In this document: one piece after another, positions 1 to 64,000 of the stretch
Layout: each line of letters begins with the position of its first letter
Numbering within the stretch: position 1 is the first letter of the stretch
From: a virus
Virus record (IMG/VR): IMGVR_UViG_3300005533_000003
Coordinates: 1-64,000 of that record
Strand: one strand, 5' to 3'
Length of the DNA stretch: 64,000 nucleotides
Program-made: the position numbers and the translations under genes
Notes under the pieces: model-generated
What the model saw: only the letters and a program-made list of their open reading frames with translations
Database searches by the model: none
Told to the model about the DNA's origin: nothing

Positions 1-493
1 CGGTACTTGCTTGTCGTAGAACCACATCTCCATGGACAAAGTTAAGCTTTCCTACTCGGGCTACTTCACCCTGGGAATAAATATCCCATCCACGTTTCTC
101 TAAGTTAAGATAGTTAACAGGTTCTACTAACCCTTGAATACCGGGGTTAGCTGAGATAAAATCTGTAATCCAAGCTTCGTGGTTTCCATCTAGCCAAATC
201 TTCTTAGGAATATTGTCATAAGGTTTAAGGATAACTTGGTTCAACTGATCCATTTCATCCTTTAAACGGAACTTCTCGGATAGGATAGGTTTCCCCTGGT
301 GCCAATGAGACACAGGACCGCAATTAAGTTGATCTCCACCCAATATCAGAATATCCGGCTTGAAGTCATTAATGAACTTCTTAACAACCCCAATCGCCTT
401 GATATTACACGCCAGTTTCTCGACCCACTTACCCTTAACTAAACCCCTCTCCCAACCAAAATGCATGTCATATAATGCAACGAATTTTTTCAT
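1..493 (-). CDS. Calcineurin-like metallophosphoesterase, C-terminus cut by window edge
   Basis: The visible 164 residues begin MKKFVALYDMHFG and carry the metal-binding blocks of the calcineurin-like phosphoesterase fold in order: DMHFG near the N-terminus, GGDQ, LDGNHE and FVHGD. The family hydrolyses phosphodiester or phosphomonoester bonds with two metal ions. The substrate cannot be told. The start ATG (491-493) touches the stop of the upstream gene, so the two are probably co-translated. A second member of this fold lies at 10512-11105. Confidence 0.85.
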   Translation of the reverse strand, partial: MKKFVALYDMHFGWERGLVKGKWVEKLACNIKAIGVVKKFINDFKPDILILGGDQLNCGPVSHWHQGKPILSEKFRLKDEMDQLNQVILKPYDNIPKKIWLDGNHEAWITDFISANPGIQGLVEPVNYLNLEKRGWDIYSQGEVARVGKLNFVHGDVVLRQAST

Positions 494-835
494 TTACTTT
501 TCCATATCCTCAATGACTCGTTTTGCAAGATCCTCATATGCGGCCAACTTCTTTAATCCACCTTTAGCCACTAGTAGGACTTGAGCGAATAGGGCGGCTC
601 CGGTAAGGACCACGACAACCTCTTCCGAGGTAAGATCGTCTTTTTTCCGGTAATCACATAAGACTTCAATAATAGCCGCCGTGTAGCTTCGAATCTTCCG
701 CCGTCTACGCTCATCTAATCCAACTAACCCCTGTGCGCCCATACTAGCTACTAGGGCATTGTTAAGAGCTATTCCAATCTCTTGCTGCGAGTATGTTTTA
801 TTTTTTGGATTAATTTCTTTTTTCATACTCTTCAC
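494..835 (-). CDS. Hypothetical protein, 113 aa
   Basis: I do not recognise it. The N-terminal third is basic (a run of five Arg/Lys near residue 45) and the centre has a hydrophobic stretch (VVVVLTGAALFAQVLLVA) that could be a membrane segment or a buried helix. It overlaps the 3' end of the next upstream gene by 26 bases. Starts at residue 1 or at Met4 are both possible. Confidence 0.6.
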   Translation of the reverse strand: MKSMKKEINPKNKTYSQQEIGIALNNALVASMGAQGLVGLDERRRRKIRSYTAAIIEVLCDYRKKDDLTSEEVVVVLTGAALFAQVLLVAKGGLKKLAAYEDLAKRVIEDMEK

Positions 836-1187
836 GTAAGTTGATAATACGAATCAATTCAGCATCTCCCTTGGCTTTGAATGCGTCTTCTGGTGTTGCA
901 AATATCTGAGGTAATCCGTCGTCTTGACGTAAGTAGTCGATATTTCCGTCATACTTCACAGACGCAATGTAGCCTTCTTTTTGTCCTTTAATCCACTCGT
1001 CCAAGTTGATAGATGTAACGATCTTTACTTCGGATAAGTTATCAATAACTTTTGTCCTAAATATGTCGTAAGTTTCGGACGTTCGGATACACTCAACCAC
1101 GAAAGTAAGTAAAGCGTCCTGACTGGCTATCTGGTCTGCTAGGAAAGGAATTAACGCCTTGTCATCGTATATAGTGGCATCAGCCAT
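810..1187 (-). CDS. Hypothetical acidic protein, 125 aa
   Basis: A soluble, mixed alpha/beta-looking protein with no motif I can name. It is the first gene downstream of the strong minus-strand promoter at 1276-1304 and so heads a leftward unit that continues into the metallophosphoesterase at the window edge. The 5' leader (about 80 bases) contains a direct repeat of GGGAGGGGTTAT-like sequence of unknown role. Confidence 0.65.
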   Translation of the reverse strand: MADATIYDDKALIPFLADQIASQDALLTFVVECIRTSETYDIFRTKVIDNLSEVKIVTSINLDEWIKGQKEGYIASVKYDGNIDYLRQDDGLPQIFATPEDAFKAKGDAELIRIINLREEYEKRN

Positions 1188-1275
1188 AAAAAGTACCTTT
1201 TATTTTTACTTGTGTAGCCTAGCTACCTTGAGGAGGGGTTATCCGGGAGGGGTTATTTAAAGTGTAATATTAAAG

Positions 1276-1304
1276 AGTATAACACGAATTACAGTATTTG
1301 TCAA
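1276..1304 (-). promoter_or_regulatory. Sigma70-type promoter, minus strand
   Basis: Read on the minus strand: TTGACA, 17 bases, then TATACT preceded by TGT (an extended -10 feature). It lies in the gap after the DNA polymerase gene and points at the 1187-start gene. Confidence 0.85.
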
Positions 1305-1306
1305 GC

Positions 1307-3367
1307 CTATATCTTTATCATTGCTCCTGGGATATGGGTTTCTTTTTTCTTCTCGTCAAACTCCAACCCGCACTGTCCCCTAGCCGCTTTATATGGGCAT
1401 TTGAAACCCGGCAACCTGTCATTTTCTTCGCCCATAAGTTTAATGAAATCTTTAGCTTCCTCAGGCGTCCAGGTCCTAGGTATCTCAAAATCCAGGGAAT
1501 CATGAACAAACATTAATGGAATCTTACCCGTCTCCCGGTAAAACCTCAACACTTGCCCTTGTACGTAATGCGCTCCTACTCCCTGCCCATAAGCTGCCGC
1601 CCCCATCTTCGCGTTATCGGTAGGGTTACCGTATAGTCTTAAGAAGTGACCTGTGGGATACTGGATATATTTTTTATTTTCAATTTCATGGAGTATTTTC
1701 CTATGCCAATTTCTAAGCATAGGCAATCGCTTGAAATATACCTCTTCCGTAATGGCAAGCGCTCGCTTCCGTGATTCAAGCGTCTTGTTACCAAAAATAC
1801 GCTCGGCAAGGTTTGCTCCGGTAAATGCCACCACCCCACCACAATATTCCCAATCTCTATAGACATACAAGGCTCCCGCGTCTATCTGTTTCTTATAAAA
1901 AGGGTTAATCAGGTCCCTGGGATATAGAATTTTTATACCCTCAAGATAATTACTCGCATGGGATACGGTCTTAGCTACCCCTCGTGGAGTGTCGTTATTG
2001 ATACGGGCAATCTCTTCAAAAGCTCCATTACTATTTTCGACAAGCCACGTAAAGGGGTCACCGGGTAATATCTCGGAAGGGTCGTAACCGGCAAGGTATA
2101 TGCAGACTCTAAGTTCCAAATTACTACTATCTGCATGGATAAGGTCTAAGGAAGGATCACGCGGAACTATTGCGGCCTTAACCAGCGAACCAAACCCCCT
2201 AGCAGGTATATTGGTAAAGTTTGGACGGCTGCTGCTCCAACGACTAGTACTAGCACCGATAGTAATAAAACGCGGGTGAATATAGCAGTCATTCTTAATA
2301 TATTTGTCACCAAACCAAGGGTCCAAACCTTTTCCTGCACTTTTGTATTCATATAGACGGTATAGGGCGTCAAGTTCTTTAGGAAGGGTAGCAGATAGTT
2401 CCAAGGCTTCCAGACTAAACTTACCTGTTTCGTCATGGGTCGAGTATCCGTACTTCTCCGCAGTCTTCTCCAGGGAACGGCGAATAGATACTTTATCATT
2501 ACCGGCTAACTGAATACCGTTTTTCTTAAACCACTCGACAACCTGAGACGGAGCACGGGGATTAAATTCTTTACTTTCGTCAAAAAGTGAAGACTTGTAC
2601 TCCCCGGCCTTCTTCTCCATTTCCTTAACGAACTGCATATTAACCCGTACCCCCTGCTCCTGCATACATTGGGCGATATAGGTTAGTTCTTTAAGTTCCT
2701 GATAAAGTTTATCCGGTACTTTCCACTTTTGTAAGTCCTTTATTTGCAAGTAGTTAGCTTCAAGAGAGGCGGCTGCATCCACAGCGCAATAGCCTAATAC
2801 GTCATGAGTGGGACAGATGGTTTGTTCACAGTCCATTCCTTGGCACTGTTTCCAGTTAGGCCATAACAGAACCATACTAGCTGCTGTCCACAGACCCATA
2901 AAGCCCAATGCCCCTGCATCATCGGCTTCTGTCTTGTCGGGTGCTTTTGCTAAGTCCGCATTTAGGAGATAGTGCCGTAGCATGGAGTCATCGTATAGGG
3001 ATAAGGGGGTGTCAATCCCGCATGTGACTTTAATTACTTTTTGTTCTGCTCCGATGACACTGTGGCCAACAAGTTTGATTCCTTTTTCCAGACAAGGTAG
3101 GATTGTTTTAGATGTAATATTTGTAGTTGCCGGGATAGCACAGCACTGGCCTTTGCTAGCCACTCCAACAACGGAAGCGCGATATGTTTCTGGAAATTCA
3201 AAATCAAGTCCAAGATAACCTTCCTTAATACCCTGTTCTACAATACGCCAATAATTACCCTCATCTCGATAGACTTTAGGGTAATACTTTTCCTTAGTAC
3301 TCGAAGTAAATAAGCCCGTTTGTACTGAGTCATTACCGGGTAGTACTATTTGTGACTTACGAGACAC
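1307..3367 (-). CDS. Family A DNA polymerase with 3'-5' exonuclease-like domain
   Basis: 686 residues, the replicative polymerase of the phage. The exonuclease-like domain shows Exo I (LDFEF, Asp55/Glu57) and Exo III (YCAVD, Tyr193/Asp197). In Exo II (GHSVIGA, from residue 101) the usual Asp is Ala, so proofreading may be weak or lost. The polymerase domain has motif A (HADSSNLELR, 411-420, Asp413), motif B (R462...K466...N473-Y474) and motif C (VHDS, 621-624). Motif C has Ser where Pol I and T7 have Glu. A cysteine-containing insertion lies at about 174-185. It sits in the leftward replication block near glycosylase, ATPase and nuclease genes. The fold call is firm; the exonuclease activity is doubtful. 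Confidence 0.95.
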   Translation of the reverse strand: MSRKSQIVLPGNDSVQTGLFTSSTKEKYYPKVYRDEGNYWRIVEQGIKEGYLGLDFEFPETYRASVVGVASKGQCCAIPATTNITSKTILPCLEKGIKLVGHSVIGAEQKVIKVTCGIDTPLSLYDDSMLRHYLLNADLAKAPDKTEADDAGALGFMGLWTAASMVLLWPNWKQCQGMDCEQTICPTHDVLGYCAVDAAASLEANYLQIKDLQKWKVPDKLYQELKELTYIAQCMQEQGVRVNMQFVKEMEKKAGEYKSSLFDESKEFNPRAPSQVVEWFKKNGIQLAGNDKVSIRRSLEKTAEKYGYSTHDETGKFSLEALELSATLPKELDALYRLYEYKSAGKGLDPWFGDKYIKNDCYIHPRFITIGASTSRWSSSRPNFTNIPARGFGSLVKAAIVPRDPSLDLIHADSSNLELRVCIYLAGYDPSEILPGDPFTWLVENSNGAFEEIARINNDTPRGVAKTVSHASNYLEGIKILYPRDLINPFYKKQIDAGALYVYRDWEYCGGVVAFTGANLAERIFGNKTLESRKRALAITEEVYFKRLPMLRNWHRKILHEIENKKYIQYPTGHFLRLYGNPTDNAKMGAAAYGQGVGAHYVQGQVLRFYRETGKIPLMFVHDSLDFEIPRTWTPEEAKDFIKLMGEENDRLPGFKCPYKAARGQCGLEFDEKKKETHIPGAMIKI

Positions 3368-3373
3368 GAGTAC

Positions 3374-3550
3374 CTATACGCCCCATCCATAACCTTCTTC
3401 AAATAGGAATCCTGTACCTGCACAACAAACACACGTTTCCCATACTTTGTCCGCGTAATTGTAAATATCTCCCATTCCGTTACAATCAGGACAAACTACT
3501 TCTCCCGTAATTGGAACAGTTTCTTCGCTGCTTCCTGTGCCTTCATCCAT
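3374..3550 (-). CDS. Small DnaJ-type zinc-finger protein, 58 aa
   Basis: Short ORF with two CxxC(x)GxG-type knuckles: CPDCNGMG (residues 20-27) and CVCCAGTG (40-47), the pattern of the DnaJ cysteine-rich zinc domain. It starts at ATG 3550 inside the 3' end of the 3777-start gene and ends just before the polymerase gene. Such stand-alone DnaJ-type zinc modules are common small phage proteins. A partner is not evident. Confidence 0.7.
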   Translation of the reverse strand: MDEGTGSSEETVPITGEVVCPDCNGMGDIYNYADKVWETCVCCAGTGFLFEEGYGWGV

Positions 3551-3777
3551 TCTCTATAATCCTGCTCTTTTGGCTTCCCGCAGTCATCTTTAGTCAGTTC
3601 CCGCGTAACAACGTCACTATCTACGCCTATCCGGTAACATCCTATGGCCTTCAAAAAATGGGTCTGAAGGTGTTGTATGAGTTCTAATTCGACGGTCAAG
3701 TACGTTTCTTGTTCGTTTGTTGGAAGGGCCGGTAGTAAGAGTAACATTACGCCAAGAACCATCTTTTTGAACTTCAT
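3496..3777 (-). CDS. Secreted or membrane-anchored hypothetical protein, 93 aa
   Basis: Starting at ATG 3777 the product begins MKFKKMVLGVMLLLLPALP, a typical signal peptide or signal anchor: basic n-region, Leu-rich core, Ala-Leu-Pro end. The rest is soluble and contains two Cys residues, ending in a charged helix. There is no lipobox Cys. It overlaps the 3910-start gene by about 160 bases in another frame. An earlier ATG (3801) would put eight non-signal residues in front. Confidence 0.55.
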   Translation of the reverse strand: MKFKKMVLGVMLLLLPALPTNEQETYLTVELELIQHLQTHFLKAIGCYRIGVDSDVVTRELTKDDCGKPKEQDYREWMKAQEAAKKLFQLREK

Positions 3778-3910
3778 ATACCGTACCATCCAACATTTCA
3801 ATCTGTTCCCCGTCTTCCCAGGCTTCGAAACCTTGGTCTACCGCCCTTTGGAATATGTCCTTACGGGTCTCCTGCTCTAACGCACGACGTAAGTACTTAG
3901 GAAGTTTCAT
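3617..3910 (-). CDS. Hypothetical protein, 97 aa
   Basis: Begins MKLPKYLRRALEQETRKDIFQ. Its start overlaps the stop of the MazG-like gene by an ATGA junction, which supports translation. The first 60 residues look like an ordinary small soluble protein. The last 40 overlap the signal-peptide gene and are Arg/Pro-rich, as expected where one frame is constrained by another. No family recognised. Confidence 0.55.
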   Translation of the reverse strand: MKLPKYLRRALEQETRKDIFQRAVDQGFEAWEDGEQIEMLDGTVYEVQKDGSWRNVTLTTGPSNKRTRNVLDRRIRTHTTPSDPFFEGHRMLPDRRR

Positions 3911-4311
3911 ACAGGGTCTTTGTCTTCAAATCCAATATATATTTCCCAATATTCACTACCATTAGTATCATATGCTTTTTTGTAAAAATTACCACTATCG
4001 TCCAGAGCAAAAAGCAACCCCTCGTGAGAAATAACTTGAATAATTTTAGTATCTGTCATTCTGGGTTCCAGGGGTCCTACAAATTTATTTAACGAATGTA
4101 ACGCCTTATAACACATAGCCGCAAGTTGGATAAATTCTGTTTCTAATTCTACCGATGATCTATTCTCGCGTTTTTCCCGTACAATCTCCCAAATTTCATC
4201 CAACTCTTCAAGCATTACGGCATAAGCCTCATGCAAACTACTAAATTCACCATGAAGTGCTACGGCTCTTTTAGTTTCTGCTTCAATACGGTCGAGATAA
4301 GTCTTATACAT
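3907..4311 (-). CDS. MazG-like NTP pyrophosphohydrolase-type protein with C-terminal extension
   Basis: 134 residues. The N-terminal 80 residues are all-helical with EELDE (about residues 35-39) and ELETEFIQLAAM, matching the EExxE...ExxD metal sites of MazG/MazG-like enzymes, which remove pyrophosphate from NTPs such as dUTP or alarmones. The final Asp of the second site is replaced by Gln, so activity is uncertain. The last 50 residues form a separate beta-rich piece (ISHEGLLFALDDSGNFYKK). It belongs to the small-gene cluster upstream of the polymerase. Confidence 0.6.
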   Translation of the reverse strand: MYKTYLDRIEAETKRAVALHGEFSSLHEAYAVMLEELDEIWEIVREKRENRSSVELETEFIQLAAMCYKALHSLNKFVGPLEPRMTDTKIIQVISHEGLLFALDDSGNFYKKAYDTNGSEYWEIYIGFEDKDPV

Positions 4312-4313
4312 GA

Positions 4314-4433
4314 TTAGTGTCGAGTAAGTATAAGAATAAGGATAATAGCCAGATAGACTACGTGCAATATAATCTTCCCGCCACCCATTAGCCAGCCCAA
4401 TAAAAGACCGGCTAAAAATCCCAGATTCTTCAC
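4314..4433 (-). CDS. Small membrane protein, 39 aa
   Basis: The reading frame is longer, but the likely start is GTG at 4433. It is preceded by AGGGA and overlaps the stop of the upstream gene. The product is almost entirely hydrophobic with two membrane-length stretches (LGFLAGLLLGWLMGGG and HVVYLAIILILIL) around a Gly hinge. A holin-like role is possible but nothing proves it. Confidence 0.5.
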   Translation of the reverse strand: MKNLGFLAGLLLGWLMGGGKIILHVVYLAIILILILTRH

Positions 4434-4434
4434 G

Positions 4435-4863
4435 TTACTTTCCCTCAGTTGGACTAACCCTCTTTTCCATTCCTTCGACAAGCTTATGCACAAAACTTGC
4501 CAGCTTCTCCTGCAAGGCACCATTCAAAAACACCTTGTCACAAAGGAACAGAAGAAGAACACTAAACACGATATCCTTGTGTTCAGAAATATAGTCTTGA
4601 AATTGCTTAATCATTGATTTTCCTTTCTTTTTCTTTAAATCGGACTCTTTGAAATTTAATTTAATTTCAGTACCTTTACGAATGGGATACGCATTTGTCG
4701 GACCTTGAGGAGATACGGCGCATGAATACGCAGCATTTCCTAATCCCAATCCTAGACCACTATAAGCTTGTAAACCCGCCTGACTCGCAAACTGTTGAGC
4801 AGCTTGTTGTTGGTTTTGAAGCTGTTCATAAATCCAATCTTCATTATTCATTGGAAACGCCAT
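4435..4863 (-). CDS. Hypothetical protein with Gln-rich N-terminus and C-terminal membrane helix, 142 aa
   Basis: Residues 14-25 are Gln/Ala-rich and 33-45 Gly/Leu-rich. A Lys-rich patch (KKKKGK, about 77-82) is followed by a hydrophobic helix (DIVFSVLLLFLCDKVFL) and an amphipathic tail. The N-terminal composition resembles low-complexity proteins of the virion block, although the gene is in the early block. Function unknown. Confidence 0.6.
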   Translation of the reverse strand: MAFPMNNEDWIYEQLQNQQQAAQQFASQAGLQAYSGLGLGLGNAAYSCAVSPQGPTNAYPIRKGTEIKLNFKESDLKKKKGKSMIKQFQDYISEHKDIVFSVLLLFLCDKVFLNGALQEKLASFVHKLVEGMEKRVSPTEGK

Positions 4864-5568
4864 TTACGCCGGTATGAACCCCTCATTCCTAAACTCACCA
4901 TACTTATAATCCATTTCCCAAAAGTGCCCACGCCACGCCTTTGCACTACCCTTTCCTTTAATCCAAGGTGCGAATAGCTCTCCCGGCTCATTGCCACACA
5001 GGACTAAGGGTCTCATACCTTGTTTACTCAACTCCAAAGCTTTCTTAAAATCCACCTGCAATTGTCTATGATACGCCGGTACTCTGAAGACTTCTCGGGG
5101 GTTAAAGGTAATGAAGCATATGTTAGGATTAAATTTCCTTAAACCCCCTGAAACCAATTTGCCCTCCTCTCCGTGTGAATTATCAAACACTCGGCATGAT
5201 ACTTCCGCGTTATCCCTGGTACGTCCGGTGGGATAGTTAGGCTTCTTCAACTTACTATTCCACTTTGGCACGCACCGCAATAAGTACGTTATCAATAACT
5301 CGTCCTTCTTGATACCTGCCGGATACACATAAGTACGAAGGATAAACTTCCCCATATCACTTGCCATAGCTTCCCGTTCGTTAGCATCGTCCTTTTCAGG
5401 ATAGGAAAACATGATAGCAATTTTTGCATTACTACCAACGAAGTCTGGTACAAAGCCATAGGAGTATGGGTTAAATAAACACGTATCGCATTCGACCGGC
5501 TTACTACCCACCCCACTAGAAGCCCATGGAGCACGAGAAGCTACTAGGATAGGGGGTAAGTTATTCAT
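4864..5568 (-). CDS. Uracil-DNA glycosylase superfamily protein
   Basis: 234 residues. CDTC near residue 28, a GxxxG-like nucleotide loop region (IMFSYPEKDDANEREAMASD) and LLRCVPKWNSK match the Fe-S family 4-type UDG layout, in which four Cys bind a cluster and the loop positions a water for uracil removal. The C-terminal block LCGNEPGELF...WRGHFWE fits the DNA-intercalation region. Phages carry such proteins either as repair enzymes or as polymerase accessory factors. The family A polymerase lies 1.5 kb downstream on the same strand. Family assignment is good; subfamily is open. Confidence 0.75.
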   Translation of the reverse strand: MNNLPPILVASRAPWASSGVGSKPVECDTCLFNPYSYGFVPDFVGSNAKIAIMFSYPEKDDANEREAMASDMGKFILRTYVYPAGIKKDELLITYLLRCVPKWNSKLKKPNYPTGRTRDNAEVSCRVFDNSHGEEGKLVSGGLRKFNPNICFITFNPREVFRVPAYHRQLQVDFKKALELSKQGMRPLVLCGNEPGELFAPWIKGKGSAKAWRGHFWEMDYKYGEFRNEGFIPA

Positions 5569-5794
5569 TAATAATATCTTTTGTGTAAACTAATATACAT
5601 CTTCCTGAATAACTAGGATTAAATAATTCATAACCCATTTCTCTAACAACTTCATTATCTTCACTTTCAGAACCATTTAAAGGCCCACTAACACAGGGGT
5701 AAATCTGTTTAGTCGTAATATAGAATCTATCTTTGTATTGCTTACATTTTGGACAATAAACCCATTTATTAGGAGCTTTCCAATTATCTTCCAT
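5561..5794 (-). CDS. Small zinc-ribbon-like protein, 77 aa
   Basis: Contains YCPKCKQYKDR near residue 13 and two further Cys (near 34 and 66). This suggests a metal-binding knuckle, though the second pair is not a clean CxxC. It overlaps the glycosylase start by eight bases. No family name can be given. Confidence 0.6.
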   Translation of the reverse strand: MEDNWKAPNKWVYCPKCKQYKDRFYITTKQIYPCVSGPLNGSESEDNEVVREMGYELFNPSYSGRCILVYTKDIINE

Positions 5795-5833
5795 ACGGAA
5801 GAGGTATATTTCAGGTATTGTTTCTTTTTAGGA

Positions 5834-5875
5834 GACATAAAAATAAAGGGCCGGGGTTCTTAATGTCCCGACCCC
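5834..5875 (-). terminator. Rho-independent terminator, minus strand
   Basis: On the minus strand GGGUCGGG and CCCGGCCC (one G-U pair) form an 8-bp stem with a loop of about 11 bases. A T-rich tail (TTTATTTTTATG) follows at once. It closes the 6594-start gene. Confidence 0.75.
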
Positions 5876-5901
5876 ACCACAACACTAACAACCAACCCTT
5901 G

Positions 5902-6594
5902 CTAGAAAGGCACCTGACTACTGTAGCAAAACTGCACCTTCTTCTTACCCGTCTCTTCAAACACGGCACTATTCTCCGCATTCTTACGCTTCCGTTCCAA
6001 GCCCTCCTTAGTAACATCCCAGAAAGGCGTCTTCTTATGCAGGTTATAGTTACTCGTCCGGGAGTAAATCTTCTTACCCGTCTCAGGATCAACCTCTCCC
6101 GTGTCTTTCTGCTGTTGTTGCAACGTGTAACCAATCAGAACCTTCTGTCCCTCATCGTCCACGTTATTCTCAACAAACTCAATAAGAGCCTGTCGCACAT
6201 CTTCCATAGTCGGGCCACCAGTAGCGGCGTCAACGTCCAGGTTAAGAAGGATATTAGCCAATTGGTTAAACGCTTCTTTACTTCCCGCAATACCACGCAG
6301 CAAAGAGAAACTATCCTCAGCCGCAATATTCTTACTATACACAAAGTACGCGCCACGGTCATCCAGCTTCAAGGTATGAGGCCGGAAACCCTTAGTCAAC
6401 CACTCAGGACGATACAAAAAGTACACTTTCGTACTCCGTCCAGTCTCAAGGGCATCAAGATTAATCGGAATATTAACGTACTTGTCCCCTTCTGTCATAC
6501 GCGGTTCTTCAATTGTCCCCACCTGACCAACACAATGAAGTGTCGGCTTGGGAGAGGCTTCAGTAGGATTAAATGTTGAAATTTGTTCAGTCAT
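5902..6594 (-). CDS. Putative single-stranded DNA-binding or recombination accessory protein, 230 aa
   Basis: I do not recognise the family with certainty. The N-terminal half is beta-rich (CVGQVGTIEEPR...DKYVNIPINLDAL...TKVYFLYRPEWL), like an OB-type domain. The middle has a helical segment and the C-terminus is charged (KKTPFWDVTKEGLERKRKNAEN). It has its own strong promoter and a terminator, so it is a highly expressed single-gene unit. It sits next to a Sak4-like ATPase and a RecB-like nuclease. That setting is typical for a phage SSB, which is the basis of the call. Confidence 0.4.
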   Translation of the reverse strand: MTEQISTFNPTEASPKPTLHCVGQVGTIEEPRMTEGDKYVNIPINLDALETGRSTKVYFLYRPEWLTKGFRPHTLKLDDRGAYFVYSKNIAAEDSFSLLRGIAGSKEAFNQLANILLNLDVDAATGGPTMEDVRQALIEFVENNVDDEGQKVLIGYTLQQQQKDTGEVDPETGKKIYSRTSNYNLHKKTPFWDVTKEGLERKRKNAENSAVFEETGKKKVQFCYSSQVPF

Positions 6595-6611
6595 AGTTTT
6601 TAATTTCCTTT

Positions 6612-6640
6612 AGCATAACACAAGTTATGGTAATTGTCAA
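6612..6640 (-). promoter_or_regulatory. Sigma70-type promoter, minus strand
   Basis: TTGACA, 17 bases, TATGCT preceded by TGT on the minus strand. The predicted start of transcription is only about 11 bases before the ATG at 6594. Confidence 0.85.
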
Positions 6641-6643
6641 GGG

Positions 6644-6931
6644 TTAATTAACCCTATCCGCTGTAGGAACCGCCGCTGCCGCAGACCTTTGATCTCGAAT
6701 ACGCGCAAGCAACAATCCCATATGAATACCAATACCCAAAACTTTTTCTTTTGGCACCATACCCAAATACAATGCAATGTAAGGGTGTTGTGTAATTTCC
6801 TGCAAGTTATCATAGATACTTTGCACAAAGTCCATCCCACTCTTACCATTAGTAAAATCGTTTAAAAGGGAGGCAAACTCGCCTTTTTGAATCTTTTCAA
6901 AATCAATATTAAGTTCTTTTAATTCTTTCAT
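6644..6931 (-). CDS. Hypothetical protein, 95 aa
   Basis: Helical protein ending in a small-residue helix (VLGIGIHMGLLLARIRDQ). The genes at 13326 and 14005 encode proteins of similar size with a comparable C-terminal small-residue helix (GIGFGLGIAFADQ and CGIELGYKW), so the three could be one small family. The start overlaps the ATPase stop by an ATGA junction. Confidence 0.6.
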   Translation of the reverse strand: MKELKELNIDFEKIQKGEFASLLNDFTNGKSGMDFVQSIYDNLQEITQHPYIALYLGMVPKEKVLGIGIHMGLLLARIRDQRSAAAAVPTADRVN

Positions 6932-7878
6932 TGTCCTTTCTCTTTCTTTTTAAGTCCTAACTGGTCACTAATCATCTCCCACAACTTACCCATATCGGCA
7001 GGCAAGACATTAGGAAGATCGAATCCACGGTTTTTAGACATGGCATTATCCCCTTTAATTTCATACACATACTTACGTGTAGTCTTACCGCCGTCTTTAT
7101 CCACCTTCTCCACGGTACGGATAATAAGGTCGAACGCCCCACCAGCAAGCTTACCACCGGCACCTTGAAGTAGGGGGATATGCGTTTCTACTAGTTCACT
7201 TTGGTTAGGCCCACTAGACTTAGACTTCACGCCTTCCTGGGCCGTTAGAATCTTGTGCCATACCTTACCCGTCTTAGTATTACGCATGGTACAGAATTTG
7301 TGTAAACGCCTAAACGTGGCGTTACGTAACTGTCCCCACTGGGCCGTTTCAAATTGCAATCCCTCTTCTACGGCTTCGGGCAACTCCCGCTTATCTGATC
7401 CATGCGCCATGCTACCGATCTTCTCTGACAGATATACCTGTTGCCATGAACCAAACCCATCCCAAAAAAGGAAGTCAGGGTCGAAGTCATAGATATCGGG
7501 CATATAGACAGTCGGTGAGTAAATAAATTTCTCTACTTCTTCCTCGTCGTCCAAAACAATCTCGACAAAATTGTTTAATAGTTCTTCTTGTCCAGCTTTA
7601 CGTAGGGCCAGACGGATAGAGTTACTGCCGCTTCCTCCAATATCAGTAACCAACATTACAATCTTATAACCGGCCCGTAGCAGATCAACCGCCGTATACG
7701 TCTTACCACTACCCCACGGACCAAAGAAAAATAGCTTTACTGGAGTCTCGGATAAATCATTTCCCCGAATCACCTTCTTTTGTCGGGGACTCACCAGGAC
7801 CTTTACTCCCCCCTGCTCCGTAGAGTCTTTCGTACCAACCACTGACGGTTTCGCTTGTACCTGTTGTTCCATTTTCAT
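6928..7878 (-). CDS. Sak4-like P-loop ATPase (RecA-type core)
   Basis: 316 residues. Walker A is GPWGSGKT at 53-60. A Walker B-like strand (DPDFLFWDGFGSW, about residues 135-147) is followed by sensor-type strands and a C-terminal region with FDLIIRT and YEIKGDN. This is the layout of the phage Sak4/RecA-core ATPases that assist single-strand annealing and recombination together with an SSB. Neighbours are a probable SSB-like protein and a PD-(D/E)XK nuclease, which fits. The first 40 residues overlap the upstream gene in another frame. Confidence 0.75.
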   Translation of the reverse strand: MKMEQQVQAKPSVVGTKDSTEQGGVKVLVSPRQKKVIRGNDLSETPVKLFFFGPWGSGKTYTAVDLLRAGYKIVMLVTDIGGSGSNSIRLALRKAGQEELLNNFVEIVLDDEEEVEKFIYSPTVYMPDIYDFDPDFLFWDGFGSWQQVYLSEKIGSMAHGSDKRELPEAVEEGLQFETAQWGQLRNATFRRLHKFCTMRNTKTGKVWHKILTAQEGVKSKSSGPNQSELVETHIPLLQGAGGKLAGGAFDLIIRTVEKVDKDGGKTTRKYVYEIKGDNAMSKNRGFDLPNVLPADMGKLWEMISDQLGLKKKEKGQ

Positions 7879-8212
7879 CCTTCGTAAGATTATATATACG
7901 TTCTAACTCTTTGATATCTTTCCACTTACCTTGATACTCACTGTCTAGGATCTGGTTATCCTGCGTTATGGCTTTTTCTATTTCCTGCTCATACTCTTCC
8001 CTTGCTTCCTGGGTCTGTCCGTCTTCGGGTACAAAGACCATATTATCGAATAACTTCTGAAGATAATAATTTTGGTTCAATCCAACCTTAAGCATTTGGA
8101 ATAAGAATAAGTTTTCACGGGTAGGAGGGAAAGTACCAACCCATTCAAGTAGATACTTAAAAGCGGCCACATTCCAGGCAATAATGTTCTTTAGATTATC
8201 GTCAAATGACAT
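7757..8212 (-). CDS. Hypothetical protein, 151 aa
   Basis: The N-terminal 110 residues are helical and look well conserved in character (aromatic-rich, then an EEYEQEIEKA helix). The last 40 residues are Gly/Ser/Thr-rich and overlap the ATPase start by 122 bases in another frame. It lies between nuclease and ATPase and may be a partner of either. No family recognised. Confidence 0.55.
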   Translation of the reverse strand: MSFDDNLKNIIAWNVAAFKYLLEWVGTFPPTRENLFLFQMLKVGLNQNYYLQKLFDNMVFVPEDGQTQEAREEYEQEIEKAITQDNQILDSEYQGKWKDIKELERIYNLTKDENGTTGTSETVSGWYERLYGAGGSKGPGESPTKEGDSGK

Positions 8213-9117
8213 TAATAAACCTTAATCTTAGAGGCTTGCCGGTAGACTTCCGCAATACACTTATGAAACGCGTCACCCTTATTGGATGTATCCGTATCAT
8301 CGGCTTCTGGGGCATTTTCCATACGACGCGCAAACTCAGGGCAACGTTGAAACTGACCCAAGGACGTGTAACTCATTTCCCTATCCGACTTAGGTACGTA
8401 CCGGGGCATTGTGTAATGGTCACAATCGTACTTGAAGGGGCATTCGTAACTATACTTGAAACAAGCATCGGGCATATTACGAGGCCAAATGTCCATACCA
8501 ACATTAACTAGCGCTTGTCTTTGTAATTGAACGCCACGGATATAGTCAAATGTTTCTTTGACACAAGTATCGTGGACTCCAAGAAGTATCTCTTTTGTAG
8601 CGCATCCATCATCGTAACACCTACTGCTTACACCCCGGTAACTAATAACACTGGCTCCGGTAAGACTGGCGTATATCTTCCACTGCCATGAATCAATAAG
8701 CCTATCCCGCCATCGCTGGTCTAACTCTCCGTCTCGGGTTTTCCAATCGATAATAATTCGTTTATTTTTATAAGCATCGAAGGGCTTTATAGTACCGTTC
8801 ATAGTACCTAAGACATCTATATATCCCTTAATCCCTATTTCATCTTGATACAGACCTTCTACTTCCTCAATTTTTAACTCCACTAAGTCTCGTGGTAACC
8901 AATGTCTACAAGCATTCTCTAGCATCTCGTAGATATTATTTACCTCGTCCAGACTGTAGGTAGGCTTTCTACCATCCCGTTTAGGTGACCACAGAGCTTC
9001 TTCAACTTTCGTTTGGTCTATAAGGGGCCATACAGCTTCAAACTCGGGGATTTTAACTTTCACTTTCCTGTATCCACTTTCGCAGTTTCGCGAACTCTCT
9101 TTTTTCCTGTCGTACAC
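8212..9117 (-). CDS. PD-(D/E)XK nuclease, RecB/Cas4-like with C-terminal Cys cluster
   Basis: 301 residues. IKGYIDVLG supplies the first acidic residue and IIIDWKTRDGE the D-x-K core. A following helix, RLIDSWQWKIYAS, has the Q-containing QxxxY-like motif of RecB-family nucleases. Near residues 210-225, C...CPFKYDC gives three Cys of a Cas4/AddB-type iron-sulfur site. Likely a DNA exonuclease working with the neighbouring ATPase in recombination. The ATG at 9117 lies downstream of an internal promoter (9159-9187). Confidence 0.8.
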   Translation of the reverse strand: MYDRKKESSRNCESGYRKVKVKIPEFEAVWPLIDQTKVEEALWSPKRDGRKPTYSLDEVNNIYEMLENACRHWLPRDLVELKIEEVEGLYQDEIGIKGYIDVLGTMNGTIKPFDAYKNKRIIIDWKTRDGELDQRWRDRLIDSWQWKIYASLTGASVISYRGVSSRCYDDGCATKEILLGVHDTCVKETFDYIRGVQLQRQALVNVGMDIWPRNMPDACFKYSYECPFKYDCDHYTMPRYVPKSDREMSYTSLGQFQRCPEFARRMENAPEADDTDTSNKGDAFHKCIAEVYRQASKIKVY

Positions 9118-9295
9118 TGTCGAAAATTAATTTAAGTTCTCGACAAACTGTACTTGTAATTGTATCATGACTTTCCTGTTTTGTCAAGTCTAAACCCTTC
9201 GTAATACCGGGACTAACGCCTAAGTACTCATCAAACTGGTACTCTTGAAAATGAACCTCTTCAGGTCCGGGGGAAAGAGTTTTAAACTTCGGCAT
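9053..9295 (-). CDS. Hypothetical protein, 80 aa
   Basis: Starts MPKFKTLSPG. Mostly charged helices with no visible motif. Its 3' part overlaps the nuclease start and contains the promoter for the nuclease gene. Its 5' end overlaps the next gene by 14 bases. Confidence 0.5.
   Translation of the reverse strand: MPKFKTLSPGPEEVHFQEYQFDEYLGVSPGITKGLDLTKQESHDTITSTVCRELKLIFDSVRQEKREFAKLRKWIQESES
9159..9187 (-). promoter_or_regulatory. Sigma70-type promoter, minus strand
   Basis: TTGACA, 17 bases, TACAAT on the minus strand, inside the 9295-start gene. It gives the nuclease/ATPase unit its own transcription start about 35 bases before the nuclease ATG. Confidence 0.8.
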
Positions 9296-9467
9296 CCCTA
9301 TCCTCTAATTCTATAATCACCTTCCCGCTATCCAGGGAAAAGTATTCCTCAACAAAGTTCTTTAGCCTTTCCAAATCCCCTTCCAATCTTTTAAACATCT
9401 GGTCGTCAGTCTCGTACTGCATTGGTTGCAATAGAAAATCGACATTAATTTTCAGTCTTTTCTTCAT
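9282..9467 (-). CDS. Hypothetical protein, 61 aa
   Basis: Small acidic protein, beta then helix (QMFKRLEGDLERLKNFVEEYF). No family recognised. It overlaps both neighbours by 14-23 bases, as in a tightly coupled operon. Confidence 0.5.
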   Translation of the reverse strand: MKKRLKINVDFLLQPMQYETDDQMFKRLEGDLERLKNFVEEYFSLDSGKVIIELEDRDAEV

Positions 9468-9969
9468 TTGGAAACTCCAATCCGGGTAATGAAATATCCT
9501 TAATCCGACCCTGTAACTCCGGACTCAAATTGATAGTAATACTACTATCAGTAGGTACCGCCATATTCTCATCCGCACTTATTAACTTTGCCGCTTCCAA
9601 CGCTAGTTTACGTTCCTTTACACTTTCACTTGCTACACCTTCCATAAAGACCTTATTAAGACCCGCTTTAACCATCATTTGGCGTATTTTCTTATCTAAC
9701 GTGGCCCCTTCTAAAAGGGCTTCTACGGCGGCTTTCATTTCCTGACTACTATTAATTCTTTTTAATGTAGTTCCCACTCTTTCAGCCGCTATACCGGGTT
9801 TCTCTCCACTCTTCACTAGGTCTACGAACTTACGGGCCTGTTTACGGGCTTCGCTATCGGTAGAGGTATCCAGAGTGACTTCTACGCCGCTAACAGTAGT
9901 GGCTAGGGCCTGTTCACCTTCTACGACTTCCAAAGGACGCACGCTATCTAGTTCTTTATCGAAAGGCAT
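9445..9969 (-). CDS. Possible terminase small subunit-like protein, 174 aa
   Basis: Residues about 45-72 read as a helix-turn-helix (KFVDLVKSGEKPGIAAERVGTT). The middle has RQMMVKAGLNKVFMEG followed by ERKLALEAAKLISADENM, the arrangement of many phage TerS-like proteins: a DNA-recognition N-terminus, then an oligomerisation helix pair. If right, it would recognise the packaging site for the large subunit at 32990. Its place on the opposite strand, 23 kb from terL, is unusual, so a different DNA-binding role is possible. Confidence 0.4.
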   Translation of the reverse strand: MPFDKELDSVRPLEVVEGEQALATTVSGVEVTLDTSTDSEARKQARKFVDLVKSGEKPGIAAERVGTTLKRINSSQEMKAAVEALLEGATLDKKIRQMMVKAGLNKVFMEGVASESVKERKLALEAAKLISADENMAVPTDSSITINLSPELQGRIKDISLPGLEFPNEEKTEN

Positions 9970-9985
9970 TTATTTGCATATCCAT

Positions 9986-10114
9986 TTAAAGAAACTTTGC
10001 TATTAAAAAGAAAAAAGTGAATACACCACTTAACACTGCTGCATCTTTCAATTGAAAAGCCACCAGAGCAACAGTAAGGAATGCAAAGATATAACCAATA
10101 TATTCAATTTTCAT
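9986..10114 (-). CDS. Small membrane protein, 42 aa
   Basis: Starts ATG 10114, overlapping the stop of the JAMM gene by ATGA. Two hydrophobic helices (IGYIFAFLTVALVAF and AVLSGVFTFFFLIAKFL) joined by a short polar turn. It lies just below the promoter at 10132-10160, giving a leader of only about 11 bases. Function unknown. Confidence 0.55.
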   Translation of the reverse strand: MKIEYIGYIFAFLTVALVAFQLKDAAVLSGVFTFFFLIAKFL

Positions 10115-10515
10115 AAGGCATGTGTAAGTATAGTATACTGCGGAGTTACGTAAAAGTCAAGCCTACTTAAGTTCTTTTCTCCACATGTATAGATCCCAAA
10201 TATTAAACCTCCATCATACTGTGCGGACTCAATATCCGCTTTACTTACATACTGATGCGTATCGTACGGGTGGCTATGAAGGGAACCTATAAACCGCTTT
10301 GGATACGAAACTCCCCCGACATCCTGTACATGACTATCGCTAGAAGTAACTTTAGGATACGTAAGTTCTTCTATAGTTATTCTAACTTTCTTTCCCTTCT
10401 TAAACTTATCCACGGTACCACACATGTAAGCAAGTACTTCTTTATGTGAGTCCTGAGCCTTACGCTTAAAGTCGTTAATTAATTTCTTATCGTAGTATAG
10501 GTGTATACAACTCAT
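10111..10515 (-). CDS. Stand-alone JAMM/MPN (JAB) metalloprotease
   Basis: 134 residues, the size of a bare JAB domain. Metal ligands fit Glu26, His80 and His82 (GSLHSHP) and Asp94, with Ser91 before it. The spacing from His82 to Asp94 is one residue longer than the common HxHx10D. JAMM enzymes cut isopeptide bonds, as in deubiquitinases and bacterial Cap3/Bil-type deconjugases. In tail phages the domain usually sits in a tail-tip protein fused to NlpC/P60, not alone in the early block. It is co-translated with the phosphoesterase upstream (4-base overlap). A counter-defence or host-protein-processing role is an inference. Confidence 0.8.
   Translation of the reverse strand: MSCIHLYYDKKLINDFKRKAQDSHKEVLAYMCGTVDKFKKGKKVRITIEELTYPKVTSSDSHVQDVGGVSYPKRFIGSLHSHPYDTHQYVSKADIESAQYDGGLIFGIYTCGEKNLSRLDFYVTPQYTILTHAL
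10132..10160 (-). promoter_or_regulatory. Sigma70-type promoter, minus strand
   Basis: TTGACT, 17 bases, TATACT on the minus strand. It lies in the last codons of the JAMM gene and serves the 42-aa membrane protein and the TerS-like gene. Confidence 0.8.
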
Positions 10516-11105
10516 AGGCCCTTTTCAAAATATTTATGTTTTTTAATAATATGCTGAATCGTACAAGGTTCGTAATTCCACATTTCAACACAGCAGTTTA
10601 TGTTAAACGATGGTATGTGAACAAGTTCATTCTTTTCATGAATTTCCCGCCTCATTTCCTCCGTCGAATTGTGTATGTGTCCATGCAACACATAGTCAGG
10701 GGGTATTCCGTCGCGGCTAAACGATAGAGGCTTAAAGGTTAAAGGGTAATGATTCAGAACCACCCGCATTCCACTAAAACCCGGTACTGAAACCACGGCA
10801 CTTTCGACCGCATGGGTAAAACCAAAATCCATCATTCTTTCCGCAGATTTATCATGGTTACCCAATATCAGAATCTTCTTACCCGGTAGTTGATCTATAA
10901 ACTGTCGTAACTCTTCATCAGTCTTACGAGCCGTTAACATCACATCCCCTAGGTGATAAACAGTATCCCACGGTCTAACTCGTGCCTGCCAACGCTTAAT
11001 CATTACCGCATCCATATGATCGGCGTCTTTGAAAGGGCGCTTACAATACTCGATAATATTTGAATGTCCAAAGTGGGTATCGGATATAATCCAAGTATTA
11101 GCCAT
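10512..11105 (-). CDS. Calcineurin-like metallophosphoesterase, 197 aa
   Basis: Complete set of family motifs: SDTHFGH at 8-14, HLGD near 51, LGNHD near 80, LNHYP near 115 and LHGHIH near 140, then a Cys pair near the end. The compact size and motif style match phage phosphoesterases annotated as serine/threonine phosphatase or phosphodiesterase-like. Substrate unknown. Start overlaps the next gene's stop by one base (TAATG type). Confidence 0.9.
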   Translation of the reverse strand: MANTWIISDTHFGHSNIIEYCKRPFKDADHMDAVMIKRWQARVRPWDTVYHLGDVMLTARKTDEELRQFIDQLPGKKILILGNHDKSAERMMDFGFTHAVESAVVSVPGFSGMRVVLNHYPLTFKPLSFSRDGIPPDYVLHGHIHNSTEEMRREIHEKNELVHIPSFNINCCVEMWNYEPCTIQHIIKKHKYFEKGL

Positions 11106-11581
11106 TACGCTTCTATCTCCGCAGGAATATCTGGATCTAGGGTCTTTGGATCGATACTAGGACTAGGGTGCGGAGTATATATTAATTTCACGTATTTACT
11201 TCCGGCTATAGCCCTTTGTACACGTTTATAAAGATCCGGTGACGCCCACACGATATTCGCGTAATAATGTCCATTTCTAGCCTGTGGCGTACACCAAACC
11301 AATTCCCCGTTAGTAGTTACTCGCGCCAAACACCCTTCAATATCCATCCCCAATTCCTCGGCCCTGTCCCCTAACTCGGGGTTAACCGGAGGTATGTCAA
11401 CACGCCACGTAATGGTAAAACGTAGCTTCTTCCCCGGCCAACCCCTCATTTCCCTAGTCAAGATACGGAATGAGTTTAAATGTATCTTGAACTCAGGGAC
11501 TACAATACGTGGGGCTTCGATTTGACGAATGGAACTAGTGGGTCCCCCCTCCAAAGCGGTTCCTTTAAAGTCCGTAATCAC
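11105..11581 (-). CDS. Hypothetical protein, 158 aa
   Basis: Beta-rich soluble protein (FKIHLNSFRILTREM...LRFTITWRVDIP...ARVTTNGELVWCTP) with a Pro-rich tail. No motif recognised. It overlaps the next gene by four bases and precedes the phosphoesterase in the same operon. Confidence 0.6.
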   Translation of the reverse strand: MITDFKGTALEGGPTSSIRQIEAPRIVVPEFKIHLNSFRILTREMRGWPGKKLRFTITWRVDIPPVNPELGDRAEELGMDIEGCLARVTTNGELVWCTPQARNGHYYANIVWASPDLYKRVQRAIAGSKYVKLIYTPHPSPSIDPKTLDPDIPAEIEA

Positions 11582-11760
11582 TCTGTTGGATTATTTCTTT
11601 CCCATTCGTCGGCTTCAAGCTTCAGGATCTCAAGTTGTCCCTTCATCCCATCCAAGGAAGCCTGTTCCAATTTAATCTTGTTATACAGCTTCTCGATAGC
11701 CTTTGAGAAAAGCCCAATTTGATACTTCGTCAAGTCATATTGTTGATTAGTCTTAATCAT
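11578..11760 (-). CDS. Small coiled-coil protein, 60 aa
   Basis: ATG at 11760 is preferred over 11799 because AAGGGG lies just upstream and the neighbouring gene's stop is at 11768. Nearly the whole product is one amphipathic, heptad-like helix (LFSKAIEKLYNKIKLEQASLDGMKGQLEILKLEADEWE). Function unknown. Confidence 0.55.
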   Translation of the reverse strand: MIKTNQQYDLTKYQIGLFSKAIEKLYNKIKLEQASLDGMKGQLEILKLEADEWERNNPTE

Positions 11761-11767
11761 ACACCCC

Positions 11768-11935
11768 TTATTTTCCCTTTTTACCAAAATTGACCGCAAA
11801 CTGACCCATCTTAGCCATTTTTGGATTCTTACTATTTGCGGCTTTTACTTTTTGTGCCCAAGGAATAGGTTTACCTTCAGGTATCCCTAACGCCCTGTGC
11901 AACTTACCAACATGAGACGGTTTAATAGTAGCCAT
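11768..11935 (-). CDS. Small basic protein, 55 aa
   Basis: Lys-rich (KPSHVGKLHRALGIPEGKPIP...KVKAANSKNPKM). The pattern resembles short basic phage proteins with an HTH-like LHRALGIPEGKP segment. The upstream region has a GATAATAG box (11954-11959) and GGGAG as ribosome-binding site. Confidence 0.6.
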   Translation of the reverse strand: MATIKPSHVGKLHRALGIPEGKPIPWAQKVKAANSKNPKMAKMGQFAVNFGKKGK

Positions 11936-11961
11936 ACAACACTCCCTGCTACTATTATCCC

Positions 11962-12132
11962 CTATTCTTGCTCCACTTTAACCACTTGAATATCCTGAAC
12001 CGGCCATCGTACAGCGTATGTCTCTTCCACAAACTCTTGTGCGTTCTTAATAGCCTGATCTGCGGAAAGAGCGTTTACAACTTCGCTAAACTCTCCGGTA
12101 ACCTGAAACGTAACTCGATATTGATTAAGCAT
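11962..12132 (-). CDS. Small acidic protein, 56 aa
   Basis: Reads MLNQYRVTFQVTGEF...ALSADQAIKNAQEFVEE. The beta strand, helix, strand order is like many small phage proteins of about 55 aa. It ends two bases before the GGGGATAATAG element of the next gene. No function known. Confidence 0.6.
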   Translation of the reverse strand: MLNQYRVTFQVTGEFSEVVNALSADQAIKNAQEFVEETYAVRWPVQDIQVVKVEQE

Positions 12133-12134
12133 TA

Positions 12135-12500
12135 TTAATCCTCTAACGTAAGACCAAACCTTTCCCTTTCATTTTCCGACATACCATAACGAATAAGACT
12201 ATTCTTTGTACTCGCAACATCCCCACTATTACTAGCCTGACAATCCCACCCAGTATAATCACATCCTCCACGGGCAACAAAGTATCGACCATCTTTAAGC
12301 TTTCCATACACTACCCAATCTGGCCCGTCATGTTCGCCTTCTACCATGCCATAAATCTTAACAACATCCTCCCGTGAAAATGTTGTAATAGGCGTTTTGG
12401 TATCGGTCACAAGTCGGTTCGGAATAATAGGAGTACAGTTACCACCCTCACCCTCTCCAAAAACTTCCGCCCAATTGTAATCATTAAGTTCTTGTAACAT
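12135..12500 (-). CDS. Hypothetical protein, 121 aa
   Basis: A compact domain with DWVVYGKLKDGRYFVARGGCDYTGWDCQAS in the second half and a charged C-terminus. The Cys/Trp-rich GGCDYTGWDC segment recalls small phage proteins of unknown role. It follows the promoter at 12733-12761. Confidence 0.6.
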   Translation of the reverse strand: MLQELNDYNWAEVFGEGEGGNCTPIIPNRLVTDTKTPITTFSREDVVKIYGMVEGEHDGPDWVVYGKLKDGRYFVARGGCDYTGWDCQASNSGDVASTKNSLIRYGMSENERERFGLTLED

Positions 12501-12845
12501 TTATAATTCTATCCCCCATGTCTTTAAATCGCTATCCTTCAACAACGTACTAAAAGCCTGTGGAAAGTCCTTAAGAGTGACGGATAAACCCTGTCGCGCT
12601 ATCTTAGCCACGACTTCCAAGTACACAAGTCTTGCCATATCCTCGTTCAACTCCACCACACTGTACCACTTCTTTCCCGTGGGCCTAGCAGGACAGGAAA
12701 TGTAGCCGCCCACTATCCTCATTCCTTTGACAAGTATACTACCCTTTTCGTCAAAAGTCAAGTACAAATTGAACCCATAGTGGCCCGGTTTAGTAAGGGG
12801 AGTAAGGTTACTTACCTGGACTTTGGCGGATACAATCATATCCAA
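12501..12845 (-). CDS. Hypothetical protein, 114 aa
   Basis: Beta-rich N-terminus (MIVSAKVQVSNLTPL...YGFNLYLTFDEKGSILVKGMRIVGG) then a helical end. The gene contains an internal minus-strand promoter. It abuts the next gene (stop 12501, next start 12500). Function unknown. Confidence 0.6.
   Translation of the reverse strand: MDMIVSAKVQVSNLTPLTKPGHYGFNLYLTFDEKGSILVKGMRIVGGYISCPARPTGKKWYSVVELNEDMARLVYLEVVAKIARQGLSVTLKDFPQAFSTLLKDSDLKTWGIEL
12733..12761 (-). promoter_or_regulatory. Sigma70-type promoter, minus strand
   Basis: TTGACT, 17 bases, TATACT on the minus strand, inside the 12845-start gene. It should raise transcription of the 12500-start gene and the small genes below it. Confidence 0.75.
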
Positions 12846-12889
12846 ACCTCATCCAAGTTTTTTGAGATTACCTCTGCTTCCATAATACT

Positions 12890-12964
12890 TTAGCCTCTAA
12901 TGATCTTTCCCGCAAAAGCAACTGGGTATTTTTTACCTTTTTGAATATGAATCGGTGGGTTCAT
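12890..12964 (-). CDS. Very small ORF, 24 aa
   Basis: Reads MNPPIHIQKGKKYPVAFAGK. It resembles the N-terminus of the preceding 77-aa protein (VQKNKTYDVQLGSRVVK against IQKGKKYPVAFAGKIIR). It may be a decayed duplicate or a true micro-protein. Weak call. Confidence 0.25.
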   Translation of the reverse strand: MNPPIHIQKGKKYPVAFAGKIIRG

Positions 12965-12965
12965 T

Positions 12966-13199
12966 TTATATCCAACACTCCGGTAAGTCCTTCTCAACTT
13001 CCCTGGCACCAAGTAAACGGTTTCTAAACTCCCGGTAGTCGTCCGAGTACTCAAGAATTTCACCCATAAACGGACCAACCCTTTCCCACTCGATACTATT
13101 TCCAGTTATCCTAGTCACCGTAGCTTTAACGACCCTAGAACCCAATTGCACATCATACGTTTTGTTCTTCTGTACCCTAATCCCATCAACCATTCCCAT
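12966..13199 (-). CDS. Small SH3-like barrel-type hypothetical protein, 77 aa
   Basis: N-terminal half is a run of strands (IRVQKNKTYDVQLGSRVVKATVTRITGNSIEWERVG), the rest helical. No family is named. The gene is preceded by a non-coding region with a perfect palindrome (13250-13274), the likely control site. Confidence 0.55.
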   Translation of the reverse strand: MGMVDGIRVQKNKTYDVQLGSRVVKATVTRITGNSIEWERVGPFMGEILEYSDDYREFRNRLLGAREVEKDLPECWI

Positions 13200-13249
13200 T
13201 TCTTACCACCCTTTCCTATATATATATTATCGTGATAGTATTGCGCTCG

Positions 13250-13274
13250 ATAGTACACTTTATAAGTGTACTAT
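13250..13274. promoter_or_regulatory. Perfect palindrome, probable operator
   Basis: Eleven-base arms ATAGTACACTT and AAGTGTACTAT around TAT. It stands in the 126-base gap upstream of the 13199-start gene, with AT-rich TTATAA repeats beside it and a TATATATA tract toward the gene. A dimeric repressor site is the simplest reading. Confidence 0.55.
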
Positions 13275-13325
13275 TTATAACTATTTATAAGTATATAATG
13301 TATAAGCGCTACGTCTTCGCTCACG

Positions 13326-13610
13326 CTACGCCTCCGCTTTGGATACAAGTTTTGTTAGCTGATCTGCAAACGCAATTCCCAACCCAAACCCAATACCCAT
13401 AAGGATATCCGGCTTACTTCCGACCGTTCGACTGCCTAAAGCCTCAATAATTATGCGACTGTAGGTAATAAGTTCTTTTTGCAAAGTAAGATTCTTCGCA
13501 ACCCTATTTGTGTATTCTTGCACATTAGGCATGTTTTCATCTTTGAAAAATTCCAACCCCAGTTTATTAAACTCTTCCGGGGTAAATTGATCCATGATAT
13601 TATTCGACAT
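13326..13610 (-). CDS. Hypothetical protein, 94 aa
   Basis: ATG 13610 is preferred over 13631. Helical, with a small-residue C-terminal helix (ILMGIGFGLGIAFADQL) like that of the 6644 protein. The stop codon lies in a repeat of GCGTAGCGTGAGCG type that continues into the gap. Overlaps the previous gene by 11 bases. Confidence 0.55.
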   Translation of the reverse strand: MSNNIMDQFTPEEFNKLGLEFFKDENMPNVQEYTNRVAKNLTLQKELITYSRIIIEALGSRTVGSKPDILMGIGFGLGIAFADQLTKLVSKAEA

Positions 13611-14001
13611 TTGTTGTATTCTCCGTTTCATCTAATAGTACTTCGTCACGTTTGATACTTTGAACCTTCTGACGGGGTTTAAAAGGCATGGAGGAGTTAA
13701 AATTACTAGGCCCTTCCTGCTTATTAGCTCCCGCCTGTGCCTTCGCTGCCTCTTTCATAAGGGCTAACTGCCTTTCAACCTCTTCCCGGTTCTTATAGGC
13801 GTCCGTAACGTTATTAACCTGGAACTGTGCGCCGAAGGTATCAAAGAACCATGACAGGGCTTTAAAGTCTTCTTCATCTACCCGCCATTGAATGGGACTA
13901 CCAGTTTCGTTTACCAGCCAGATAATCGCATGGTCGTCACGAAACAAAATCTGAATTACCCGATCCCAACGGATAATATATCGTCCAATCCTAAGAAACA
14001 T
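13600..14001 (-). CDS. Hypothetical protein, 133 aa
   Basis: N-terminal beta segment (LRIGRYIIRWDRVIQILFRDDHAIIWLVNETG) that looks like a small DNA- or ligand-binding barrel, then a helix and a Lys/Gln-rich tail with FKPRQKVQ. Function unknown. Confidence 0.6.
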   Translation of the reverse strand: MFLRIGRYIIRWDRVIQILFRDDHAIIWLVNETGSPIQWRVDEEDFKALSWFFDTFGAQFQVNNVTDAYKNREEVERQLALMKEAAKAQAGANKQEGPSNFNSSMPFKPRQKVQSIKRDEVLLDETENTTNVE

Positions 14002-14004
14002 AAG

Positions 14005-14250
14005 CTACTTACCTTCCTTTTCTTTTTGCGACCATTTGTAGCCCAGTTCGATACCGCAAAGCCACATAGTCCAGTAGTTTTCCTGATTTATTCCACTAGG
14101 ATCTAAATTATAAACAGCTTTTAAATATTCCTTAAGGGCTTCAGGATCAAATAAAATCGAGTCTTCGATGGTTCCAAAGATAGCATCATCTTCCAGGTAT
14201 TCTTTTTTATTCATCTTACGAACTAATTCTACTAACTTGTTTATATTCAT
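14005..14250 (-). CDS. Hypothetical protein, 81 aa
   Basis: Acidic helical protein ending YWTMWLCGIELGYKWSQKE. Possibly related to the 6644 and 13326 proteins by the C-terminal Gly-containing helix. It ends three bases before the next gene. Confidence 0.6.
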   Translation of the reverse strand: MNINKLVELVRKMNKKEYLEDDAIFGTIEDSILFDPEALKEYLKAVYNLDPSGINQENYWTMWLCGIELGYKWSQKEKEGK

Positions 14251-14264
14251 ATAGTTATCCTTTA

Positions 14265-15152
14265 TTAAAATTCCTTCATATCCCCAACATTAAACACTCT
14301 ATCCCGATAGCCCAGTGCATACCAACATTCACGTATTACCTGGGGCCTGTCATCAAAAATAGCTATGACGTTATAATGGCCCTTAATATGCGTATCATAT
14401 ATTTCCCGCTTGACCACGCTATCTCGTCTCATGTCTCCGGCTTCTCGCATATATAGGTGAAAAGGCGACCAATCAAAATTACTCTGAAGCCAATAGATAG
14501 TTTTACGCCTACAAGACCCATCCCGGCCACTTACAAAAATAACCTCTGCTCCACTTCCCAGTTTTACACTCTTGATAATTTTTAATACTTCTTTACGGGG
14601 CAAGTCTGTATCTACTTTATCCCAGTCATAGGGTCCACGTCCGTTCATAGTTGCCACAGTACCGTCAATATCTACTATAATGCAGTCCGGTAAGGTAGGG
14701 TTATAAGCCGGGGGTTCAGGATAAATAAGCGCCTCTTTTTGAAACGGATATTTACTTAGGTACTTCTTATGCATGTCTCGAATAACCTTCTCTCCAACGT
14801 GGCCTAATGTACCCAATCTCTTACGGTCATTAGCAATACATTCTTCCAAAGTGACGTGGGTAAGGTCCTTAATTTCAAACTCAGCCCCGAAAATACTAGC
14901 TATTTCTTTGAGTTTTAGTTCATGAATAGGATTAAAGTTAGTATCGTCTACGATAACGCTATAATTTGCTTTCATAAGCTGACAAATGATATCGTTTCGA
15001 ATATCTAAGACCACATTTTCCCGAGTCTTACCAATCATAGCCCGAATATCGTCTTTATTAACCCGCTTAATCGAATCATTAACTTTCATCATATCCCGCG
15101 CCCAAGTAGTTTTACCGGACCCTGGAAGTCCTTTAGTCATGTATAGTTTCAT
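14265..15152 (-). CDS. Polynucleotide 5'-kinase / 3'-phosphatase (T4 Pnkp type)
   Basis: 295 residues in two domains. The kinase domain has the P-loop GLPGSGKTT (8-16), NKDD near 32-35 and a DRKR lid (109-112). The phosphatase is a HAD domain with DIDGT (161-165), VSGR (207-210) and DDRP (267-270). Order and length match T4 Pnkp, which heals 2',3'-cyclic phosphate and 5'-OH RNA ends. Together with the RNA ligase at 18547 this is a complete RNA-repair pair. In T4 the pair mends tRNA cut by host anticodon nuclease. The two tRNA genes at 44.2-44.4 kb fit the same theme. Confidence 0.95.
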   Translation of the reverse strand: MKLYMTKGLPGSGKTTWARDMMKVNDSIKRVNKDDIRAMIGKTRENVVLDIRNDIICQLMKANYSVIVDDTNFNPIHELKLKEIASIFGAEFEIKDLTHVTLEECIANDRKRLGTLGHVGEKVIRDMHKKYLSKYPFQKEALIYPEPPAYNPTLPDCIIVDIDGTVATMNGRGPYDWDKVDTDLPRKEVLKIIKSVKLGSGAEVIFVSGRDGSCRRKTIYWLQSNFDWSPFHLYMREAGDMRRDSVVKREIYDTHIKGHYNVIAIFDDRPQVIRECWYALGYRDRVFNVGDMKEF

Positions 15153-15165
15153 ACGCCGGGTTCCT

Positions 15166-15540
15166 TTATTTACCTTTCTTCTTTTCTAGGATTTTCATCT
15201 TACGAGCCACGATACATATGTGCCCATCTTGCCTACCACGGGCCACAATGTTAGTTAACAGTACGGGTACTACATACATGTCACTAAATGCCCAATTCTC
15301 AGCACCCTTCTTTGTAGTAAACGCGTGAAAACCTATTGGATAGGAACTATCATATGTGTAAATAGGTTTACTACCCTTATTTACATACCATCTATTAGGC
15401 TTAAACCCATTTGGGTGCATATGTCTTCTAAATTCGGAATAGTATTTACCATTATCCTCGTTTTTATAAAGTACCTTCCAAGCCTTAACCTCATGGGTCA
15501 GGGGCGGGTCAAAGGTATTAGTCACTTTATTCATGCACAT
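15166..15540 (-). CDS. Hypothetical protein with GFHAF-type domain, 124 aa
   Basis: Contains YPIGFHAFTTKKGAENWAF and a C-terminal VARGRQDGHICIVARKMKI. The next gene has the same layout (YPAGFHGY...VPVIVAHEMRI), so they are tandem paralogs. The 17333 protein may share the GVIHAYTSPLLAV version. The motif is frequent in phage proteins of unknown role that begin by describing a substrate pocket rather than a catalytic site. Confidence 0.6.
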   Translation of the reverse strand: MCMNKVTNTFDPPLTHEVKAWKVLYKNEDNGKYYSEFRRHMHPNGFKPNRWYVNKGSKPIYTYDSSYPIGFHAFTTKKGAENWAFSDMYVVPVLLTNIVARGRQDGHICIVARKMKILEKKKGK

Positions 15541-15541
15541 A

Positions 15542-15985
15542 TTACTTATCCTCCCTGGTTATTCGCATTTCATGTGCCACTATCACAGGTACCCCTTCTT
15601 GCGTCCCATAAGTATGGACCTTTCGAAACTCCACTGTAACAAGGAAACAGCCATATGGTCGGAACTCGGGTAAGTCTCCTGGGTATCCATGAAATCCTGC
15701 CGGATATAAATCATCTTTCCAACCGCCTAACGGATTTGAAGGACAGTTTGCAACTAAGACAGAAGAAATCCTCTGAGAAGCTAAAGTTGCTAAAGTTTTA
15801 GTATTCACTTTAATATCAGAGGCTTTAATCCATACGTTAAATTGTTGTGGATAACGATAAGTTCCACATACTGAACCGTACCAATCTTCATCGTTACTAT
15901 ATCGAATAAAATATTTCCTAACTTTTACAACTTCGTCTGTTACGTCTTGTTCTTCGATACGACGCGTAATAGTATCTAGGCACAT
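15542..15985 (-). CDS. Paralog of the 15166 protein, 147 aa
   Basis: ATG 15985 is chosen. A GTG at 15997 is possible, but the stop of the upstream zinc-finger gene, in its restored frame, lies at 15988-15990, giving a TAACTATG coupling site. It has Cys residues near the centre (SVCGTY and NCPS) and the C-terminal block shared with its neighbour. Function unknown. Confidence 0.6.
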   Translation of the reverse strand: MCLDTITRRIEEQDVTDEVVKVRKYFIRYSNDEDWYGSVCGTYRYPQQFNVWIKASDIKVNTKTLATLASQRISSVLVANCPSNPLGGWKDDLYPAGFHGYPGDLPEFRPYGCFLVTVEFRKVHTYGTQEGVPVIVAHEMRITREDK

Positions 15986-15987
15986 AG

Positions 15988-16190
15988 TTATATCCACATT
16001 TTCTTGAAATTTTCTTTATGTTCCTTTATTCTTTCCTTAAACTTTGGCTCACATACTGGACAATGGGAATGTTTTTATGAACCTGATACTCTTTATACGT
16101 CATTTTGGTCTTTTTGACATACTTACCGCACATCTCGCAGTGATAGTCTTTCTCATATATACTACGGGGTTCATGAACTTCAATTTCCAT
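15988..16190 (-). pseudogene. Zinc-finger protein gene with a frameshift in an A5 run
   Basis: From ATG 16190 the frame reads ...YHCEMCGKYVKK...YQVHKN and then loses sense, stopping at 16026 after 54 aa. One extra A in the run at 16072-16076 would continue as HKKHSHCPVCEPKFKERIKEHK and stop at 15988. That adds the second CxxC of a zinc finger and lands exactly at the next gene's start. So the gene is either mutated, mis-sequenced, or read by slippage. Confidence 0.65.
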
Positions 16191-16241
16191 ATTAGTATTC
16201 TCCCGGTAATGTGTTAAGTTTAATGCCCTTACTGCTTTCGT

Positions 16242-16376
16242 TCATACGTTAAACTCCCTAATATACCGTTCACACTTCCGGCAAAATAAGGAAGCAAACC
16301 TACAAGCAATACTCACGTTATCCCAATACAAATCATCACTCCCACAGTACGGGCATGTTTCCTTAGTAGTTTCCAT
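16242..16376 (-). CDS. Small zinc-ribbon protein, 44 aa
   Basis: METTKETCPYCGSDDLYWDN...FCRKCERYIREF: two CxxC knuckles 22 residues apart, a classic zinc ribbon. ATG 16376 is preferred; 16385 is also in frame. A 17-codon ORF overlaps its stop but is too short to call. Likely nucleic-acid or protein binding. Confidence 0.65.
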   Translation of the reverse strand: METTKETCPYCGSDDLYWDNVSIACRFASLFCRKCERYIREFNV

Positions 16377-16412
16377 CCTTACCATTAACTCCTTTATTAT
16401 CAATAACTTATA

Positions 16413-16501
16413 GTTTAGAAAAGGATAGTTTGGGTTCTAACAGGTCCTATTGTTTTTGTGACCTAGTGTTAAAAACCCCATTAACCCTATCCTTTTCAAA
16501 C
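16413..16501. other. Long imperfect hairpin element
   Basis: Arms GAAAAGGATAG (16418-16428) and CTATCCTTTTC (16487-16497) pair perfectly. Flanking GTTT/AAAC extend the outside. Inside, TGGGTT with AACCC(C)A, TAACA with TGTTA, and GGTC with GACC continue the pairing to a T-rich loop. About 30 pairs in 89 bases, in a region without a gene. It is followed on the minus strand by the zinc-ribbon gene, so it could be a leader or a processing/terminator structure. Confidence 0.55.
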
Positions 16502-16636
16502 TCTTCTTACCAGCCTTCCCAACCCGGTCCCCACCAGAAAAGAAAAACTTGTAAAAAGAAAACTTGCTAACGCGACTAAGGCCCGCTTATTCGGATACAC
16601 CGCCCACTTACTACGATCAATACTAACTTTTAGCAT
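16496..16636 (-). CDS. Small membrane protein, 46 aa
   Basis: MLKVSIDRSKWAVYPNKRA followed by one hydrophobic helix (LVALASFLFTSFSFLVGTGLG) and a short basic tail. Start overlaps the end of the upstream reading frame. Function unknown. Confidence 0.5.
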   Translation of the reverse strand: MLKVSIDRSKWAVYPNKRALVALASFLFTSFSFLVGTGLGRLVRRV

Positions 16637-16960
16637 TTTTCTTTCCTTTCTTACTACGTGCCTTTGCCACCGGGGCTAGCAATCGAATTAAAAAATCAAT
16701 CGCATCGTCCCAAATATAGAACTTAAGTTCTTTTGAATTATAATGTCCTTGCTCAAAACTCCAGTTGTCTTTGTTATCAAAAGTCTTTGTAATAGCAAAA
16801 AGCAATGGATCTTTGATATAAATTTCGTATCCCTTTTTATACAGATTGAATGGGTCTTTGTATCCCTTTTTCCTGTATGGCGTTTAATCTCAACATGTGC
16901 GCCGCACTTGAGATCAAAAATCATTACGTCACCGTCTTGCATCTTATCCAAGCGTTTCAT
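16623..16960 (-). pseudogene. Hypothetical protein gene with a frameshift in an A5 run
   Basis: The first frame (from ATG 16960) reads MKRLDKMQDGDVMIFDLKCG...IKRHTGK, then becomes Cys/His/Leu-rich nonsense. One added A in the run at 16867-16871 gives KKGYKDPFNLYKKGYEIYIKDP and continues to KKGKKNAKS at 16623 (about 112 aa). Neither frame alone is convincing; the joined protein is. It contains a near-repeat (KKGYKDP / KKGYEIY). Confidence 0.6.
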
Positions 16961-17091
16961 AAGGTTCCTTTCTTAATAACGATCACTAACAACCACACCG
17001 CGAACTTACAAAGTGTCAGATAGCTTACAGTACGTAGTAACTGCGGTAAACGACGAGTTACGCACAGCCATAACGCTATTACCACGACCAT
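16957..17091 (-). CDS. Small membrane protein, 44 aa
   Basis: MVVVIALWLCVTRRLPQLLR followed by a second hydrophobic helix (FAVWLLVIVIKKG). Its start abuts the stop of the 17340-start gene and its TGA overlaps the next ATG, so it sits tightly in the operon. Function unknown. Confidence 0.45.
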   Translation of the reverse strand: MVVVIALWLCVTRRLPQLLRTVSYLTLCKFAVWLLVIVIKKGTL

Positions 17092-17340
17092 TTAGTGCCT
17101 TCCAAAGTAGCTAAAAGCATACCACAGAATACTCAACCACGCAATAGTACATAGTAGCCCGGTACCTACCCATGCAAAGTACTTTTCAAGTCTGTCCCTA
17201 TGGGCTTCGCGTCTATAATCATCGTTCGTACTCATACCCGCAGGTTCGGCAAAACAATTAGGACATAGATAAAAATTAGCCTCTTTATGCCACTTTGACA
17301 TCCACCGTCCACACCATTTACATCTACGTTGATTATTCAT
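17092..17340 (-). CDS. Zinc-ribbon membrane protein, 82 aa
   Basis: N-terminal CKWC and CPNC knuckles (about residues 7-10 and 26-29) form a zinc ribbon. A charged linker leads to a C-terminal transmembrane helix (FAWVGTGLLCTIAWLSILWYAF). The ribbon is expected in the cytoplasm. Overlaps the next gene by eight bases. Confidence 0.65.
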   Translation of the reverse strand: MNNQRRCKWCGRWMSKWHKEANFYLCPNCFAEPAGMSTNDDYRREAHRDRLEKYFAWVGTGLLCTIAWLSILWYAFSYFGRH

Positions 17341-17962
17341 TCCAGGGTTCCTCCGTCATGGCCCATTCTGCAATTTTTAATAGATTAATAAAATGAGAAG
17401 CACGAGCAGCAGCATTAGCAGCATTAGCAGCAGCATAAGCAGCATTAACATCAGCATAAGCAGCATTAACAGCCTTAGCAGCATCATAAGCAGCATTAAC
17501 AGCAGCATTAGCAGCATTAGCAGCCTTAGCAGCAGCATAAGCAGCATTAGCAGCAGTATAGCTTCTATCAATATTAGCTAACCAATTTAAAGCCCAAATT
17601 TTAAACTTAGAATTTTTATAAAAAGTTAATGCACATCCAATTGCAAAGCGTATTTTTTGTTCTGTAGAAATTTCAGGTAATGGAATCTGTCGAATAGTAG
17701 TAAGTGTTTTAACTCCGCACTTACAGGGTTCGGATTTGACAATCTTCCCTTTTGCTTCCCATAAGATAGGGTCTTTAATATTTGCATGAGAAGGGTTTAA
17801 TAGAACAGCCAGTAACGGGGACGTATAGGCATGAATAACTCCGTCCGTACACAATCCACCAGTCCCTTTAGCCGTATGAGTTACACCTTCGCCCCATTGT
17901 GTTTCATTACTTTGACCAGGACGTGTTTTACCGTCTTGTGTAGTCAATTTATATAACTTCAT
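17333..17962 (-). CDS. Protein with Ala-rich repeat tail, 209 aa
   Basis: Residues 1-100 form a domain starting MKLYKLTTQDGKTRPGQSN with GLCTDGVIHAYTSPLLAVLL, two close Cys (CKCG), and an IRFAIGCA helix. Residues about 135-190 are an Ala/Asn/Tyr repeat (units such as AANAAYAAAK), then a short hydrophobic end. This domain-plus-Ala-repeat form is known in many phage and bacterial proteins of unknown function. The repeat may be a long helix or solenoid. Confidence 0.65.
   Translation of the reverse strand: MKLYKLTTQDGKTRPGQSNETQWGEGVTHTAKGTGGLCTDGVIHAYTSPLLAVLLNPSHANIKDPILWEAKGKIVKSEPCKCGVKTLTTIRQIPLPEISTEQKIRFAIGCALTFYKNSKFKIWALNWLANIDRSYTAANAAYAAAKAANAANAAVNAAYDAAKAVNAAYADVNAAYAAANAANAAARASHFINLLKIAEWAMTEEPWNE
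17398..17560. repeat. GCA/GCT-rich imperfect tandem repeat in coding sequence
   Basis: Short units such as GCAGCATTAGCAGCA and GCAGCATAAGCAGCATTAACA recur about a dozen times on the plus strand. They encode the Ala-rich tail of the 17333 protein. Copy number may vary between isolates. Confidence 0.8.
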
Positions 17963-18177
17963 ATTCTTCCCTTCACAGTAAGCCTTAGGGTATCAATAAC
18001 TTCCACCACGTCATTATGCGCCCGTTTCAGGAAAAACATAAAAGTTTGTGGGTCATCCCATTCCTGTTCCGCCGTCTTAAGATCCTCTGTCACATGACGA
18101 AGTTTAGTTATACCATTAACGACAGCTTGTGTCAAGTGTAAAAGTTCTGGAGTCCAGTCACCTTTATTCGTAATCAT
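17959..18177 (-). CDS. Hypothetical helical protein, 72 aa
   Basis: All-helical and polar (LLHLTQAVVNGITKLRHVTEDLKTAEQEW...). No motif recognised. Overlaps both neighbours by four bases, so it is co-translated with the HicA-like gene. Confidence 0.6.
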   Translation of the reverse strand: MITNKGDWTPELLHLTQAVVNGITKLRHVTEDLKTAEQEWDDPQTFMFFLKRAHNDVVEVIDTLRLTVKGRI

Positions 18178-18389
18178 AGATCCTCGTATCGTAGTCCTGT
18201 ATCCTTAAGTATCCTTGCCAGCATCTTAGGCCCTACTTCTACGCCCTTCTGAAAACACAGGGTAAAGTGTTTGCGTGGCGAAGCGGGGTTACTAGAAACA
18301 AACTTTACATGCGAACCCGTTTGTCCATCTACGGCCCACCCATTACGTAACAAGGCCTTGTATAGGTATTTCGCCTTTATTGATCCCAA
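18174..18389 (-). CDS. HicA-like mRNA interferase-fold protein
   Basis: About 71 residues if started at TTG 18389, preceded by AAAGG. It reads KYLYKALLRNGWAVDGQTGSHVKF, the HicA double-stranded-RNA-binding-type fold, with GSH holding the catalytic His. It ends MLARILKDTG, like HicA. The longer ORF (ATG 18449) cannot be right because the promoter covers its first codons. No HicB antitoxin is next to it. In phages such lone HicA-like proteins occur and may act on host or phage mRNA. Confidence 0.7.
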   Translation of the reverse strand: MGSIKAKYLYKALLRNGWAVDGQTGSHVKFVSSNPASPRKHFTLCFQKGVEVGPKMLARILKDTGLRYEDL

Positions 18390-18417
18390 TCCTCGTTCGC
18401 CTTTCAAGCTTAAATTA

Positions 18418-18446
18418 AGACTAACACAAGAGGCATGGATTGTCAA
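18418..18446 (-). promoter_or_regulatory. Sigma70-type promoter, minus strand
   Basis: TTGACA, 17 bases, TAGTCT preceded by TGT on the minus strand. It drives the HicA-like gene and the leftward block, back to back with the plus promoter at 18504. Confidence 0.8.
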
Positions 18447-18503
18447 CAAGAATTGTATTAAGAATTTTTAACACTAGGTCCTGAACAACCTGAACAAAAG
18501 GTC

Positions 18504-18532
18504 TTGACAATCTATCTCACCTGTGTTACGCT
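18504..18532 (+). promoter_or_regulatory. Sigma70-type promoter for the RNA ligase
   Basis: TTGACA, 17 bases, TACGCT preceded by TGT. The predicted transcription start (about 18539) is roughly eight bases before the ATG at 18547. Confidence 0.8.
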
Positions 18533-18546
18533 ATCCTCATAGCATT

Positions 18547-19878
18547 ATGAAACTAGCCGCCCCAAAAAACCCAAACTACTGTGCCACGGTGGTAGCATTG
18601 GACAAATTTGTAACCCTGCCTAATTGCGATAACGTCAAGGGTGCCATAGTGCAGGGTAATCATATCATAGTAGGGAAAGAATGTCAACCCGGAGACATCG
18701 GTCTTTACTTTCCCCTTGAATGCCAATTATCCCACGAATTTGTATCCCATAACAATCTCTATCGTAAGGCCGAATGGGGAAATGTAGACCCACTTGCCCG
18801 TGGTGGTTTCTTTGAACAATCCAGACGTGTTAAGGCGGTCAAGTTTCGCGGCCACAAGTCAGAAGGTTTCTGGATACCCCAGGATGCATTAAGCTATCTT
18901 AATATTGGAGAACTGCCCCTAGGAAGTGAATTCGATACCCTGGGGGACCATGAGATATGCCGTAAGTACGTACCGGCCCATAATCCCGCTTCCACGCGTG
19001 ATAAGCAGGGTCGTAAAGCTCCCCGTATTGAAGATCGTATTGTAGACGGACAGTTCCATTTCCATGTAGACACGGAGCAACTTCGGAAAAACGTACACCG
19101 TATTAACCCATGGGATATCATTAGTATTACTGACAAATGGCATGGGACATCCGCTGTCTACGCAAACGTCCTGTGTAAGCGTCCGCTATCTTGGTTCGAA
19201 AAGTTGCTAAAGCTAGTAGGCGTCCGTATTCAAGATACTTGTTACGAGTATATATGGTCCTCCCGACGTGTCGTAAAGGGTATAGCCCAAGAGGAACGTC
19301 ATACCGCAGTACATTTCTACCCCTCAGATATTTGGGGTATCGTGGGAAAGGAAGTTTTCCCTGTCCTGCCTAAAGGCGTTACTGTGTACGGCGAGATAGT
19401 GGGCTATACCCCGGAGGGAAGTCCTATTCAACCGGGTTATCATTATGGTTGTGAAAAGGGTAGTCACTTGTTTATTGTATATCGTATTACCCATACGGAT
19501 ACTGATGGACAAGTAACAGAATACTCTTGGCCCCAAATTAAAGAAGCTTGTGAAAAATGGGGCTTGCATACGGTGGTTGAGCACTATTATGGAAAGGCTA
19601 GTAAATTCTGTACTACAAAGCCGGGTTTAATACAGGACTGGCAAAGTGATTTCCTGCAAGACGTGGAAAAGGAATATCTTGGCGATTTACCCTGTATTTT
19701 CAATAATAACGAAGTCCCCGCAGAAGGTGTAGTAGTGAAAGCTGATAAACTATATTCCTGCGAACCCTTCAAGATTAAAAACTTTGCGTTCCTTAAATAC
19801 GAGTCCGATCAGTTGGACAAAGGGACGGTAGATATTGAGACGGCGGAAAGTGACCCACAAGATATTAAGGAACTTTAA
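18547..19878 (+). CDS. RNA ligase, DRB0094/Rnl5-like
   Basis: 443 residues from ATG 18547. The upstream GTG 18523 lies within the -10 region and is excluded. The N-terminal 110 residues match the OB-like domain of Deinococcus Rnl5-type ligases. The nucleotidyltransferase core has motif I KWHG (Lys197 nucleophile), YGE (motif III, 281-283), EGVVVK (motif IV) and KIKNFAFLKYE (motif V). It seals RNA nicks or tRNA halves after end-healing, here probably by the Pnkp at 14265. It is the first gene of the rightward block with a very short leader. Confidence 0.9.
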   Translation: MKLAAPKNPNYCATVVALDKFVTLPNCDNVKGAIVQGNHIIVGKECQPGDIGLYFPLECQLSHEFVSHNNLYRKAEWGNVDPLARGGFFEQSRRVKAVKFRGHKSEGFWIPQDALSYLNIGELPLGSEFDTLGDHEICRKYVPAHNPASTRDKQGRKAPRIEDRIVDGQFHFHVDTEQLRKNVHRINPWDIISITDKWHGTSAVYANVLCKRPLSWFEKLLKLVGVRIQDTCYEYIWSSRRVVKGIAQEERHTAVHFYPSDIWGIVGKEVFPVLPKGVTVYGEIVGYTPEGSPIQPGYHYGCEKGSHLFIVYRITHTDTDGQVTEYSWPQIKEACEKWGLHTVVEHYYGKASKFCTTKPGLIQDWQSDFLQDVEKEYLGDLPCIFNNNEVPAEGVVVKADKLYSCEPFKIKNFAFLKYESDQLDKGTVDIETAESDPQDIKEL

Positions 19879-19889
19879 TCATTTTTCAC

Positions 19890-19918
19890 TTGACCTACGC
19901 GCCCATGTTTGATAAGCT
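19890..19918 (+). promoter_or_regulatory. Sigma70-type promoter, plus strand
   Basis: TTGACC, 17 bases, TAAGCT, just after the ligase stop and 21 bases before the next ATG. An AAAGGA ribosome site follows. Confidence 0.65.
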
Positions 19919-19939
19919 TTAATTACGAAAGGAATCCAA

Positions 19940-20311
19940 ATGACTACCAACATTACTACCGCCGATCTCTTCGAACGTGCATATGACCAAATGAAAGAGA
20001 AAGTTAACGCTTTCTTCCCTAAAGACGAAACCCCCGATCTTAACAAGATACTTGACTTCATGGCCGACAGTAATTGTCTCTATGAGTCCAAGTCTTTTGA
20101 GAAATTTGTTTTTTCTGGTCTTCGCGCCATGAAATACTGTATGGATAATAATTTATCCAAGCCTCAACAGGCCTTTGCAGAAGTCATTATCCAAGCCTTG
20201 GAAATTGGCCGTGAAATGGAACGTCAAAAAGCCCTTATCGCCCAAGAGACACCGGGTATTGATGAGTTGGAAAGGATGTTTAAACTAAATGCCCCTGACT
20301 CCAAAACATAA
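19940..20311 (+). CDS. Hypothetical helical protein, 123 aa
   Basis: ATG preceded by AAAGGA. All-helical, acidic (LFERAYDQMKEKVNAFF...FAEVIIQALEIGREMERQKAL). No motif recognised. First gene after its own promoter. Overlaps the next small gene by 23 bases. Confidence 0.65.
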   Translation: MTTNITTADLFERAYDQMKEKVNAFFPKDETPDLNKILDFMADSNCLYESKSFEKFVFSGLRAMKYCMDNNLSKPQQAFAEVIIQALEIGREMERQKALIAQETPGIDELERMFKLNAPDSKT

Positions 20312-20456
20312 ACGACCATACGAACAACCATACGAACAACCAATGATAGATCCTGATTTTGATACTCTAACGTGCCCTTACTGCGGCTCTAATTCATGTT
20401 GGGGTGAGTGTATTAAGGATTACACATTAGACAATTTAAAGGACTTAGACGACTAA
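20289..20456 (+). CDS. Small zinc-ribbon protein with PYEQ repeat, 55 aa
   Basis: Starts at ATG 20289 within the previous gene. It reads MPLTPKHKRPYEQPYEQP, then TCPYCGSNSCWGEC with four Cys of a small zinc finger, and an acidic tail. A shorter start (20343) would drop the repeat. The DNA shows the direct repeat CCATACGAACAA twice. Confidence 0.55.
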   Translation: MPLTPKHKRPYEQPYEQPMIDPDFDTLTCPYCGSNSCWGECIKDYTLDNLKDLDD

Positions 20457-20468
20457 AAAGAGATTAAT

Positions 20469-20909
20469 ATGAAAGTACCTATTTTGAAGTATTTAGCCAA
20501 ATTTGACGAAGATAGCCCTGAAACCGCCCCCCATGGAATTATACTTGTAGCGAAGAATCGCCTAAGGGATATTGTGTACCGCCCGAGGGTTATGAGTTTA
20601 CTGGTGATTTTCGAATACCCGAAATATATGAATATTATTTAAGTGCTTATAATAAGCCGGAGCAGGCTAAAGCAAAAAATTCGACAATTGAAGAATATGC
20701 TCACGGTAAACGTCTTATCCTTCGAAAGGTCGAACCCTTTGCCAAAGTTTATTGTCGAAGTCACTGAAAGAACGCCACGTTATTTAGAACAAGGCGAATT
20801 GGGTATAGATAATTTGACAGGTTGTCGAGTAATATTCGGGAGTGTTAGTAATAGAACTTCCTGTAAATATTACCCTGTTAAAATTACAAAGGTAGAACCT
20901 GAATGCTAA
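20469..20909 (+). pseudogene. Hypothetical protein gene with two compensating frameshifts
   Basis: ATG 20469 opens MKVPILKYLAKFDEDSPETAP. One added C in the C6 run (20527-20532) continues as WNYTCSEESPKGYCVPPEGYEF...KRLILRKVEPFAK. Near 20740-20750 a second shift of opposite sign returns to the first frame, PKFIVEVTERTPRYLEQGEL, and on to the stop at 20909. The unshifted frame is interrupted by TAA at 20640-20642. The pieces together make one protein of about 146 aa. Function unknown. Confidence 0.55.
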
Positions 20910-21256
20910 TTCCTCAACTTCCATCTGGTAGCCCCCAGGATCTTGCATTCAATTTATCCGACCTGCTAGCCATTGACCATGAGTTTACCACTGACACGGC
21001 GCACTATGGTAACCGGGATAACACCGTAATATGTATACGTAATTGGGACGACTGGCGTACTGAGATATGTTCCGTTAAACCCCAATCCTGGTTTCCCACA
21101 CTAGGCCCTGACAACCCGCACTACGACTCTCACTATTCGGACTGTCACGTTACGCCAGAGCCGGGGTTACTTCTAGTCTTGGGTGCTATGTGTTTACTAC
21201 TGTCCCTTGTCGCGCTATTCAAGAGGCCCCAGGTTATAAGCGCGCTATTCGAATAG
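20903..21256 (+). CDS. Protein with PEP-CTERM-like C-terminus, 117 aa
   Basis: Starts inside the stop of the previous frame (ATGCTAA). Residues 1-83 are polar. Residues 85-108 read PEP, a hydrophobic helix and Lys-Arg, then nine more residues. This is the layout of PEP-CTERM/exosortase sorting tails, although such proteins normally also have an N-terminal signal peptide, which is missing here. It could instead be a simple tail-anchored membrane protein. Confidence 0.55.
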   Translation: MLIPQLPSGSPQDLAFNLSDLLAIDHEFTTDTAHYGNRDNTVICIRNWDDWRTEICSVKPQSWFPTLGPDNPHYDSHYSDCHVTPEPGLLLVLGAMCLLLSLVALFKRPQVISALFE

Positions 21257-21287
21257 GAGTGAGTAGGGATTTTATGATTTTGATTAT

Positions 21288-21488
21288 ATGATACTTTATC
21301 GCCGGGTAAATAAACTTTTCTACTGGTATTGGTATGGTAGTGATAATATGTTATGGCGATTGGATCATAAAGGCTATCCTACCTATAAGGCTTTGATCGT
21401 CGCCATTAAAAAGAACCCAACGACTAATCCAGGCTGGCGTACGTGGGTAAAGATGAAAGGTTATTATCCACTTCGACCTGTAGCGTAG
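21288..21488 (+). CDS. Hypothetical aromatic-rich protein, 66 aa
   Basis: Unusually rich in Tyr/Trp (LFYWYWYGSDNMLWRLDHKGYPTY) and basic in its second half. No family recognised. It follows the PEP-like gene after a 31-base gap. Confidence 0.5.
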   Translation: MILYRRVNKLFYWYWYGSDNMLWRLDHKGYPTYKALIVAIKKNPTTNPGWRTWVKMKGYYPLRPVA

Positions 21489-21574
21489 CACCACTACTAC
21501 CCGTCACCCCTTTACAAACATTTACACATAATTCTCTCTTTTTCGCCGATAATAGGGGTGGAGGTTTCTAACTT

Positions 21575-21736
21575 ATGCAAAATGACTATTGGGTTCTCTA
21601 TGTGGACGCAGCCGGGTTTAATTCCCTCCGCGTTCATACTCTCGACACCGCCGTACTGCTGGCCCAAAAGGTTAACGGTATGGTTGAAGATTTAAACGGA
21701 TTCGTTTTGGCGAACTTCGCAATGGAGGTTAACTAA
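21575..21736 (+). CDS. Hypothetical protein, 53 aa
   Basis: ATG 21575 with a strong GGAGG site nine bases upstream and a GATAATAG box before it. It reads MQNDYWVLYVDAAGFNSLRV and a helix (AVLLAQKVNGMVEDL). Its last codons hold the GGAGG ribosome site of the AAA+ gene, so the two are coupled. Confidence 0.6.
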   Translation: MQNDYWVLYVDAAGFNSLRVHTLDTAVLLAQKVNGMVEDLNGFVLANFAMEVN

Positions 21737-21737
21737 C

Positions 21738-23132
21738 ATGATCGTCAAAGCATTCAACTCAAAGTATCCTCATACTCGCTGTAAAAAGTGCGGGTTACCT
21801 GTAAATCTTGGTTCCAAGATAATCTGGTGTAATGACTCTAGGGGTAAAGGACGTTCCTATCACCCTAAATGTTGGGACGATCAGAGAGACTTCGATTCTT
21901 ACTATACTGGTACATTACCCTCTGGCGAATATTTGATTCAGGGTGAACCAGAACCGTCAGAGGATAATGAAACTCCATTACCAGAGCCGAACCCGTTTAC
22001 CCCGCCAAAGGACGATGTGTACATGCCTGTAGACACACCCAAACCCACACCCATACCCGAACCTATTCCGTCACCCTCTGAAGCAACTACGGCCATCCAA
22101 GCGCTAGCAAACGTAATGTTAGGCCCCTTGGCTTCTAAGATTCAATCTCTTGAGAACCTTGACGCTAAAGTGGATCAGGCCGTTTCCGCTGCTATGTCCG
22201 CTTTAAACGTCCAATCCATTGACGAAACACGGGTTATCGACCTAGTTCGCAAGCATAGTGTTAAGGAATCTCGTATCGAATTCGTTACCCCGGACACCAC
22301 ACGTAAGCTTGAAGGCCTAGTCCATAAGGACGTTCCGACCATCGCTGAAATGCTGCTAGTGGCCCAAAACGTTTATATCTATGGTGCAGCGGGTGCGGGT
22401 AAGACTTTTATGGCCCGTCAAATAGCAGACTTACTAGGCTTGGAGTTCCACCCATTTCAAATCGGTAAAATGTCTCCCGAGTCTGTTTTAAAAGGTTTTA
22501 TTGACGGTAACGGCGGGAAACAAGAGCAACGGTTCATTAATGCTGTCCAACGTCCTTCACTTATTTTCTTCGATGAATTCGACAGGTGGCCGTCTCACAT
22601 TACCACCTTGCTAAATGGGTTCTTAGCTAACGGTTACATTGATGCTCGTGGCCATGAACACCCAATCTCCCGTCACTCTGAATCCTACGTTCTTATGGCA
22701 GGAAACACTTCTATGCGTGGCCGTGACGAATATTTCCCCGAAGCTGTAGCGCAAGAGTTCCCCACAATGGACCGCGCCAAGTTTTTCCATGTCGAATACG
22801 ATCAGAACCTTGAGCAAGGGGTAGCGCTGAGTATTAATCCCAACTGTACCCCGTGGATTCAATGGGTGCAAGGCATTCGGCCTGAGGCTATGTCTGGAAA
22901 GCATGGTAAAGTATTCGCTACACCCCGAGCCACCTATGACGGCGCAAAACTTCTAGGCTATACGGATCTCTCCGCTACCCTTGTGGCCGATGCATGTGTT
23001 TTCAAGGGACTTGACAAGTCTACCCGTGAAAAGCTGTTAACCCAATTCCCACTTGCTTCCCTAGACTCATGCCGTAAGACTATGAGAGTAAAGGTTACTC
23101 CGAAGTCTGAAATGGAGGTTACAGCCGCATGA
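21738..23132 (+). CDS. AAA+ ATPase (MoxR/CobS-like) with N-terminal zinc finger
   Basis: 464 residues. Residues 15-45 hold CKKC...C...HPKC, a treble-clef-like zinc finger. A Pro/Glu-rich linker covers 70-113 and a helical stalk 115-175. The ATPase has Walker A GAAGAGKT (216-223), Walker B LIFFDEFDR (275-283), a sensor AGNTS (321-325) and MDRAKF as a likely arginine finger. This resembles MoxR/CobS-type ring ATPases, which remodel a substrate through a VWA-type partner. The next gene overlaps it by four bases and is the likely partner. Confidence 0.85.
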   Translation: MIVKAFNSKYPHTRCKKCGLPVNLGSKIIWCNDSRGKGRSYHPKCWDDQRDFDSYYTGTLPSGEYLIQGEPEPSEDNETPLPEPNPFTPPKDDVYMPVDTPKPTPIPEPIPSPSEATTAIQALANVMLGPLASKIQSLENLDAKVDQAVSAAMSALNVQSIDETRVIDLVRKHSVKESRIEFVTPDTTRKLEGLVHKDVPTIAEMLLVAQNVYIYGAAGAGKTFMARQIADLLGLEFHPFQIGKMSPESVLKGFIDGNGGKQEQRFINAVQRPSLIFFDEFDRWPSHITTLLNGFLANGYIDARGHEHPISRHSESYVLMAGNTSMRGRDEYFPEAVAQEFPTMDRAKFFHVEYDQNLEQGVALSINPNCTPWIQWVQGIRPEAMSGKHGKVFATPRATYDGAKLLGYTDLSATLVADACVFKGLDKSTREKLLTQFPLASLDSCRKTMRVKVTPKSEMEVTAA

Positions 23133-24136
23133 AATACGACTACGAGCAAACCTTTACCGATTGGCACGCGTTCCTAGACCATTGTGAAAACGCACCTTGT
23201 CTAATACCCGAGGGTAAACGTGCAAGTGACTCTCGTAGTCGTGATACATCATCAGGTTATGGTAACCTCCATGCTGCAACATGGCCTAAAGCATGTGAAC
23301 TAGCGCATAACGGATGGCCCGAGGGTAAGGACAAAATAAACGATCTTGCTACGTCTCTCTTTAGCTTTATCTCTCAGTATGCAGGTAAACCCGAACCTCA
23401 ATACTTAACCGAGGGTATTAACTTGGATGTCGGACGCTGGCATGAGGGCGAACCAGAACACTGGCTTGCAATGGGCGAGTCTGAAACTGTCATAGTGAAT
23501 GGTAAGACTACGGCCAAAATTGGTGTTAATCTTTCAGCCTCTTGTGGTATCTCAACCGAGACTATGACGGCCCGTGGCGCTTGTATATTGGCCCTTTCCC
23601 GTCTTTTAGACTACATGGGAATCCGTACCCAAATAGACGTTCTGGTGATGATAGGAGTAAATTACAATTACACGGGTGACCGCATCCTGTGTACTGTCGA
23701 AGTGAAACACTTTAATCAAGACTTCGACCTTGACCGTTTATCCTACGCTTTGGCCCATTCCAGTATGTTTCGCCGTCACGGGTTTGCTTGGTTTGAAACT
23801 CTACCGTCCAAGGATCTATTACAAAAGTATACTGTTTATCCTACCTCCATGTACGGTTATCCTTCAGACCCATTCCCCGAAACATTAGCTACCCGTGGTT
23901 ATGATGTTTACCTTGGTTCAGCAATGTGGGGGGACTGTCAATGGAATAATCCACGTGCGGCTCAAGAGTGGATTGTGAAGGAACTAGCCAAGCTTGGCAT
24001 TGTCATTAACCTTCCCCCAGAGTCTAAGCTCGAAACGCCCAAAGTCGAATCAGTACCATATGTCCCCAAATATGTACCGTATGTCCCCAAATATGTACCG
24101 GGGAAAAAACGTAAGAGACGTGCCAGACGTTACTAA
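23129..24136 (+). CDS. Partner of the AAA+ ATPase (DUF7192/CobT-like), 335 aa
   Basis: Co-translated with the ATPase (ATGA overlap). The middle (IGVNLSASCGISTETMTARGACILALSRLLDYMGIRTQIDV) has the shape of a von Willebrand-type Rossmann fold seen in phage DUF7192 proteins beside MoxR-like ATPases. The expected MIDAS DxSxS is replaced by NLSAS. The C-terminus has a VPYVPKYVP repeat (about 313-328) and ends KKRKRRARRY, a strongly basic tail that could bind nucleic acid. The pair probably acts as one machine; the target is unknown. Confidence 0.6.
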   Translation: MKYDYEQTFTDWHAFLDHCENAPCLIPEGKRASDSRSRDTSSGYGNLHAATWPKACELAHNGWPEGKDKINDLATSLFSFISQYAGKPEPQYLTEGINLDVGRWHEGEPEHWLAMGESETVIVNGKTTAKIGVNLSASCGISTETMTARGACILALSRLLDYMGIRTQIDVLVMIGVNYNYTGDRILCTVEVKHFNQDFDLDRLSYALAHSSMFRRHGFAWFETLPSKDLLQKYTVYPTSMYGYPSDPFPETLATRGYDVYLGSAMWGDCQWNNPRAAQEWIVKELAKLGIVINLPPESKLETPKVESVPYVPKYVPYVPKYVPGKKRKRRARRY

Positions 24137-24159
24137 GCACGCAAATAGCCAAACCTCCA

Positions 24160-24196
24160 AGGGCCTTTTACCTAGCAAGTAAAGGGCCATTTTCAT
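24160..24196 (+). terminator. Probable terminator after the AAA+ operon
   Basis: GGGCCTTTTAC and GTAAAGGGCC pair with one mismatch around CTAGCAA, followed by ATTTTCATT. It lies 25 bases after the stop of the partner gene. Confidence 0.6.
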
Positions 24197-24844
24197 TACA
24201 GCCCGACCATTTAATCGCCTTTCAGGGGACATGTCTAACAGGCCTGAAAATAATTCGTCCCTACCACGGGCTTCTAATCACTTTTAAACGCTATGTCCAT
24301 TTTTGGGATTATCAGTCACTTACGCGTTAATTTATTCGCCCATTATTCGCCACAATCCGGGCTAATAATACCGACGATTAAGTTTCCATGTTAACCATAG
24401 TTAACTCGTTTTATTAACCAAATGCCCTATTTCACGGGCCAAACGCTATCACACAGTCCCCCGGAAGTCAATAACTTTTTTACCCTAGTACGGTATACCG
24501 TAAAGACAGTATGGCACGTAGTACTAACGGTTCATTTTATACTTAGTACTACTGGCGTAATACTATAGTACTATTGGCTTTAGTACTATTGGGCTATTAC
24601 TATTAGAACTATCGTACTATACTACGTGCCCGTTACTTTACAAATCTTTACAATTCTTTACATTCCAGACCTTAGTACCAAAGTACCAAGAAGGTTCCGT
24701 AGTACTTAAGTACCCCCGTAGGACCCCCGTACCAGTACCTTGGGTGGGGGGGTGGCTGCGGAAGCGACCCAGGAGCTTCCCGTGTAATGGAGTAAGTATT
24801 TGATTTTGAAAAATTTTTTATAATTAAAGTACGAGGTTACCATC
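24197..24844. other. Gene-less 650-base region rich in GTAC repeats
   Basis: No ORF with coding character. From about 24480 it is full of AGTACT/GTACTA words. It holds the palindrome CGGTATACCG (24491-24500) and an 11-base inverted repeat (24513-24523 with 24620-24630) around an AT- and GTAC-rich core. A second GTAC-rich block, with GTACC and a G7 run, reaches 24755. Near 24822 a TATAAT box precedes the next gene. An origin or a regulatory region is plausible. Confidence 0.5.
24513..24630. repeat. Inverted repeat flanking a GTACTA-rich core
   Basis: GGCACGTAGTA (24513-24523) is the exact reverse complement of TACTACGTGCC (24620-24630). Between them TAGTACTA-like words occur five or six times in 96 bases. 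Confidence 0.7.
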
Positions 24845-25318
24845 GTGTTTATTAAAATTGCTTTTAAAAGGGCCAAGGATACAGGGAGTTTTTGGAGTAA
24901 GGGAATTGGGTGGTGGACACATAGCCCTTATAGCCATTGTGAGTTGTGGTTAGATGGGCCGGTGGATATGGCGTATTGCTTCAGTGCCCGAGAAGGAGAG
25001 CAAAGTGGTTTCAAGATAATAGAGTTAAAAGGATTATTCGACGTATACACCCTTTCTTTGGATAATCAAGTTGGATTAAAAGTTTTTAATTTTGCAAAAC
25101 TCTTGACAGGTAAAAAGTACGATTGGTTAGGGTTACTAGGGTTCTTGGGTCCTTGGAAAGTCCATGATGATAGGGACCGGTTTTGTAGTGAAGTATGTTT
25201 CGAAGTCTTAGAAGGTACCGGGTTGCTTGCTGCGAATAGCGAGAAACGTTGGAAAGTAAGCCCCGGTGAGCTATCCAAGGAAATTCAAAGTATCTACGGT
25301 CCCCCTTCAAAAATGTAA
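24845..25318 (+). CDS. Permuted NlpC/P60 papain-like protein (YiiX/YaeF type)
   Basis: 157 residues from GTG 24845 (GAGG site upstream). His31 in YSHCELWL and Cys114 in RFCSEVC give the His-before-Cys order of the circularly permuted NlpC/P60 group, and SPGEL (139-143) is the usual C-terminal signature. Such enzymes are amidases or acyltransferases; phage members may act on peptidoglycan or lipids. There is no signal peptide. It is the last gene before the non-coding RNA region. Confidence 0.8.
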   Translation: MFIKIAFKRAKDTGSFWSKGIGWWTHSPYSHCELWLDGPVDMAYCFSAREGEQSGFKIIELKGLFDVYTLSLDNQVGLKVFNFAKLLTGKKYDWLGLLGFLGPWKVHDDRDRFCSEVCFEVLEGTGLLAANSEKRWKVSPGELSKEIQSIYGPPSKM

Positions 25319-25347
25319 CTAGTTGAAAACAAAAGACTTACTGACCT

Positions 25348-25374
25348 AAAAACACTAGGGCCGCTTTTGCCCTA
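25348..25374 (-). terminator. Rho-independent-type terminator of the small RNA
   Basis: On the minus strand TAGGGC and GCCCTA pair around AAAAGCG, then GTG and TTTTT follow. The U tract is short and three bases away, so moderate strength. Confidence 0.55.
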
Positions 25375-25492
25375 TGTAGTTGAAAATAAAGGAGTTAGTT
25401 TTTTAAAAAGGACTATGAAAGGCCGGAAAGGGGATGGCAGCGAAAGGAGGAAAACCGCCATACAACCCTCTCCTGACCCTTCGGGGGGGTCT
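25348..25492 (-). ncRNA. Predicted small RNA with an anti-Shine-Dalgarno loop
   Basis: A sigma70 promoter (25499-25527) and a terminator (25348-25374) define about 145 bases on the minus strand without a convincing ORF. The 5' end starts with a GACCC/GGGTC hairpin (25475-25491). A second hairpin (ATGGC 25434-25438 / GCCAT 25457-25461) carries CCTCCTTTC in its loop, identical to the anti-SD end of 16S rRNA (CCUCCUUUC type). It lies opposite the plus-strand gap between the NlpC-like gene and the virion block. Confidence 0.6.
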
Positions 25493-25498
25493 ACAAGT

Positions 25499-25527
25499 AT
25501 TGTATCATGGCCCTGAGTGGAAGTCAA
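25499..25527 (-). promoter_or_regulatory. Sigma70-type promoter of the small RNA
   Basis: TTGACT, 17 bases, TACAAT on the minus strand. No minus-strand gene follows, only the structured 145 bases. Confidence 0.75.
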
Positions 25528-25560
25528 GTGGAATGGGAGAATTAAAGTAGAGCGTAATGT

Positions 25561-25893
25561 GTGTTAGTAAACAATATTCCAACTGTACGGATTGTAGACG
25601 CACAGGGTAATGATTTAAATTTAAACTTTACCAATAGTGCGCCCACGTTCAATACAGGACAGGTAACGTTAGGTGCCACGAAGGTACTAATACTCTCACC
25701 TAACTCTCACCGGACACGGTTAATAGTATCAAATAACTCGGGTAATGATGTGTTTCTAGGTAATAGCAGTGTAACTCTCACCACCGGCTACCTACTACAT
25801 TCTCCTGGAGATATTGAGATAATGAATACATCGGCCATATATGGGATATCTAAAAAATCATCTCTCATAACCTTTTGGGAAGAGACTTTTTAA
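25561..25893 (+). CDS. Small beta-rich virion-type protein, 110 aa
   Basis: Starts GTG 25561. Beta-rich with NNSGNDVFLGNSSVTLTTGYLL, a pattern common in small phage capsid-decoration or fibre-attachment proteins. It is the first gene of the virion block. No enzyme motif. Confidence 0.6.
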   Translation: MLVNNIPTVRIVDAQGNDLNLNFTNSAPTFNTGQVTLGATKVLILSPNSHRTRLIVSNNSGNDVFLGNSSVTLTTGYLLHSPGDIEIMNTSAIYGISKKSSLITFWEETF

Positions 25894-25895
25894 GT

Positions 25896-25901
25896 TATAC
25901 T
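25896..25901 (+). promoter_or_regulatory. Late-type -10 box (TATACT) before the 25915 gene
   Basis: TATACT followed by AGTTATAGGAAAC and ATG. No -35 at the right place. One member of the recurrent TANAAT...TAG/TAGG set listed in the findings. Confidence 0.4.
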
Positions 25902-25914
25902 AGTTATAGGAAAC

Positions 25915-26286
25915 ATGGCGAATCCAATAACTTCAGCAACAATCTCAGCAGGCGGAAATACTTCAACTTCTATCCCAACTCCAGGAACGGAAATGCAATT
26001 GGTTGCGGTTCTTGTACCTTCGGGATGGACTTCTAATGGTCTTGTCCTACAGGGATCTTTTGATGGAGCTAACTTCTTCCCTATGTTCAGTTCCGCTAGT
26101 GGTGCGTATGTGGCCTACACTGCGACCCAAGCGGCTGCGGGAGTAATCATTTGTACCCGTTTTGATGATTTTATGGGTGTGAATTGGATTCGGTTTGTGT
26201 CGGGGACTATTAGCAACGGTACTATTACCACGGGTAACCAAACCAATGCTGTAACTCTGGCTTGTCAGTTCCGTACTCTTCAGTAA
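25915..26286 (+). CDS. Virion-type beta protein, 123 aa
   Basis: Reads ATISAGGNTSTSIPTPGTEMQLVAV...LVLQGSFDGANFFPMFSS, a compact beta-sandwich of the kind that decorates capsids or tail fibres. It has GGATAGGAAAC-type leader and ATG. The stop converges on the minus-strand genes at 26288. Confidence 0.6.
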   Translation: MANPITSATISAGGNTSTSIPTPGTEMQLVAVLVPSGWTSNGLVLQGSFDGANFFPMFSSASGAYVAYTATQAAAGVIICTRFDDFMGVNWIRFVSGTISNGTITTGNQTNAVTLACQFRTLQ

Positions 26287-26287
26287 G

Positions 26288-26524
26288 CTACGTTCCAATT
26301 TCGGGGATAGCAGTTTTAAAAACCTTCGGATATGCCTCTACATGTTCTTTCTTATATGTGGCATAGAGTTCTACAATCTTATACTCTATCCCCTTGATAA
26401 TAAGGTGTTTCTTAGGATCAGCAAACCCTGACGGAATCCAATACGTTACGTAATCCGTCTTATCTCCGGCACCTTTGAACTTTTTAAGAAGTGCCTGTGT
26501 GTAGCTTTCCTGTCGGCTGAACAT
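26288..26524 (-). CDS. Hypothetical cargo gene, 78 aa
   Basis: ATG 26524 has AAGGAG seven bases upstream; the longer frame from 26593 lacks one. It reads MFSRQESYTQALLKKFKGAG...YVTYWIPSGFADPKKHLIIKG. It runs against the virion genes on either side together with the next gene and shares its promoter. Function unknown. Confidence 0.55.
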   Translation of the reverse strand: MFSRQESYTQALLKKFKGAGDKTDYVTYWIPSGFADPKKHLIIKGIEYKIVELYATYKKEHVEAYPKVFKTAIPEIGT

Positions 26525-26666
26525 GCCAACGCTCCTTGTAAGCTTTTTTAGCTGCTTTTTCAGATGTGAAAAGACCCCCATAAAATCGCCCATAGTTCTT
26601 ATCCCTCACGATTAGTTCATATCTATCACAATCTTTACGTTTTCGAATCGTATAGCCTTTAACCAT
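26484..26666 (-). CDS. Hypothetical cargo gene, AP2/DUF-like, 60 aa
   Basis: ATG 26666 is chosen; ATG 26681 lies in the promoter. The product is MVKGYTIRKRKDCDRYELIV...GRFYGGLFTSEKAAKKAYKERW. The strand-strand-helix order and SEKAAKKAY recall AP2-like DNA-binding or integrase N-terminal domains. It would be translated from the very first base of the transcript. Confidence 0.5.
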   Translation of the reverse strand: MVKGYTIRKRKDCDRYELIVRDKNYGRFYGGLFTSEKAAKKAYKERWHVQPTGKLHTGTS

Positions 26667-26671
26667 ACCTA

Positions 26672-26700
26672 AGCATACCATAAGGTGGAGGTCATGTCAA
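26672..26700 (-). promoter_or_regulatory. Sigma70-type promoter, minus strand
   Basis: TTGACA, 17 bases, TATGCT on the minus strand. The predicted start of transcription falls on the ATG at 26666. Confidence 0.8.
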
Positions 26701-26739
26701 TATATGATACTCTTAGATAGGAGATTAAGTTTTCTTTAC

Positions 26740-26970
26740 ATGGCTTCTACAACTGCTTACAGCATTAACATTACCAACGATGGTAACCAGAATTACAGCA
26801 TTGCCGTTCTTCGTAACCCTGGCACTATTGCCTCGGGTGGTACTTCTGTGACGATTCCTCACGTTGAATCGAACTTTAGTAACCCCACCACGACTACAAC
26901 TAAGTTGCTTGGTGTTGCTTTCCAGGTTGCCTTGCGTGCGGCTGCTAACGATTTGGCTACAAACGGTTAA
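26740..26970 (+). CDS. Small virion-type protein, 76 aa
   Basis: ATG 26740 (MASTTAYSINITNDGN) is preferred over 26704, which lies next to the opposing promoter. Thr/Asn-rich beta protein ending in an Ala-rich helix. It probably forms a unit with the larger protein downstream. Confidence 0.55.
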   Translation: MASTTAYSINITNDGNQNYSIAVLRNPGTIASGGTSVTIPHVESNFSNPTTTTTKLLGVAFQVALRAAANDLATNG

Positions 26971-26973
26971 TAT

Positions 26974-28431
26974 ATGGCTATTCAGTATAGCGGGAATACA
27001 GCTATATATTCCGTTACTACTGGTAGTACTCAGCCGTCCGTAGACTTTGAGTCGTTTCTAATCACTAACTTACAAGCGGCTGGCTGGACACTAGCACAGG
27101 TAGCGGCTTCTGACGTGTTGACTTTTTCTAGCCAACCGGCTGCTAATAGTACATTCACGTTAGATAATAGTCCCAATAACCAAACGTATACGTTTGTTTC
27201 TTCTGGTCCTACGGGTAATCAGATATTAATTGATACTACCCTTGCGTTAACGATTCAAAACGCGGTTAATGCTCTTACAGGGGGTGCGGGGTCAGGTACC
27301 AAGTATGGATCTTCAATTGTCCTACCCCCGAATATGACGGCCAGTGGAACAGCTACGACACTTACGGTTACGTATAAGACGGCTGGTAGTGCAGGTAATG
27401 GGGCGGCTGCTAGTACAACGGGAACAATTAATGCAACTTGGGCGAGTAGTACTTTATCTGGTGGTCAAAATCAATTTACTACTGCTATCACTCCTCAGGG
27501 CCTTGCCGCTACATTAGTCGAGTTTACAAATAGTGGTAGTTTCTATCTACCCGGTACTGCTATTACCTTATATGCCCAGGATCGTACCGGAAGCCGTAAG
27601 CCTTCGTCTAGTACAGGCTATATGGTTAATGGTAGTGGGACGGTTATTTCCAGTAATACTACGTACAAAATGATTGCAAGTAAGTATCAGTTTGTGGTAT
27701 TTGTTCCTGGATCAACAGCAGCGGGTACAGTGGGGAATGGGATGGGTATGGGAGTTCCGTTTATTACTTCCCAGTTACAAGCCCCAACTATTTCAGCCGC
27801 TACAAATGCCAGTCCAATTCAATGTACTATTGCTTCTCATGGATTTACGACAGGGGATCAAGTAATTATTGTAGGGGGTACAGGTAATACAGCGATTAAT
27901 GGAATTTTTAATATTACCGTAGTAGATGCTAATAACTTTACTCTTAATGGTAGTACAGGTAATGGAACGTATAACGCAAATACCGCTTATTGTTCTGATA
28001 TAACGATAGGGAATACGGTTAACGAAGCTATTTGGTCGTCACAGGCTTTTAATAATTCCCATGCTACGTTTAGGAATCAGGCTTATTATACTAACGGGGC
28101 GTGGTGGATTGTAAACGGAGCCGGTGTAACTAACGCTAGTGGTAGCGATACCGCTAGTGTACAGATTGTAACTCCTGGTACCGTGTTTGCTAGCGGACTT
28201 AATGCGGATCTCCAATGGTATGACAACTCGTTTCTTCTTAACGAACCCTTTTTATGTTGGGGTACTACGTCGGGAGCAACGGCTAAGATTATTGGTCAAG
28301 TATGGGATGCGGCTATGGTTCGAACAGCCCTTTCTTTAGACCAGACAGCAGTTTTCGATAGTCCATCGCATACTTTTTGGACTTTCGGGGAAGGTAATCA
28401 CAATAGTATTATGTTCGCTACTACGGCGTAG
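26974..28431 (+). CDS. Large beta-rich virion protein, fibre or spike candidate, 485 aa
   Basis: Thr/Asn/Gly/Ser-rich throughout. Residues about 270-330 contain TIASHGFTTGDQVIIVGGTGNTAINGIFNIT, a small beta domain frequent in phage tail-fibre and baseplate proteins. Its position before the small decoration genes and its composition suggest an exposed virion part such as a host-binding fibre. No enzymatic motif. Confidence 0.6.
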   Translation: MAIQYSGNTAIYSVTTGSTQPSVDFESFLITNLQAAGWTLAQVAASDVLTFSSQPAANSTFTLDNSPNNQTYTFVSSGPTGNQILIDTTLALTIQNAVNALTGGAGSGTKYGSSIVLPPNMTASGTATTLTVTYKTAGSAGNGAAASTTGTINATWASSTLSGGQNQFTTAITPQGLAATLVEFTNSGSFYLPGTAITLYAQDRTGSRKPSSSTGYMVNGSGTVISSNTTYKMIASKYQFVVFVPGSTAAGTVGNGMGMGVPFITSQLQAPTISAATNASPIQCTIASHGFTTGDQVIIVGGTGNTAINGIFNITVVDANNFTLNGSTGNGTYNANTAYCSDITIGNTVNEAIWSSQAFNNSHATFRNQAYYTNGAWWIVNGAGVTNASGSDTASVQIVTPGTVFASGLNADLQWYDNSFLLNEPFLCWGTTSGATAKIIGQVWDAAMVRTALSLDQTAVFDSPSHTFWTFGEGNHNSIMFATTA

Positions 28432-28437
28432 TCATGC

Positions 28438-29097
28438 ATGGCGCAAACATTTGTCAAAGCGATTCTACACAAAAAGTCCTTTCTAGTCTTTTACAGCAAG
28501 ATACCTGTAGCCAATGCAAAACAGATAAACGTAGGGGCGGCTCATCCAGCACAGGCGGGAGCTTTTGGAATACTTGGCGAAGGACAGGGATTAATTGCTG
28601 GCGTAGCCTTAAACGCTTGTTTCTTAGCAAATGCTCCAGCGGCAAACGTAGCGGCAACAACAACGGCAGTAGATCCACCAGTTATTTATACTTTTTGTAA
28701 TGCGACACAACCGTATGGGAGAGACTTCTTGAACTTAAATCTCAAAATGGTGCGGGCTAACGATTATTCGTTTAATATCCAGGTCATATTGAACGGTAAC
28801 GCAGTTAACTGTACTGGAGGTTCGTTGCGTTTTACGGCTAAGTGGAAACCCCAGGATACCGATGGAAATGAGATATTTACAGTCACAAGTCCTAGTAGCG
28901 GTATCGCGTGGATTAATCAGTCCTTAGGTACGGCTACGATTACAATAGCCCGGTCACTTACAAATATCAACGCTATCCCTTTCCATAAGGTCGATCCTGT
29001 GTATGATCTTCAGTATACGGATAGTGGCGGACATGTGTTTACCGTGATGTATGGGACATTGACAATTGTACCTAATATTTCACAGACTTCCCCATAA
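28438..29097 (+). CDS. Virion protein with BppU-like beta domain, 219 aa
   Basis: The second half reads NDYSFNIQVILNGNAVNCTGGSLRFTAKWKPQD...YDLQYTDSGGHVFTVMYGTLTIV, the pattern of phage upper-baseplate/BppU-type immunoglobulin-like domains that attach fibres. The N-terminal half is Ala-rich. Confidence 0.6.
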   Translation: MAQTFVKAILHKKSFLVFYSKIPVANAKQINVGAAHPAQAGAFGILGEGQGLIAGVALNACFLANAPAANVAATTTAVDPPVIYTFCNATQPYGRDFLNLNLKMVRANDYSFNIQVILNGNAVNCTGGSLRFTAKWKPQDTDGNEIFTVTSPSSGIAWINQSLGTATITIARSLTNINAIPFHKVDPVYDLQYTDSGGHVFTVMYGTLTIVPNISQTSP

Positions 29098-29137
29098 ATG
29101 GTATGTTAAACTAAAGATAGGAAATTAATACGGATAC

Positions 29138-29470
29138 ATGGCTATTACACAAAGTTTTCGAGCGGGTTCCGGAAGTTATCAGTACGTCCGTCCTTTGGCT
29201 CTAAATATTACTGCCGTTCCTGGTATGACCACGGTTACGGAAACTTATTCGGCGAGTGGTGGTATTCAGGCTGGTGGGGGAAGTATCGCGGACTTGACTA
29301 CTGATTCTCTTGTTGTGGCTAATTTTGCTCTCCCAAATAACGTAGCAGGTTTGGTTATTGATCGAGCAGATATTACGGCTACTGGTACTTTGCAGCTTAC
29401 AATGTCGAATATTACAATTTCTACGATTACTCCGGCTGCTGGAACTCAGGTCAATTTGGTTGTTCTTTAA
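29138..29470 (+). CDS. Small virion-type protein, 110 aa
   Basis: Beta-rich, with GGIQAGGGSIADL and ITATGTLQLTMSNITISTITPAAGTQVN. The pattern is typical of capsid-decoration proteins. A TAAACT box with AAAGATAGGAAAT lies 26 bases upstream. Confidence 0.55.
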   Translation: MAITQSFRAGSGSYQYVRPLALNITAVPGMTTVTETYSASGGIQAGGGSIADLTTDSLVVANFALPNNVAGLVIDRADITATGTLQLTMSNITISTITPAAGTQVNLVVL

Positions 29471-29479
29471 GGTTTAAAC

Positions 29480-29959
29480 ATGGCTCAGACACAATATTTT
29501 AGTTTGGAACAGGAATACTTCTATAATCCGCAAGTATCGGAAACTTCCGCTTGCACCAATGCTACCTCGGCTCAGATTGTTCCTCTTTTCGTGGCGAATC
29601 ATCCGGGACAGGTGGTTGACGCTTGGGTTGCTTTGGCTCAGACGGCAGTTAGTGCTTCAGGGTTTGTCTCGGGTACTGCTAACGCCAATGTTCGTATTAA
29701 TTCCGTTGGTATCTTGAGTACACAGCCTTCGATTAATATGGGTGCGGCTTCTGCGGCTAATAATAGATCGCGGAGTAATAACAGTACAAACTCTTTGGGT
29801 GCGGTTACTTCGGCTGTTGTGAATGCGGCTTCTAATACTTTCCAAAAGGGTGACCAAGTGTCTATTGACTATGGCTTCCTGTCTGCGGGATCGGCTGCGG
29901 CTGGACTGGCGGCTACGGGTATTCAGGTGGGTGTTTCTGTTCGTTACAATGCGGTCTAA
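29480..29959 (+). CDS. Decoration-type protein, paralog of the 39551 protein, 159 aa
   Basis: Shares a run of 32 identical residues with the gene downstream of the capsid protein (LAQTAVSAS...ILSTQP) and DYGFLSAGSAAAG near the C-terminus, although most synonymous codon positions differ. Likely a head-decoration or fibre-base protein. The first 35 residues are unlike the paralog. Confidence 0.65.
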   Translation: MAQTQYFSLEQEYFYNPQVSETSACTNATSAQIVPLFVANHPGQVVDAWVALAQTAVSASGFVSGTANANVRINSVGILSTQPSINMGAASAANNRSRSNNSTNSLGAVTSAVVNAASNTFQKGDQVSIDYGFLSAGSAAAGLAATGIQVGVSVRYNAV

Positions 29960-29962
29960 TGT

Positions 29963-30277
29963 ATGAAGCAACTTCAGATTAAAAAGGGTGAACGGGAAAG
30001 TGAAGCGTTTACACTTGGACATTTCCAATTAGTTACCGTATTTGTTCCTGAATATTCCAAGGCTTCTAATTTCTTTTTATACGGTTCGCCGGATGGACTT
30101 AATTTTGGTAAGGTTCAGGATTTTGCAGGACAACCAATAGTTTACCCGTTGGATCTATACTATATTCAAACTTTAGATCCTGATTGGTCTACCGGCTTGA
30201 TGTATATTAAGTTTGTATTACCCGAACCGGCATTAGAAACTCTTACCTTTGGACTTTACTTGTTAGAGGGGCGGTAA
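29963..30277 (+). CDS. Small virion-type protein, 104 aa
   Basis: MKQLQIKKGERESEAFTLGHFQLVTVFVPEYSKASNFFLYGSPDGLNFGKV. A beta-sandwich-like protein similar in style to the 25915 product (substance, dose and figure of a surface-exposed module). Function unknown. Confidence 0.55.
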   Translation: MKQLQIKKGERESEAFTLGHFQLVTVFVPEYSKASNFFLYGSPDGLNFGKVQDFAGQPIVYPLDLYYIQTLDPDWSTGLMYIKFVLPEPALETLTFGLYLLEGR

Positions 30278-30283
30278 GTATGT

Positions 30284-30691
30284 ATGTCTTGTCCTTTAGT
30301 ATTAAGCAACTACTTAATAAACAAGCTCTTACTTACTCTTACTAACCAAGGGCAATGGACAGCCCCGACTACAGTTTATCTTGCTCTTTATACCACCAAT
30401 CCAAACCCAAATAACTCTGGTACAGAAGTAAGTACTTCGGGAGGAAGCGGTTATGTCCGACAAGCTATCTCGTGGGCTTCTGTGGGTAGTAATCTTAGTG
30501 TCGCTAATAATGCAGTTATTACTTTTCCTACTGCCAGCACGAATTGGGGCGCGATAACATACTTAGCTCTTTTTGATGCAGTTAGCGGAGGTAATATGTT
30601 GATGTTCACACCCCTAGCCTCGTCTATTTTAATTAATTCGGGGTCAATTTTTCAGACTGCAATAGGGAACTTAACGGCAGCTTTTCAATAA
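30284..30691 (+). CDS. Gp80-like tail or fibre protein, 135 aa
   Basis: TTVYLALYTTNPNPNNSGTEVSTSGGSGYVRQ...FPTASTNWGAITYLALFDA is the recurring signature of phage tail-fibre-associated proteins of the Gp80-like family. Its length also matches. Confidence 0.7.
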   Translation: MSCPLVLSNYLINKLLLTLTNQGQWTAPTTVYLALYTTNPNPNNSGTEVSTSGGSGYVRQAISWASVGSNLSVANNAVITFPTASTNWGAITYLALFDAVSGGNMLMFTPLASSILINSGSIFQTAIGNLTAAFQ

Positions 30692-30703
30692 TACGGAGTA
30701 AAC

Positions 30704-31180
30704 ATGTCTACAGTATCAATGAAATATGGGACAAATAATCAAGCGATTACTTGTACTCTTACATCTTTAGGAAATGGTAGTTCCCGGCAGTCTACGGCAG
30801 TGGATAATACGACTAATTTATTTCTTGATGCTTTAGTCTTTCTTAAGATTAAAAGTGCTTCATCGGGTCCGGCATCTGGTAGTTATGCGACCGTATATGC
30901 TTATGGAACGGCGGATGGTGGTACGACTTATACAGACGGAGCTTCCGGTACTGATGGGTCTATTACGCTTACTAACCCGCCTAACATGAAACCTATTGGG
31001 GTAATTAATATGGTTGCGACTTCTACGACCTATGAGGCGGGTCCTTTCTCTATAGCCGCTGCTTTTGGAGGAATTTTACCCGATCATTGGGGTATTGTGG
31101 TGACAAATAATACAGGCGGATCTTTTGATGCGAGTATTGGATCTGCGTGGTATCAGGGAGTACAAGCTACGGTAGCTTAA
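30704..31180 (+). CDS. Virion-type protein, 158 aa
   Basis: Beta-rich, with DALVFLKIKSASSGPASGSYATVYAYGTADGG...MKPIGVINM. This pattern recurs in phage proteins near fibre genes. Probably part of the decoration/fibre set. Confidence 0.6.
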   Translation: MSTVSMKYGTNNQAITCTLTSLGNGSSRQSTAVDNTTNLFLDALVFLKIKSASSGPASGSYATVYAYGTADGGTTYTDGASGTDGSITLTNPPNMKPIGVINMVATSTTYEAGPFSIAAAFGGILPDHWGIVVTNNTGGSFDASIGSAWYQGVQATVA

Positions 31181-31188
31181 TACCCAAA

Positions 31189-32034
31189 ATGTTTCTGCCA
31201 AGGCGATTTAATACCCAATATGCTGTAACCCAAAGCCCAAATTCCGCCTTATCTCTCGATCAATCATTCTTAATGCCTATGTCCGAAGGGGCCGGGACGG
31301 TAGCTAACGATCTCTATATGGTTCACCCCGGTACAATTAATGGAACGGTTAGTTGGGGTGCAAGTCCTTTTGGGGCATGTTTGAAACTGGACGGGAGTAC
31401 GACAGGGGTTAAAACGGCTAATAACTTCACTCCGGTAACTAACGGTGGTACGGTGGTTGGATTTAGTGCCTTTATATGGGCCAATTTTACATCCTTTTCC
31501 GGTGGTTATCAAATGTTGTTTTCACAGGAGGATGGAGCAGGGGGTTTTAATTGGGAAATACTTGTCAATCCCTCTAACGATTTAGCTTTATATTTTAATA
31601 CGGGTAATACTGACCCTATAAGTGGGGCCTTAACTGCTAAGGTTTGGAATCATATTGGTTTCACTTTTGGTCGAGTCGGTAACACTCGTATGTGGTTGAA
31701 TGGACAGATAGTTGGAACAATGGGCGGTATTGGGGGACCAGCAATTGGAACAGCGGCTCAAAAAATACTCGTTGGTGGCGGTTCATCTTTTGCTAATCGT
31801 TTCTGTACTGGATCAGTATGGGGTGCAAGTATTTGGAGTCGAGAATTAACAGCCCCAGAAGTCCAACGGTTATATATTAGCCCTATGTCGCTTTATGCTT
31901 ATAAACCCAATAACATGATATTTACAACAGGTACAGGACCAGGCGGTACAGGTTATGTTCCTCCCCGAGAAACAACACGTATAATAGTAGATGGAGAGCT
32001 ATTAAATGCCGAGAACGTATACAGTAACTTTTGA
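31189..32034 (+). CDS. LamG/concanavalin-like lectin domain protein, 281 aa
   Basis: ATG 31189 chosen. SLDQSFLMPMSEGAGTVANDLYM, then NGGTVVGFSAFIWANF...MWLNGQIVGTM and WGASIWSRELTAPEVQRLY are the usual laminin-G_3 signatures. These domains bind glycans. In a phage this fits a host-surface-recognition protein. Overlaps the next gene by 29 bases. Confidence 0.8.
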   Translation: MFLPRRFNTQYAVTQSPNSALSLDQSFLMPMSEGAGTVANDLYMVHPGTINGTVSWGASPFGACLKLDGSTTGVKTANNFTPVTNGGTVVGFSAFIWANFTSFSGGYQMLFSQEDGAGGFNWEILVNPSNDLALYFNTGNTDPISGALTAKVWNHIGFTFGRVGNTRMWLNGQIVGTMGGIGGPAIGTAAQKILVGGGSSFANRFCTGSVWGASIWSRELTAPEVQRLYISPMSLYAYKPNNMIFTTGTGPGGTGYVPPRETTRIIVDGELLNAENVYSNF

Positions 32035-32476
32035 ACAAGTAGCCGTTAGTGCGGCACAGGATCTATTACAAATTAAAGGTGCGACTGGCAAAATGCTTAG
32101 GGTACTTGAAGTGTGGACAGGCGCAACTGACACTACTATTCCCACAAGCCAAATGCTCTCTTTACGTGTTAGATTTCTTCCCGCTACGGTTACCGATGGT
32201 TCCGGTGGTAGTACTCCTACTCCGCAAAAAGTAGATCCAGGCGATGCAGCGGCTTCTTTTACGGCTCTGGCAAATAATACCGCTAAGGCTACAACTTCCG
32301 GTACTGCGATTACGATTCGAGAAGATAGTACTCATGTATTTAATGGTTATGACTATCCCTTTCCTCGCCCTCCAGTAGTGGGTCCTAGTGAATCTTTGGT
32401 ATTTGAACTTCTATCTACCGTTACGGGAACTGTACATCTTTCCGGTGGGGCACTAGTTGAAGAAATAGGTGGGTAA
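32006..32476 (+). CDS. Virion-type protein, 156 aa
   Basis: RTYTVTFEQVAVSAAQDLLQIKGATGKMLRVLEVWTG is a known pattern in phage structural proteins found next to fibre genes; its role is not established. Ends with ...GALVEEIGG. Confidence 0.6.
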   Translation: MPRTYTVTFEQVAVSAAQDLLQIKGATGKMLRVLEVWTGATDTTIPTSQMLSLRVRFLPATVTDGSGGSTPTPQKVDPGDAAASFTALANNTAKATTSGTAITIREDSTHVFNGYDYPFPRPPVVGPSESLVFELLSTVTGTVHLSGGALVEEIGG

Positions 32477-32481
32477 CTTAC

Positions 32482-32841
32482 ATGCGTATAGTAGAGATAC
32501 GCTTTGAAAGTTATCCGACTAAGCGTAAAAGAACTTATGCAAGTCAATTTGCGCCTCCTCCTCCAGTCTTTCAAGCGTCCGGGTCCTTTACGGGTCAGGG
32601 TATTTTTACCGGGGTTGGAATTTTATTCAACTTTAATGCCTGTGTACCTGATGCTATACCCCTATTGTTTTTGGTTCCTCGGGGCTTTCAACCCACGGTT
32701 CTTATGCCAATAGCCTACGTGACTCAAGTAAACGTTCCCGGAGACGCGGTAGGGTGTACTGGTACGACTACTACGACACCGGCAACTGGGGCTTTAAATA
32801 CTCTTGTGGAAGGAAATAGTGTGCCTCCAGTAAATCAATAA
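32482..32841 (+). CDS. Hypothetical protein, 119 aa
   Basis: Basic N-terminus (RIVEIRFESYPTKRKRTY), then Gly- and Val-rich hydrophobic stretches and a Thr-rich tail. Possibly a minor virion part. No family recognised. Confidence 0.5.
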   Translation: MRIVEIRFESYPTKRKRTYASQFAPPPPVFQASGSFTGQGIFTGVGILFNFNACVPDAIPLLFLVPRGFQPTVLMPIAYVTQVNVPGDAVGCTGTTTTTPATGALNTLVEGNSVPPVNQ

Positions 32842-32884
32842 GTCTTTTATTATGAATAATTTACAAATCCAAACGTGGACTCGA

Positions 32885-32890
32885 TATAAT
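32885..32890 (+). promoter_or_regulatory. Late-type promoter (TATAAT) before the terminase unit
   Basis: TATAAT followed by AGGGCTAGGAG. A weak TTACAA lies 18 bases upstream. One of the recurrent late-type boxes. Confidence 0.5.
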
Positions 32891-32907
32891 AGGGCTAGGA
32901 GTTCTTT

Positions 32908-33102
32908 ATGTCTCTTTCCCGCCTTGATGATGACTTTCTTATTGAAATTGACTGGGAGATAAGTTGGCCGGAGCCAGTATTAGCTTCTTATGGGAATAAC
33001 AAACGATCAATACAAGCAGTTAAGAATAGCCCGCTGGAAAGCTCGAACGGATTTGGGTTATCTATGCCGAGAAGTTTTAAATTACCCAGACGTATCGGAT
33101 AA
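32908..33102 (+). CDS. Small ORF overlapping the terminase start, 64 aa
   Basis: ATG 32908 has TAGGAG upstream and opens MSLSRLDDDFLIEIDWEIS, which looks translated. From residue 28 it overlaps terL in another frame and becomes basic. It may be a short leader coupled to terL translation. Confidence 0.35.
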   Translation: MSLSRLDDDFLIEIDWEISWPEPVLASYGNNKRSIQAVKNSPLESSNGFGLSMPRSFKLPRRIG

Positions 33103-34810
33103 AAATGGTGGGCCGTGGAATGCCCTTCATCAGCCTACGATTGACATTCTCCAGCATTTTCCAGTACCTAATTTAGAACAATTTACCCAAAATGATTGTT
33201 TAGTGAATGGGAAATGGGTTTATACACCCATAGTACCTATGTTGCAACTACCCGGTAAGAAAAGACGCCTTATTCTTGACAGTCGTTCCTTTTTAAAAAC
33301 TACGATTAACTGTATGGCTCATTCCATTCAGTGGATTTTAAATTATCCCGACATATCCATCTTACTTTTAATGGCCTCTGATAAACGTGCTAGCGACGTT
33401 TTGAGCGAAATTAAGGGTCATTTTCAGTACAACCCCCGTTTCCGTGAGCTTTTTCCTGAACATTGTCCCAAGAAAAGTATCTCGGAATGGGGTACGATGG
33501 CCGAGTTCACTTCGGAAGGCCGTTTAAAAGAGATTGTACGTAAGGAACCAACCATTATGACGGGTTCTGTGGAAAAAGGAGCGGCTGGTTACCACTTCCA
33601 TGTTATAAAATTTAGCGATATTGTGGACGAAAATAACATAGCGGGAGACGGTTTGGAGAGAATTAGAAAAAAATTCGATATTTCTCTTAACCTTCTTATC
33701 AATCCTCGTTATTGGATAGACGTAGAAGGGACTCGTTATCACTTTGGAGACACTTACGGGAAGATTATTGAGAGAGAATTAGCAAAAAAGCTCGAAGATC
33801 GTGAATATGAGATATTTTGTAGGGGTGCTTTAGTCAGAGATGTGCCGGGAGGGGAGAAATTTACGCCAGAAGAGGGTAAAATACCCTTTAAAAAGGATGA
33901 AAAAGGCCATAGAATATCTCGATGGGAAGAAATGTTCCCAGTTCAGAAATTAGAAGAAGAAGAAAAGAACGATCCTTGGCTTTTTAGTACCCAAAAACTT
34001 AATTCCCCGGTTCTTGGAGTAGATGGGGCTACGCCTTTTCCGGTAAATAATGAATTTCCGAAGAAAATAAGCCGTAAAGACTTCGAAAATAACGTAAGAG
34101 TCGCGTATAAGGAAATTTGTGTCGATTTAACCGAGACAGATAACCCTAGAAGTAACTATACGGTCATTACGGTGGGTACAATAGCCAGCGATGGTAGGTT
34201 ATATATCGAAGAAATTCATTGGGGACGGTTTTTAGCCGATGTAGCGGTGGAAAAGATATTTTTAGTAGCCTTAAAACACTACCGACACCTACGTTGTATC
34301 AAAATTGAGGAAAGTTCCTATTTACGGGGACTTATGGCTACGATTAATCGTATCCTAGAGACAAAATGGCGTCCAAAGGGTATAAATTTCAATATTGAGA
34401 CGATTAAACGAGGTAATCGAACTTCCAAGGCTGATCGTATTCATAAAATGATCCAACCCTGGTATAAAAACGATTATTTACGTTTCTTAGACGATATCGA
34501 CCCTGCCGCTTGGACTCATATGATTAAGGAAATGGAAGAGTTTCCCTCGTCCGCTACAGATGATATTTTGGACACTTTGAGTGATTTTTTGGCCGAAAAA
34601 GACTACTTTGGGCGAGAAATAAGCCGTGGTAACCCCTTTACTCTTAAGCGTAATCCAGCCGGGGTAATAGATGATCCTGCAGGAGTTAATAGAGTTTTTC
34701 GACAGGTTCAGGCAAAGGCGTTTGACAAATGGTTAAAGCTGGAAGACCCATATACAGAAGAGTTAGTTGAATCCACGCAAGGGAATTGGTTTACTAACCC
34801 CAATTCCTAG
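32990..34810 (+). CDS. terL: Terminase large subunit
   Basis: 606 residues. The ATPase half has an adenine/Walker A-like region GKKRRLILDSRSFLKT and ISILLLMASDKRASDV. The C-terminal RNase H-like nuclease has an acidic strand VDLTETDNPRSNYTVITVGTIASDGRLYIEEIHWG, then KIEESSYLRG and TDDILDTLSD. Size and order match phage packaging ATPase-nucleases. It moves DNA into the prohead through the portal encoded next. Confidence 0.85.
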   Translation: MGITNDQYKQLRIARWKARTDLGYLCREVLNYPDVSDKNGGPWNALHQPTIDILQHFPVPNLEQFTQNDCLVNGKWVYTPIVPMLQLPGKKRRLILDSRSFLKTTINCMAHSIQWILNYPDISILLLMASDKRASDVLSEIKGHFQYNPRFRELFPEHCPKKSISEWGTMAEFTSEGRLKEIVRKEPTIMTGSVEKGAAGYHFHVIKFSDIVDENNIAGDGLERIRKKFDISLNLLINPRYWIDVEGTRYHFGDTYGKIIERELAKKLEDREYEIFCRGALVRDVPGGEKFTPEEGKIPFKKDEKGHRISRWEEMFPVQKLEEEEKNDPWLFSTQKLNSPVLGVDGATPFPVNNEFPKKISRKDFENNVRVAYKEICVDLTETDNPRSNYTVITVGTIASDGRLYIEEIHWGRFLADVAVEKIFLVALKHYRHLRCIKIEESSYLRGLMATINRILETKWRPKGINFNIETIKRGNRTSKADRIHKMIQPWYKNDYLRFLDDIDPAAWTHMIKEMEEFPSSATDDILDTLSDFLAEKDYFGREISRGNPFTLKRNPAGVIDDPAGVNRVFRQVQAKAFDKWLKLEDPYTEELVESTQGNWFTNPNS

Positions 34811-34816
34811 TACAAT
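34811..34816 (+). promoter_or_regulatory. Late-type box (TACAAT) before the portal gene
   Basis: TACAAT followed by ATAGTTAGGATAC and, after 12 bases, the GTG start of the portal gene. Confidence 0.45.
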
Positions 34817-34833
34817 ATAGTTAGGATACTATC

Positions 34834-37110
34834 GTGCCGATTGAACAAAGCCCTCCACAGTTAGATTTTGTTGATCTACAGAGTGAGCCTCTTAAACCAC
34901 AGGATACGTCTATTACCGATGCGTATGCTAAAGAGTTGGTTAATCAGACTTATTGGGCATATGAGTTGTATCGGACCCAGAATCATGATCGGCGTTGGTC
35001 TACACATGATAGTTTATATTTTGGATATGTACCTCCGCGTGTATGGGATGGAAGTAACGTAGCACGGGCAGCTTTTACTAATCAGATTGTATTTGACCAA
35101 GTAGAAGCGGCTTTACCAGCAGTTGTTAACTCTCTTTTCGGTATTGCCCCAGATTGGTTTAGTGTAGAAGCAGAGCCGGGTACACAGCCTCAGGAAGCAC
35201 AACAGATACAGGATGCTTTATCGTATATCCTAGAACACCCTAAGACGGTAGTGGGTTCTAATTCCATTAGTGAGTTTACAATTGCGATTAAGAATATTCT
35301 TCTCTATGGTAACGGTGGGGTATCAGTTGAATGGGACCCCGTAGCTAAACAACCATCCGTCCAATGGGTGGATCTTAGAGACTTTTATGTTGATCCAGGT
35401 CTTACAGTACCCTCGGTTGATGAAGCCCGTAGTGTAATTCGTCGTAAGTTTATGACTATTGACGAAATTATGCAACTTCGTTCGGATGATCGAATGAAGA
35501 TTCCGAGTAATGAGATATTATTCTATTTTGCCAAGAACGTTCCTCAAGCTCCGGCAGAACAGACTAAGCGGATTCAAGAAGCGTTACGGGGTATCTATTA
35601 TTCTCCAGGTTTCTCGGATTATTTGCCTCTTCCTTCAGACCAGAAAATTGAAGTTCTAATCTATTATTCTAAAACTCGTATTATTTGGGTTCTTAATAAA
35701 GAGTGGGTTGCGTATAATGGGCCGAATCCTTACGGGTTTATTCCTTTCTGTTTTGCCCCTTGCTACGTGGTACCGGGTAGATTCTACGGGCAGTCCATTG
35801 GTGACGTTCAGGAAAATAACCAACGGTACATGGAAGCCTTGTTAAACGGGCACTTGGATGAATTGACTCTCCAGTTACATCCGCCACGGGTCCAAAAACG
35901 TTCTTCTCTTATCACTCCTGCTCAACAGAAATGGCGTCCAGGTCAGATATTTAACGGTGATAATAAAGACGATGTTAGTCTCTTGCAGGTGGGTAACAAC
36001 ACTGTAAATGTATTCGATGATATCCAGTGGATGACGATAGCTTCCGAAAAAAGAACGGGTATCAATGCTATGGGTCAAGGAAGTGTTCCTAGCCCGTCTA
36101 ATGCTAACCGGACTTTGGGTGGTATTCAAGCACAGCAGGGTGGTAGTTCTACTCGTCTTAGTTCGATTGTTGCGAATATTGAAAATTACTTACTTATCCC
36201 AACTTTGTACAAGTTATTCTATATTCTTCAATTTCATACTCGTCCTGGAGAAGCTTTACCAGCTACTAATTCTACGGGTCATTATTTTATTGATGCGTCT
36301 TTGGCTCAACGTAAGGTTCAATTCCGTATGTATGCGGCTTCAAAGATGGTCACACGGGATAAATTAATGCAGGTTATTCCCTTTTGGATGCAAGCTCTTT
36401 CCCAGGGTAACCTTATGTCGGAACTTTCCAGTACCGGCAAAACAGTAGACTTTGATGAATTTATTCGTATGATGCAGGATGCCACGGGAGTATCGCATAA
36501 ATACGCTCTTGTTCGTCCGCTTACGCAGCAGGAACAGCAAGCTAAACAACAACCGCCTCCTCAAGTCGTGGCTCAACAGCAACAGGCTCAACAGGAACAA
36601 CAGACTCGTAAGGATCTTATGGGTATGAAGGTCCAAGGCGAGTTACAGAAGGAACAGATAAAGAAACAGCCTTCCTACTGGGAACAGCAGATGCAACAGT
36701 ATCAGGCCCAGATGGATCAACAGGCACGGCAGCAAGAGTTACAGGCTGAACAGCAGAAACAGCAGCAGGAGCTTCAACAGAAGTCTATTATGAATGCAAT
36801 TATGATAGACGCCAAGAAGAAACAGGCTCAGATGGACTTACAAAAGAAGGCCGCTGATGTACAGGTTAATATCCACAAGTCAAATACCGAGCGTCAAATG
36901 GCCCAATTAGATCATGCTCAGAAAATGCAGCAAATGATTCAACAAATGCAAATGCAGCAGCAGCAAGCGGCTAATACGCAAAGTATATCTGATAATTACC
37001 CGGCCACTAATCAACAGCAACAGGAGCAAGGGCCACAGGAACCTAGTGAAAAGCGGCCCCTTAAAGAACACGGTAGTCCAAAACAAAAGGCGAAACCTCC
37101 GTCAGCGTAA
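34834..37110 (+). CDS. Portal protein with long Gln-rich C-terminus, 758 aa
   Basis: Starts GTG 34834. Residues 1-530 are a portal-type fold, with NQIVFDQVEAALPAVVNSLFG, then GNGGVSVEWDP, PYGFIPFCFAPCYVVPGRFYG and VQENNQRYMEALLNGHLDELTL. The C-terminal 220 residues are Gln-rich coiled coil ending in a basic tail. Length is close to N4-type portals. It forms the packaging and ejection channel at one capsid vertex. Confidence 0.85.
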   Translation: MPIEQSPPQLDFVDLQSEPLKPQDTSITDAYAKELVNQTYWAYELYRTQNHDRRWSTHDSLYFGYVPPRVWDGSNVARAAFTNQIVFDQVEAALPAVVNSLFGIAPDWFSVEAEPGTQPQEAQQIQDALSYILEHPKTVVGSNSISEFTIAIKNILLYGNGGVSVEWDPVAKQPSVQWVDLRDFYVDPGLTVPSVDEARSVIRRKFMTIDEIMQLRSDDRMKIPSNEILFYFAKNVPQAPAEQTKRIQEALRGIYYSPGFSDYLPLPSDQKIEVLIYYSKTRIIWVLNKEWVAYNGPNPYGFIPFCFAPCYVVPGRFYGQSIGDVQENNQRYMEALLNGHLDELTLQLHPPRVQKRSSLITPAQQKWRPGQIFNGDNKDDVSLLQVGNNTVNVFDDIQWMTIASEKRTGINAMGQGSVPSPSNANRTLGGIQAQQGGSSTRLSSIVANIENYLLIPTLYKLFYILQFHTRPGEALPATNSTGHYFIDASLAQRKVQFRMYAASKMVTRDKLMQVIPFWMQALSQGNLMSELSSTGKTVDFDEFIRMMQDATGVSHKYALVRPLTQQEQQAKQQPPPQVVAQQQQAQQEQQTRKDLMGMKVQGELQKEQIKKQPSYWEQQMQQYQAQMDQQARQQELQAEQQKQQQELQQKSIMNAIMIDAKKKQAQMDLQKKAADVQVNIHKSNTERQMAQLDHAQKMQQMIQQMQMQQQQAANTQSISDNYPATNQQQQEQGPQEPSEKRPLKEHGSPKQKAKPPSA

Positions 37111-37113
37111 TTT

Positions 37114-37494
37114 ATGATTACTCAAAGTAAAGTTAATCCCTCGGAAGCAGAATTACTGGCTTCTTTAGGTCAAGATCCAGCTTATCAGCTACTTCTTACT
37201 AAAATAAAGGCTATGGTTGATGACCTTACGGATAAGATACATGTAGCTAATGACGAACAGCAGAAGACTATATTACCCTACTGGAAGGCCCTACGTACCG
37301 TATACGTCGAACTAAGGGATACTCCCCAGGAATTTGCCTCAATTGTTGAAGAAATGGGACCCCGTAAACCTGAGTTAGATATCCAACCGGCTACAAATAA
37401 CCAGCTTAAAGAATTGTTCTTACGACTTAACAAGCTACAGGATATGGTAGAAGGTAAATTAGAGTATAATACGAATAGAGACAATAATTTATGA
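37114..37494 (+). CDS. Hypothetical protein between portal and scaffold, 126 aa
   Basis: Helical and charged (LTKIKAMVDDLTDKIHVANDEQQKTILPYWK). Position suggests a head assembly role. Its stop overlaps the next start by four bases. Confidence 0.6.
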   Translation: MITQSKVNPSEAELLASLGQDPAYQLLLTKIKAMVDDLTDKIHVANDEQQKTILPYWKALRTVYVELRDTPQEFASIVEEMGPRKPELDIQPATNNQLKELFLRLNKLQDMVEGKLEYNTNRDNNL

Positions 37495-38411
37495 TTGATC
37501 CAACGACAGATTTTGATGGTTATGTCCAAGAATTAGTGGCTAACCAACTAGCAAAGAATCAACAGCAACAGCAAGTCGCTCTCCCTCCCGAACAGCAACC
37601 GATTAGCATTAATATTGCCGGTCAGCAGTTTACATATAAGAATAAGGCCGAAATGGAGCAGGCACTTAATCAGTTTGCCACTACGGTAGGAAGCACTTTT
37701 AACGAGCTTCAGGCAAAGGCAACGGCTCAAGCTACTGCGGTTCCCGATAATCAGGGTTCTTATGTACGTGGTGATGAACCGGCTTGGGACGATAACCAGT
37801 TTATTGAAAAAATGACCAAATCTCCGCGTGAGGGCTTGTCTTACTGGCTTAATGCGGAAGTCTTTGATGGTAAGTCAGAGGACCCGGTTGCCGATCTAAA
37901 GCGTAGTCTTACGGAAACGGAACTTACTAAACGTAGTATTGCGGCCTATCAATTTAAAGAGAACCATCCTGAATTTCCAGGTGGTGGTCCAGCGGCTCAA
38001 GTTATTGATAATCTGCGTCAACAGTTGAATCTGCCATATGATTATAATGGTTTGGAAGCCTCATACCTTGTGGCTATGCAGCGGGGTTTGCTTCCTAACT
38101 TCTATGCTCAACAGGCACAGCAACAGCAGGCGGCACAGGCGGCTCAAGGCCAGGACCAGGGACAATATCAGCCTCAGCAACAGCAATTTAATATTCAGCG
38201 TCCTACGCAAACTATGTCTCCGCAGCAATTTAATGGTGGAATGGGTCTTCAAAGAGGTATGGCGCAAAACCCCTATCTTCAAGCTCCTCCGTCTCCAGGT
38301 CGTAATAATCCTAACCAGTTTGGCGCGATTAATGACCCCGAAAACCTTTCTCTTCAACAACTTGAGAACGTTCTTCAAGACATTGGTCAACTTCCCCGTT
38401 ATCCCAGGTAA
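37491..38411 (+). CDS. Scaffold-like protein, 306 aa
   Basis: Sits directly before the capsid gene. Gln-rich, with a central helical core and low-complexity segments near residues 20-35 and 205-235, then a C-terminal helix (LSLQQLENVLQDIGQLPRY). This matches phage scaffolding proteins, which fill the prohead and leave. No protease is seen nearby. Confidence 0.65.
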   Translation: MIDPTTDFDGYVQELVANQLAKNQQQQQVALPPEQQPISINIAGQQFTYKNKAEMEQALNQFATTVGSTFNELQAKATAQATAVPDNQGSYVRGDEPAWDDNQFIEKMTKSPREGLSYWLNAEVFDGKSEDPVADLKRSLTETELTKRSIAAYQFKENHPEFPGGGPAAQVIDNLRQQLNLPYDYNGLEASYLVAMQRGLLPNFYAQQAQQQQAAQAAQGQDQGQYQPQQQQFNIQRPTQTMSPQQFNGGMGLQRGMAQNPYLQAPPSPGRNNPNQFGAINDPENLSLQQLENVLQDIGQLPRYPR

Positions 38412-38414
38412 TCA

Positions 38415-38519
38415 ATGATTTTAACAGACTATACCTTTAACGAGCGGGTTTATGGGGCTTTGAGTGTTATGAGCAACTTAGCTCCGTCTGTTATTAGAAA
38501 TATGGTATATTTGTATTAG
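38415..38519 (+). CDS. Small ORF before the capsid gene, 34 aa
   Basis: MILTDYTFNERVYGALSVMSNLAPSVIRNMV. Weak but properly placed between scaffold and capsid. Its end contains a GGTATAT box. Confidence 0.35.
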   Translation: MILTDYTFNERVYGALSVMSNLAPSVIRNMVYLY

Positions 38520-38543
38520 GAATTAAGGAAATTTAATTAATCC

Positions 38544-39533
38544 ATGGCATATCAACCAGCAGGGAATACAACTTCTAGTGCAGGTTTAGCGCATCTTGCT
38601 AACGTTTATTACAGAAAAAAGGGTCTGGATCGGCTTCAAAAGAAGTTTGTTTTCCGTGACGCAACCATGAAGGATATGATCCCGAAACAGGTTGGTCGTA
38701 CCGTCCAGTTCTTTCGTTATATTAACTTTGGGGCAAACACGGTTCCGACTACTGAAGGTGTGGTTGGTACTTCGCTGTCTCTGACTTCGCATGTTGTGGG
38801 TGCAACGGTCAGCCAGTACACAGCTTATATTACCGTTTCGGACCTTTTGCAGGATACGGCTATTGATCCTATCGTGCAGAATGCTTCGGAGTTGCTTGGA
38901 TATAGTGCTGGCCTAACGGTTGATACTATTGTCCGTAACGTGTTGGATGCGGAGTTTTCTAACGCCTCTCAGTCTCTTCTGGGTACCTTTACCCGTGTGG
39001 CTGATCTGCGTAACTCTCGATCCCAGTTGCAAGCTAATGACGTTTTGCCGATGGAAGACGGTGAGTTTTTCGCTATTTTCCACCCCTTTAGTACGTATGA
39101 TATTGTCAACGATCCGGCAGCGGGTGGTTTGGCTGATATCTTTAAGTACACACAGCCCGAGAAGCAACCGTTGGTGAAGTATGAGGATAGGGGTCTTGTT
39201 ACCCATGTCGCGGGTTGCCGTTTGGTTGAGAGTACTAACGTTCTGAAGACTGCGGGTAGCCCTAATAAGTATCGTGGTTATGTCTTTGGTCGTAACGGTA
39301 TTGGTTGCGTTGATCTGGAAGGTCGGGGTCCGTCAGATATTAACGATCCTACCAAGCAGCGGTTTAAGATTAACGTGGTTAAGGGTGAGCCTTCCATTGC
39401 TGATCCTGAGGGCGTGATTGGTGCGGCTGTGTCGTATAACTTCGTGTTTTGCGGCGTGGTTCTTGAAGGTCCTGCGGGTATCGGTGGAAATTACCGTTTC
39501 CGTCTATTGGATACTGTTTCGTCTATCGGATAA
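38544..39533 (+). CDS. Major capsid protein, N4-gp56 family
   Basis: 329 residues. YYRKKGLDRLQKKFVFRDAT, then GRTVQFFRYINFGANTVPTTEGV and YITVSDLLQDTAIDPIVQNASELLGYSAGLTVDTI, is the signature of the N4-gp56 capsid family (HK97 fold). Several copies form the shell. It is read with its scaffold upstream and a decoration-type protein downstream. Confidence 0.9.
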   Translation: MAYQPAGNTTSSAGLAHLANVYYRKKGLDRLQKKFVFRDATMKDMIPKQVGRTVQFFRYINFGANTVPTTEGVVGTSLSLTSHVVGATVSQYTAYITVSDLLQDTAIDPIVQNASELLGYSAGLTVDTIVRNVLDAEFSNASQSLLGTFTRVADLRNSRSQLQANDVLPMEDGEFFAIFHPFSTYDIVNDPAAGGLADIFKYTQPEKQPLVKYEDRGLVTHVAGCRLVESTNVLKTAGSPNKYRGYVFGRNGIGCVDLEGRGPSDINDPTKQRFKINVVKGEPSIADPEGVIGAAVSYNFVFCGVVLEGPAGIGGNYRFRLLDTVSSIG

Positions 39534-39550
39534 TTAAGGAATTTTAATAC

Positions 39551-40069
39551 ATGGCTAATGATCGTATTCTTCTTTCTAATGATTCGGGTTCTAGCGGTGG
39601 TGGTATCCAGAACGACGAACAGATGTTTTTCTACACGCCAATGACGAGTGAGACTTCGGCGGCTACTAACGCTACGTCGGCTCAGTTGGTTCCTTTGTTT
39701 CAGGCTAAGGCGGCTGGACGTGTTGTTGACGCTTTTGTTGGACTGGCACAAACGGCGGTTTCGGCTAGCGGTTTTGTGAGCGGTACGGCAAATGCTAACG
39801 TCCGTATCAACTCGGTTGGTATTCTTAGTACTCAACCGGCTATTACTATGGCGGCTGCGAGTGCGGCTAATAACCGTAGCCGTAGTAATAACAGCGGTAC
39901 TTCTTTGGGTACTGTTACAAGCGCGATTGTTAACCAGAACTCCAATACCTTTGCTCAGGGTGACCAGATTAGTATTGACTATGGGTTCCTTTCGGCTGGT
40001 TCGGCGGCTGCGGGTCAGGCTGCGACAGGTATTTATGTTGGTGTATTGGTTCGTTATTCGGCCCGATAA
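39551..40069 (+). CDS. Decoration-type protein, paralog of the 29480 protein, 172 aa
   Basis: Residues 65-96 are identical to the 29480 protein, and NNRSRSNNS and SIDYGFLSAGSAAAG are also shared. It lies right after the capsid gene, where head-decoration proteins are usual. The first 30 residues are Ser/Gly-rich and differ. Confidence 0.65.
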   Translation: MANDRILLSNDSGSSGGGIQNDEQMFFYTPMTSETSAATNATSAQLVPLFQAKAAGRVVDAFVGLAQTAVSASGFVSGTANANVRINSVGILSTQPAITMAAASAANNRSRSNNSGTSLGTVTSAIVNQNSNTFAQGDQISIDYGFLSAGSAAAGQAATGIYVGVLVRYSAR

Positions 40070-40076
40070 TTACAAC

Positions 40077-40105
40077 TTGACATTTAAGAACGGGTATGTT
40101 ATACT
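40077..40105 (+). promoter_or_regulatory. Sigma70-type promoter for the glycosyltransferase cassette
   Basis: TTGACA, 17 bases, TATACT preceded by TGT. The expected transcription start lies about 3-5 bases before the ATG at 40116. Confidence 0.85.
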
Positions 40106-40115
40106 TTCCTAGAGT

Positions 40116-41186
40116 ATGACTAAGCCCGTTTTTTTTATATCTTCTATGTCCCTTGAGCCTTGGGATTGGCGTAATCCTTGGACTAAGGGTATCGGTGGGT
40201 CGGAGACTTCACATATTGAGATGGCTTACCGGCTTGCGAATAGGGGTTATAAGATAAAGTCCTATACGCCGGTCGAAAAGCCTTCTATGCATAATAAAGT
40301 TCCCTATCGACATGTAGACGAGGCTGTAAGTAGCAAGAATGGTCTATATATCTGGTACCGGGACCCTATTAAGTTCGATTTGGACAAACATAGTAAGGCC
40401 AAATGGTGGTTTATAGCCCAAGATGTTGATTACGAAGGGTTATGGACTAAAGAACGGTTGGCTAAGGTCGATAGGTACATATGTCTGTGTAAAGACCATA
40501 AGAACTATACCGAATCTAAGTATCCCGAACTACGTGGGCGAGTTTATATTTCTTCGAATGGTATACGATCCAATAGTATTAGACTGCGGTCACAAGTTAA
40601 ACGTAACTATAATCGCCTTTTCTTCCCATCCTCACCGGATAGAGGTATTAAATTAATACTTGAGAACTGGTTTCGTATCCGGGAGATAAATCCCAAGGCT
40701 GAAATCTATGTAGCGTATGGGTTTGATAATATGGAGGCTATTGTTAAACTTGCGGGTACTGGAGATTGGCGTTATCAATATCAAATAGAATTACAGCAAC
40801 TAGCTAAACAACCGGGTGTATATTTTGTAGGCCGACAAAATCAGCATCGTATTTATGAATATTGGAGGGGAACCAATATTTGGGCACATCCTACTGATTT
40901 TCCCGAAACCTCGTGTATTACTTCTATGGAAGCACAAGCCTTAGGAGCATGGCCGGTTACCAATAACTTATGGGCCTTACGAGAGAATGTTAATTATGGT
41001 TGGATGGTACAGGGAATACCCCAGAAATCGGAACTTGTACGTACTAACTGGTTACATGCTTTGGAACAAGCCTTTCACTGTCGGGATGAAAAGACACGTA
41101 AGGAAATGCAGGAATGGGCGTTAGAGAGGTTTGACTGGGAAAAAGTAGTAAATCAGTGGGATATATGGATTAAGGAAGACATGTAA
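40116..41186 (+). CDS. GT4-type glycosyltransferase, 356 aa
   Basis: GIGGSETSHIEMAYRLANRGY gives the N-terminal GGxE loop. SSPDRGIKLILENW is a GT-B-type second-domain start. HPTDFPETSCITSMEAQALG matches the ExxxxxxxE block of GT4 enzymes. It probably transfers a sugar from a nucleotide-sugar to a phage or host target such as a glycan or capsid. Followed by a FkbM methyltransferase and a GT-A enzyme. Confidence 0.85.
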   Translation: MTKPVFFISSMSLEPWDWRNPWTKGIGGSETSHIEMAYRLANRGYKIKSYTPVEKPSMHNKVPYRHVDEAVSSKNGLYIWYRDPIKFDLDKHSKAKWWFIAQDVDYEGLWTKERLAKVDRYICLCKDHKNYTESKYPELRGRVYISSNGIRSNSIRLRSQVKRNYNRLFFPSSPDRGIKLILENWFRIREINPKAEIYVAYGFDNMEAIVKLAGTGDWRYQYQIELQQLAKQPGVYFVGRQNQHRIYEYWRGTNIWAHPTDFPETSCITSMEAQALGAWPVTNNLWALRENVNYGWMVQGIPQKSELVRTNWLHALEQAFHCRDEKTRKEMQEWALERFDWEKVVNQWDIWIKEDM

Positions 41187-41887
41187 TGAGTTTCTTGGAA
41201 AAAGTTCCCACTACTTTTAAACCTTTCAAATGGGTCACAGATACCGGAGTACCCTTGGAAGTTAAAAACGAACATGACTTAGTGGTATTTTGTGACATAT
41301 TTGTTAATAACGAGTATCCTATCTTCCCTAAAGTAAACCCGGCCCGTACCGCGAAGATATTGGACTTAGGGGCTAATATCGGGTACTTTAGTCTCTACGC
41401 GGCCCATAGATGCAAGAAGTTTGGACAGCCATATACGATCTTTTCCGTGGAAGGTAACCCGGATAACTATGATGTCCTGACTGAAAGGACTAAGTGGGAT
41501 GGTAATATTCGTCCATACTTTGGACTTATAGGCAAAAAGAAAGGTTCAGCGTATATTACTGCAAGTGCCAACCATGCTACATGTTCAGTAGTTCCTCTTA
41601 AAAGTAAGTATCCAAAGATAAAAGTAGATTACATAGACCTAAATAATATCGGCCAACAGTCCTACGATATTATCAAATGTGATATTGAAGGCGCAGAGTT
41701 TGACTTTATTAAAAACTATCCCGAGATATTAAAAGGTTCGTGGATGGTTTTTATGGAAGTTCATTATGCCTTTGGTGATATTGACAAGTTTCGAAAAACT
41801 ATGAAAGATAAGTATGGTTATAACGGTTTCCGGCAACTTATGAACCACGGAGATACAGCCAGTACGGAGGTTTACTATCGTGAGTAA
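41186..41887 (+). CDS. FkbM-family methyltransferase, 233 aa
   Basis: Overlaps the previous gene by one base. AKILDLGANIGYFSLYAA is a SAM-binding motif I, then SVEGNPDNYDVL and YDIIKCDIEGAEFDFI, the FkbM signature. It likely O-methylates sugars made by the neighbouring glycosyltransferases. Confidence 0.85.
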   Translation: MSFLEKVPTTFKPFKWVTDTGVPLEVKNEHDLVVFCDIFVNNEYPIFPKVNPARTAKILDLGANIGYFSLYAAHRCKKFGQPYTIFSVEGNPDNYDVLTERTKWDGNIRPYFGLIGKKKGSAYITASANHATCSVVPLKSKYPKIKVDYIDLNNIGQQSYDIIKCDIEGAEFDFIKNYPEILKGSWMVFMEVHYAFGDIDKFRKTMKDKYGYNGFRQLMNHGDTASTEVYYRE

Positions 41888-42593
41888 GCTACATACTACC
41901 GGAGCAGCAGGCACCATTTCCCGTATGTGGGCTGATAATGTCGGATCAAAGTTCCTAGACTCTCTAGCCCAGTTACTTATCTACGAACAATCTAAACTTC
42001 CTAAAGGCAAATACATTCACTATGAAACTCCTACCGTTTCTTGGCATGAATTAGCGCGTAATCAAATTGTCGAGAAGGTACAGGGAGACTGGCTTTTAAT
42101 GCTGGACACTGACCATGTGTTTGCCCCCGACCTATTAGAGCGTCTTATGAGGATAAAGAAGAAATATAAGGCGCAAGTTATTAGCGGTACGTATCAATAT
42201 AAATTTCCGCCCCATGCTCCCGTTGCAAATATGTGGGAAGAGACAGATAAAGGTTTGAAAGTACGGCCCATTACTGCGTGGGATAGAAATGCAGATGCCA
42301 TATCTGTAGGGCCTATGCCCGGTGGTTGTCTCTTGGTGGATAAATCTGTCCTACGTCGTATGATGGCCGAATTAAACGAGAAACCCTTTCAAATTATACC
42401 GGGTCTTTCCGAGGATTATTCTTTTTGCTTCCGTTGCAAGAAGTTAGGGATTCCGGTATATTGGGCACCTAGGGTCGAGAGCCACCATATCATACCTAAC
42501 GTATTGTCAGTACAAGACTATGTGTTTCCAGCAGGACTAGAACCCACACGTACAGAGAACGGTGTTATGATAGAAACAGGAGAACAGAGATAA
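41880..42593 (+). CDS. GT-A fold glycosyltransferase, 237 aa
   Basis: Has LLMLDTDHVFAPDLLERL with a DxD-like DTD, GPMPGGCLLVDKSVLRRM and SEDYSFCFRCKKLGIPVYWAP, typical of family 2-like transferases. It overlaps the FkbM gene by eight bases. The three genes look like one cassette under the promoter at 40077. Confidence 0.8.
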   Translation: MSKLHTTGAAGTISRMWADNVGSKFLDSLAQLLIYEQSKLPKGKYIHYETPTVSWHELARNQIVEKVQGDWLLMLDTDHVFAPDLLERLMRIKKKYKAQVISGTYQYKFPPHAPVANMWEETDKGLKVRPITAWDRNADAISVGPMPGGCLLVDKSVLRRMMAELNEKPFQIIPGLSEDYSFCFRCKKLGIPVYWAPRVESHHIIPNVLSVQDYVFPAGLEPTRTENGVMIETGEQR

Positions 42594-42868
42594 TGCTTTT
42601 GAGTGTACTAGATTTGAAACCGATGTTGGATCAGGTTCGGGCGAAGGGTTACGAAGTGGTTAATATCAAAACTACTGACGGTGGAACTCTTCCCTCGGGT
42701 GTTCATGTTGGTGGTACAAGTTCCTTTCAAATTGCCGAGGAAACTGTAGCACAGCAGATTAAATTTAACGGTTGGAAACCTCTTAACGTTCTTATCGAAG
42801 TTATTCCGGCCACGGGTAAAGATGTTCCGGCTAAGTGGGTAGATCCTTTCGATATTCTTTACGGATAA
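42593..42868 (+). CDS. Hypothetical protein, 91 aa
   Basis: A mixed alpha/beta protein (VNIKTTDGGTLPSGVHVGGTSSFQIAEETVAQQIKFNGW). Overlaps the previous stop by one base. No motif recognised. Confidence 0.55.
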   Translation: MLLSVLDLKPMLDQVRAKGYEVVNIKTTDGGTLPSGVHVGGTSSFQIAEETVAQQIKFNGWKPLNVLIEVIPATGKDVPAKWVDPFDILYG

Positions 42869-43041
42869 TGGAAGACTTTTCTTTCTATAATTACTACTTG
42901 GATAATTGGTGTTTTAACGCAGACATGACGCCGGTTAAGAATAAACCTCCTGTTTTCATTACTTTAGACGGTACTTTTGACACCGCTAAGTATGATAAAT
43001 GGTTGGAAAGTATTAAGAAAAAATACTTGACTTTTTCTTAG
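42868..43041 (+). CDS. Small protein, 57 aa
   Basis: ATG 42868 forms a TAATG junction with the previous stop. It is preferred over 42835, which would add 11 residues inside the other frame. Aromatic-rich start (MEDFSFYNYYLDNWCF). Function unknown. Confidence 0.55.
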   Translation: MEDFSFYNYYLDNWCFNADMTPVKNKPPVFITLDGTFDTAKYDKWLESIKKKYLTFS

Positions 43042-43055
43042 ACCTGTGTTATTCT
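43027..43055 (+). promoter_or_regulatory. Sigma70-type promoter with a structured leader
   Basis: TTGACT, 17 bases, TATTCT preceded by TGT. The leader of about 70 bases holds GGAGAGG and CCTTCTCC, which pair as a hairpin around 43080-43126. Confidence 0.75.
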
Positions 43056-43131
43056 GTATTTACCTCCAAAAACGGGTAGGAGAGGGCGGTCGTGAGGTCG
43101 CACCAAATGGACACCTTCTCCGTTTCCGTAT

Positions 43132-43371
43132 ATGATATTTTCTGGCCTACTAGTTGTTTTCAATCTTTGGTTACATGATGTACAAGTGCGATGGGAAGAC
43201 ATGTGTAAGCGATCTTACAGTTGGCCTTCTTACGCGGACTGTATGAAGGATATGCCGGATTGTAAAAAATGGGTAACGGGTAGGTGGACTATAGCGGGTT
43301 GGCCGTCTTCGAAACCGGGTGAAACGTGCCAGTATGATAAGTTACCCAGGTATATAATGAAAGTGGAGTAA
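43132..43371 (+). CDS. Small secreted or anchored protein with Cys, 79 aa
   Basis: Short hydrophobic start (MIFSGLLVVFNLWLH), then a Cys- and Trp-rich body with four Cys (CKRS, DCM, DCKKW, TCQY). This looks like a disulfide-bonded or metal-binding exported protein. It follows the structured leader. Confidence 0.5.
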   Translation: MIFSGLLVVFNLWLHDVQVRWEDMCKRSYSWPSYADCMKDMPDCKKWVTGRWTIAGWPSSKPGETCQYDKLPRYIMKVE

Positions 43372-43377
43372 TAAGTA

Positions 43378-43812
43378 ATGAAGACTGTTTTTATTTTTGC
43401 ACTTAGTTTTGTTCTACTTGTGGCGAGTGGTCTTATTGGGGCTACGGTTGCTAATAAATTGAATTGGTTGACACAGGTTTTGTCTCCGGGTACAAGCTCT
43501 GGGGGTCAGTTGGCCGCAGTTTTGCCTAATGGAAATATGTCTTTCGTGGGTATCGGCAGTAATTTGAGTATTGATACGTCAGGAAATCTGACCGCAGCGG
43601 TATCAAGTGTTAATTTTGCGGCTGGTGTGCCGGTTACAGTGGCGGGTAGTACAGGTACACTTCCTAGTACCCCTAAGTCGAGTATTGTGTTGCTTAAAAA
43701 TGGTCTTGCAATGTCTTCGAGCGAGTTTACTAATGCCGTGGGGTCTACTAGTGTGACTTTTATTGTGGCTCCTAGTGCTAGTGACCAGATTCAGGCGATT
43801 TATATTTTCTAA
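43378..43812 (+). CDS. Secreted or virion-exposed beta protein, 144 aa
   Basis: Signal-anchor N-terminus (MKTVFIFALSFVLLVASGLIGATVANK), then a Ser/Thr/Gly-rich region with beta repeats (LSIDTSGNLTAAV). Ends in VTFIVAPSASDQIQAIYIF, a pattern seen in phage fibre modules. Role unknown. Confidence 0.55.
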   Translation: MKTVFIFALSFVLLVASGLIGATVANKLNWLTQVLSPGTSSGGQLAAVLPNGNMSFVGIGSNLSIDTSGNLTAAVSSVNFAAGVPVTVAGSTGTLPSTPKSSIVLLKNGLAMSSSEFTNAVGSTSVTFIVAPSASDQIQAIYIF

Positions 43813-43816
43813 AAGT

Positions 43817-44230
43817 ATGAAAGACGTACTTACTCCCGTAGGTATTGTACTCTTACTTTTATCGGCTCTATTATACTCTCAGAATCAAATTAACCCACGT
43901 ACCCAGATCCAACAGCCGTTTCCTAACTCTGTTATTTGGGTAACACATGACCAAGTGCATACGGGAGAGAATGTATGTTTATTAGTAAATAGTGCAACCG
44001 TATTTCCATGTTCTTTTTCGAACAATGGTCACGCATTATCAACCTATACACTCGGTATGCCGTTAATAGTAGTAGCCCATACTAGTTGTAGTGATGCTTG
44101 TGCGGTAAACGTCGATCAGTTAGGAGATATGACACTAAAGCAGGCGGATGGTGTTACGGATCAAGTTATAGTTAACGGACACATATACCTCTTTTTTTAT
44201 GACGGTAAAGTGTTTCGTATTCCGGGTTAA
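43817..44230 (+). CDS. Membrane-anchored protein with Cys, 137 aa
   Basis: ATG 43817 chosen (five bases after the previous stop). Starts MKDVLTPVGIVLLLLSALLYSQNQ, a single N-terminal anchor. The outside domain has four Cys (VCLLV, FPCSF, TSCSDACAV). Function unknown; it ends right before the tRNA genes. Confidence 0.55.
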   Translation: MKDVLTPVGIVLLLLSALLYSQNQINPRTQIQQPFPNSVIWVTHDQVHTGENVCLLVNSATVFPCSFSNNGHALSTYTLGMPLIVVAHTSCSDACAVNVDQLGDMTLKQADGVTDQVIVNGHIYLFFYDGKVFRIPG

Positions 44231-44302
44231 TGTGGGGTACCATAACGGTAATGGAACTGACTGTTAATCAGTAATATGTAGGTTCGATTCCTACCTCCAC
44301 AG
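44231..44302 (+). tRNA. tRNA-Asn (GTT anticodon)
   Basis: Full cloverleaf: acceptor TGTGGGG/CTCCACA with one G-U pair, anticodon stem ACTGA/TCAGT with loop CTGTTAA, T stem GTAGG/CCTAC with TTCGATT, and discriminator G73, as expected for Asn. CCA is not encoded (CCT follows). Confidence 0.9.
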
Positions 44303-44312
44303 CCTTCCACGG

Positions 44313-44318
44313 TATAAT
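44313..44318 (+). promoter_or_regulatory. Late-type box (TATAAT) before the second tRNA
   Basis: TATAAT followed by AGTATTGCGGGG, immediately before the CAT tRNA. Confidence 0.4.
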
Positions 44319-44323
44319 AGTAT

Positions 44324-44401
44324 TGCGGGGTGGAGAAGTCTGGTAACTCACTAGGCCCATGACCTAGAGATCGCCCGTTCAAATCGCGGCCCCCGCATCC
44401 A
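44324..44401 (+). tRNA. tRNA with CAT anticodon (Met or lysidine-Ile), odd T stem
   Basis: Acceptor TGCGGGG/CCCCGCA, anticodon stem CTAGG/CCTAG with loop CCCATGA, encoded CCA after T73. The T arm is GCCCG TTCAAAT CGCGGC, five pairs only if one C is bulged on the 3' side. The anticodon stem lacks the three G-C pairs of initiator tRNAs and position 1 pairs with 72. This argues for elongator Met or an Ile tRNA read after C34 modification. Confidence 0.75.
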
Positions 44402-44443
44402 TAACTTCTTTGTTAAAATAGGTATAGAGAAGAAAACTAATCT

Positions 44444-44887
44444 ATGCCTCCTCCTACTCCCGGTCAACAGCCAGTACCCGCCCCTCGTGTAGCCCTTTTT
44501 GATGGCAATACACAATACTTGTGGTCGGATAATCAGACTGGGTTTAATGGTTTTTTAATCGTACAGTTAATCCTTCCCGTTAATGGTTCCTCGGTTCAAT
44601 GGCCGAGTGCGAACTATGGGAACTTGGCTCCGTCTATAACCCTTCCTTTGTGGCAGAGAATACCGATTATTAATGGACAGATAAATACGGCGTGTGGCTT
44701 ATTCCTTAATAGTGACATAGTACCCCCCGGTACGGTTTATAACGCTTATTACTACGACACTAATAACGTCCAAATAGCGGGTCCCACAAGTAACTTTACC
44801 GTTACGACGCAGAATGTCTTTACTCCACCCCTTTTGACCCTTACACTACCAGTTGGTCCTGGAACTCCTAGTACACCGGACGCTTAA
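44444..44887 (+). CDS. Hypothetical beta-rich protein, 147 aa
   Basis: Pro-rich start (MPPPTPGQQPVPAPR), a beta body (FDGNTQYLWSDNQTGFNGFLIVQLILP) and a Pro/Thr-rich tail. May be a virion part. A TAAAAT box with AGGTATAGAG precedes it. Confidence 0.5.
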   Translation: MPPPTPGQQPVPAPRVALFDGNTQYLWSDNQTGFNGFLIVQLILPVNGSSVQWPSANYGNLAPSITLPLWQRIPIINGQINTACGLFLNSDIVPPGTVYNAYYYDTNNVQIAGPTSNFTVTTQNVFTPPLLTLTLPVGPGTPSTPDA

Positions 44888-44891
44888 AAAC

Positions 44892-45164
44892 ATGCCTTTT
44901 ACCCTTCCGCCCGCAGAAAACGTTTTGAAGAAAGATATCAAAATACCTCTGTCGTGGCTAATATATCTCATCATTATTGTGGCTTCCTTGTCCATTGGAT
45001 ATGGGGGTTTTCGCGTTGGTTACCAAAACCAATCTAACCTCATGCAAAACTTACAATCGGATAACAAGGCTCTACATGACGATTTGAATAATTTACGCTA
45101 TGAGATGGGTAGATTGAAGCAGTCGGTGGACGATTTACGAGATAGTATTGACCGCAAGAAATAA
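44892..45164 (+). CDS. Membrane-anchored coiled-coil protein (i-spanin-like), 90 aa
   Basis: ATG 44892 is chosen. One N-terminal transmembrane helix (LSWLIYLIIIVASLSIGYGGF) is followed by a long heptad coiled coil (LQSDNKALHDDLNNLRYEMGRLKQSVDDL). This is the layout of i-spanins and some holin partners. No o-spanin is found beside it. Confidence 0.5.
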   Translation: MPFTLPPAENVLKKDIKIPLSWLIYLIIIVASLSIGYGGFRVGYQNQSNLMQNLQSDNKALHDDLNNLRYEMGRLKQSVDDLRDSIDRKK

Positions 45165-45170
45165 GGATAT

Positions 45171-45848
45171 ATGTCTCATCATATTTTAGCTAATGATAAG
45201 CAGTTTAAGGTTATTAGACAAGGGGATCAGGTCGAGAAGCAAAAGGAAGCAATTCTAAAAGAACTAGAATATGAAAAGTCCCATATGGTCTATGTGGAGG
45301 ATAGGCTAGTCAATCCGACCGATAGTATTAAACAACTAGGTAACTATATGGATTCGGCTATGTTCGAAAAGAAACTAGCTTCCATACTTCCTTACAATAT
45401 TGCCTTCATTGATAACCCCTTCCGACAGGGTTTTAGGGCTATTATTCGGCCCGCTAGTCCCCAGTTATTTTACGTTGGTTATGAGACTTTGTGTCCTTAT
45501 GAACGAGGTATCATTCCCGAACATTCCATTATGCAGTTGGTGGAGAAAGAGATACCGGACCCCGATGTTATATCTCGTAAGAAGACTGTGAGCCGTAAGG
45601 ACTTGGGTAAGTTCGATTATAAACCGGGTCAAGGATTTGTTTTTGACGATAGTACAGTTAGGCCGGGTTTTATAAAGGTCAAGACTATAGGGCATGAAAT
45701 TAAACGTGGGTGGAGGACGATACTGTTAAAACTTATCCTAGCCCAAGTTATTACCCTAACCGATGCCGAGCGGGTGTTTGGTTCCAAAGATCATCCCTCT
45801 TGGGCGGGTCATACCGGTAAACTTCCAACCGCCACTCTACCGTGGTAA
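45171..45848 (+). CDS. Hypothetical protein, 225 aa
   Basis: Mixed alpha/beta with CPYERGIIPEHS near residue 107 and basic stretches (SRKKTVSRKDLG). No motif recognised. Upstream of a TAAAAT box for the next gene. Confidence 0.55.
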   Translation: MSHHILANDKQFKVIRQGDQVEKQKEAILKELEYEKSHMVYVEDRLVNPTDSIKQLGNYMDSAMFEKKLASILPYNIAFIDNPFRQGFRAIIRPASPQLFYVGYETLCPYERGIIPEHSIMQLVEKEIPDPDVISRKKTVSRKDLGKFDYKPGQGFVFDDSTVRPGFIKVKTIGHEIKRGWRTILLKLILAQVITLTDAERVFGSKDHPSWAGHTGKLPTATLPW

Positions 45849-45851
45849 AAT
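45846..45851 (+). promoter_or_regulatory. Late-type box (TAAAAT) before the 45874 gene
   Basis: TAAAAT followed by AAAGTAAGAGAAC, overlapping the previous stop codon. Confidence 0.35.
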
Positions 45852-45873
45852 AAAGTAAGAGAACAACTTATAT

Positions 45874-46260
45874 ATGCCTAAAAACGATGGAACTCTAGTT
45901 ATTCCTTCCGAGCATCAATTGCCGGTGGACCAAGAAGAAGCTGAACTTAGAAAGGCTTTGCTGGCTCTCCAGTTGAAGCAGGTTTCGAAGCAGGTTAAAG
46001 AGCAGGAAGAAGCAGAAAATTCACATAAGAAGGCGCGATTAGATGCCGCACTTCAGATGGAAAAGGCACGAAAACAGGAAGAAGCAGTACAAGCTTACTG
46101 TCCCCATAAGAAACCCAATGGACAGTCTGCTATTGTTGGGCAACGGGATCATCAGCATAATTATATTTTCCTATGTTCCTACTGTCAAAAACAATATAAT
46201 CAACATACTATTCCGCCTGACCTTCGCCCTGATAGTACCAAAATTGGCGGTCCTGAATAA
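45874..46260 (+). CDS. Coiled-coil protein with C-terminal zinc site, 128 aa
   Basis: Residues 18-75 are a charged coiled coil. The end has CPHKKPN...HQHNYIFLCSYCQKQYNQH with two Cys pairs/His in zinc-ribbon spacing. A minor virion or assembly protein is possible. Confidence 0.55.
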   Translation: MPKNDGTLVIPSEHQLPVDQEEAELRKALLALQLKQVSKQVKEQEEAENSHKKARLDAALQMEKARKQEEAVQAYCPHKKPNGQSAIVGQRDHQHNYIFLCSYCQKQYNQHTIPPDLRPDSTKIGGPE

Positions 46261-46269
46261 GAGGTAGGT

Positions 46270-46977
46270 ATGTCGAGTACTTACTATCCACAGCAGGCAT
46301 TTGACTATGCTAAGAGGTATATTAAAAATATGCCTTTGGAACAGGTGCAAGTGCAGATATTGGATGATACCAATAAAATGATGTGGATGCATAGTCCTTG
46401 GCGATGGTCCGTAAGTACGTTCCCCGATATTACCCTGATAAACGATACGTCGGATTATACAATTACGGTACCGAGTGATTTTCTTTATATCCAGGAAGCC
46501 TATATTACAGATAGTGCGGGTGGGCCGACTAAAAAGCTTTATATTGAACCCTACCTTAATCAAGGGGGGATAAAGGGTAATCCTACACGGATGGCTCTTA
46601 CTAGTGGGACGCCGGGAGCTAGTGGAAATATTCGGTTTTCACCCCAAATAGGACAAGTTCCTACTATTGGTTGGACGGCTAAGACGCTGTATAAGAAACA
46701 GGCCCCTATCATTACTGCATCTAACGCTAATACCGTTGGGGTACAGGTTTTTGATGATGAATGGTTTTGGGTGTATGTGAGTGGGGTGCTTTACTTTGCG
46801 TATCTTTTCGGAGATGACCAACGAGCAGGGGCGGCACAGGTAGATCCGTCTAGCGGTCGAGTCAGTTTCACGGGTCAGCGGGGTGTATTCGAAGCAAACT
46901 TAGCCCTTATGAAACAACGGGAAAAGCTTCCTGGTATGGATTCCACAATTCAAGACGAACAAAGGCAGTTAACATAA
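46270..46977 (+). CDS. Head-to-tail adaptor-like protein 1, 235 aa
   Basis: FDYAKRYIKNMPLEQVQVQILDDTNKMMWMHSPWRWSVSTFPDI, then DYTITVPSDFLYIQEAYI, and a C-terminal helix with DDQRAG and TGQRGVF. It resembles the 47714 protein (W-W core, IPxDF, DPRAG), so the two are paralogs. Such proteins attach the portal to the tail in short-tailed phages. Ends in a TAATG junction with the phosphatase. Confidence 0.6.
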   Translation: MSSTYYPQQAFDYAKRYIKNMPLEQVQVQILDDTNKMMWMHSPWRWSVSTFPDITLINDTSDYTITVPSDFLYIQEAYITDSAGGPTKKLYIEPYLNQGGIKGNPTRMALTSGTPGASGNIRFSPQIGQVPTIGWTAKTLYKKQAPIITASNANTVGVQVFDDEWFWVYVSGVLYFAYLFGDDQRAGAAQVDPSSGRVSFTGQRGVFEANLALMKQREKLPGMDSTIQDEQRQLT

Positions 46978-47687
46978 TGCCGGGGAAAGTGGGAGAAGCC
47001 GCCGAAGGACCCAAGGCTGGCGAAGTGATACGTGGGTCTACCGAACTTAATATCTCGGAAGAGGGTAAAGAGCAGGGACGTAAGTTAAATGAACATATAA
47101 AGCGTTTGGGTGGTTTTTGGCGTATTTACTACTCTTCCCAGATGCGTGCTGCCCATAGTGCCCATATCGCGGTGAGTGGTACAGAAACCCGTTTTATGGC
47201 CCCTTCGCCCGAGCTTGAAAGCTGGCACTTGGGCGGTTATGAAGGAAAGTTCGTTAAAGACGTTTTACCAGATATTCAGGACCTTGTAGCCGAGCGTCCT
47301 TGGGTAGTCCCTCCTGGAATGGGAGCAAAAAGTACTAAACCGGGAGAGAGTTTTAACCAATTTAAAAGCCGTGTACTTAATAAAGTACGTGAGTTAATGG
47401 AATTGTGGGAAGAACATCCTACTAAGCGTATTGCAGTAGTTACCCATTTCCATGACATTCAGCTAGTGGACGCATGGTTGCATTGCTATAACGGCCATCC
47501 AGATAAAGGGGATGATGGTTACACAGCTAAGATTTATAACCAAGACATAGGGGAACCGGGTGAAGTTATTTGGTTGCATAAAAGTGGCGGCAAATGGAAG
47601 TTTCAGAGGATAGATATTTCCAAGTTTCCCGTCCTTCCTCCCGGTATTTACTTCATACGGCACTTTATGACCGGATGGAATAAGTAA
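46977..47687 (+). CDS. Histidine phosphatase with permuted sequence order, 236 aa
   Basis: The protein starts where the family normally reads after its first motif: VIRGSTELNISEEGKEQGRKL (18-37). SSQMRAAHSA (Arg57), LESWHLGGYEG (Glu81) and VVTHFHD (His157) follow in the normal order. The catalytic RH motif, usually at the N-terminus, is at the C-terminus: GIYFIRHFMTGWN (223-235, His229). So all catalytic residues are present but the sequence is circularly permuted. Both RHG and THG have Phe for Gly. It sits between two adaptor genes and is co-translated with the first. Substrate unknown. Confidence 0.75.
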   Translation: MPGKVGEAAEGPKAGEVIRGSTELNISEEGKEQGRKLNEHIKRLGGFWRIYYSSQMRAAHSAHIAVSGTETRFMAPSPELESWHLGGYEGKFVKDVLPDIQDLVAERPWVVPPGMGAKSTKPGESFNQFKSRVLNKVRELMELWEEHPTKRIAVVTHFHDIQLVDAWLHCYNGHPDKGDDGYTAKIYNQDIGEPGEVIWLHKSGGKWKFQRIDISKFPVLPPGIYFIRHFMTGWNK

Positions 47688-47692
47688 AGCGG

Positions 47693-47698
47693 TACAAT
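47693..47698 (+). promoter_or_regulatory. Late-type box (TACAAT) before adaptor 2
   Basis: TACAAT followed by AGAGTTAGATAGTAC and ATG at 47714. Confidence 0.4.
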
Positions 47699-47713
47699 AG
47701 AGTTAGATAGTAC

Positions 47714-48472
47714 ATGGCTGTTAGACCAACAACTTATACGTGGAATGATGTTATGTCCATTGTCGGACGTAAATCTTCCCGTGGTTTAGTGGATGATTTG
47801 GGACCGATAATTGCGAATGCTACGCTTAATTGGGTATGGGATAAGTACGATTGGCGAGAGTCAATTGGGCAATTACCACCTTTCTATCTCGTTCCGAACG
47901 AACAAGATTATGGCGCTCCGACAGTCACTATACCTACTGATTTTTATGGTCTACGTTGGTGTAACTTGGTTAGGACTGACAATACTCCACCGTATAGACA
48001 ACCTGTTACGGTCATTAAAGACTTGCAAACTACCCATATTCGGTACTTGCCGCACGCAATTGGATATATAAGCGAAAAAAAGGCTTTCCGGCTTTTTCCT
48101 CGAATACCGGATAATATTGGCTCCCCGACGTACTTAATTGAGGGAGTTTATAAAAAAAGACCAGCTAAGATTACGACGGAAAATCTGTCCACGACTCTGT
48201 TACCGTTTGATGATATCTACTTCGAAATGTGGATTGAAACGGCTAAGTGGGTTATGTGGCAAATGGATAGCGACCCTCGGGCGGGACAGATTACTATGGC
48301 AAATGGACAGATAAGTTCTAATGGTCAAGCTGCGGTCATGATGAACATGGTCGAGTGGGCTGCGAGTAGAGAGGGTCTGGAACTTTCCGAGCCTATTATC
48401 TCTCCGGCAGAACCGTTAGTTAGTCAAGGTCCTTACCGTCCTGCTTTGTTTGGTTTGGGTTTCTCTTTTTAA
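47714..48472 (+). CDS. Head-to-tail adaptor-like protein 2, 252 aa
   Basis: TYTWNDVMSIVGRKSSRGLVDDLGPIIANATLNWVWDKYDWRES, YGAPTVTIPTDFYGLRW and DSDPRAGQITMANGQ show the same core as the 46270 protein. The fold is likely of the gp4/gp6-like connector type. It would sit below the portal. Confidence 0.65.
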   Translation: MAVRPTTYTWNDVMSIVGRKSSRGLVDDLGPIIANATLNWVWDKYDWRESIGQLPPFYLVPNEQDYGAPTVTIPTDFYGLRWCNLVRTDNTPPYRQPVTVIKDLQTTHIRYLPHAIGYISEKKAFRLFPRIPDNIGSPTYLIEGVYKKRPAKITTENLSTTLLPFDDIYFEMWIETAKWVMWQMDSDPRAGQITMANGQISSNGQAAVMMNMVEWAASREGLELSEPIISPAEPLVSQGPYRPALFGLGFSF

Positions 48473-48477
48473 GAGAT

Positions 48478-48888
48478 ATGTCTATGAAATTTCTAGCTGC
48501 TTTATTTTTAATATCGTTTCCTTTCTCCGGAACCTCAAATCCCCCGTCTCTTGGGGAACAGACACAGGCTTTGTATAAGCAGCTATGGAATGATGAAAAG
48601 ATGTTTGGGTTTCAAAATATCTATATTGTTATGAATGTGAAACACCCTCAAGACATGCATGAGAAAAATGTGTGGGGCGATGTTCATTTTGATAAGGGAT
48701 ACCCCGAGATAGATATAATGGCTCTTGAAGATTATCCCGCCCAAATGCCTATGAAGGAACGTAAGGTGCAACAGAGACAAGTCCTTCGACATGAACTTCT
48801 ACATATTAAAATGGAACAGTTAGGCGTACCGGGTGAGGCACAGGATACTTTGATAGAGGCACTTCAACCATATATGAAGGAAAATTAA
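48478..48888 (+). CDS. Exported zinc metallopeptidase (HExxH), 136 aa
   Basis: Signal peptide (MKFLAALFLISFPFSGTS). HELLH at 105-109 is the zincin motif, with Glu120 or Glu127 as possible third ligand. Small minimal zincin. It may process virion proteins or act in the periplasm or on the cell wall. Overlaps the next gene's start region by one base. Confidence 0.7.
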   Translation: MSMKFLAALFLISFPFSGTSNPPSLGEQTQALYKQLWNDEKMFGFQNIYIVMNVKHPQDMHEKNVWGDVHFDKGYPEIDIMALEDYPAQMPMKERKVQQRQVLRHELLHIKMEQLGVPGEAQDTLIEALQPYMKEN

Positions 48889-49238
48889 TGTTAGACCTGG
48901 AAGAGTTGTTATCGGTTATTGCTACGGAAGAGGGTTTTTGGCGGGATGGGACGCCGGATATTCCCCAGACACATAACAATCCAGGGGACCTAAGGAACTA
49001 TACTCCACCATACAAGATTGCCGACTTTCCTACTATCGCGGATGGTATTGCTTGGGGTATTACTCAGTTGGCTTTGGACGTGCGTAGGGGACAGAGTTTA
49101 AGACAGTTAGTATATAACTGGGCACCCCCTTCCGAGAATAACTCTGAAGCTTATTTTCAGTTCGTCGCTAGTAAGTTTCCGCAATTCGACCCCGATACAC
49201 CTTTAAAAAACTATTATGAAATCCGAAAAGCTGAATAA
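48888..49238 (+). CDS. Muralytic-type NNPGDL protein, 116 aa
   Basis: TEEGF near residue 13 and HNNPGDLRN near 30, then FPTIADGIAWGITQLAL and NWAPPSENNSEAYFQFV. This resembles the lysozyme-like/NNPGNL family found as endolysin or virion-associated lysins, with Glu14 as possible catalytic acid. No signal peptide. Together with the zinc peptidase it forms a small host-wall module. Confidence 0.65.
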   Translation: MLDLEELLSVIATEEGFWRDGTPDIPQTHNNPGDLRNYTPPYKIADFPTIADGIAWGITQLALDVRRGQSLRQLVYNWAPPSENNSEAYFQFVASKFPQFDPDTPLKNYYEIRKAE

Positions 49239-49644
49239 GTCGTTAGTTTTATACGTTTTTAACCCTCCAACTAATTACACTTGTAAAGAATGCGCTTTTA
49301 TAAGCCCACAGGGTAACTGTAGTAATTATATCGAATCGGATAAAAACGTTAAACCCTATGGGTCTTGTAACGACTGGCGTACTCAGAAACATGGATACGT
49401 GCAAGGGACCCATGATAGGACTAAGGAACAGACGGGTTATACCGAAAACGAAAAGGGCTTTGGGTGTAGGCGTTGCGAAGAATTTATAGCCGATACCAAA
49501 ATGTGTAAAAAGGTGGATGAAAGCGGAGGGCCTACCGTGGGTATTATTCACCCCGGAGCCTGTTGTAGCCGTTGGGAAGCTGATCCAGTAAGGTCTAAAA
49601 TGTCGGATAACCAGCTAAACGGTATGCGTAACTACAGGGTATAA
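49216..49644 (+). CDS. Protein with duplicated four-Cys module, 142 aa
   Basis: Two repeats of CxxC-x(7-8)-C-x(15-18)-GxC: CKEC...NC...GSCNDW (about 22-53) and CRRC...MC...GACCSRW (about 84-121). The Cys pattern resembles high-potential iron-sulfur proteins found in phages, so a metal or Fe-S cluster is possible. Overlaps the previous gene by 23 bases. Confidence 0.6.
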   Translation: MKSEKLNKSLVLYVFNPPTNYTCKECAFISPQGNCSNYIESDKNVKPYGSCNDWRTQKHGYVQGTHDRTKEQTGYTENEKGFGCRRCEEFIADTKMCKKVDESGGPTVGIIHPGACCSRWEADPVRSKMSDNQLNGMRNYRV

Positions 49645-49645
49645 T
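49640..49645 (+). promoter_or_regulatory. Late-type box (TATAAT) before the small genes
   Basis: TATAAT at the stop of the previous gene, followed by AAGAGTAGCGG and the ATG at 49659. Confidence 0.45.
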
Positions 49646-49658
49646 AAGAGTAGCGGAT

Positions 49659-49778
49659 ATGGACGAAAAACACGAACAGGATAGGTTTGAAGATGATGGT
49701 AATTTTCAAGAGGATAAACCCTTGGAAATCTATACTTTACCGCGTCCTACGTATCCCGCAGAGGTAGACGATGTATGA
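49659..49778 (+). CDS. Small acidic protein, 39 aa
   Basis: MDEKHEQDRFEDDGNFQEDK then a Pro-rich end (YTLPRPTYPAEVDDV). Short but framed by a promoter-like box and the next gene. Function unknown. Confidence 0.45.
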   Translation: MDEKHEQDRFEDDGNFQEDKPLEIYTLPRPTYPAEVDDV

Positions 49779-49787
49779 GTGACTAAC

Positions 49788-49964
49788 ATGCCATTTAAAT
49801 CTAAAGCTCAAATGCGTGCTGCGTTCGGGGGTTATCTCGGAGACGAAATGAAAAGTAAAGCTAAATCCTGGGCCGATGAAACTCCAAATATTAGTAAACT
49901 TCCAGCACATAAGAAATCTAAAGCTCCTAACCCGAATGCTATCTTGGCGGCTAAAAAGAAATGA
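49788..49964 (+). CDS. Small basic protein with NPxxILA end, 58 aa
   Basis: ATG 49788 is chosen; GTG 49779 would add MTN. MPFKSKAQMRAAFGG is the start of a known group of small basic phage proteins. The C-terminus PNPNAILAAKKK shares a motif with the next two larger proteins. Confidence 0.6.
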   Translation: MPFKSKAQMRAAFGGYLGDEMKSKAKSWADETPNISKLPAHKKSKAPNPNAILAAKKK

Positions 49965-50080
49965 AAAAGATTACTCTATACGCTATACTTGGTCCCCTTA
50001 TGCTTCAAACGGCATACCAATGGTGGACGAATGCAATTAATAATGGAATAACTTTACTTAGTAACCTTATACCTTCATGA
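49961..50080 (+). CDS. Small hydrophobic protein, 39 aa
   Basis: MKKITLYAILGPLMLQTAYQ...NGITLLSNLIPS. ATGA junctions on both ends with neighbours (starts at the stop of one, ends at the start of the next). One membrane helix. Function unknown. Confidence 0.45.
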   Translation: MKKITLYAILGPLMLQTAYQWWTNAINNGITLLSNLIPS

Positions 50081-50406
50081 CTCCTACGACTGGCCAGCAA
50101 CAGCCTAATGTATTAGATGCCATTATTAACTTTGTAAAGAATAATCAGACTTTACAGAAGTTATTTGCAGGTCAGGCTGTGCCCCAAACTACACAGGGTA
50201 TTGCGCCTACGCCTAATATGCAGGGTGTTTTTGCTCCCTTTGCGGGTAATGCTCCTACGACTCAAAGAGGTCCAGCATTTCAGAGTACAGATTATTTGGC
50301 TCCGTTGGTAGATCAATATATGAATGAACAAAAGAAACCAAAACGTACTCGTAGCCGAAGCACAAACCCACAGGCGATACTTGCTAAGGGTGCGGGTGAG
50401 GAATAA
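50077..50406 (+). CDS. Pro/Gln/Thr-rich protein with NPxxILA end, 109 aa
   Basis: Low-complexity (QAVPQTTQGIAPTPNMQGV). Basic RTRSRSTN near the end, then NPQAILAKGAGEE. Likely a minor virion protein. A transcription unit with the next ones. Confidence 0.5.
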   Translation: MTPTTGQQQPNVLDAIINFVKNNQTLQKLFAGQAVPQTTQGIAPTPNMQGVFAPFAGNAPTTQRGPAFQSTDYLAPLVDQYMNEQKKPKRTRSRSTNPQAILAKGAGEE

Positions 50407-50408
50407 AC

Positions 50409-50750
50409 ATGCCAATGGACGATGATGGACGAAATGTTTGGGATAAGATTAAAGATTTTGCTGCTGGTGGTGGGGCACTTAAAAAGGCCGCTTCCGTAGG
50501 CGGGGCAGGTAAGGATAATTCAACAGCTTCCCCAAATGCTGTACAGGGAGGTTATGATCCAACTTTCATGGAACAACAAAAGAGAAATGCTCAACAGGCG
50601 GCGGATGCTGCATTAAAGGCGAAGAAAACTAGTTCGGCGGCTGCGGATAGTCCCACGCCTATTACGGTTCAGAAAAAGGGAAAGAAAGTTCCCCCTCCGA
50701 ATCCTCAGGATATTTTAGCGGCTCCACAACCAAAGCAGAAGGTTAAATAG
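50409..50750 (+). CDS. Ala/Lys-rich protein with NPxxILA end, 113 aa
   Basis: Gly/Ala-rich start (KDFAAGGGALKKAASVGGAG), a helical Ala/Gln centre, then PPNPQDILAAPQPKQKVK. Same C-terminal motif as the two genes upstream. Confidence 0.5.
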   Translation: MPMDDDGRNVWDKIKDFAAGGGALKKAASVGGAGKDNSTASPNAVQGGYDPTFMEQQKRNAQQAADAALKAKKTSSAAADSPTPITVQKKGKKVPPPNPQDILAAPQPKQKVK

Positions 50751-50751
50751 T

Positions 50752-51189
50752 ATGCCAGGACAAGGACCTACTACTGGCGGTTCGCAAATTGGGCAACTGG
50801 ATATGACTCCGGCCCAAACGGATGCTAATAGTGTAAATGTTCCTTTCTTTGGACAATCGCAACCGGGAGTAGGACAGAATGCACAGGGGCAGGACCAGTA
50901 TCGGAATTTGCATCCCGACTTCCAGCATATGTTATTTAGTGCTTTGGGACAGTTTGGGGAACAGCTACAAAAACAGCAAAAGTTTCAGCAGGCTCAACAG
51001 GCTCAGTTCCAGCAATCGAGTCAGGAAGCCGCAATGAATAGGCTGGCAAGTAATCCTCTTGGACAGGGATTAGCGAAGATGTTTAAAAAGATTTTTGGAG
51101 CACAAGCGGGTAGTCAATTTCAACCAACTACTGGTCCAATGCCTGCAAGTGGGGGCGGGGATACTTCAAGTGGCGATGATGGTCAATAA
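50752..51189 (+). CDS. Gln-rich protein, 145 aa
   Basis: Central Gln-rich helix (LQKQQKFQQAQQAQFQQSSQEA) flanked by Gly/Pro/Ser-rich ends, with LGQGLAKMFKKIFGAQ as an amphipathic helix. Resembles other virion-block low-complexity proteins. Confidence 0.55.
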   Translation: MPGQGPTTGGSQIGQLDMTPAQTDANSVNVPFFGQSQPGVGQNAQGQDQYRNLHPDFQHMLFSALGQFGEQLQKQQKFQQAQQAQFQQSSQEAAMNRLASNPLGQGLAKMFKKIFGAQAGSQFQPTTGPMPASGGGDTSSGDDGQ

Positions 51190-51447
51190 ATGCGGCCCGT
51201 GTGGGAAATATATAAGTTTTTTAATACAAGGATTCTGAAAGCATTTTTGAGGAGTAATAAAATAGGTATGGACCCAGTTACAGCAATTTTCAACTTTTTA
51301 GCAACCCCCGAGGGACAGAAGCTAATTGATCCTTTGGTAAAATTGAATACGGAGTTTGTTAATCTTATTTTTGGCTTGATTAAAAATATCCATGATAGTA
51401 AACAGGCCACTAGCGGAAACAGTACCAATAGTACTCCAAAGAATTAA
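51190..51447 (+). CDS. Small helical membrane-interacting protein, 85 aa
   Basis: Starts MRPVWEIYKFFNTRILKAF, then AIFNFLATPEGQKLIDPLV and an amphipathic LIFGLIKNI. Immediately after the stop of the previous gene. Could be a small ejection or membrane component. Function unknown. Confidence 0.5.
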   Translation: MRPVWEIYKFFNTRILKAFLRSNKIGMDPVTAIFNFLATPEGQKLIDPLVKLNTEFVNLIFGLIKNIHDSKQATSGNSTNSTPKN

Positions 51448-51460
51448 CGAGGTTTTACAC

Positions 51461-51997
51461 ATGGCAACTTTGACGGACGATATTTATTGGGCGCATTTTG
51501 ACCCTCAAGTACAGGCACTTAGGAATGTTCCGTTTAGCGACAGTAAGGCCCATACGTTGGCTACGTTGGCTACGCAAGGGTTTATTATCGACATGCCTAT
51601 TATGGGGTGGAATTGGGACCCTGTTTTGGTTATGCAATATCGGCAACAGTATGGTTATACTTGGGTTCCTTCACTTTTACAGCCGAATATCGCTGTCGCT
51701 CCTGGGGTAAGTCAACCGGGTACGGCTCCATATGATCCTCTTCATCCTCCGGCTGGCAGTATTAAAGTGTCTTTGGACGCTAATGATTATCCTCCCTTTC
51801 AAGCTCCGGCGTCGTCTGTACCGGCTCCTAGCCCTCAGGCGGGTACTTGTTGGGGTAATGTATGTGCTTTGGGAACGGGTTTTCCTCAGAATAACTTTCA
51901 AGACGGCTATACGTTTAGTGAAAACGGTAAAAACTACAAACTTCATGTGGGACAAGGGCCTATGGGTCCTACCCGGTGGTTGGAACTACTTCCGTAA
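51461..51997 (+). CDS. Hypothetical protein, 178 aa
   Basis: ATG 51461 is chosen. N-terminal MATLTDDIYWAHFDPQVQALRNVPFSD, a Pro-rich centre (SLDANDYPPFQAPASSVPAP), then a globular end with two Cys (TCWGNVCALG) and YKLHVGQGPMGPTRW. Possibly a virion enzyme or a spike part. No family recognised. Confidence 0.5.
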   Translation: MATLTDDIYWAHFDPQVQALRNVPFSDSKAHTLATLATQGFIIDMPIMGWNWDPVLVMQYRQQYGYTWVPSLLQPNIAVAPGVSQPGTAPYDPLHPPAGSIKVSLDANDYPPFQAPASSVPAPSPQAGTCWGNVCALGTGFPQNNFQDGYTFSENGKNYKLHVGQGPMGPTRWLELLP

Positions 51998-52004
51998 AGA
52001 CTTG

Positions 52005-52020
52005 TAAAATAAGGTAAAAT
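52005..52020 (+). promoter_or_regulatory. Doubled late-type box (TAAAAT x2) before the Gly-rich gene
   Basis: Two TAAAAT boxes ten bases apart (52005-52010, 52015-52020), the second followed by AGGTATAGACGAGAG and the ATG at 52049. Confidence 0.4.
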
Positions 52021-52048
52021 AGGTATAGACGAGAGATTCCTATTTTAC

Positions 52049-53281
52049 ATGGCATTTAATCCCGGAAGTTATACTCCTGCACAACTTTACCAGATGGGTA
52101 CTGGATACACTCCCACTGGACAAACTGCAAATCCTAGTACGGGTACTGGTGTTGGGTATGCTCCTCCGGCTCCTCCTGTAAATCCTCAAGGTACGGGTTC
52201 GGGTGGGGGTGTCGGTAATGGTTATATGCCGAATCCGAGTGGTGCTGGTGGCGGAATAGCCCCTCCGAATACTAACGGCGGTGGTGCCCCTCCTGGAAGC
52301 CCCTATGCTAGTGGTTTTGCAGGTGGTTCCAACGATCCTAACGCTTTTACCCAACCGAGTTACGCCAAAAATTTAAACCAGAATATGGATGCTTGGTTTT
52401 CGAATGTTGGACAAGCTCCTGCTTTTAGTCAATCCCAGTTTGATAACGCCTGGAATCAGTATATGACGATGGGGAATTTTAACCCCGATGCGTTTAATAA
52501 GGCAATGGGGTTAGGGGGTAGTGTTACCGCACAAGAACAGGCTAACCCGAATAGTAATTTGTATCAGGTGCCTACTGTTACTCCAGGTCAACCGTATCAG
52601 CATTTTATGCAGCAGTTGAATTTTGGGAATGGGCCTGTCAGTAATCCTGGTGGGCCAAGTAATCCTTATGGTTACAATATGTGGGCGGGAGATCCCAATT
52701 CAGCCAAGACTCAAGCGGCAGCGGCTAATAATGCTCCTACGTCGGCTACTTATGCGGGTGCTACTGGTGGGGCTGGCGGTGGTGCGTTTGGTGGATTTAA
52801 TCCCAATGGTGGTGGTGGGTTTGGTCCTGGACAAGGTGGGCAAGGACAGGGACAGGGTCAAGGTGGACAGTTCTTAGGTCAGCAACCAGCAAATCAGTTT
52901 GGTAATGGGCAGTTTAATACGGCCAATACTCCGGGTTGGAATACCGGATTTAATAATCCTCTTGCGGGTGGGTTTAATTCGTGGGGTTCCCCTTTAATGG
53001 GTAATCCTTATAGTTACATGACAGGTATTCCACAGAATGGGTTGTATGGTGGGACAATGTACGGTGGTGGGGGTCCTGGGGGTCAAGGTGGTTGGGTTCC
53101 GAGTAGCGGTATGGGCGGAATGATGGCAGCTATGGGTATGAATCCTCTTATGATGGGTGGCGGGGGCGGTATGGGTGGATTTAGTGGCCTGTTGAATAAT
53201 ATGATGGGAATTAATCCGTTCATGATGGGCGGATACCAGAGTCCGATGTATAACATTGGTGCTCCTAATACTTATTGGTAA
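52049..53281 (+). CDS. Gly/Asn/Gln-rich virion-type protein, 410 aa
   Basis: Extreme low complexity, with GGAGGGAFGG, GPGQGGQGQGQGQGG and MGGGGGMGGFSG segments. The centre (52-57 percent Gly/Asn/Gln) has repeats FGNGQFN. No globular domain. Possibly a flexible component of the ejection channel or an anti-aggregation filler; unlike collagen, there is no strict GXY repeat. Confidence 0.6.
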   Translation: MAFNPGSYTPAQLYQMGTGYTPTGQTANPSTGTGVGYAPPAPPVNPQGTGSGGGVGNGYMPNPSGAGGGIAPPNTNGGGAPPGSPYASGFAGGSNDPNAFTQPSYAKNLNQNMDAWFSNVGQAPAFSQSQFDNAWNQYMTMGNFNPDAFNKAMGLGGSVTAQEQANPNSNLYQVPTVTPGQPYQHFMQQLNFGNGPVSNPGGPSNPYGYNMWAGDPNSAKTQAAAANNAPTSATYAGATGGAGGGAFGGFNPNGGGGFGPGQGGQGQGQGQGGQFLGQQPANQFGNGQFNTANTPGWNTGFNNPLAGGFNSWGSPLMGNPYSYMTGIPQNGLYGGTMYGGGGPGGQGGWVPSSGMGGMMAAMGMNPLMMGGGGGMGGFSGLLNNMMGINPFMMGGYQSPMYNIGAPNTYW

Positions 53282-53297
53282 GGTAAATGGTGATTAT

Positions 53298-53882
53298 ATG
53301 AGCGGTCAAGGTCCTAGTTTCGGTGGCGGAATGTCAGGTAGTCCTATCCCTCCGGGTGCTTTTCCTCCGGGTAGTGGTCCAGTAGGTATTGGTGCTCCCC
53401 CGGCTCCTATTATGCCCGGTCGAATGGACATGGGTGGTATGGGTGGTGGACAGCAAATGGCTCCGAATCCCTTTACGAATGGTGGGTTTGGTAGTGTTGG
53501 TGGTGCGCCTAATGGTGGATTTGGAAATCAGACTTATCAGGGTCCTGCGGGGTTACATAACTTTTGGCAAAATCCTCCGAGTCCGGGACAAGTAATGCAG
53601 AATATTAGTACGCAAGGTAATTTCGGTGTTGGGGGCGGGCCTCAAGGCGGACAGCCACAGAAACCGAATATGACTCCGGGTAGTGTTCGTGGTAATGCCA
53701 TGCCCTCAACTAATACTAATTATGGTCCGGGTTTTATTCCTGGGGGTGGACCGCAGCAGACTTCTTTTGCTAATGGTTTGAATAACCCAATCCATAATCC
53801 TCCGAAGCCCAACACAACTCCGGGTGGAATTGGTGGGGGTGCGTCGTTTCCGAAGAATCCTGGGTTTTTTAATGCCCTATAA
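53298..53882 (+). CDS. Gly/Pro-rich virion-type protein, 194 aa
   Basis: ATG 53298 preferred. Same low-complexity style as the previous protein (GSGPVGIGAPPAPIMPGRMDMGG, GGPQGGQPQKPNMTPGS). It may have arisen by duplication of a composition module; no sequence identity can be claimed. Confidence 0.55.
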   Translation: MSGQGPSFGGGMSGSPIPPGAFPPGSGPVGIGAPPAPIMPGRMDMGGMGGGQQMAPNPFTNGGFGSVGGAPNGGFGNQTYQGPAGLHNFWQNPPSPGQVMQNISTQGNFGVGGGPQGGQPQKPNMTPGSVRGNAMPSTNTNYGPGFIPGGGPQQTSFANGLNNPIHNPPKPNTTPGGIGGGASFPKNPGFFNAL

Positions 53883-53897
53883 AAGGTAAATAAATGA

Positions 53898-56240
53898 ATG
53901 TCTTCAAACGTATTATGGGATTCAATTACATTACCCACAATGGATATTCCGTACTCTCGGATCGAGGGAGAGTTACAGGATACTCCAAGGTTTGTACGTG
54001 GTAAGAATACCTATATTACTACGGGCGGTAAACTAACTCGTCGGCCCGGTACAGTAGCTTTAAACGCAAATAATAGTCTAGCCCTGCGTGTAGATCGTAT
54101 GTGGTCCTATGAGACGCTGGATACTCCTCCGGTCGTGTATATTGTCGTAAGTGCCTGGAATCCGGCTACGGGGTTGTGGGAAATTTGGCATCAGCGGCAA
54201 AGTACGACACCTACGCCTTTCTTACAAAGTGGTACATACCGAGACTTAAATCTTTCGACACAGGCCCATGAAGCCGTGGTACAGAGGGGTTTTTTATTTA
54301 TCAAAGGCTTCCCCCAGTCGAGTAGTAGTGAAAAGTTGGGTACGGTTATCCTTGATGGGACGGGCGGAAATATCGTACTTAAGCCCTGGGGAATATTGGG
54401 TCCCACTACACCTGTGGCTTTGGCGAATAGTGCAATAACTAAAATGACTACGAATGGAGGTATCAATGCCTCGGCTACTACCTTCACCGTATCGGGTACT
54501 AGTGGTTTCCCGTCTACTCCATTTGTCATTCAAGTTGATTTTGAGCAGATGAATGTTACGAACGTATCAAGTCTTACATTTACAGTTACTCGGGCTTTTA
54601 ATGGTACAGTAGCGGCTGCACATCAGCAAAATGCAATAGTGTTGTATAGGGGTTGGGCGGCTAGTGCTCATATTAATGTAATTAATCAATTCTGGCAATA
54701 TGCGTATTCGTGGAAAGACCTTAACGGACAGTATAGTAATATTTCTCCTCCCCAAACTAATCCTGATGTTTTAGGAGATAGTACGTCTCCGTTCTTTAAT
54801 CAGATACCCCAGATAACGGTACAGGGTAATGCGGATACAGTTAATATTCCTAAGATAGGTATTTTCAGAACTACGGATGGCGGGGGAAGGTTCTTTTTCT
54901 TAGGCGATATAACAAATACTGGGGCGGGGAATATATCTTATACAGATAATACTCTTGCGTCCAGTGCGGGCAATCAAGATCCTATACCAGATATTATTCT
55001 TAATACGGCTACTGTTAGTCCCAGTCTTACGTCCAATAGTCCCCCGCCTACGGTGTTGGCTCCGGGTGTTACTGGAGTTGCTACCCCTACACCTTCTAGC
55101 CCCATTACGTCCTATCAAGGTCGTTTGTGGTTTGGAATAGGGAACGTGTTGTTTTTCAGCGGACAGGAGGAAATTAGCTTAGGCGTACCCGAGGATTGTT
55201 GGCCGTCTGGGTTGAATGGTAACTTCTTTCGTTTCCAATATCCTATTACTAATGTCCTAGCTACCACGCAAAATCTATACGTGTTTACTCTAAAAGCAAC
55301 GTATGTTATTACAGGTACAAACCTACAAACCTTTGCGGTGGCTCCTATTTTAAATAATATTGGTTTCCCATACGGAATGCCTCGGGCGATAGATACGTTT
55401 AATAACAGTGTCGTATTTATGTCACACGACTATCGGATAGTACTAATTAATGATGGTAGTGCTACGCCAGTTATTATGTCGGACTCTCTATATACGGACC
55501 TTGTAGACGCCATTAATGCGGGTAGTGAGTTTGATATTAAGTACTTCTCGGATCTGGATAAAGAACTATTATTTATTACCGGGCATAGCAAGACTTCTCC
55601 CAATAATAGTAAACAATGGGTTTATGACGTTAAAAAGTCACTTAAACTGAGTCTTCAGGCAGGTATCTATACGCCCCTAAAGCACTTATGGAATCTTCCA
55701 TGGACCTACCCCTCTACGGCTCAAATGTCGGGGCGAATATCGGAACTTACAGGACAACGGCGTATGGTGTTCTTTTCATGGGACCCTGTTAATCTAGTTG
55801 GTACTTTTGCACGTATGGACCCTACGTTAGTTACGGCTCAAGATTGGGCGGTACAAAATGGTACGGCAGGTAATATTAACTACGATATTGATATGGTGTT
55901 TGCTTTACAAATGGTTCCGGCAGGGGATCATGTTAATCAAAGGCGAGTTCCACGGGTTACTCCGGTTGTTTACTCCATTAGTTTCGAACGTACAGCTTTT
56001 TCCGGCGACGATGACCCCAGTTTCTATTGGTTTGCTGATGACCTATGGACAGATCCAATAAGCGTAAATGTGAGTGAAGATCCACCCCGTAGGCCGCAGA
56101 GTAAGGGATATAAGACTATGGAGTTTCCCATTTTTAACGTGGCGCAAAGAGTGGCCTGGGAACTTACTAAAATTGCGTCTGGTGATAGGTTTGAATTGCA
56201 GAATGTGATTATTACCTTCTCACCGGATCAGGGATCTTAA
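53898..56240 (+). CDS. Tail nozzle/ring-like protein (gpB/gp10-like), 780 aa
   Basis: Opens WDSITLPTMDIPYSRIEGELQDTPRFVRGKNTYITTGGKLTRRPGTVAL, the start pattern of podoviral tail tubular B/P22 gp10-like proteins (RPGT). Beta-rich throughout with beta-propeller-like repeats (IFRTTDGGGRFFFLGDITN). Large size fits a nozzle. Below the adaptor in the tail channel. Ends in a TAATG junction with the next gene. Confidence 0.8.
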   Translation: MSSNVLWDSITLPTMDIPYSRIEGELQDTPRFVRGKNTYITTGGKLTRRPGTVALNANNSLALRVDRMWSYETLDTPPVVYIVVSAWNPATGLWEIWHQRQSTTPTPFLQSGTYRDLNLSTQAHEAVVQRGFLFIKGFPQSSSSEKLGTVILDGTGGNIVLKPWGILGPTTPVALANSAITKMTTNGGINASATTFTVSGTSGFPSTPFVIQVDFEQMNVTNVSSLTFTVTRAFNGTVAAAHQQNAIVLYRGWAASAHINVINQFWQYAYSWKDLNGQYSNISPPQTNPDVLGDSTSPFFNQIPQITVQGNADTVNIPKIGIFRTTDGGGRFFFLGDITNTGAGNISYTDNTLASSAGNQDPIPDIILNTATVSPSLTSNSPPPTVLAPGVTGVATPTPSSPITSYQGRLWFGIGNVLFFSGQEEISLGVPEDCWPSGLNGNFFRFQYPITNVLATTQNLYVFTLKATYVITGTNLQTFAVAPILNNIGFPYGMPRAIDTFNNSVVFMSHDYRIVLINDGSATPVIMSDSLYTDLVDAINAGSEFDIKYFSDLDKELLFITGHSKTSPNNSKQWVYDVKKSLKLSLQAGIYTPLKHLWNLPWTYPSTAQMSGRISELTGQRRMVFFSWDPVNLVGTFARMDPTLVTAQDWAVQNGTAGNINYDIDMVFALQMVPAGDHVNQRRVPRVTPVVYSISFERTAFSGDDDPSFYWFADDLWTDPISVNVSEDPPRRPQSKGYKTMEFPIFNVAQRVAWELTKIASGDRFELQNVIITFSPDQGS

Positions 56241-57343
56241 TGCCTCAAGTCAAAACAATTAGCGAAGCCGATCAGTTAAAAATACTGGGTACGGTACGGA
56301 ATAGCTTTAATGCCGCAGAAGGTAGCCTTCTCCCTCCCCCACAGCAAGGCCAATTTCGAGTACCTTTTGTTACGACCCTGAAGGTCTATTCTAGTAGTAC
56401 TTTCGTGGGGGGTACCCAGTTTATTCTTACTTTTCAAGAACCTAACGCCACAGTTGCACAGATAGATCATTATAATATTTTTGTAGGCGGTTTGACGGGT
56501 AATATCAGTCAGTTGACAAGTCCAACTACGGTTAAGGGTTCCCCGGCGGTAGTAAGGGTTACAACTTCGGCGGCTCAGAATGTGGTTTTTACGGTACAGA
56601 CAGTACTTAAGAATGGATTAGTAAGCGACCTTAATGCTTCGCCAAAGTGTACAGGTACAACTATTGCGGCAACAGTTAATACGACGGATATTCCAAATGG
56701 TAGTATTACTCTTGCTCAACTTGCAGCAGGTACGGCAGGGGCGTTGTTTGTTTATGATGGAAGCGGTAATCCTTCGAGTCTATCTGATGTAGCGGCGGGT
56801 AGTTATTTGATATCTAACGGAGTTTCTTCCCCTCCTACCTATCAAACTTTTAATTTTACCCGTAACTTATTCATTCAAACTGCCGATGCAACGGTAGGAA
56901 ATACAAATACTGAAACTAGTATTGTGGGTACTGGGACGGGATCAGTTACGCTGGCAGCTAATTTCCTTACCACTGGGCGTACTTTACGGCTGGTTATGCG
57001 GGGTTACCACTCTGCTACCGGGGGACCCACTATTAACGTTAAGGTTAAATTGGGTTCTACAATAATCCTTACCACTACTGCCGTAACGGATAATAATAAT
57101 ACAAACCAGGGTTTTGAGCTAAATGCTGATATTACGTGTAGAAGCACGGGGGTATCTGGTACCGTAGCGGCTCAAGGGTCTTTTATGGAAGAGGGGTCTA
57201 CGTCTTTTCAAATGGTCAATACGGTTCCTGTGACGATAGATACCACATCTTCCCAGTTACTCGATATTACCATTACTTGGGGTACAGGAGCGCCTGGAAA
57301 TACAATAACTTCCACGAACTTTACCCTTCAAACTTTAAGTTAA
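56240..57343 (+). CDS. Fibre-like protein with beta modules, 367 aa
   Basis: N-terminal FNAAEGSLLPPPQQGQFRVPFVTTLKVYSSST, a fibronectin-type strand pattern (EPNATVAQIDHYNIFVGGL), then a fibre-type region (YLISNGVSSPPTYQTFNF) and a C-terminal beta domain. Attached to the nozzle by position; could be a tail fibre or its adaptor. Confidence 0.65.
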   Translation: MPQVKTISEADQLKILGTVRNSFNAAEGSLLPPPQQGQFRVPFVTTLKVYSSSTFVGGTQFILTFQEPNATVAQIDHYNIFVGGLTGNISQLTSPTTVKGSPAVVRVTTSAAQNVVFTVQTVLKNGLVSDLNASPKCTGTTIAATVNTTDIPNGSITLAQLAAGTAGALFVYDGSGNPSSLSDVAAGSYLISNGVSSPPTYQTFNFTRNLFIQTADATVGNTNTETSIVGTGTGSVTLAANFLTTGRTLRLVMRGYHSATGGPTINVKVKLGSTIILTTTAVTDNNNTNQGFELNADITCRSTGVSGTVAAQGSFMEEGSTSFQMVNTVPVTIDTTSSQLLDITITWGTGAPGNTITSTNFTLQTLS

Positions 57344-57351
57344 ATTGGGGG

Positions 57352-57357
57352 TATAAT
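57352..57357 (+). promoter_or_regulatory. Late-type box (TATAAT) before the GNAT gene
   Basis: GGGGGTATAATAG with TACTAGAGGTAT and ATG at 57372. No -35 element. Confidence 0.5.
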
Positions 57358-57371
57358 AGTACTAGAGGTAT

Positions 57372-57743
57372 ATGCTTGATAATCTTACATTTAGTCTCTT
57401 GGGCACAGAAATTGAAGATTACAAAGAATTTGATGCCATATATGTGGAGGCTTTTGGAATACACCCCGATCTTGCGAATATGCGGCCTATGGTAGCGAGA
57501 GACGAGACGGGGAAGATAGTAGGATTTTTTGGTTTATACCAAGTAATTGTGGCAGATAGTATGTGGATAGCTCCTAAGTATCGAAGTAAGGGTTTGTGGC
57601 GAAAATTAGTAGAAGCTATTAATTCTCTTCCCTGGGGTAAGGGCCGGGGTTATTATTTTTTTGAAGAGAAAAAGAAACAGGGTTTAGTGGCAAAGATGTT
57701 TGGTGATAAGTTACCTATTCAAGTGTGGCGTAAGGTGTTCTAA
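57372..57743 (+). CDS. GNAT-type acetyltransferase, 123 aa
   Basis: A short protein with GKIVGFFGLYQVIVADSMWIAPKYRSKGLWRKLVEAI, the GNAT strand plus acetyl-CoA-binding RxxGLxRxL helix. Embedded between fibre and ejection genes. In podoviruses such acetyltransferases sit at this position; the target is not known. Confidence 0.7.
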   Translation: MLDNLTFSLLGTEIEDYKEFDAIYVEAFGIHPDLANMRPMVARDETGKIVGFFGLYQVIVADSMWIAPKYRSKGLWRKLVEAINSLPWGKGRGYYFFEEKKKQGLVAKMFGDKLPIQVWRKVF

Positions 57744-57746
57744 TAC

Positions 57747-59417
57747 ATGAGTGGCGGCGGACAATTAGGTGGTGGTGGTGACTGGCTTCGTGGCGGTATG
57801 GCTACGGTTCTGTCTAACCTGGGAAACCAAGGTGTAAATCCAGCTACAGACATAATGAAATGGTCTACTGATGCCGCTTTAAATTCGGCTAAGACGGGAC
57901 TTTTTCCTACTATCGGTGGTGAGCTTCCCTTCTGGCAAGGACAGACTCAAGGGTTACAAAATTGGCAAAACCAAGTTGGCGGAATGATGAATCCGCTAGT
58001 AGGCCGTTCGATTCAGGATCTTGGATATTTGGGTCAAGGTATGAGTAGCCCGTTACAAGGTGCTTCTAATCTTGCACAGGGCGGTATGCAGGGTCTTGGG
58101 GCTATGATGCCCACGGCTATCCAGAATTTCCAAAGTGGGGGTTGGACGCCACAGTATCAGGGCGCTTATAATGCGATTGGAAATGTATTAGGGCAAAATA
58201 TTCCTGGGTTACAAACTTCGGCAAATACGGCGAATAATCTTGTAGGTAACTTTGGACAAACGGATTTTAATATTAACGCTCAGGCCATGGCGAATAATAT
58301 GCTTGGTCAGGGTGGTTGGACGCCTCAGTTGTCAATGGCATTGAATCCGGTTGCCGGGATACTGGGGACACAGGGAAATACCGGACAGAGTAATGCTTTA
58401 TACTCCGGGGGTAGTCCCTTACTTGCTAGTGGTGGACAGACGCAGCTAGGGAATAATATGGCGGGACGGGGTGTTGATTTATATTCTCAACAGGCCCTTA
58501 TGAATCCTGCTCAAGCGGCTAGTATTGCGCGTACTCAAGCTTCCCAGAACTTTGCGGGACAAGAACAACAAGCGGAACAGCAGGCGTTGGCTAGGGGTGG
58601 TGGGGCCGGGGCAACTGTGGCTAATGGGTTACAGAATCAAGGGATGGCGGATTTTTACAATCAAGCTGCTACGGGAATTAGTGGAGCGGTTAATAATGCC
58701 CTCCAGCAACAGCAGGGGTTGAACTTGACTCAACAGGGTCAGGGTATTAACTTAGCTCAAGGGGCCGGTAGTTTACAAAATGCCCTTCTAGGTACGAGTG
58801 GCGGATTGGTACAGGGTAGCGGACAGTTGGCTAATAACTTATTTGGGACAGGATTAAATGAAGTTCCGTCTCTTACTAACGCGGCTGCTAATTATATGTC
58901 TCCCTACGTGTCTTATGGAACGGGAGGGATGGGTAATCAGTTGGGTATGTTGGGTGCCGGTAGTAATCTGGCTAGTATGCTTCAACAGGGGCAACTAGGT
59001 GGAATTGGCGCGTTGGGTAATATTATGCAGAACCAGAACCAATATCAACTTGGTATGGGTAATCTGCAAAACTCCATGACACAGGGAACGGGTAATTTGC
59101 TTAATAGTCTCTTTGGCACTAACGCGGGTATGTATAACCAACAGGGCCAATTGGGTCTTGGACAGTATGGGGCGCTTACGAATGCGATACAGGGTGCGAT
59201 GAATAGCGGTATTAATGCGGGTAACGTGTATAGTTCTTTGCTGAATAACTACTTCAATCCGCTTGTGGGTATTAGTGGTCAGGGTGAAAGCTTGCTTGGA
59301 AGTTCGCTTGGTAGTGAAGCTAACTTGTTTGGTGGTGGTGCAAGTCAGGCCGGTGGTGGCAATCCTCTGCTTGGATCTCTTATGCAACTTGCCGGTGCTG
59401 CTTTAAGTTTCGCTTAA
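57747..59417 (+). CDS. Gly/Asn/Gln-rich candidate ejection protein 1, 556 aa
   Basis: Repetitive Gly/Asn/Gln/Leu content with phased small hydrophobics (GNLQNSMTQGTGNLLNSLFG), a central QEQQAEQQALARGG coil, and a hydrophobic end (LLGSLMQLAGAALSFA). Position right after the nozzle/fibre genes and before two other large proteins matches the three ejection proteins of podoviruses such as T7 gp14-16. No motif. Confidence 0.6.
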   Translation: MSGGGQLGGGGDWLRGGMATVLSNLGNQGVNPATDIMKWSTDAALNSAKTGLFPTIGGELPFWQGQTQGLQNWQNQVGGMMNPLVGRSIQDLGYLGQGMSSPLQGASNLAQGGMQGLGAMMPTAIQNFQSGGWTPQYQGAYNAIGNVLGQNIPGLQTSANTANNLVGNFGQTDFNINAQAMANNMLGQGGWTPQLSMALNPVAGILGTQGNTGQSNALYSGGSPLLASGGQTQLGNNMAGRGVDLYSQQALMNPAQAASIARTQASQNFAGQEQQAEQQALARGGGAGATVANGLQNQGMADFYNQAATGISGAVNNALQQQQGLNLTQQGQGINLAQGAGSLQNALLGTSGGLVQGSGQLANNLFGTGLNEVPSLTNAAANYMSPYVSYGTGGMGNQLGMLGAGSNLASMLQQGQLGGIGALGNIMQNQNQYQLGMGNLQNSMTQGTGNLLNSLFGTNAGMYNQQGQLGLGQYGALTNAIQGAMNSGINAGNVYSSLLNNYFNPLVGISGQGESLLGSSLGSEANLFGGGASQAGGGNPLLGSLMQLAGAALSFA

Positions 59418-59421
59418 AAAT

Positions 59422-61326
59422 ATGCCAGATATTAACGACATTCTTAGTGCTTTGCCACAGGGTAGTACACAACAGGCTCCAGGTGCGCCCGATCAATCTG
59501 TCAATCCTCTTGTTATGCAGGCGCTACAGAGTTCACAGGCAGGTGGGCTTCCTCCGACTATTCCTGGTGGTACAGGTGGTGCGGCTGGTGGTTTGACAGG
59601 TAATCAATCTTTCCTGGATACATATACAAATATGTTCCAGAATTTGAGTAAACAATTACAAGAGATTAATAAACCTTCGGCTGCGGAGTTGGAATTTCAA
59701 AAGCGGTCACAATATACGGTCGAACAGCGGGCACACGATATCTATAATAGTATGATGGGTATTAAGAAAGTACCCGTTGTACCTGTCGGACCTATGCCAG
59801 AGGGACAGGAACCACAGTATAAGGATAAAATTGATTGGAAGAAGTATCCTTTAGCCGTGTTAAGTGAGATGGGCCGTGCGATGGCTCAGAAGGAAAACTA
59901 CGTACCGGCTAGGGATCGAGCACAGCATCAGGCGTTACAGGAATATCAATCCGAAATTAATCCCATTGCCAAGGAAGTTCAATATAATAACCAAATGCGA
60001 ACTTGGGCACTACGGGATATGACAAGTTTGACCAATAATGCTACAAGTAACTTGACTCGGCAGGCTGCTACAGATGTTCGGTCGAAGTTATATGAGCAAC
60101 AGGGTAATTTGGATAATGCTAAAAAAATGGTCTATATTGCCCGATATGAAGATGCAGAACGTAAACTAGCTGCGGGTCAACCAGAAGCTCAAGTTGAAAT
60201 GCTTAAAATTCATCATGACTTACTGGCCGATGAAGACGAATATACAAAGGCTCGTACTGTGGGACAGGTGCAGAGTAATGAAGGTCTATCTACGACTAAG
60301 GGTGACAGGGACTTACAGGATATTAATGCCATTAACCGGGCTGTAGCCAAGGGCGATTTTGATACGGCTAAACAGATTAAGCAGCAAATGGATATCCGTA
60401 ATCAAGCTTTGGGTGCTAAGAATATTACCGTGGTTCAAACTGATCGTGGACCAATGGCGGCTGATAAGAGAACTTTACCGAACTATATGACTGGTGGACA
60501 AGGTGCGGCTCAAAGTCAGGGTCCAGGGGTGAATGCTACGCAGGGTGGTGGTGAACAGGCTCCTAAAACTCCTGCTATTGATCCTGTAACTGGTAAGCCC
60601 GATAAATACCGGGATGATATTCAAAAGTATTATACGGATATTAGTTCCGCTTATCAAGGTAAGCCCGTTGCCCCAGTCGGTTTGACTTTCAAGGATGATC
60701 TTCCTCCGGGTACTGATCCTCGTTTAGCGGCTTATATTCATTCGGCTCCTATTGGTGCGAAGGTACAGGCCGGTGTACAGACTAAGAACGACGCGGCTCT
60801 TAAAGGTGCGGCTAAGGCTCAGGAGATGTACGGGTTGCTTAAAGACTTCTCTCCTAGCGATCTGGGTAACTTAAAAGGTATGTGGACGAAACTTACTACC
60901 AAGTACGCTGATCCTACATCCTGGAGTAATGTCCCGGCTGATAAATTCGAACGGTTTGCTCAAGCGGCTCAGATTTTGGGTGCTCATCACGCGGCTGTGC
61001 AGGGTTTCCGAAGTACGCAGTTTGTTGAAGATATTGGTAAGGCGTTGGATAACTTGGCTCAGGGTAAAAAGACTCTGGCCGGTAAGATTTATGAGTATGA
61101 AGATACTTTTAACCAACAGTTGCAGCATAATCAAGAACTTAAGGCTACGGGGCCGGTTAGAAATTGGACTACTGAAAACGTGGTAAGAGCTTTCCATCCC
61201 GATGCTTATAAGAGTATTTATGGTAAAGAAGTCGGTCCCCCAGACGTAGGTGGGACAGGGGCTAAGGGTGCGAGTAAGAACTATGTTAAAGCTGAAGACT
61301 TATTGAAAGCTAGAAATATTAAATAA
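59422..61326 (+). CDS. Candidate ejection protein 2, 634 aa
   Basis: Gln/Gly/Pro-rich first 80 residues, then long helices (QIKQQMDIRNQ...) and a C-terminal helical domain (FERFAQAAQILGAHHAAVQGFRS). Mostly coiled coil. Start MPDINDILSALPQG includes an ILSA element similar to the NPxxILA motif. Ends in a TAATG overlap with the next gene. Confidence 0.6.
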   Translation: MPDINDILSALPQGSTQQAPGAPDQSVNPLVMQALQSSQAGGLPPTIPGGTGGAAGGLTGNQSFLDTYTNMFQNLSKQLQEINKPSAAELEFQKRSQYTVEQRAHDIYNSMMGIKKVPVVPVGPMPEGQEPQYKDKIDWKKYPLAVLSEMGRAMAQKENYVPARDRAQHQALQEYQSEINPIAKEVQYNNQMRTWALRDMTSLTNNATSNLTRQAATDVRSKLYEQQGNLDNAKKMVYIARYEDAERKLAAGQPEAQVEMLKIHHDLLADEDEYTKARTVGQVQSNEGLSTTKGDRDLQDINAINRAVAKGDFDTAKQIKQQMDIRNQALGAKNITVVQTDRGPMAADKRTLPNYMTGGQGAAQSQGPGVNATQGGGEQAPKTPAIDPVTGKPDKYRDDIQKYYTDISSAYQGKPVAPVGLTFKDDLPPGTDPRLAAYIHSAPIGAKVQAGVQTKNDAALKGAAKAQEMYGLLKDFSPSDLGNLKGMWTKLTTKYADPTSWSNVPADKFERFAQAAQILGAHHAAVQGFRSTQFVEDIGKALDNLAQGKKTLAGKIYEYEDTFNQQLQHNQELKATGPVRNWTTENVVRAFHPDAYKSIYGKEVGPPDVGGTGAKGASKNYVKAEDLLKARNIK

Positions 61327-63248
61327 TGCCTGACGATCAACTAGTACAACTTCCTGACGGCAGTACCATACCCCGTAGCGAATGGGACAAGATACCTACG
61401 CAAAAACAGGTCCAAGTTGTACAAAGTATGAAACAGGAGTCTATACAGAATAAGTCCATTATGCCCATGTTGTTAGGGGCTGCGGGTAGTGGTATGGGGG
61501 CGGCTCCATATAACATTGCAATGAATCAGGACCCCGATAAGTTCTATGATTTTGTCAAACATGACCTACCGTATGGAGTTGCTGGTGGGGCGGCTATGGC
61601 CCTTGGCGGAGCACCCATTGGAGCGGCTTTAGGAACCGGGGCTATGCTGGCTGGAAGTGCTCCTCATGATCTTGGCGGGGCTGTAATGAATGCCGCTAAT
61701 GTGTTTGGGATGGGGTTGGCTAATAAGGCGTCACAAGCATATACGGCTATTAAAAGTCCGGTAAGTAGGTTCTTAGCTCGGGCGGCTACAGGGTTAGGTA
61801 TTAACGAAACACAGAATAAGATACAGGACGCACTGGGGCAAGGAGCTAATGAAGGGGCTAGCAGGCTTATGTCTGATGCCTTGGCCGCATTGGTACCGGG
61901 TATGGGCGGAAGTGTAGCAGACAGGGCTAATCTACGGGGTAATATTCAGGGCGTAATGGGTCCTAATGTTCCAAGTACGGGCTTTGAGGCTCAAGCTGCT
62001 CAGGAAGCCCAAAAAGTGCAGCAGGCGGTACCGGAGGCTGGTTTTCTACAACAGCAGAAGTTTGCCCAAACACAACAAGCCGCTAAGATGTTTGCGGAGA
62101 ATAATCAAAAGCTAGAAGCCGAGAGATTACTTAAGCTTACGGCTCCCCAAGGGTCTTTTGCACAGGATGACTTGCAGAAGGCCAAAAGTCTTGCCGAAAA
62201 TAATAAACTACGGGCAGGTTATGCGAAAGTTGTCGAAGGACAGGATGTTGATAACCCACAAGTTAAGGCAATCAAGAATCTTCAGCAACAGTATGATGAT
62301 ATATCGAACCAAGAAGGCGGACCTTGGAAAGATGCAAGTTATAAGAACGCACAGTTAAAACAGATACAAGAAGAAATTGATAAGAACCGGGGGCAAATGT
62401 TTGACCAGATGGCGGATAAAGTCCGTCAGGCGGCAGAACAGCACGTTAACAATCTTTACGATCCAGCATTAGCGGCTACTCAAAGGCTTAATAAAGTTTC
62501 CGATACTATCCGGTCTGCGGTTAATACGGAAATTATTGAAAATTCGAATCTTAAGGGTTTACTGACGCCGGATAAAGACGGTGTGTTTGGCCCCAAGCAA
62601 CTAGTCGGGAATCTGATTAACGGTGACTCCGATAACATTGACCGTCTTTTCAAATACTTAGGTAACCAGAAGAACGGGGATCAAATGATTAAAACGACTC
62701 GTGACGCATTTCTTACCGAGATGATGGCGCGGGCCTATGATCCTCAAACGAAACAGCTTAGTAATATTGGGAAGATTACGGCTGGAGATGGGCCGTTTAA
62801 CCGAAATAAGTTGATATCGATTTTTGGCGGGGGACGAGAAGGCCAAGAAACTACTAAGCAAGTGGATCAGTTGTTACAGGACTTTAAGACCTTGCAGGAT
62901 GTTAAAGATACGGCGAAGAAGAGTACTGGTTTTGGACACCTAGCGGGTTGGTACTTTACTCCTATGGGTGCTACATATGCGGCGCTGCATTACGGACTAC
63001 ATACTTCCTACCCGGCTGCTATGGGTTCTGCGGCTTTGGCAGGGGTGGCAAGTAAGGGCGCTCAGGCTGTGTTCCAGGGATACATACCCCTTATTGATAA
63101 GTACATTAGTAACCCCCAATTCGCCCAAGCCTTTCATAACTGGGCACAAACAGGCGGGGACATGAAGACCATGTTTAAAATACCTATGTTGAGTCGAGTA
63201 CTGGTAGGTAGTGGTAAGACTTCAAATAATGACTTGACAAATGAGTAA
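61326..63248 (+). CDS. Candidate ejection protein 3 with membrane-active segment, 640 aa
   Basis: Residues 45-105 hold Gly/Ala-rich hydrophobic stretches (MLLGAAGSGMGAAPYNIA and GGAAMALGGAPIGAALGTGAML), like the membrane-penetrating part of podoviral ejection proteins. The middle is a long coiled coil, and the end (VLVGSGKTSNND) carries a GSGKT-like string that is too short to be a Walker site. Last gene of the virion block. Overlaps the next promoter. Confidence 0.6.
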   Translation: MPDDQLVQLPDGSTIPRSEWDKIPTQKQVQVVQSMKQESIQNKSIMPMLLGAAGSGMGAAPYNIAMNQDPDKFYDFVKHDLPYGVAGGAAMALGGAPIGAALGTGAMLAGSAPHDLGGAVMNAANVFGMGLANKASQAYTAIKSPVSRFLARAATGLGINETQNKIQDALGQGANEGASRLMSDALAALVPGMGGSVADRANLRGNIQGVMGPNVPSTGFEAQAAQEAQKVQQAVPEAGFLQQQKFAQTQQAAKMFAENNQKLEAERLLKLTAPQGSFAQDDLQKAKSLAENNKLRAGYAKVVEGQDVDNPQVKAIKNLQQQYDDISNQEGGPWKDASYKNAQLKQIQEEIDKNRGQMFDQMADKVRQAAEQHVNNLYDPALAATQRLNKVSDTIRSAVNTEIIENSNLKGLLTPDKDGVFGPKQLVGNLINGDSDNIDRLFKYLGNQKNGDQMIKTTRDAFLTEMMARAYDPQTKQLSNIGKITAGDGPFNRNKLISIFGGGREGQETTKQVDQLLQDFKTLQDVKDTAKKSTGFGHLAGWYFTPMGATYAALHYGLHTSYPAAMGSAALAGVASKGAQAVFQGYIPLIDKYISNPQFAQAFHNWAQTGGDMKTMFKIPMLSRVLVGSGKTSNNDLTNE

Positions 63249-63262
63249 ACCTATGTTACACT
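63234..63262 (+). promoter_or_regulatory. Sigma70-type promoter, plus strand
   Basis: TTGACA, 17 bases, TACACT preceded by TGT, overlapping the 3' end of the last ejection-type gene. Confidence 0.85.
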
Positions 63263-63280
63263 AGCTAGTGAACGCTAGGG

Positions 63281-63325
63281 ACAGAAGGGAAAGAATGGGA
63301 GCCGAGGCTTCGCTTTCCTTTCTGT
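63281..63325 (+). promoter_or_regulatory. Long leader hairpin
   Basis: ACAGAAGGGAAAG and CTTTCCTTTCTGT pair as a 13-bp stem with one G-U pair. The 19-base loop can form a smaller AGCC/GGCT hairpin. It ends seven bases before the ATG at 63333, and the AAGGG-like purines are hidden in the stem. It could be a regulator of translation or an mRNA-stability element. Confidence 0.6.
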
Positions 63326-63332
63326 TTCATTT

Positions 63333-63572
63333 ATGGCCGATACAAAAGATAAACTCTACGTACTTGTTTTCAAAGACAATAAGGGTTTTGAAAAGCGATT
63401 ACAGTTTAGAGGTTTATTTCCGCCTCCGACTTATAGGTTTGCCGAAATGTATCCCTTTCATTTTAATTACGATTTAGAGAATGATGTATTTGAAGCAGTA
63501 CACTCCGTAGAGTTTCGATTTACCCACGTCGATAAAAAGAACGATATCGTTTACTATGAACAATGGACCTAA
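63333..63572 (+). CDS. Hypothetical protein, 79 aa
   Basis: MADTKDKLYVLVFKDNKGFEKRLQF. A beta-rich small protein with VEFRFTHVDKKNDIVYYEQW at the end. Chosen over the other-frame ORF at 63268-63477, which has poor coding character. No family recognised. Confidence 0.6.
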   Translation: MADTKDKLYVLVFKDNKGFEKRLQFRGLFPPPTYRFAEMYPFHFNYDLENDVFEAVHSVEFRFTHVDKKNDIVYYEQWT

Positions 63573-63723
63573 GATAGTTTCTCGCCAATATGAACCTGAC
63601 CCTTCGAAATGTTGTGAGTTATGCGTTTTTGGAACCGGAAAACATGCTTCGTGGTGTCCATACGTAAAACTTATCGGTTTCCGTGACTGGAGACATAAGG
63701 AACGCGAAGGTTATAGGAAATAA
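63556..63723 (+). CDS. Small Cys-containing protein, 55 aa
   Basis: MNNGPKIVSRQYEPDPSKCCELCVFGTGKHASWCPY. CC-x2-C and a C-P pair suggest a metal site. Overlaps the preceding gene by 17 bases and ends right before the next ATG. Confidence 0.55.
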   Translation: MNNGPKIVSRQYEPDPSKCCELCVFGTGKHASWCPYVKLIGFRDWRHKEREGYRK

Positions 63724-64000
63724 ATGCCCTCCCTTGTCCATTTCTTAGAACTGTTATTTATCTTACATTGTAGACAGAAAACGACAGAAGCGTATATGTG
63801 TTTACGTTTTGTTGAAGCTAATTTATGGAAACCTAGAGTGCCTAGGGCTTTTATTAAGGGCGGTCCTTTTAAATATATAAGGCATCCCGTGTATGTTTAC
63901 GGTATGTCTATGTGGTTAGCGATAGCGGCTATGTTTGGCTGGTGGTACTTTTTTCTTTTTATCCTATTCATTGGGATACCTATACAGATAGTAAGGGCCT
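63724..64000 (+). CDS. ICMT/PEMT-type membrane methyltransferase, cut by window edge
   Basis: Open to the window end. The first 92 residues include FIKGGPFKYIRHPVYVYGM, the RHPxY motif of isoprenylcysteine carboxyl- and phosphatidylethanolamine-type methyltransferases, and two hydrophobic helices around it. The N-terminus is shorter than in most members. The SAM-binding RxxxEE part, if present, lies beyond the edge. Confidence 0.6.
   Translation, partial: MPSLVHFLELLFILHCRQKTTEAYMCLRFVEANLWKPRVPRAFIKGGPFKYIRHPVYVYGMSMWLAIAAMFGWWYFFLFILFIGIPIQIVRA

Follow-up and report, generated by a model that had tools for sequence, protein, structure and literature searches.

The open reading frame at positions 46977–47687 (+ strand) of an environmental virus sequence encodes a protein of 236 amino acids that is almost certainly a circularly permuted branch-1 histidine phosphatase, with the catalytic RH motif at its C-terminus. 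Our preferred reading, with a rough probability of 0.62, is that the protein is a genuine permuted phosphatase that would use the catalysis usual for this branch and act early in infection as a virion-associated or injected enzyme; activity, packaging and substrate are the parts that we infer. The window analysed here is the 64,000-nucleotide stretch at positions 1 to 64,000 of a 67,047-base IMG/VR virus record (IMGVR_UViG_3300005533_000003).

Domain order of the phosphatase

Histidine phosphatases form a large, well-studied fold, for which the N-terminal RHG serves as an annotation signature. The His_Phos_1 profile (PF00300) is matched by residues 16–163 of the window protein at profile positions 15–153 (E = 2.2e-15; 57.3 bits against a curated cut-off of 21.7), and 9 of the 9 permuted members scanned match it. 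Because the match starts at profile position 15, the RHG start of the profile is missing from the N-terminus; the missing motif makes up the final 13 residues of the protein (IYFIRHFMTGWNK). The chain comprises an N-terminal extension (residues 1–15; 46977–47021), which is unconserved in the alignment and has pLDDT values below 50 at residues 1–13, the phosphatase core (residues 16–163; 47022–47465) delimited by the Pfam match, and the relocated first strand with the RH motif (residues 223–236, GIYFIRHFMTGWNK; 47643–47684), corresponding to the N-terminus of ordinary members, all on the + strand. The RHG motif is present as RHF at residues 228–230 of 236, away from its N-terminal placement. 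RHxxTxWN occurs once in the six frames of the window, in this C-terminal segment, with 0.01 occurrences expected by chance. Since homology to PF00300 is clear and the order is rotated, the window protein is a permuted relative, not a standard member of the family.

The profile of normal-order relatives was written twice in tandem, and all nine permuted proteins tested align to this doubled profile as a single domain across the join, from approximately position 21 to 229 of 428. None of 300 tail shuffles equalled the real score for eight of the proteins; for L023, 1 of 300 did. The permuted-family profile aligns with PhoE (PDB entry 1h2e) in two swapped pieces, with profile positions 207–219 on chain residues 4–16 and positions 3–156 on chain residues 18–162; the normal-order sister profile covers chain residues 3–162 in a single piece. 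Over the core, the permuted and normal-order families were matched by hhalign with a probability of 100%. The first-pass annotation of this DNA had proposed a C-terminal RH motif and a circular permutation, and both proposals are upheld by these comparisons, by the shared order of the homologues and by the structure model; a tandem profile match spanning the join had been suggested there as a check. No homologue with a second, N-terminal RHG, named there as a finding that would speak against permutation, was found, and the virus record holds no second, normal-order phosphatase copy.

Structure model

The AlphaFold2 model of the window protein has a mean pLDDT of 86.9 and a pTM of 0.86, and residues 223–228 form a strand within a well-predicted stretch. 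The model of the normal-order relative L072 (pLDDT of 90.9) has the same main elements with the relocated strand first, so that the element order of the window model is that of the relative with the first strand shifted to the end. The top PDB matches found by Foldseek are PhoE and other histidine phosphatases; a structural library of viral proteins gave only distant matches. Foldseek was set aside as direct proof of permutation, because the normal-order control also had modest TM scores (best TMq 0.74 vs 0.63), and the contrast is supportive only. It had been anticipated that the C-terminal residues would occupy the catalytic strand position: the confident fold, the strand and the rotated order agree with this, and judging from the model the strand 223–228 probably lies in its old place within the sheet.

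Active site

Arg228 and His229 (47658–47663, + strand) align with the phosphate-binding Arg and the phospho-accepting nucleophile of the family, and are predicted to have these roles. The second Arg and second His of the pocket, which mark membership of branch 1, are present as Arg57 of the SxxxRA motif (47145–47147, +), invariant in the rows compared, and His157 of the VTH motif (47445–47447, +), assigned by alignment and residue comparison. All four residues are kept in 9 of the 11 type-A permuted proteins, type A being the order of the window protein. The roles of these catalytic residues have been described in a homologue, and the proton donor differs among families (PMC12051542).

The general-acid Glu of LxExxxGxxEG, a position that varies between families, aligns with Ser82 (47220–47222, +) in the PhoE profile alignment and residue comparison. 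The earlier assignment of Glu81 as a catalytic residue was one position off, and the statement that all catalytic residues are present does not hold, since the general acid is replaced by Ser82. Apart from L012, all the phage sequences compared, permuted or not, have P, S, T or A here; E occupies the position in the cellular members of the comparison. Both motif glycines are Phe in the window protein (RHF and THF), as the first-pass annotation had noted. With the general-acid Glu absent and RHG replaced by RHF, activity is not assured; the window protein is nonetheless probably an active phosphatase. As the acid is missing here and in unpermuted phage relatives, the enzyme is expected either to prefer substrates whose leaving groups are good or to rely on another acid.

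Two embedded permuted domains depart from the core, one without the second core His (L022:4995–5672; VTH to VGS) and one without the first core Arg (L023:4989–5651; IRH to ILH), which suggests from their sequences that some permuted domains are inactive. The giant phage proteins L103, L105 and L107 carry, near position 5001, a normal-order phosphatase domain that is apparently degenerate (SEHGEDT in place of RHGxT).

Homologues and origin

The type-A order is present in 12 contigs (11 distinct sequences), the window included, from many metagenomes and a metagenome-assembled genome (MAG); the search of environmental phage genomes suggested in the first-pass annotation thus yielded 11 further contigs. 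In a relative phage contig with a terminase 61% identical, the same gene lies between the same two adaptor genes and encodes a protein that is 53% identical and ends in GIYLVRHAETPWNL. All of IMG/VR was searched at the DNA level for the pattern RH(G/A)xTxWNx-stop, which gave five matches, namely this contig, L008, which adjoins a portal gene and ends in GGVYLIRHGATDWNG, and three short chance frames. Profile scans added the permuted proteins L015/L016, L017 and L019, together with the embedded domains of L022, L023, L027, L088 and L102. Identity between the window gene and L013 is 57/72/37% at the three codon positions, a sign of probable purifying selection on the phosphatase gene.

A permuted relative was identified in none of 50,697 phage records. 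In cultured phages, tblastn with the permuted queries (window, L013, L008, L016, L017, L022 and L027) gave no match, or low identity over at most approximately two-thirds of the query, and the normal-order query L025 gave low-identity matches only; L012, the one cultured-phage match examined over its whole length, is a phosphatase of the ordinary, unpermuted order. PADLOC returned no match. An archaeal host was considered for L017 and rejected: a full-length permuted match was found in 1 of 200 genomes of the phylum of the MAG, namely in the MAG that holds L017, so L017 probably belongs to a phage and was binned with that genome. In a literature search with most subscription papers outside its reach, no permuted histidine phosphatase with either cut point was found, in keeping with the earlier remark that no described case was known.

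The second cut point (type B) is known from one contig, L108:3–5852 (IMGVR_UViG_3300050015_000289), where residues ~1730–1913, the C-terminal part of a giant protein, form a domain of the same phosphatase clade. The core half comes first (GESFNDF, VTHN), followed by RHGETEDN and SDLPRAIRTADILA; the domain begins before LxxLNxxxLAG and finishes after the SxxxRAxxTA helix. On the doubled profile it is a single 66.7-bit domain at tandem positions 85–288, and there is no further phosphatase copy downstream. The permuted, differently permuted and unpermuted sisters constitute a natural experiment on the origin of permutations.

That the order is an artefact of assembly or rearrangement, or that the C-terminal RH motif arose by chance, has a negligible probability. 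The rarity of close relatives and a first IMG/VR scan without a close match to the window protein would fit such an origin, but it is refuted by the recurrence of the same order in 12 contigs of varied source and by the chance expectation of 0.01 for the motif in the window, and the record lacks a second copy. A different question is whether the type-A order arose once. A core tree of 43 rows in circular register intersperses the permuted proteins with ~26 normal-order phage relatives; eight permuted proteins group together (support 85/73), with no placement for L027 or for L088 and L102, which form a pair. Two changes are required for the type-A proteins on this tree. These two changes, and the different cut of L108, which implies that permutation of this fold can recur, would fit a repeated origin at the same cut point. 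The AU test does not reject a single clade that holds every type-A protein (p = 0.46), however, and both domain ends are alike in all members, which makes repeated origin unlikely against one ancestral event. With L108 forced into the type-A clade as well, the tree is worse by 9.3 log units (p = 0.11).

Locus and proposed role

The phosphatase gene lies in the head-tail module, and its start codon overlaps the stop of the upstream gene (TAATG). The upstream neighbour (46270–46977, +; PF24175, E = 8e-7) and the downstream neighbour (47714–48472, +; PF24175, E = 3e-6) are both SU10-type head-tail adaptors with 25% identity to each other (E = 2e-9), consistent with the paralogous adaptors seen in the first-pass annotation, and this flanking is kept in the relative contig. 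In L008 the permuted gene has the portal gene upstream and a virion structural protein as its other neighbour; the L017 gene sits after a gene for a transglycosylase protein. The gene position suggests a link of the window protein to the virion.

The window protein is a single domain and not itself polyvalent; its relatives L022, L023 and L088 are multidomain. In L022 the permuted domain shares a polypeptide with an SNF2-type helicase, and in L023 with a 2H phosphoesterase. L088:2559–10265 encodes a 2569-residue phage protein with a permuted histidine phosphatase and a 2'-5' RNA ligase-type (2H) domain, the latter weakly resembling the anti-CBASS protein Acb1 (E = 8e-4, below the Acb1 family cut-off). 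Zeta toxin and LPD38 domains accompany the normal-order phosphatase of L075. Polyvalent proteins have been proposed to be co-injected with DNA (PMC5512222, PMC9503650), which favours a virion-associated or injected phosphatase; given the head-tail location and the related domains in giant polyvalent-type proteins, such a role is the most likely one. The main text of PMC5512222 does not contain the word 'phosphatase'.

In the permuted chain, the old N-terminal strand with RHxxTxWN follows the old C-terminus, and the new start is at the RGxxD loop. In the proposed mechanism, the phosphate would be held by Arg228, Arg57 and His157, taken up by His229 and released by water, in the usual two-step catalysis. 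Preferred substrates may be those with good leaving groups, such as phosphohistidine or phosphoanhydrides, unless an alternative acid is used. The enzyme, carried on the virion or injected, could act early in infection on a phospho-compound of the host or of a defence system; for the window protein, an injected role in conflict falls somewhat short of even odds. More tentatively, the family may represent an undescribed environmental-phage clade that lacks the usual acid, is permuted at two cut points, and serves as an injected effector, alone or within polyvalent proteins, dephosphorylating a host or defence signal.

The protein might instead be permuted and folded yet catalytically dead, a binding or structural part of the virion. 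Such a role would accommodate the loss of the acid Glu, the change of RHG to RHF and of THG to THF, and the core losses in L022 and L023, but we regard it as quite unlikely: the four-residue core is kept in most type-A proteins, the window pair appears to be under purifying selection, RHA replaces RHG in Rv2135c, a characterised family member of Mycobacterium tuberculosis (PMC3866925), and a whole sister clade without the acid Glu still keeps RHG and TH. It is also unlikely that the enzyme is active in an ordinary metabolic role during infection, on nucleotide, sugar-phosphate or cofactor phosphate, with no host conflict. The histidine phosphatase superfamily is mostly metabolic, and CobC, PhoE and phosphoserine phosphatases are among the profile matches; against this, the genes lie in head-tail modules or in giant proteins with conflict-type domains, outside metabolic clusters, and the window protein reaches no NCBIfam equivalog cut-off.

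Relation to known phosphatases

PhoE (YhfR) of Bacillus stearothermophilus is the best profile and fold match, with each residue of the Arg/His/Arg/His core aligned to its counterpart; however, its RHG is N-terminal and it has the general-acid Glu where the window protein has Ser82. The normal-order RPWNVG-type phage phosphatases (L025, L068, L072, L091 and others) belong to the same clade, with GESFNDF and THxR common to both and P, S or T before W replacing the acid. They differ in their N-terminal RHG, and several are fused to an XkdF-like peptidase (PF14550) or to Zeta-toxin/LPD38. SixA, of the same superfamily, likewise lacks the usual acid Glu, but it is small and in normal order, and no specific sequence match to it was found here. 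A phosphohistidine intermediate has been described for this phosphohistidine phosphatase (PMC7948535). With the polyvalent proteins of phages and conjugative elements (PMC5512222) there is a likeness in the related phosphatase domains of giant phage proteins with SNF2, 2H/Acb1-like and LPD38/Zeta domains, from which the single-domain window protein differs. From these natural permutants it seems that a C-terminal strand can serve to build the active site, and the family points to a putative phosphatase as a component of virion modules and polyvalent-type proteins in phages.

Other genes near the phosphatases

Glycosyltransferase- and methyltransferase-like genes (PHROG matches) lie at window positions 40116–42593, within the head module and past the major capsid gene. 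A small Cys-rich protein (window 49216–49644) looks by eye like the Cys-rich segment that precedes a normal-order phosphatase (L025:3119–3478), with no Pfam match. Directly behind the permuted gene of the relative phage is an open reading frame of 114 residues (L004:1147–1491, − strand), absent from the window, with a Cys/His pattern that by eye is HNH-endonuclease-like.
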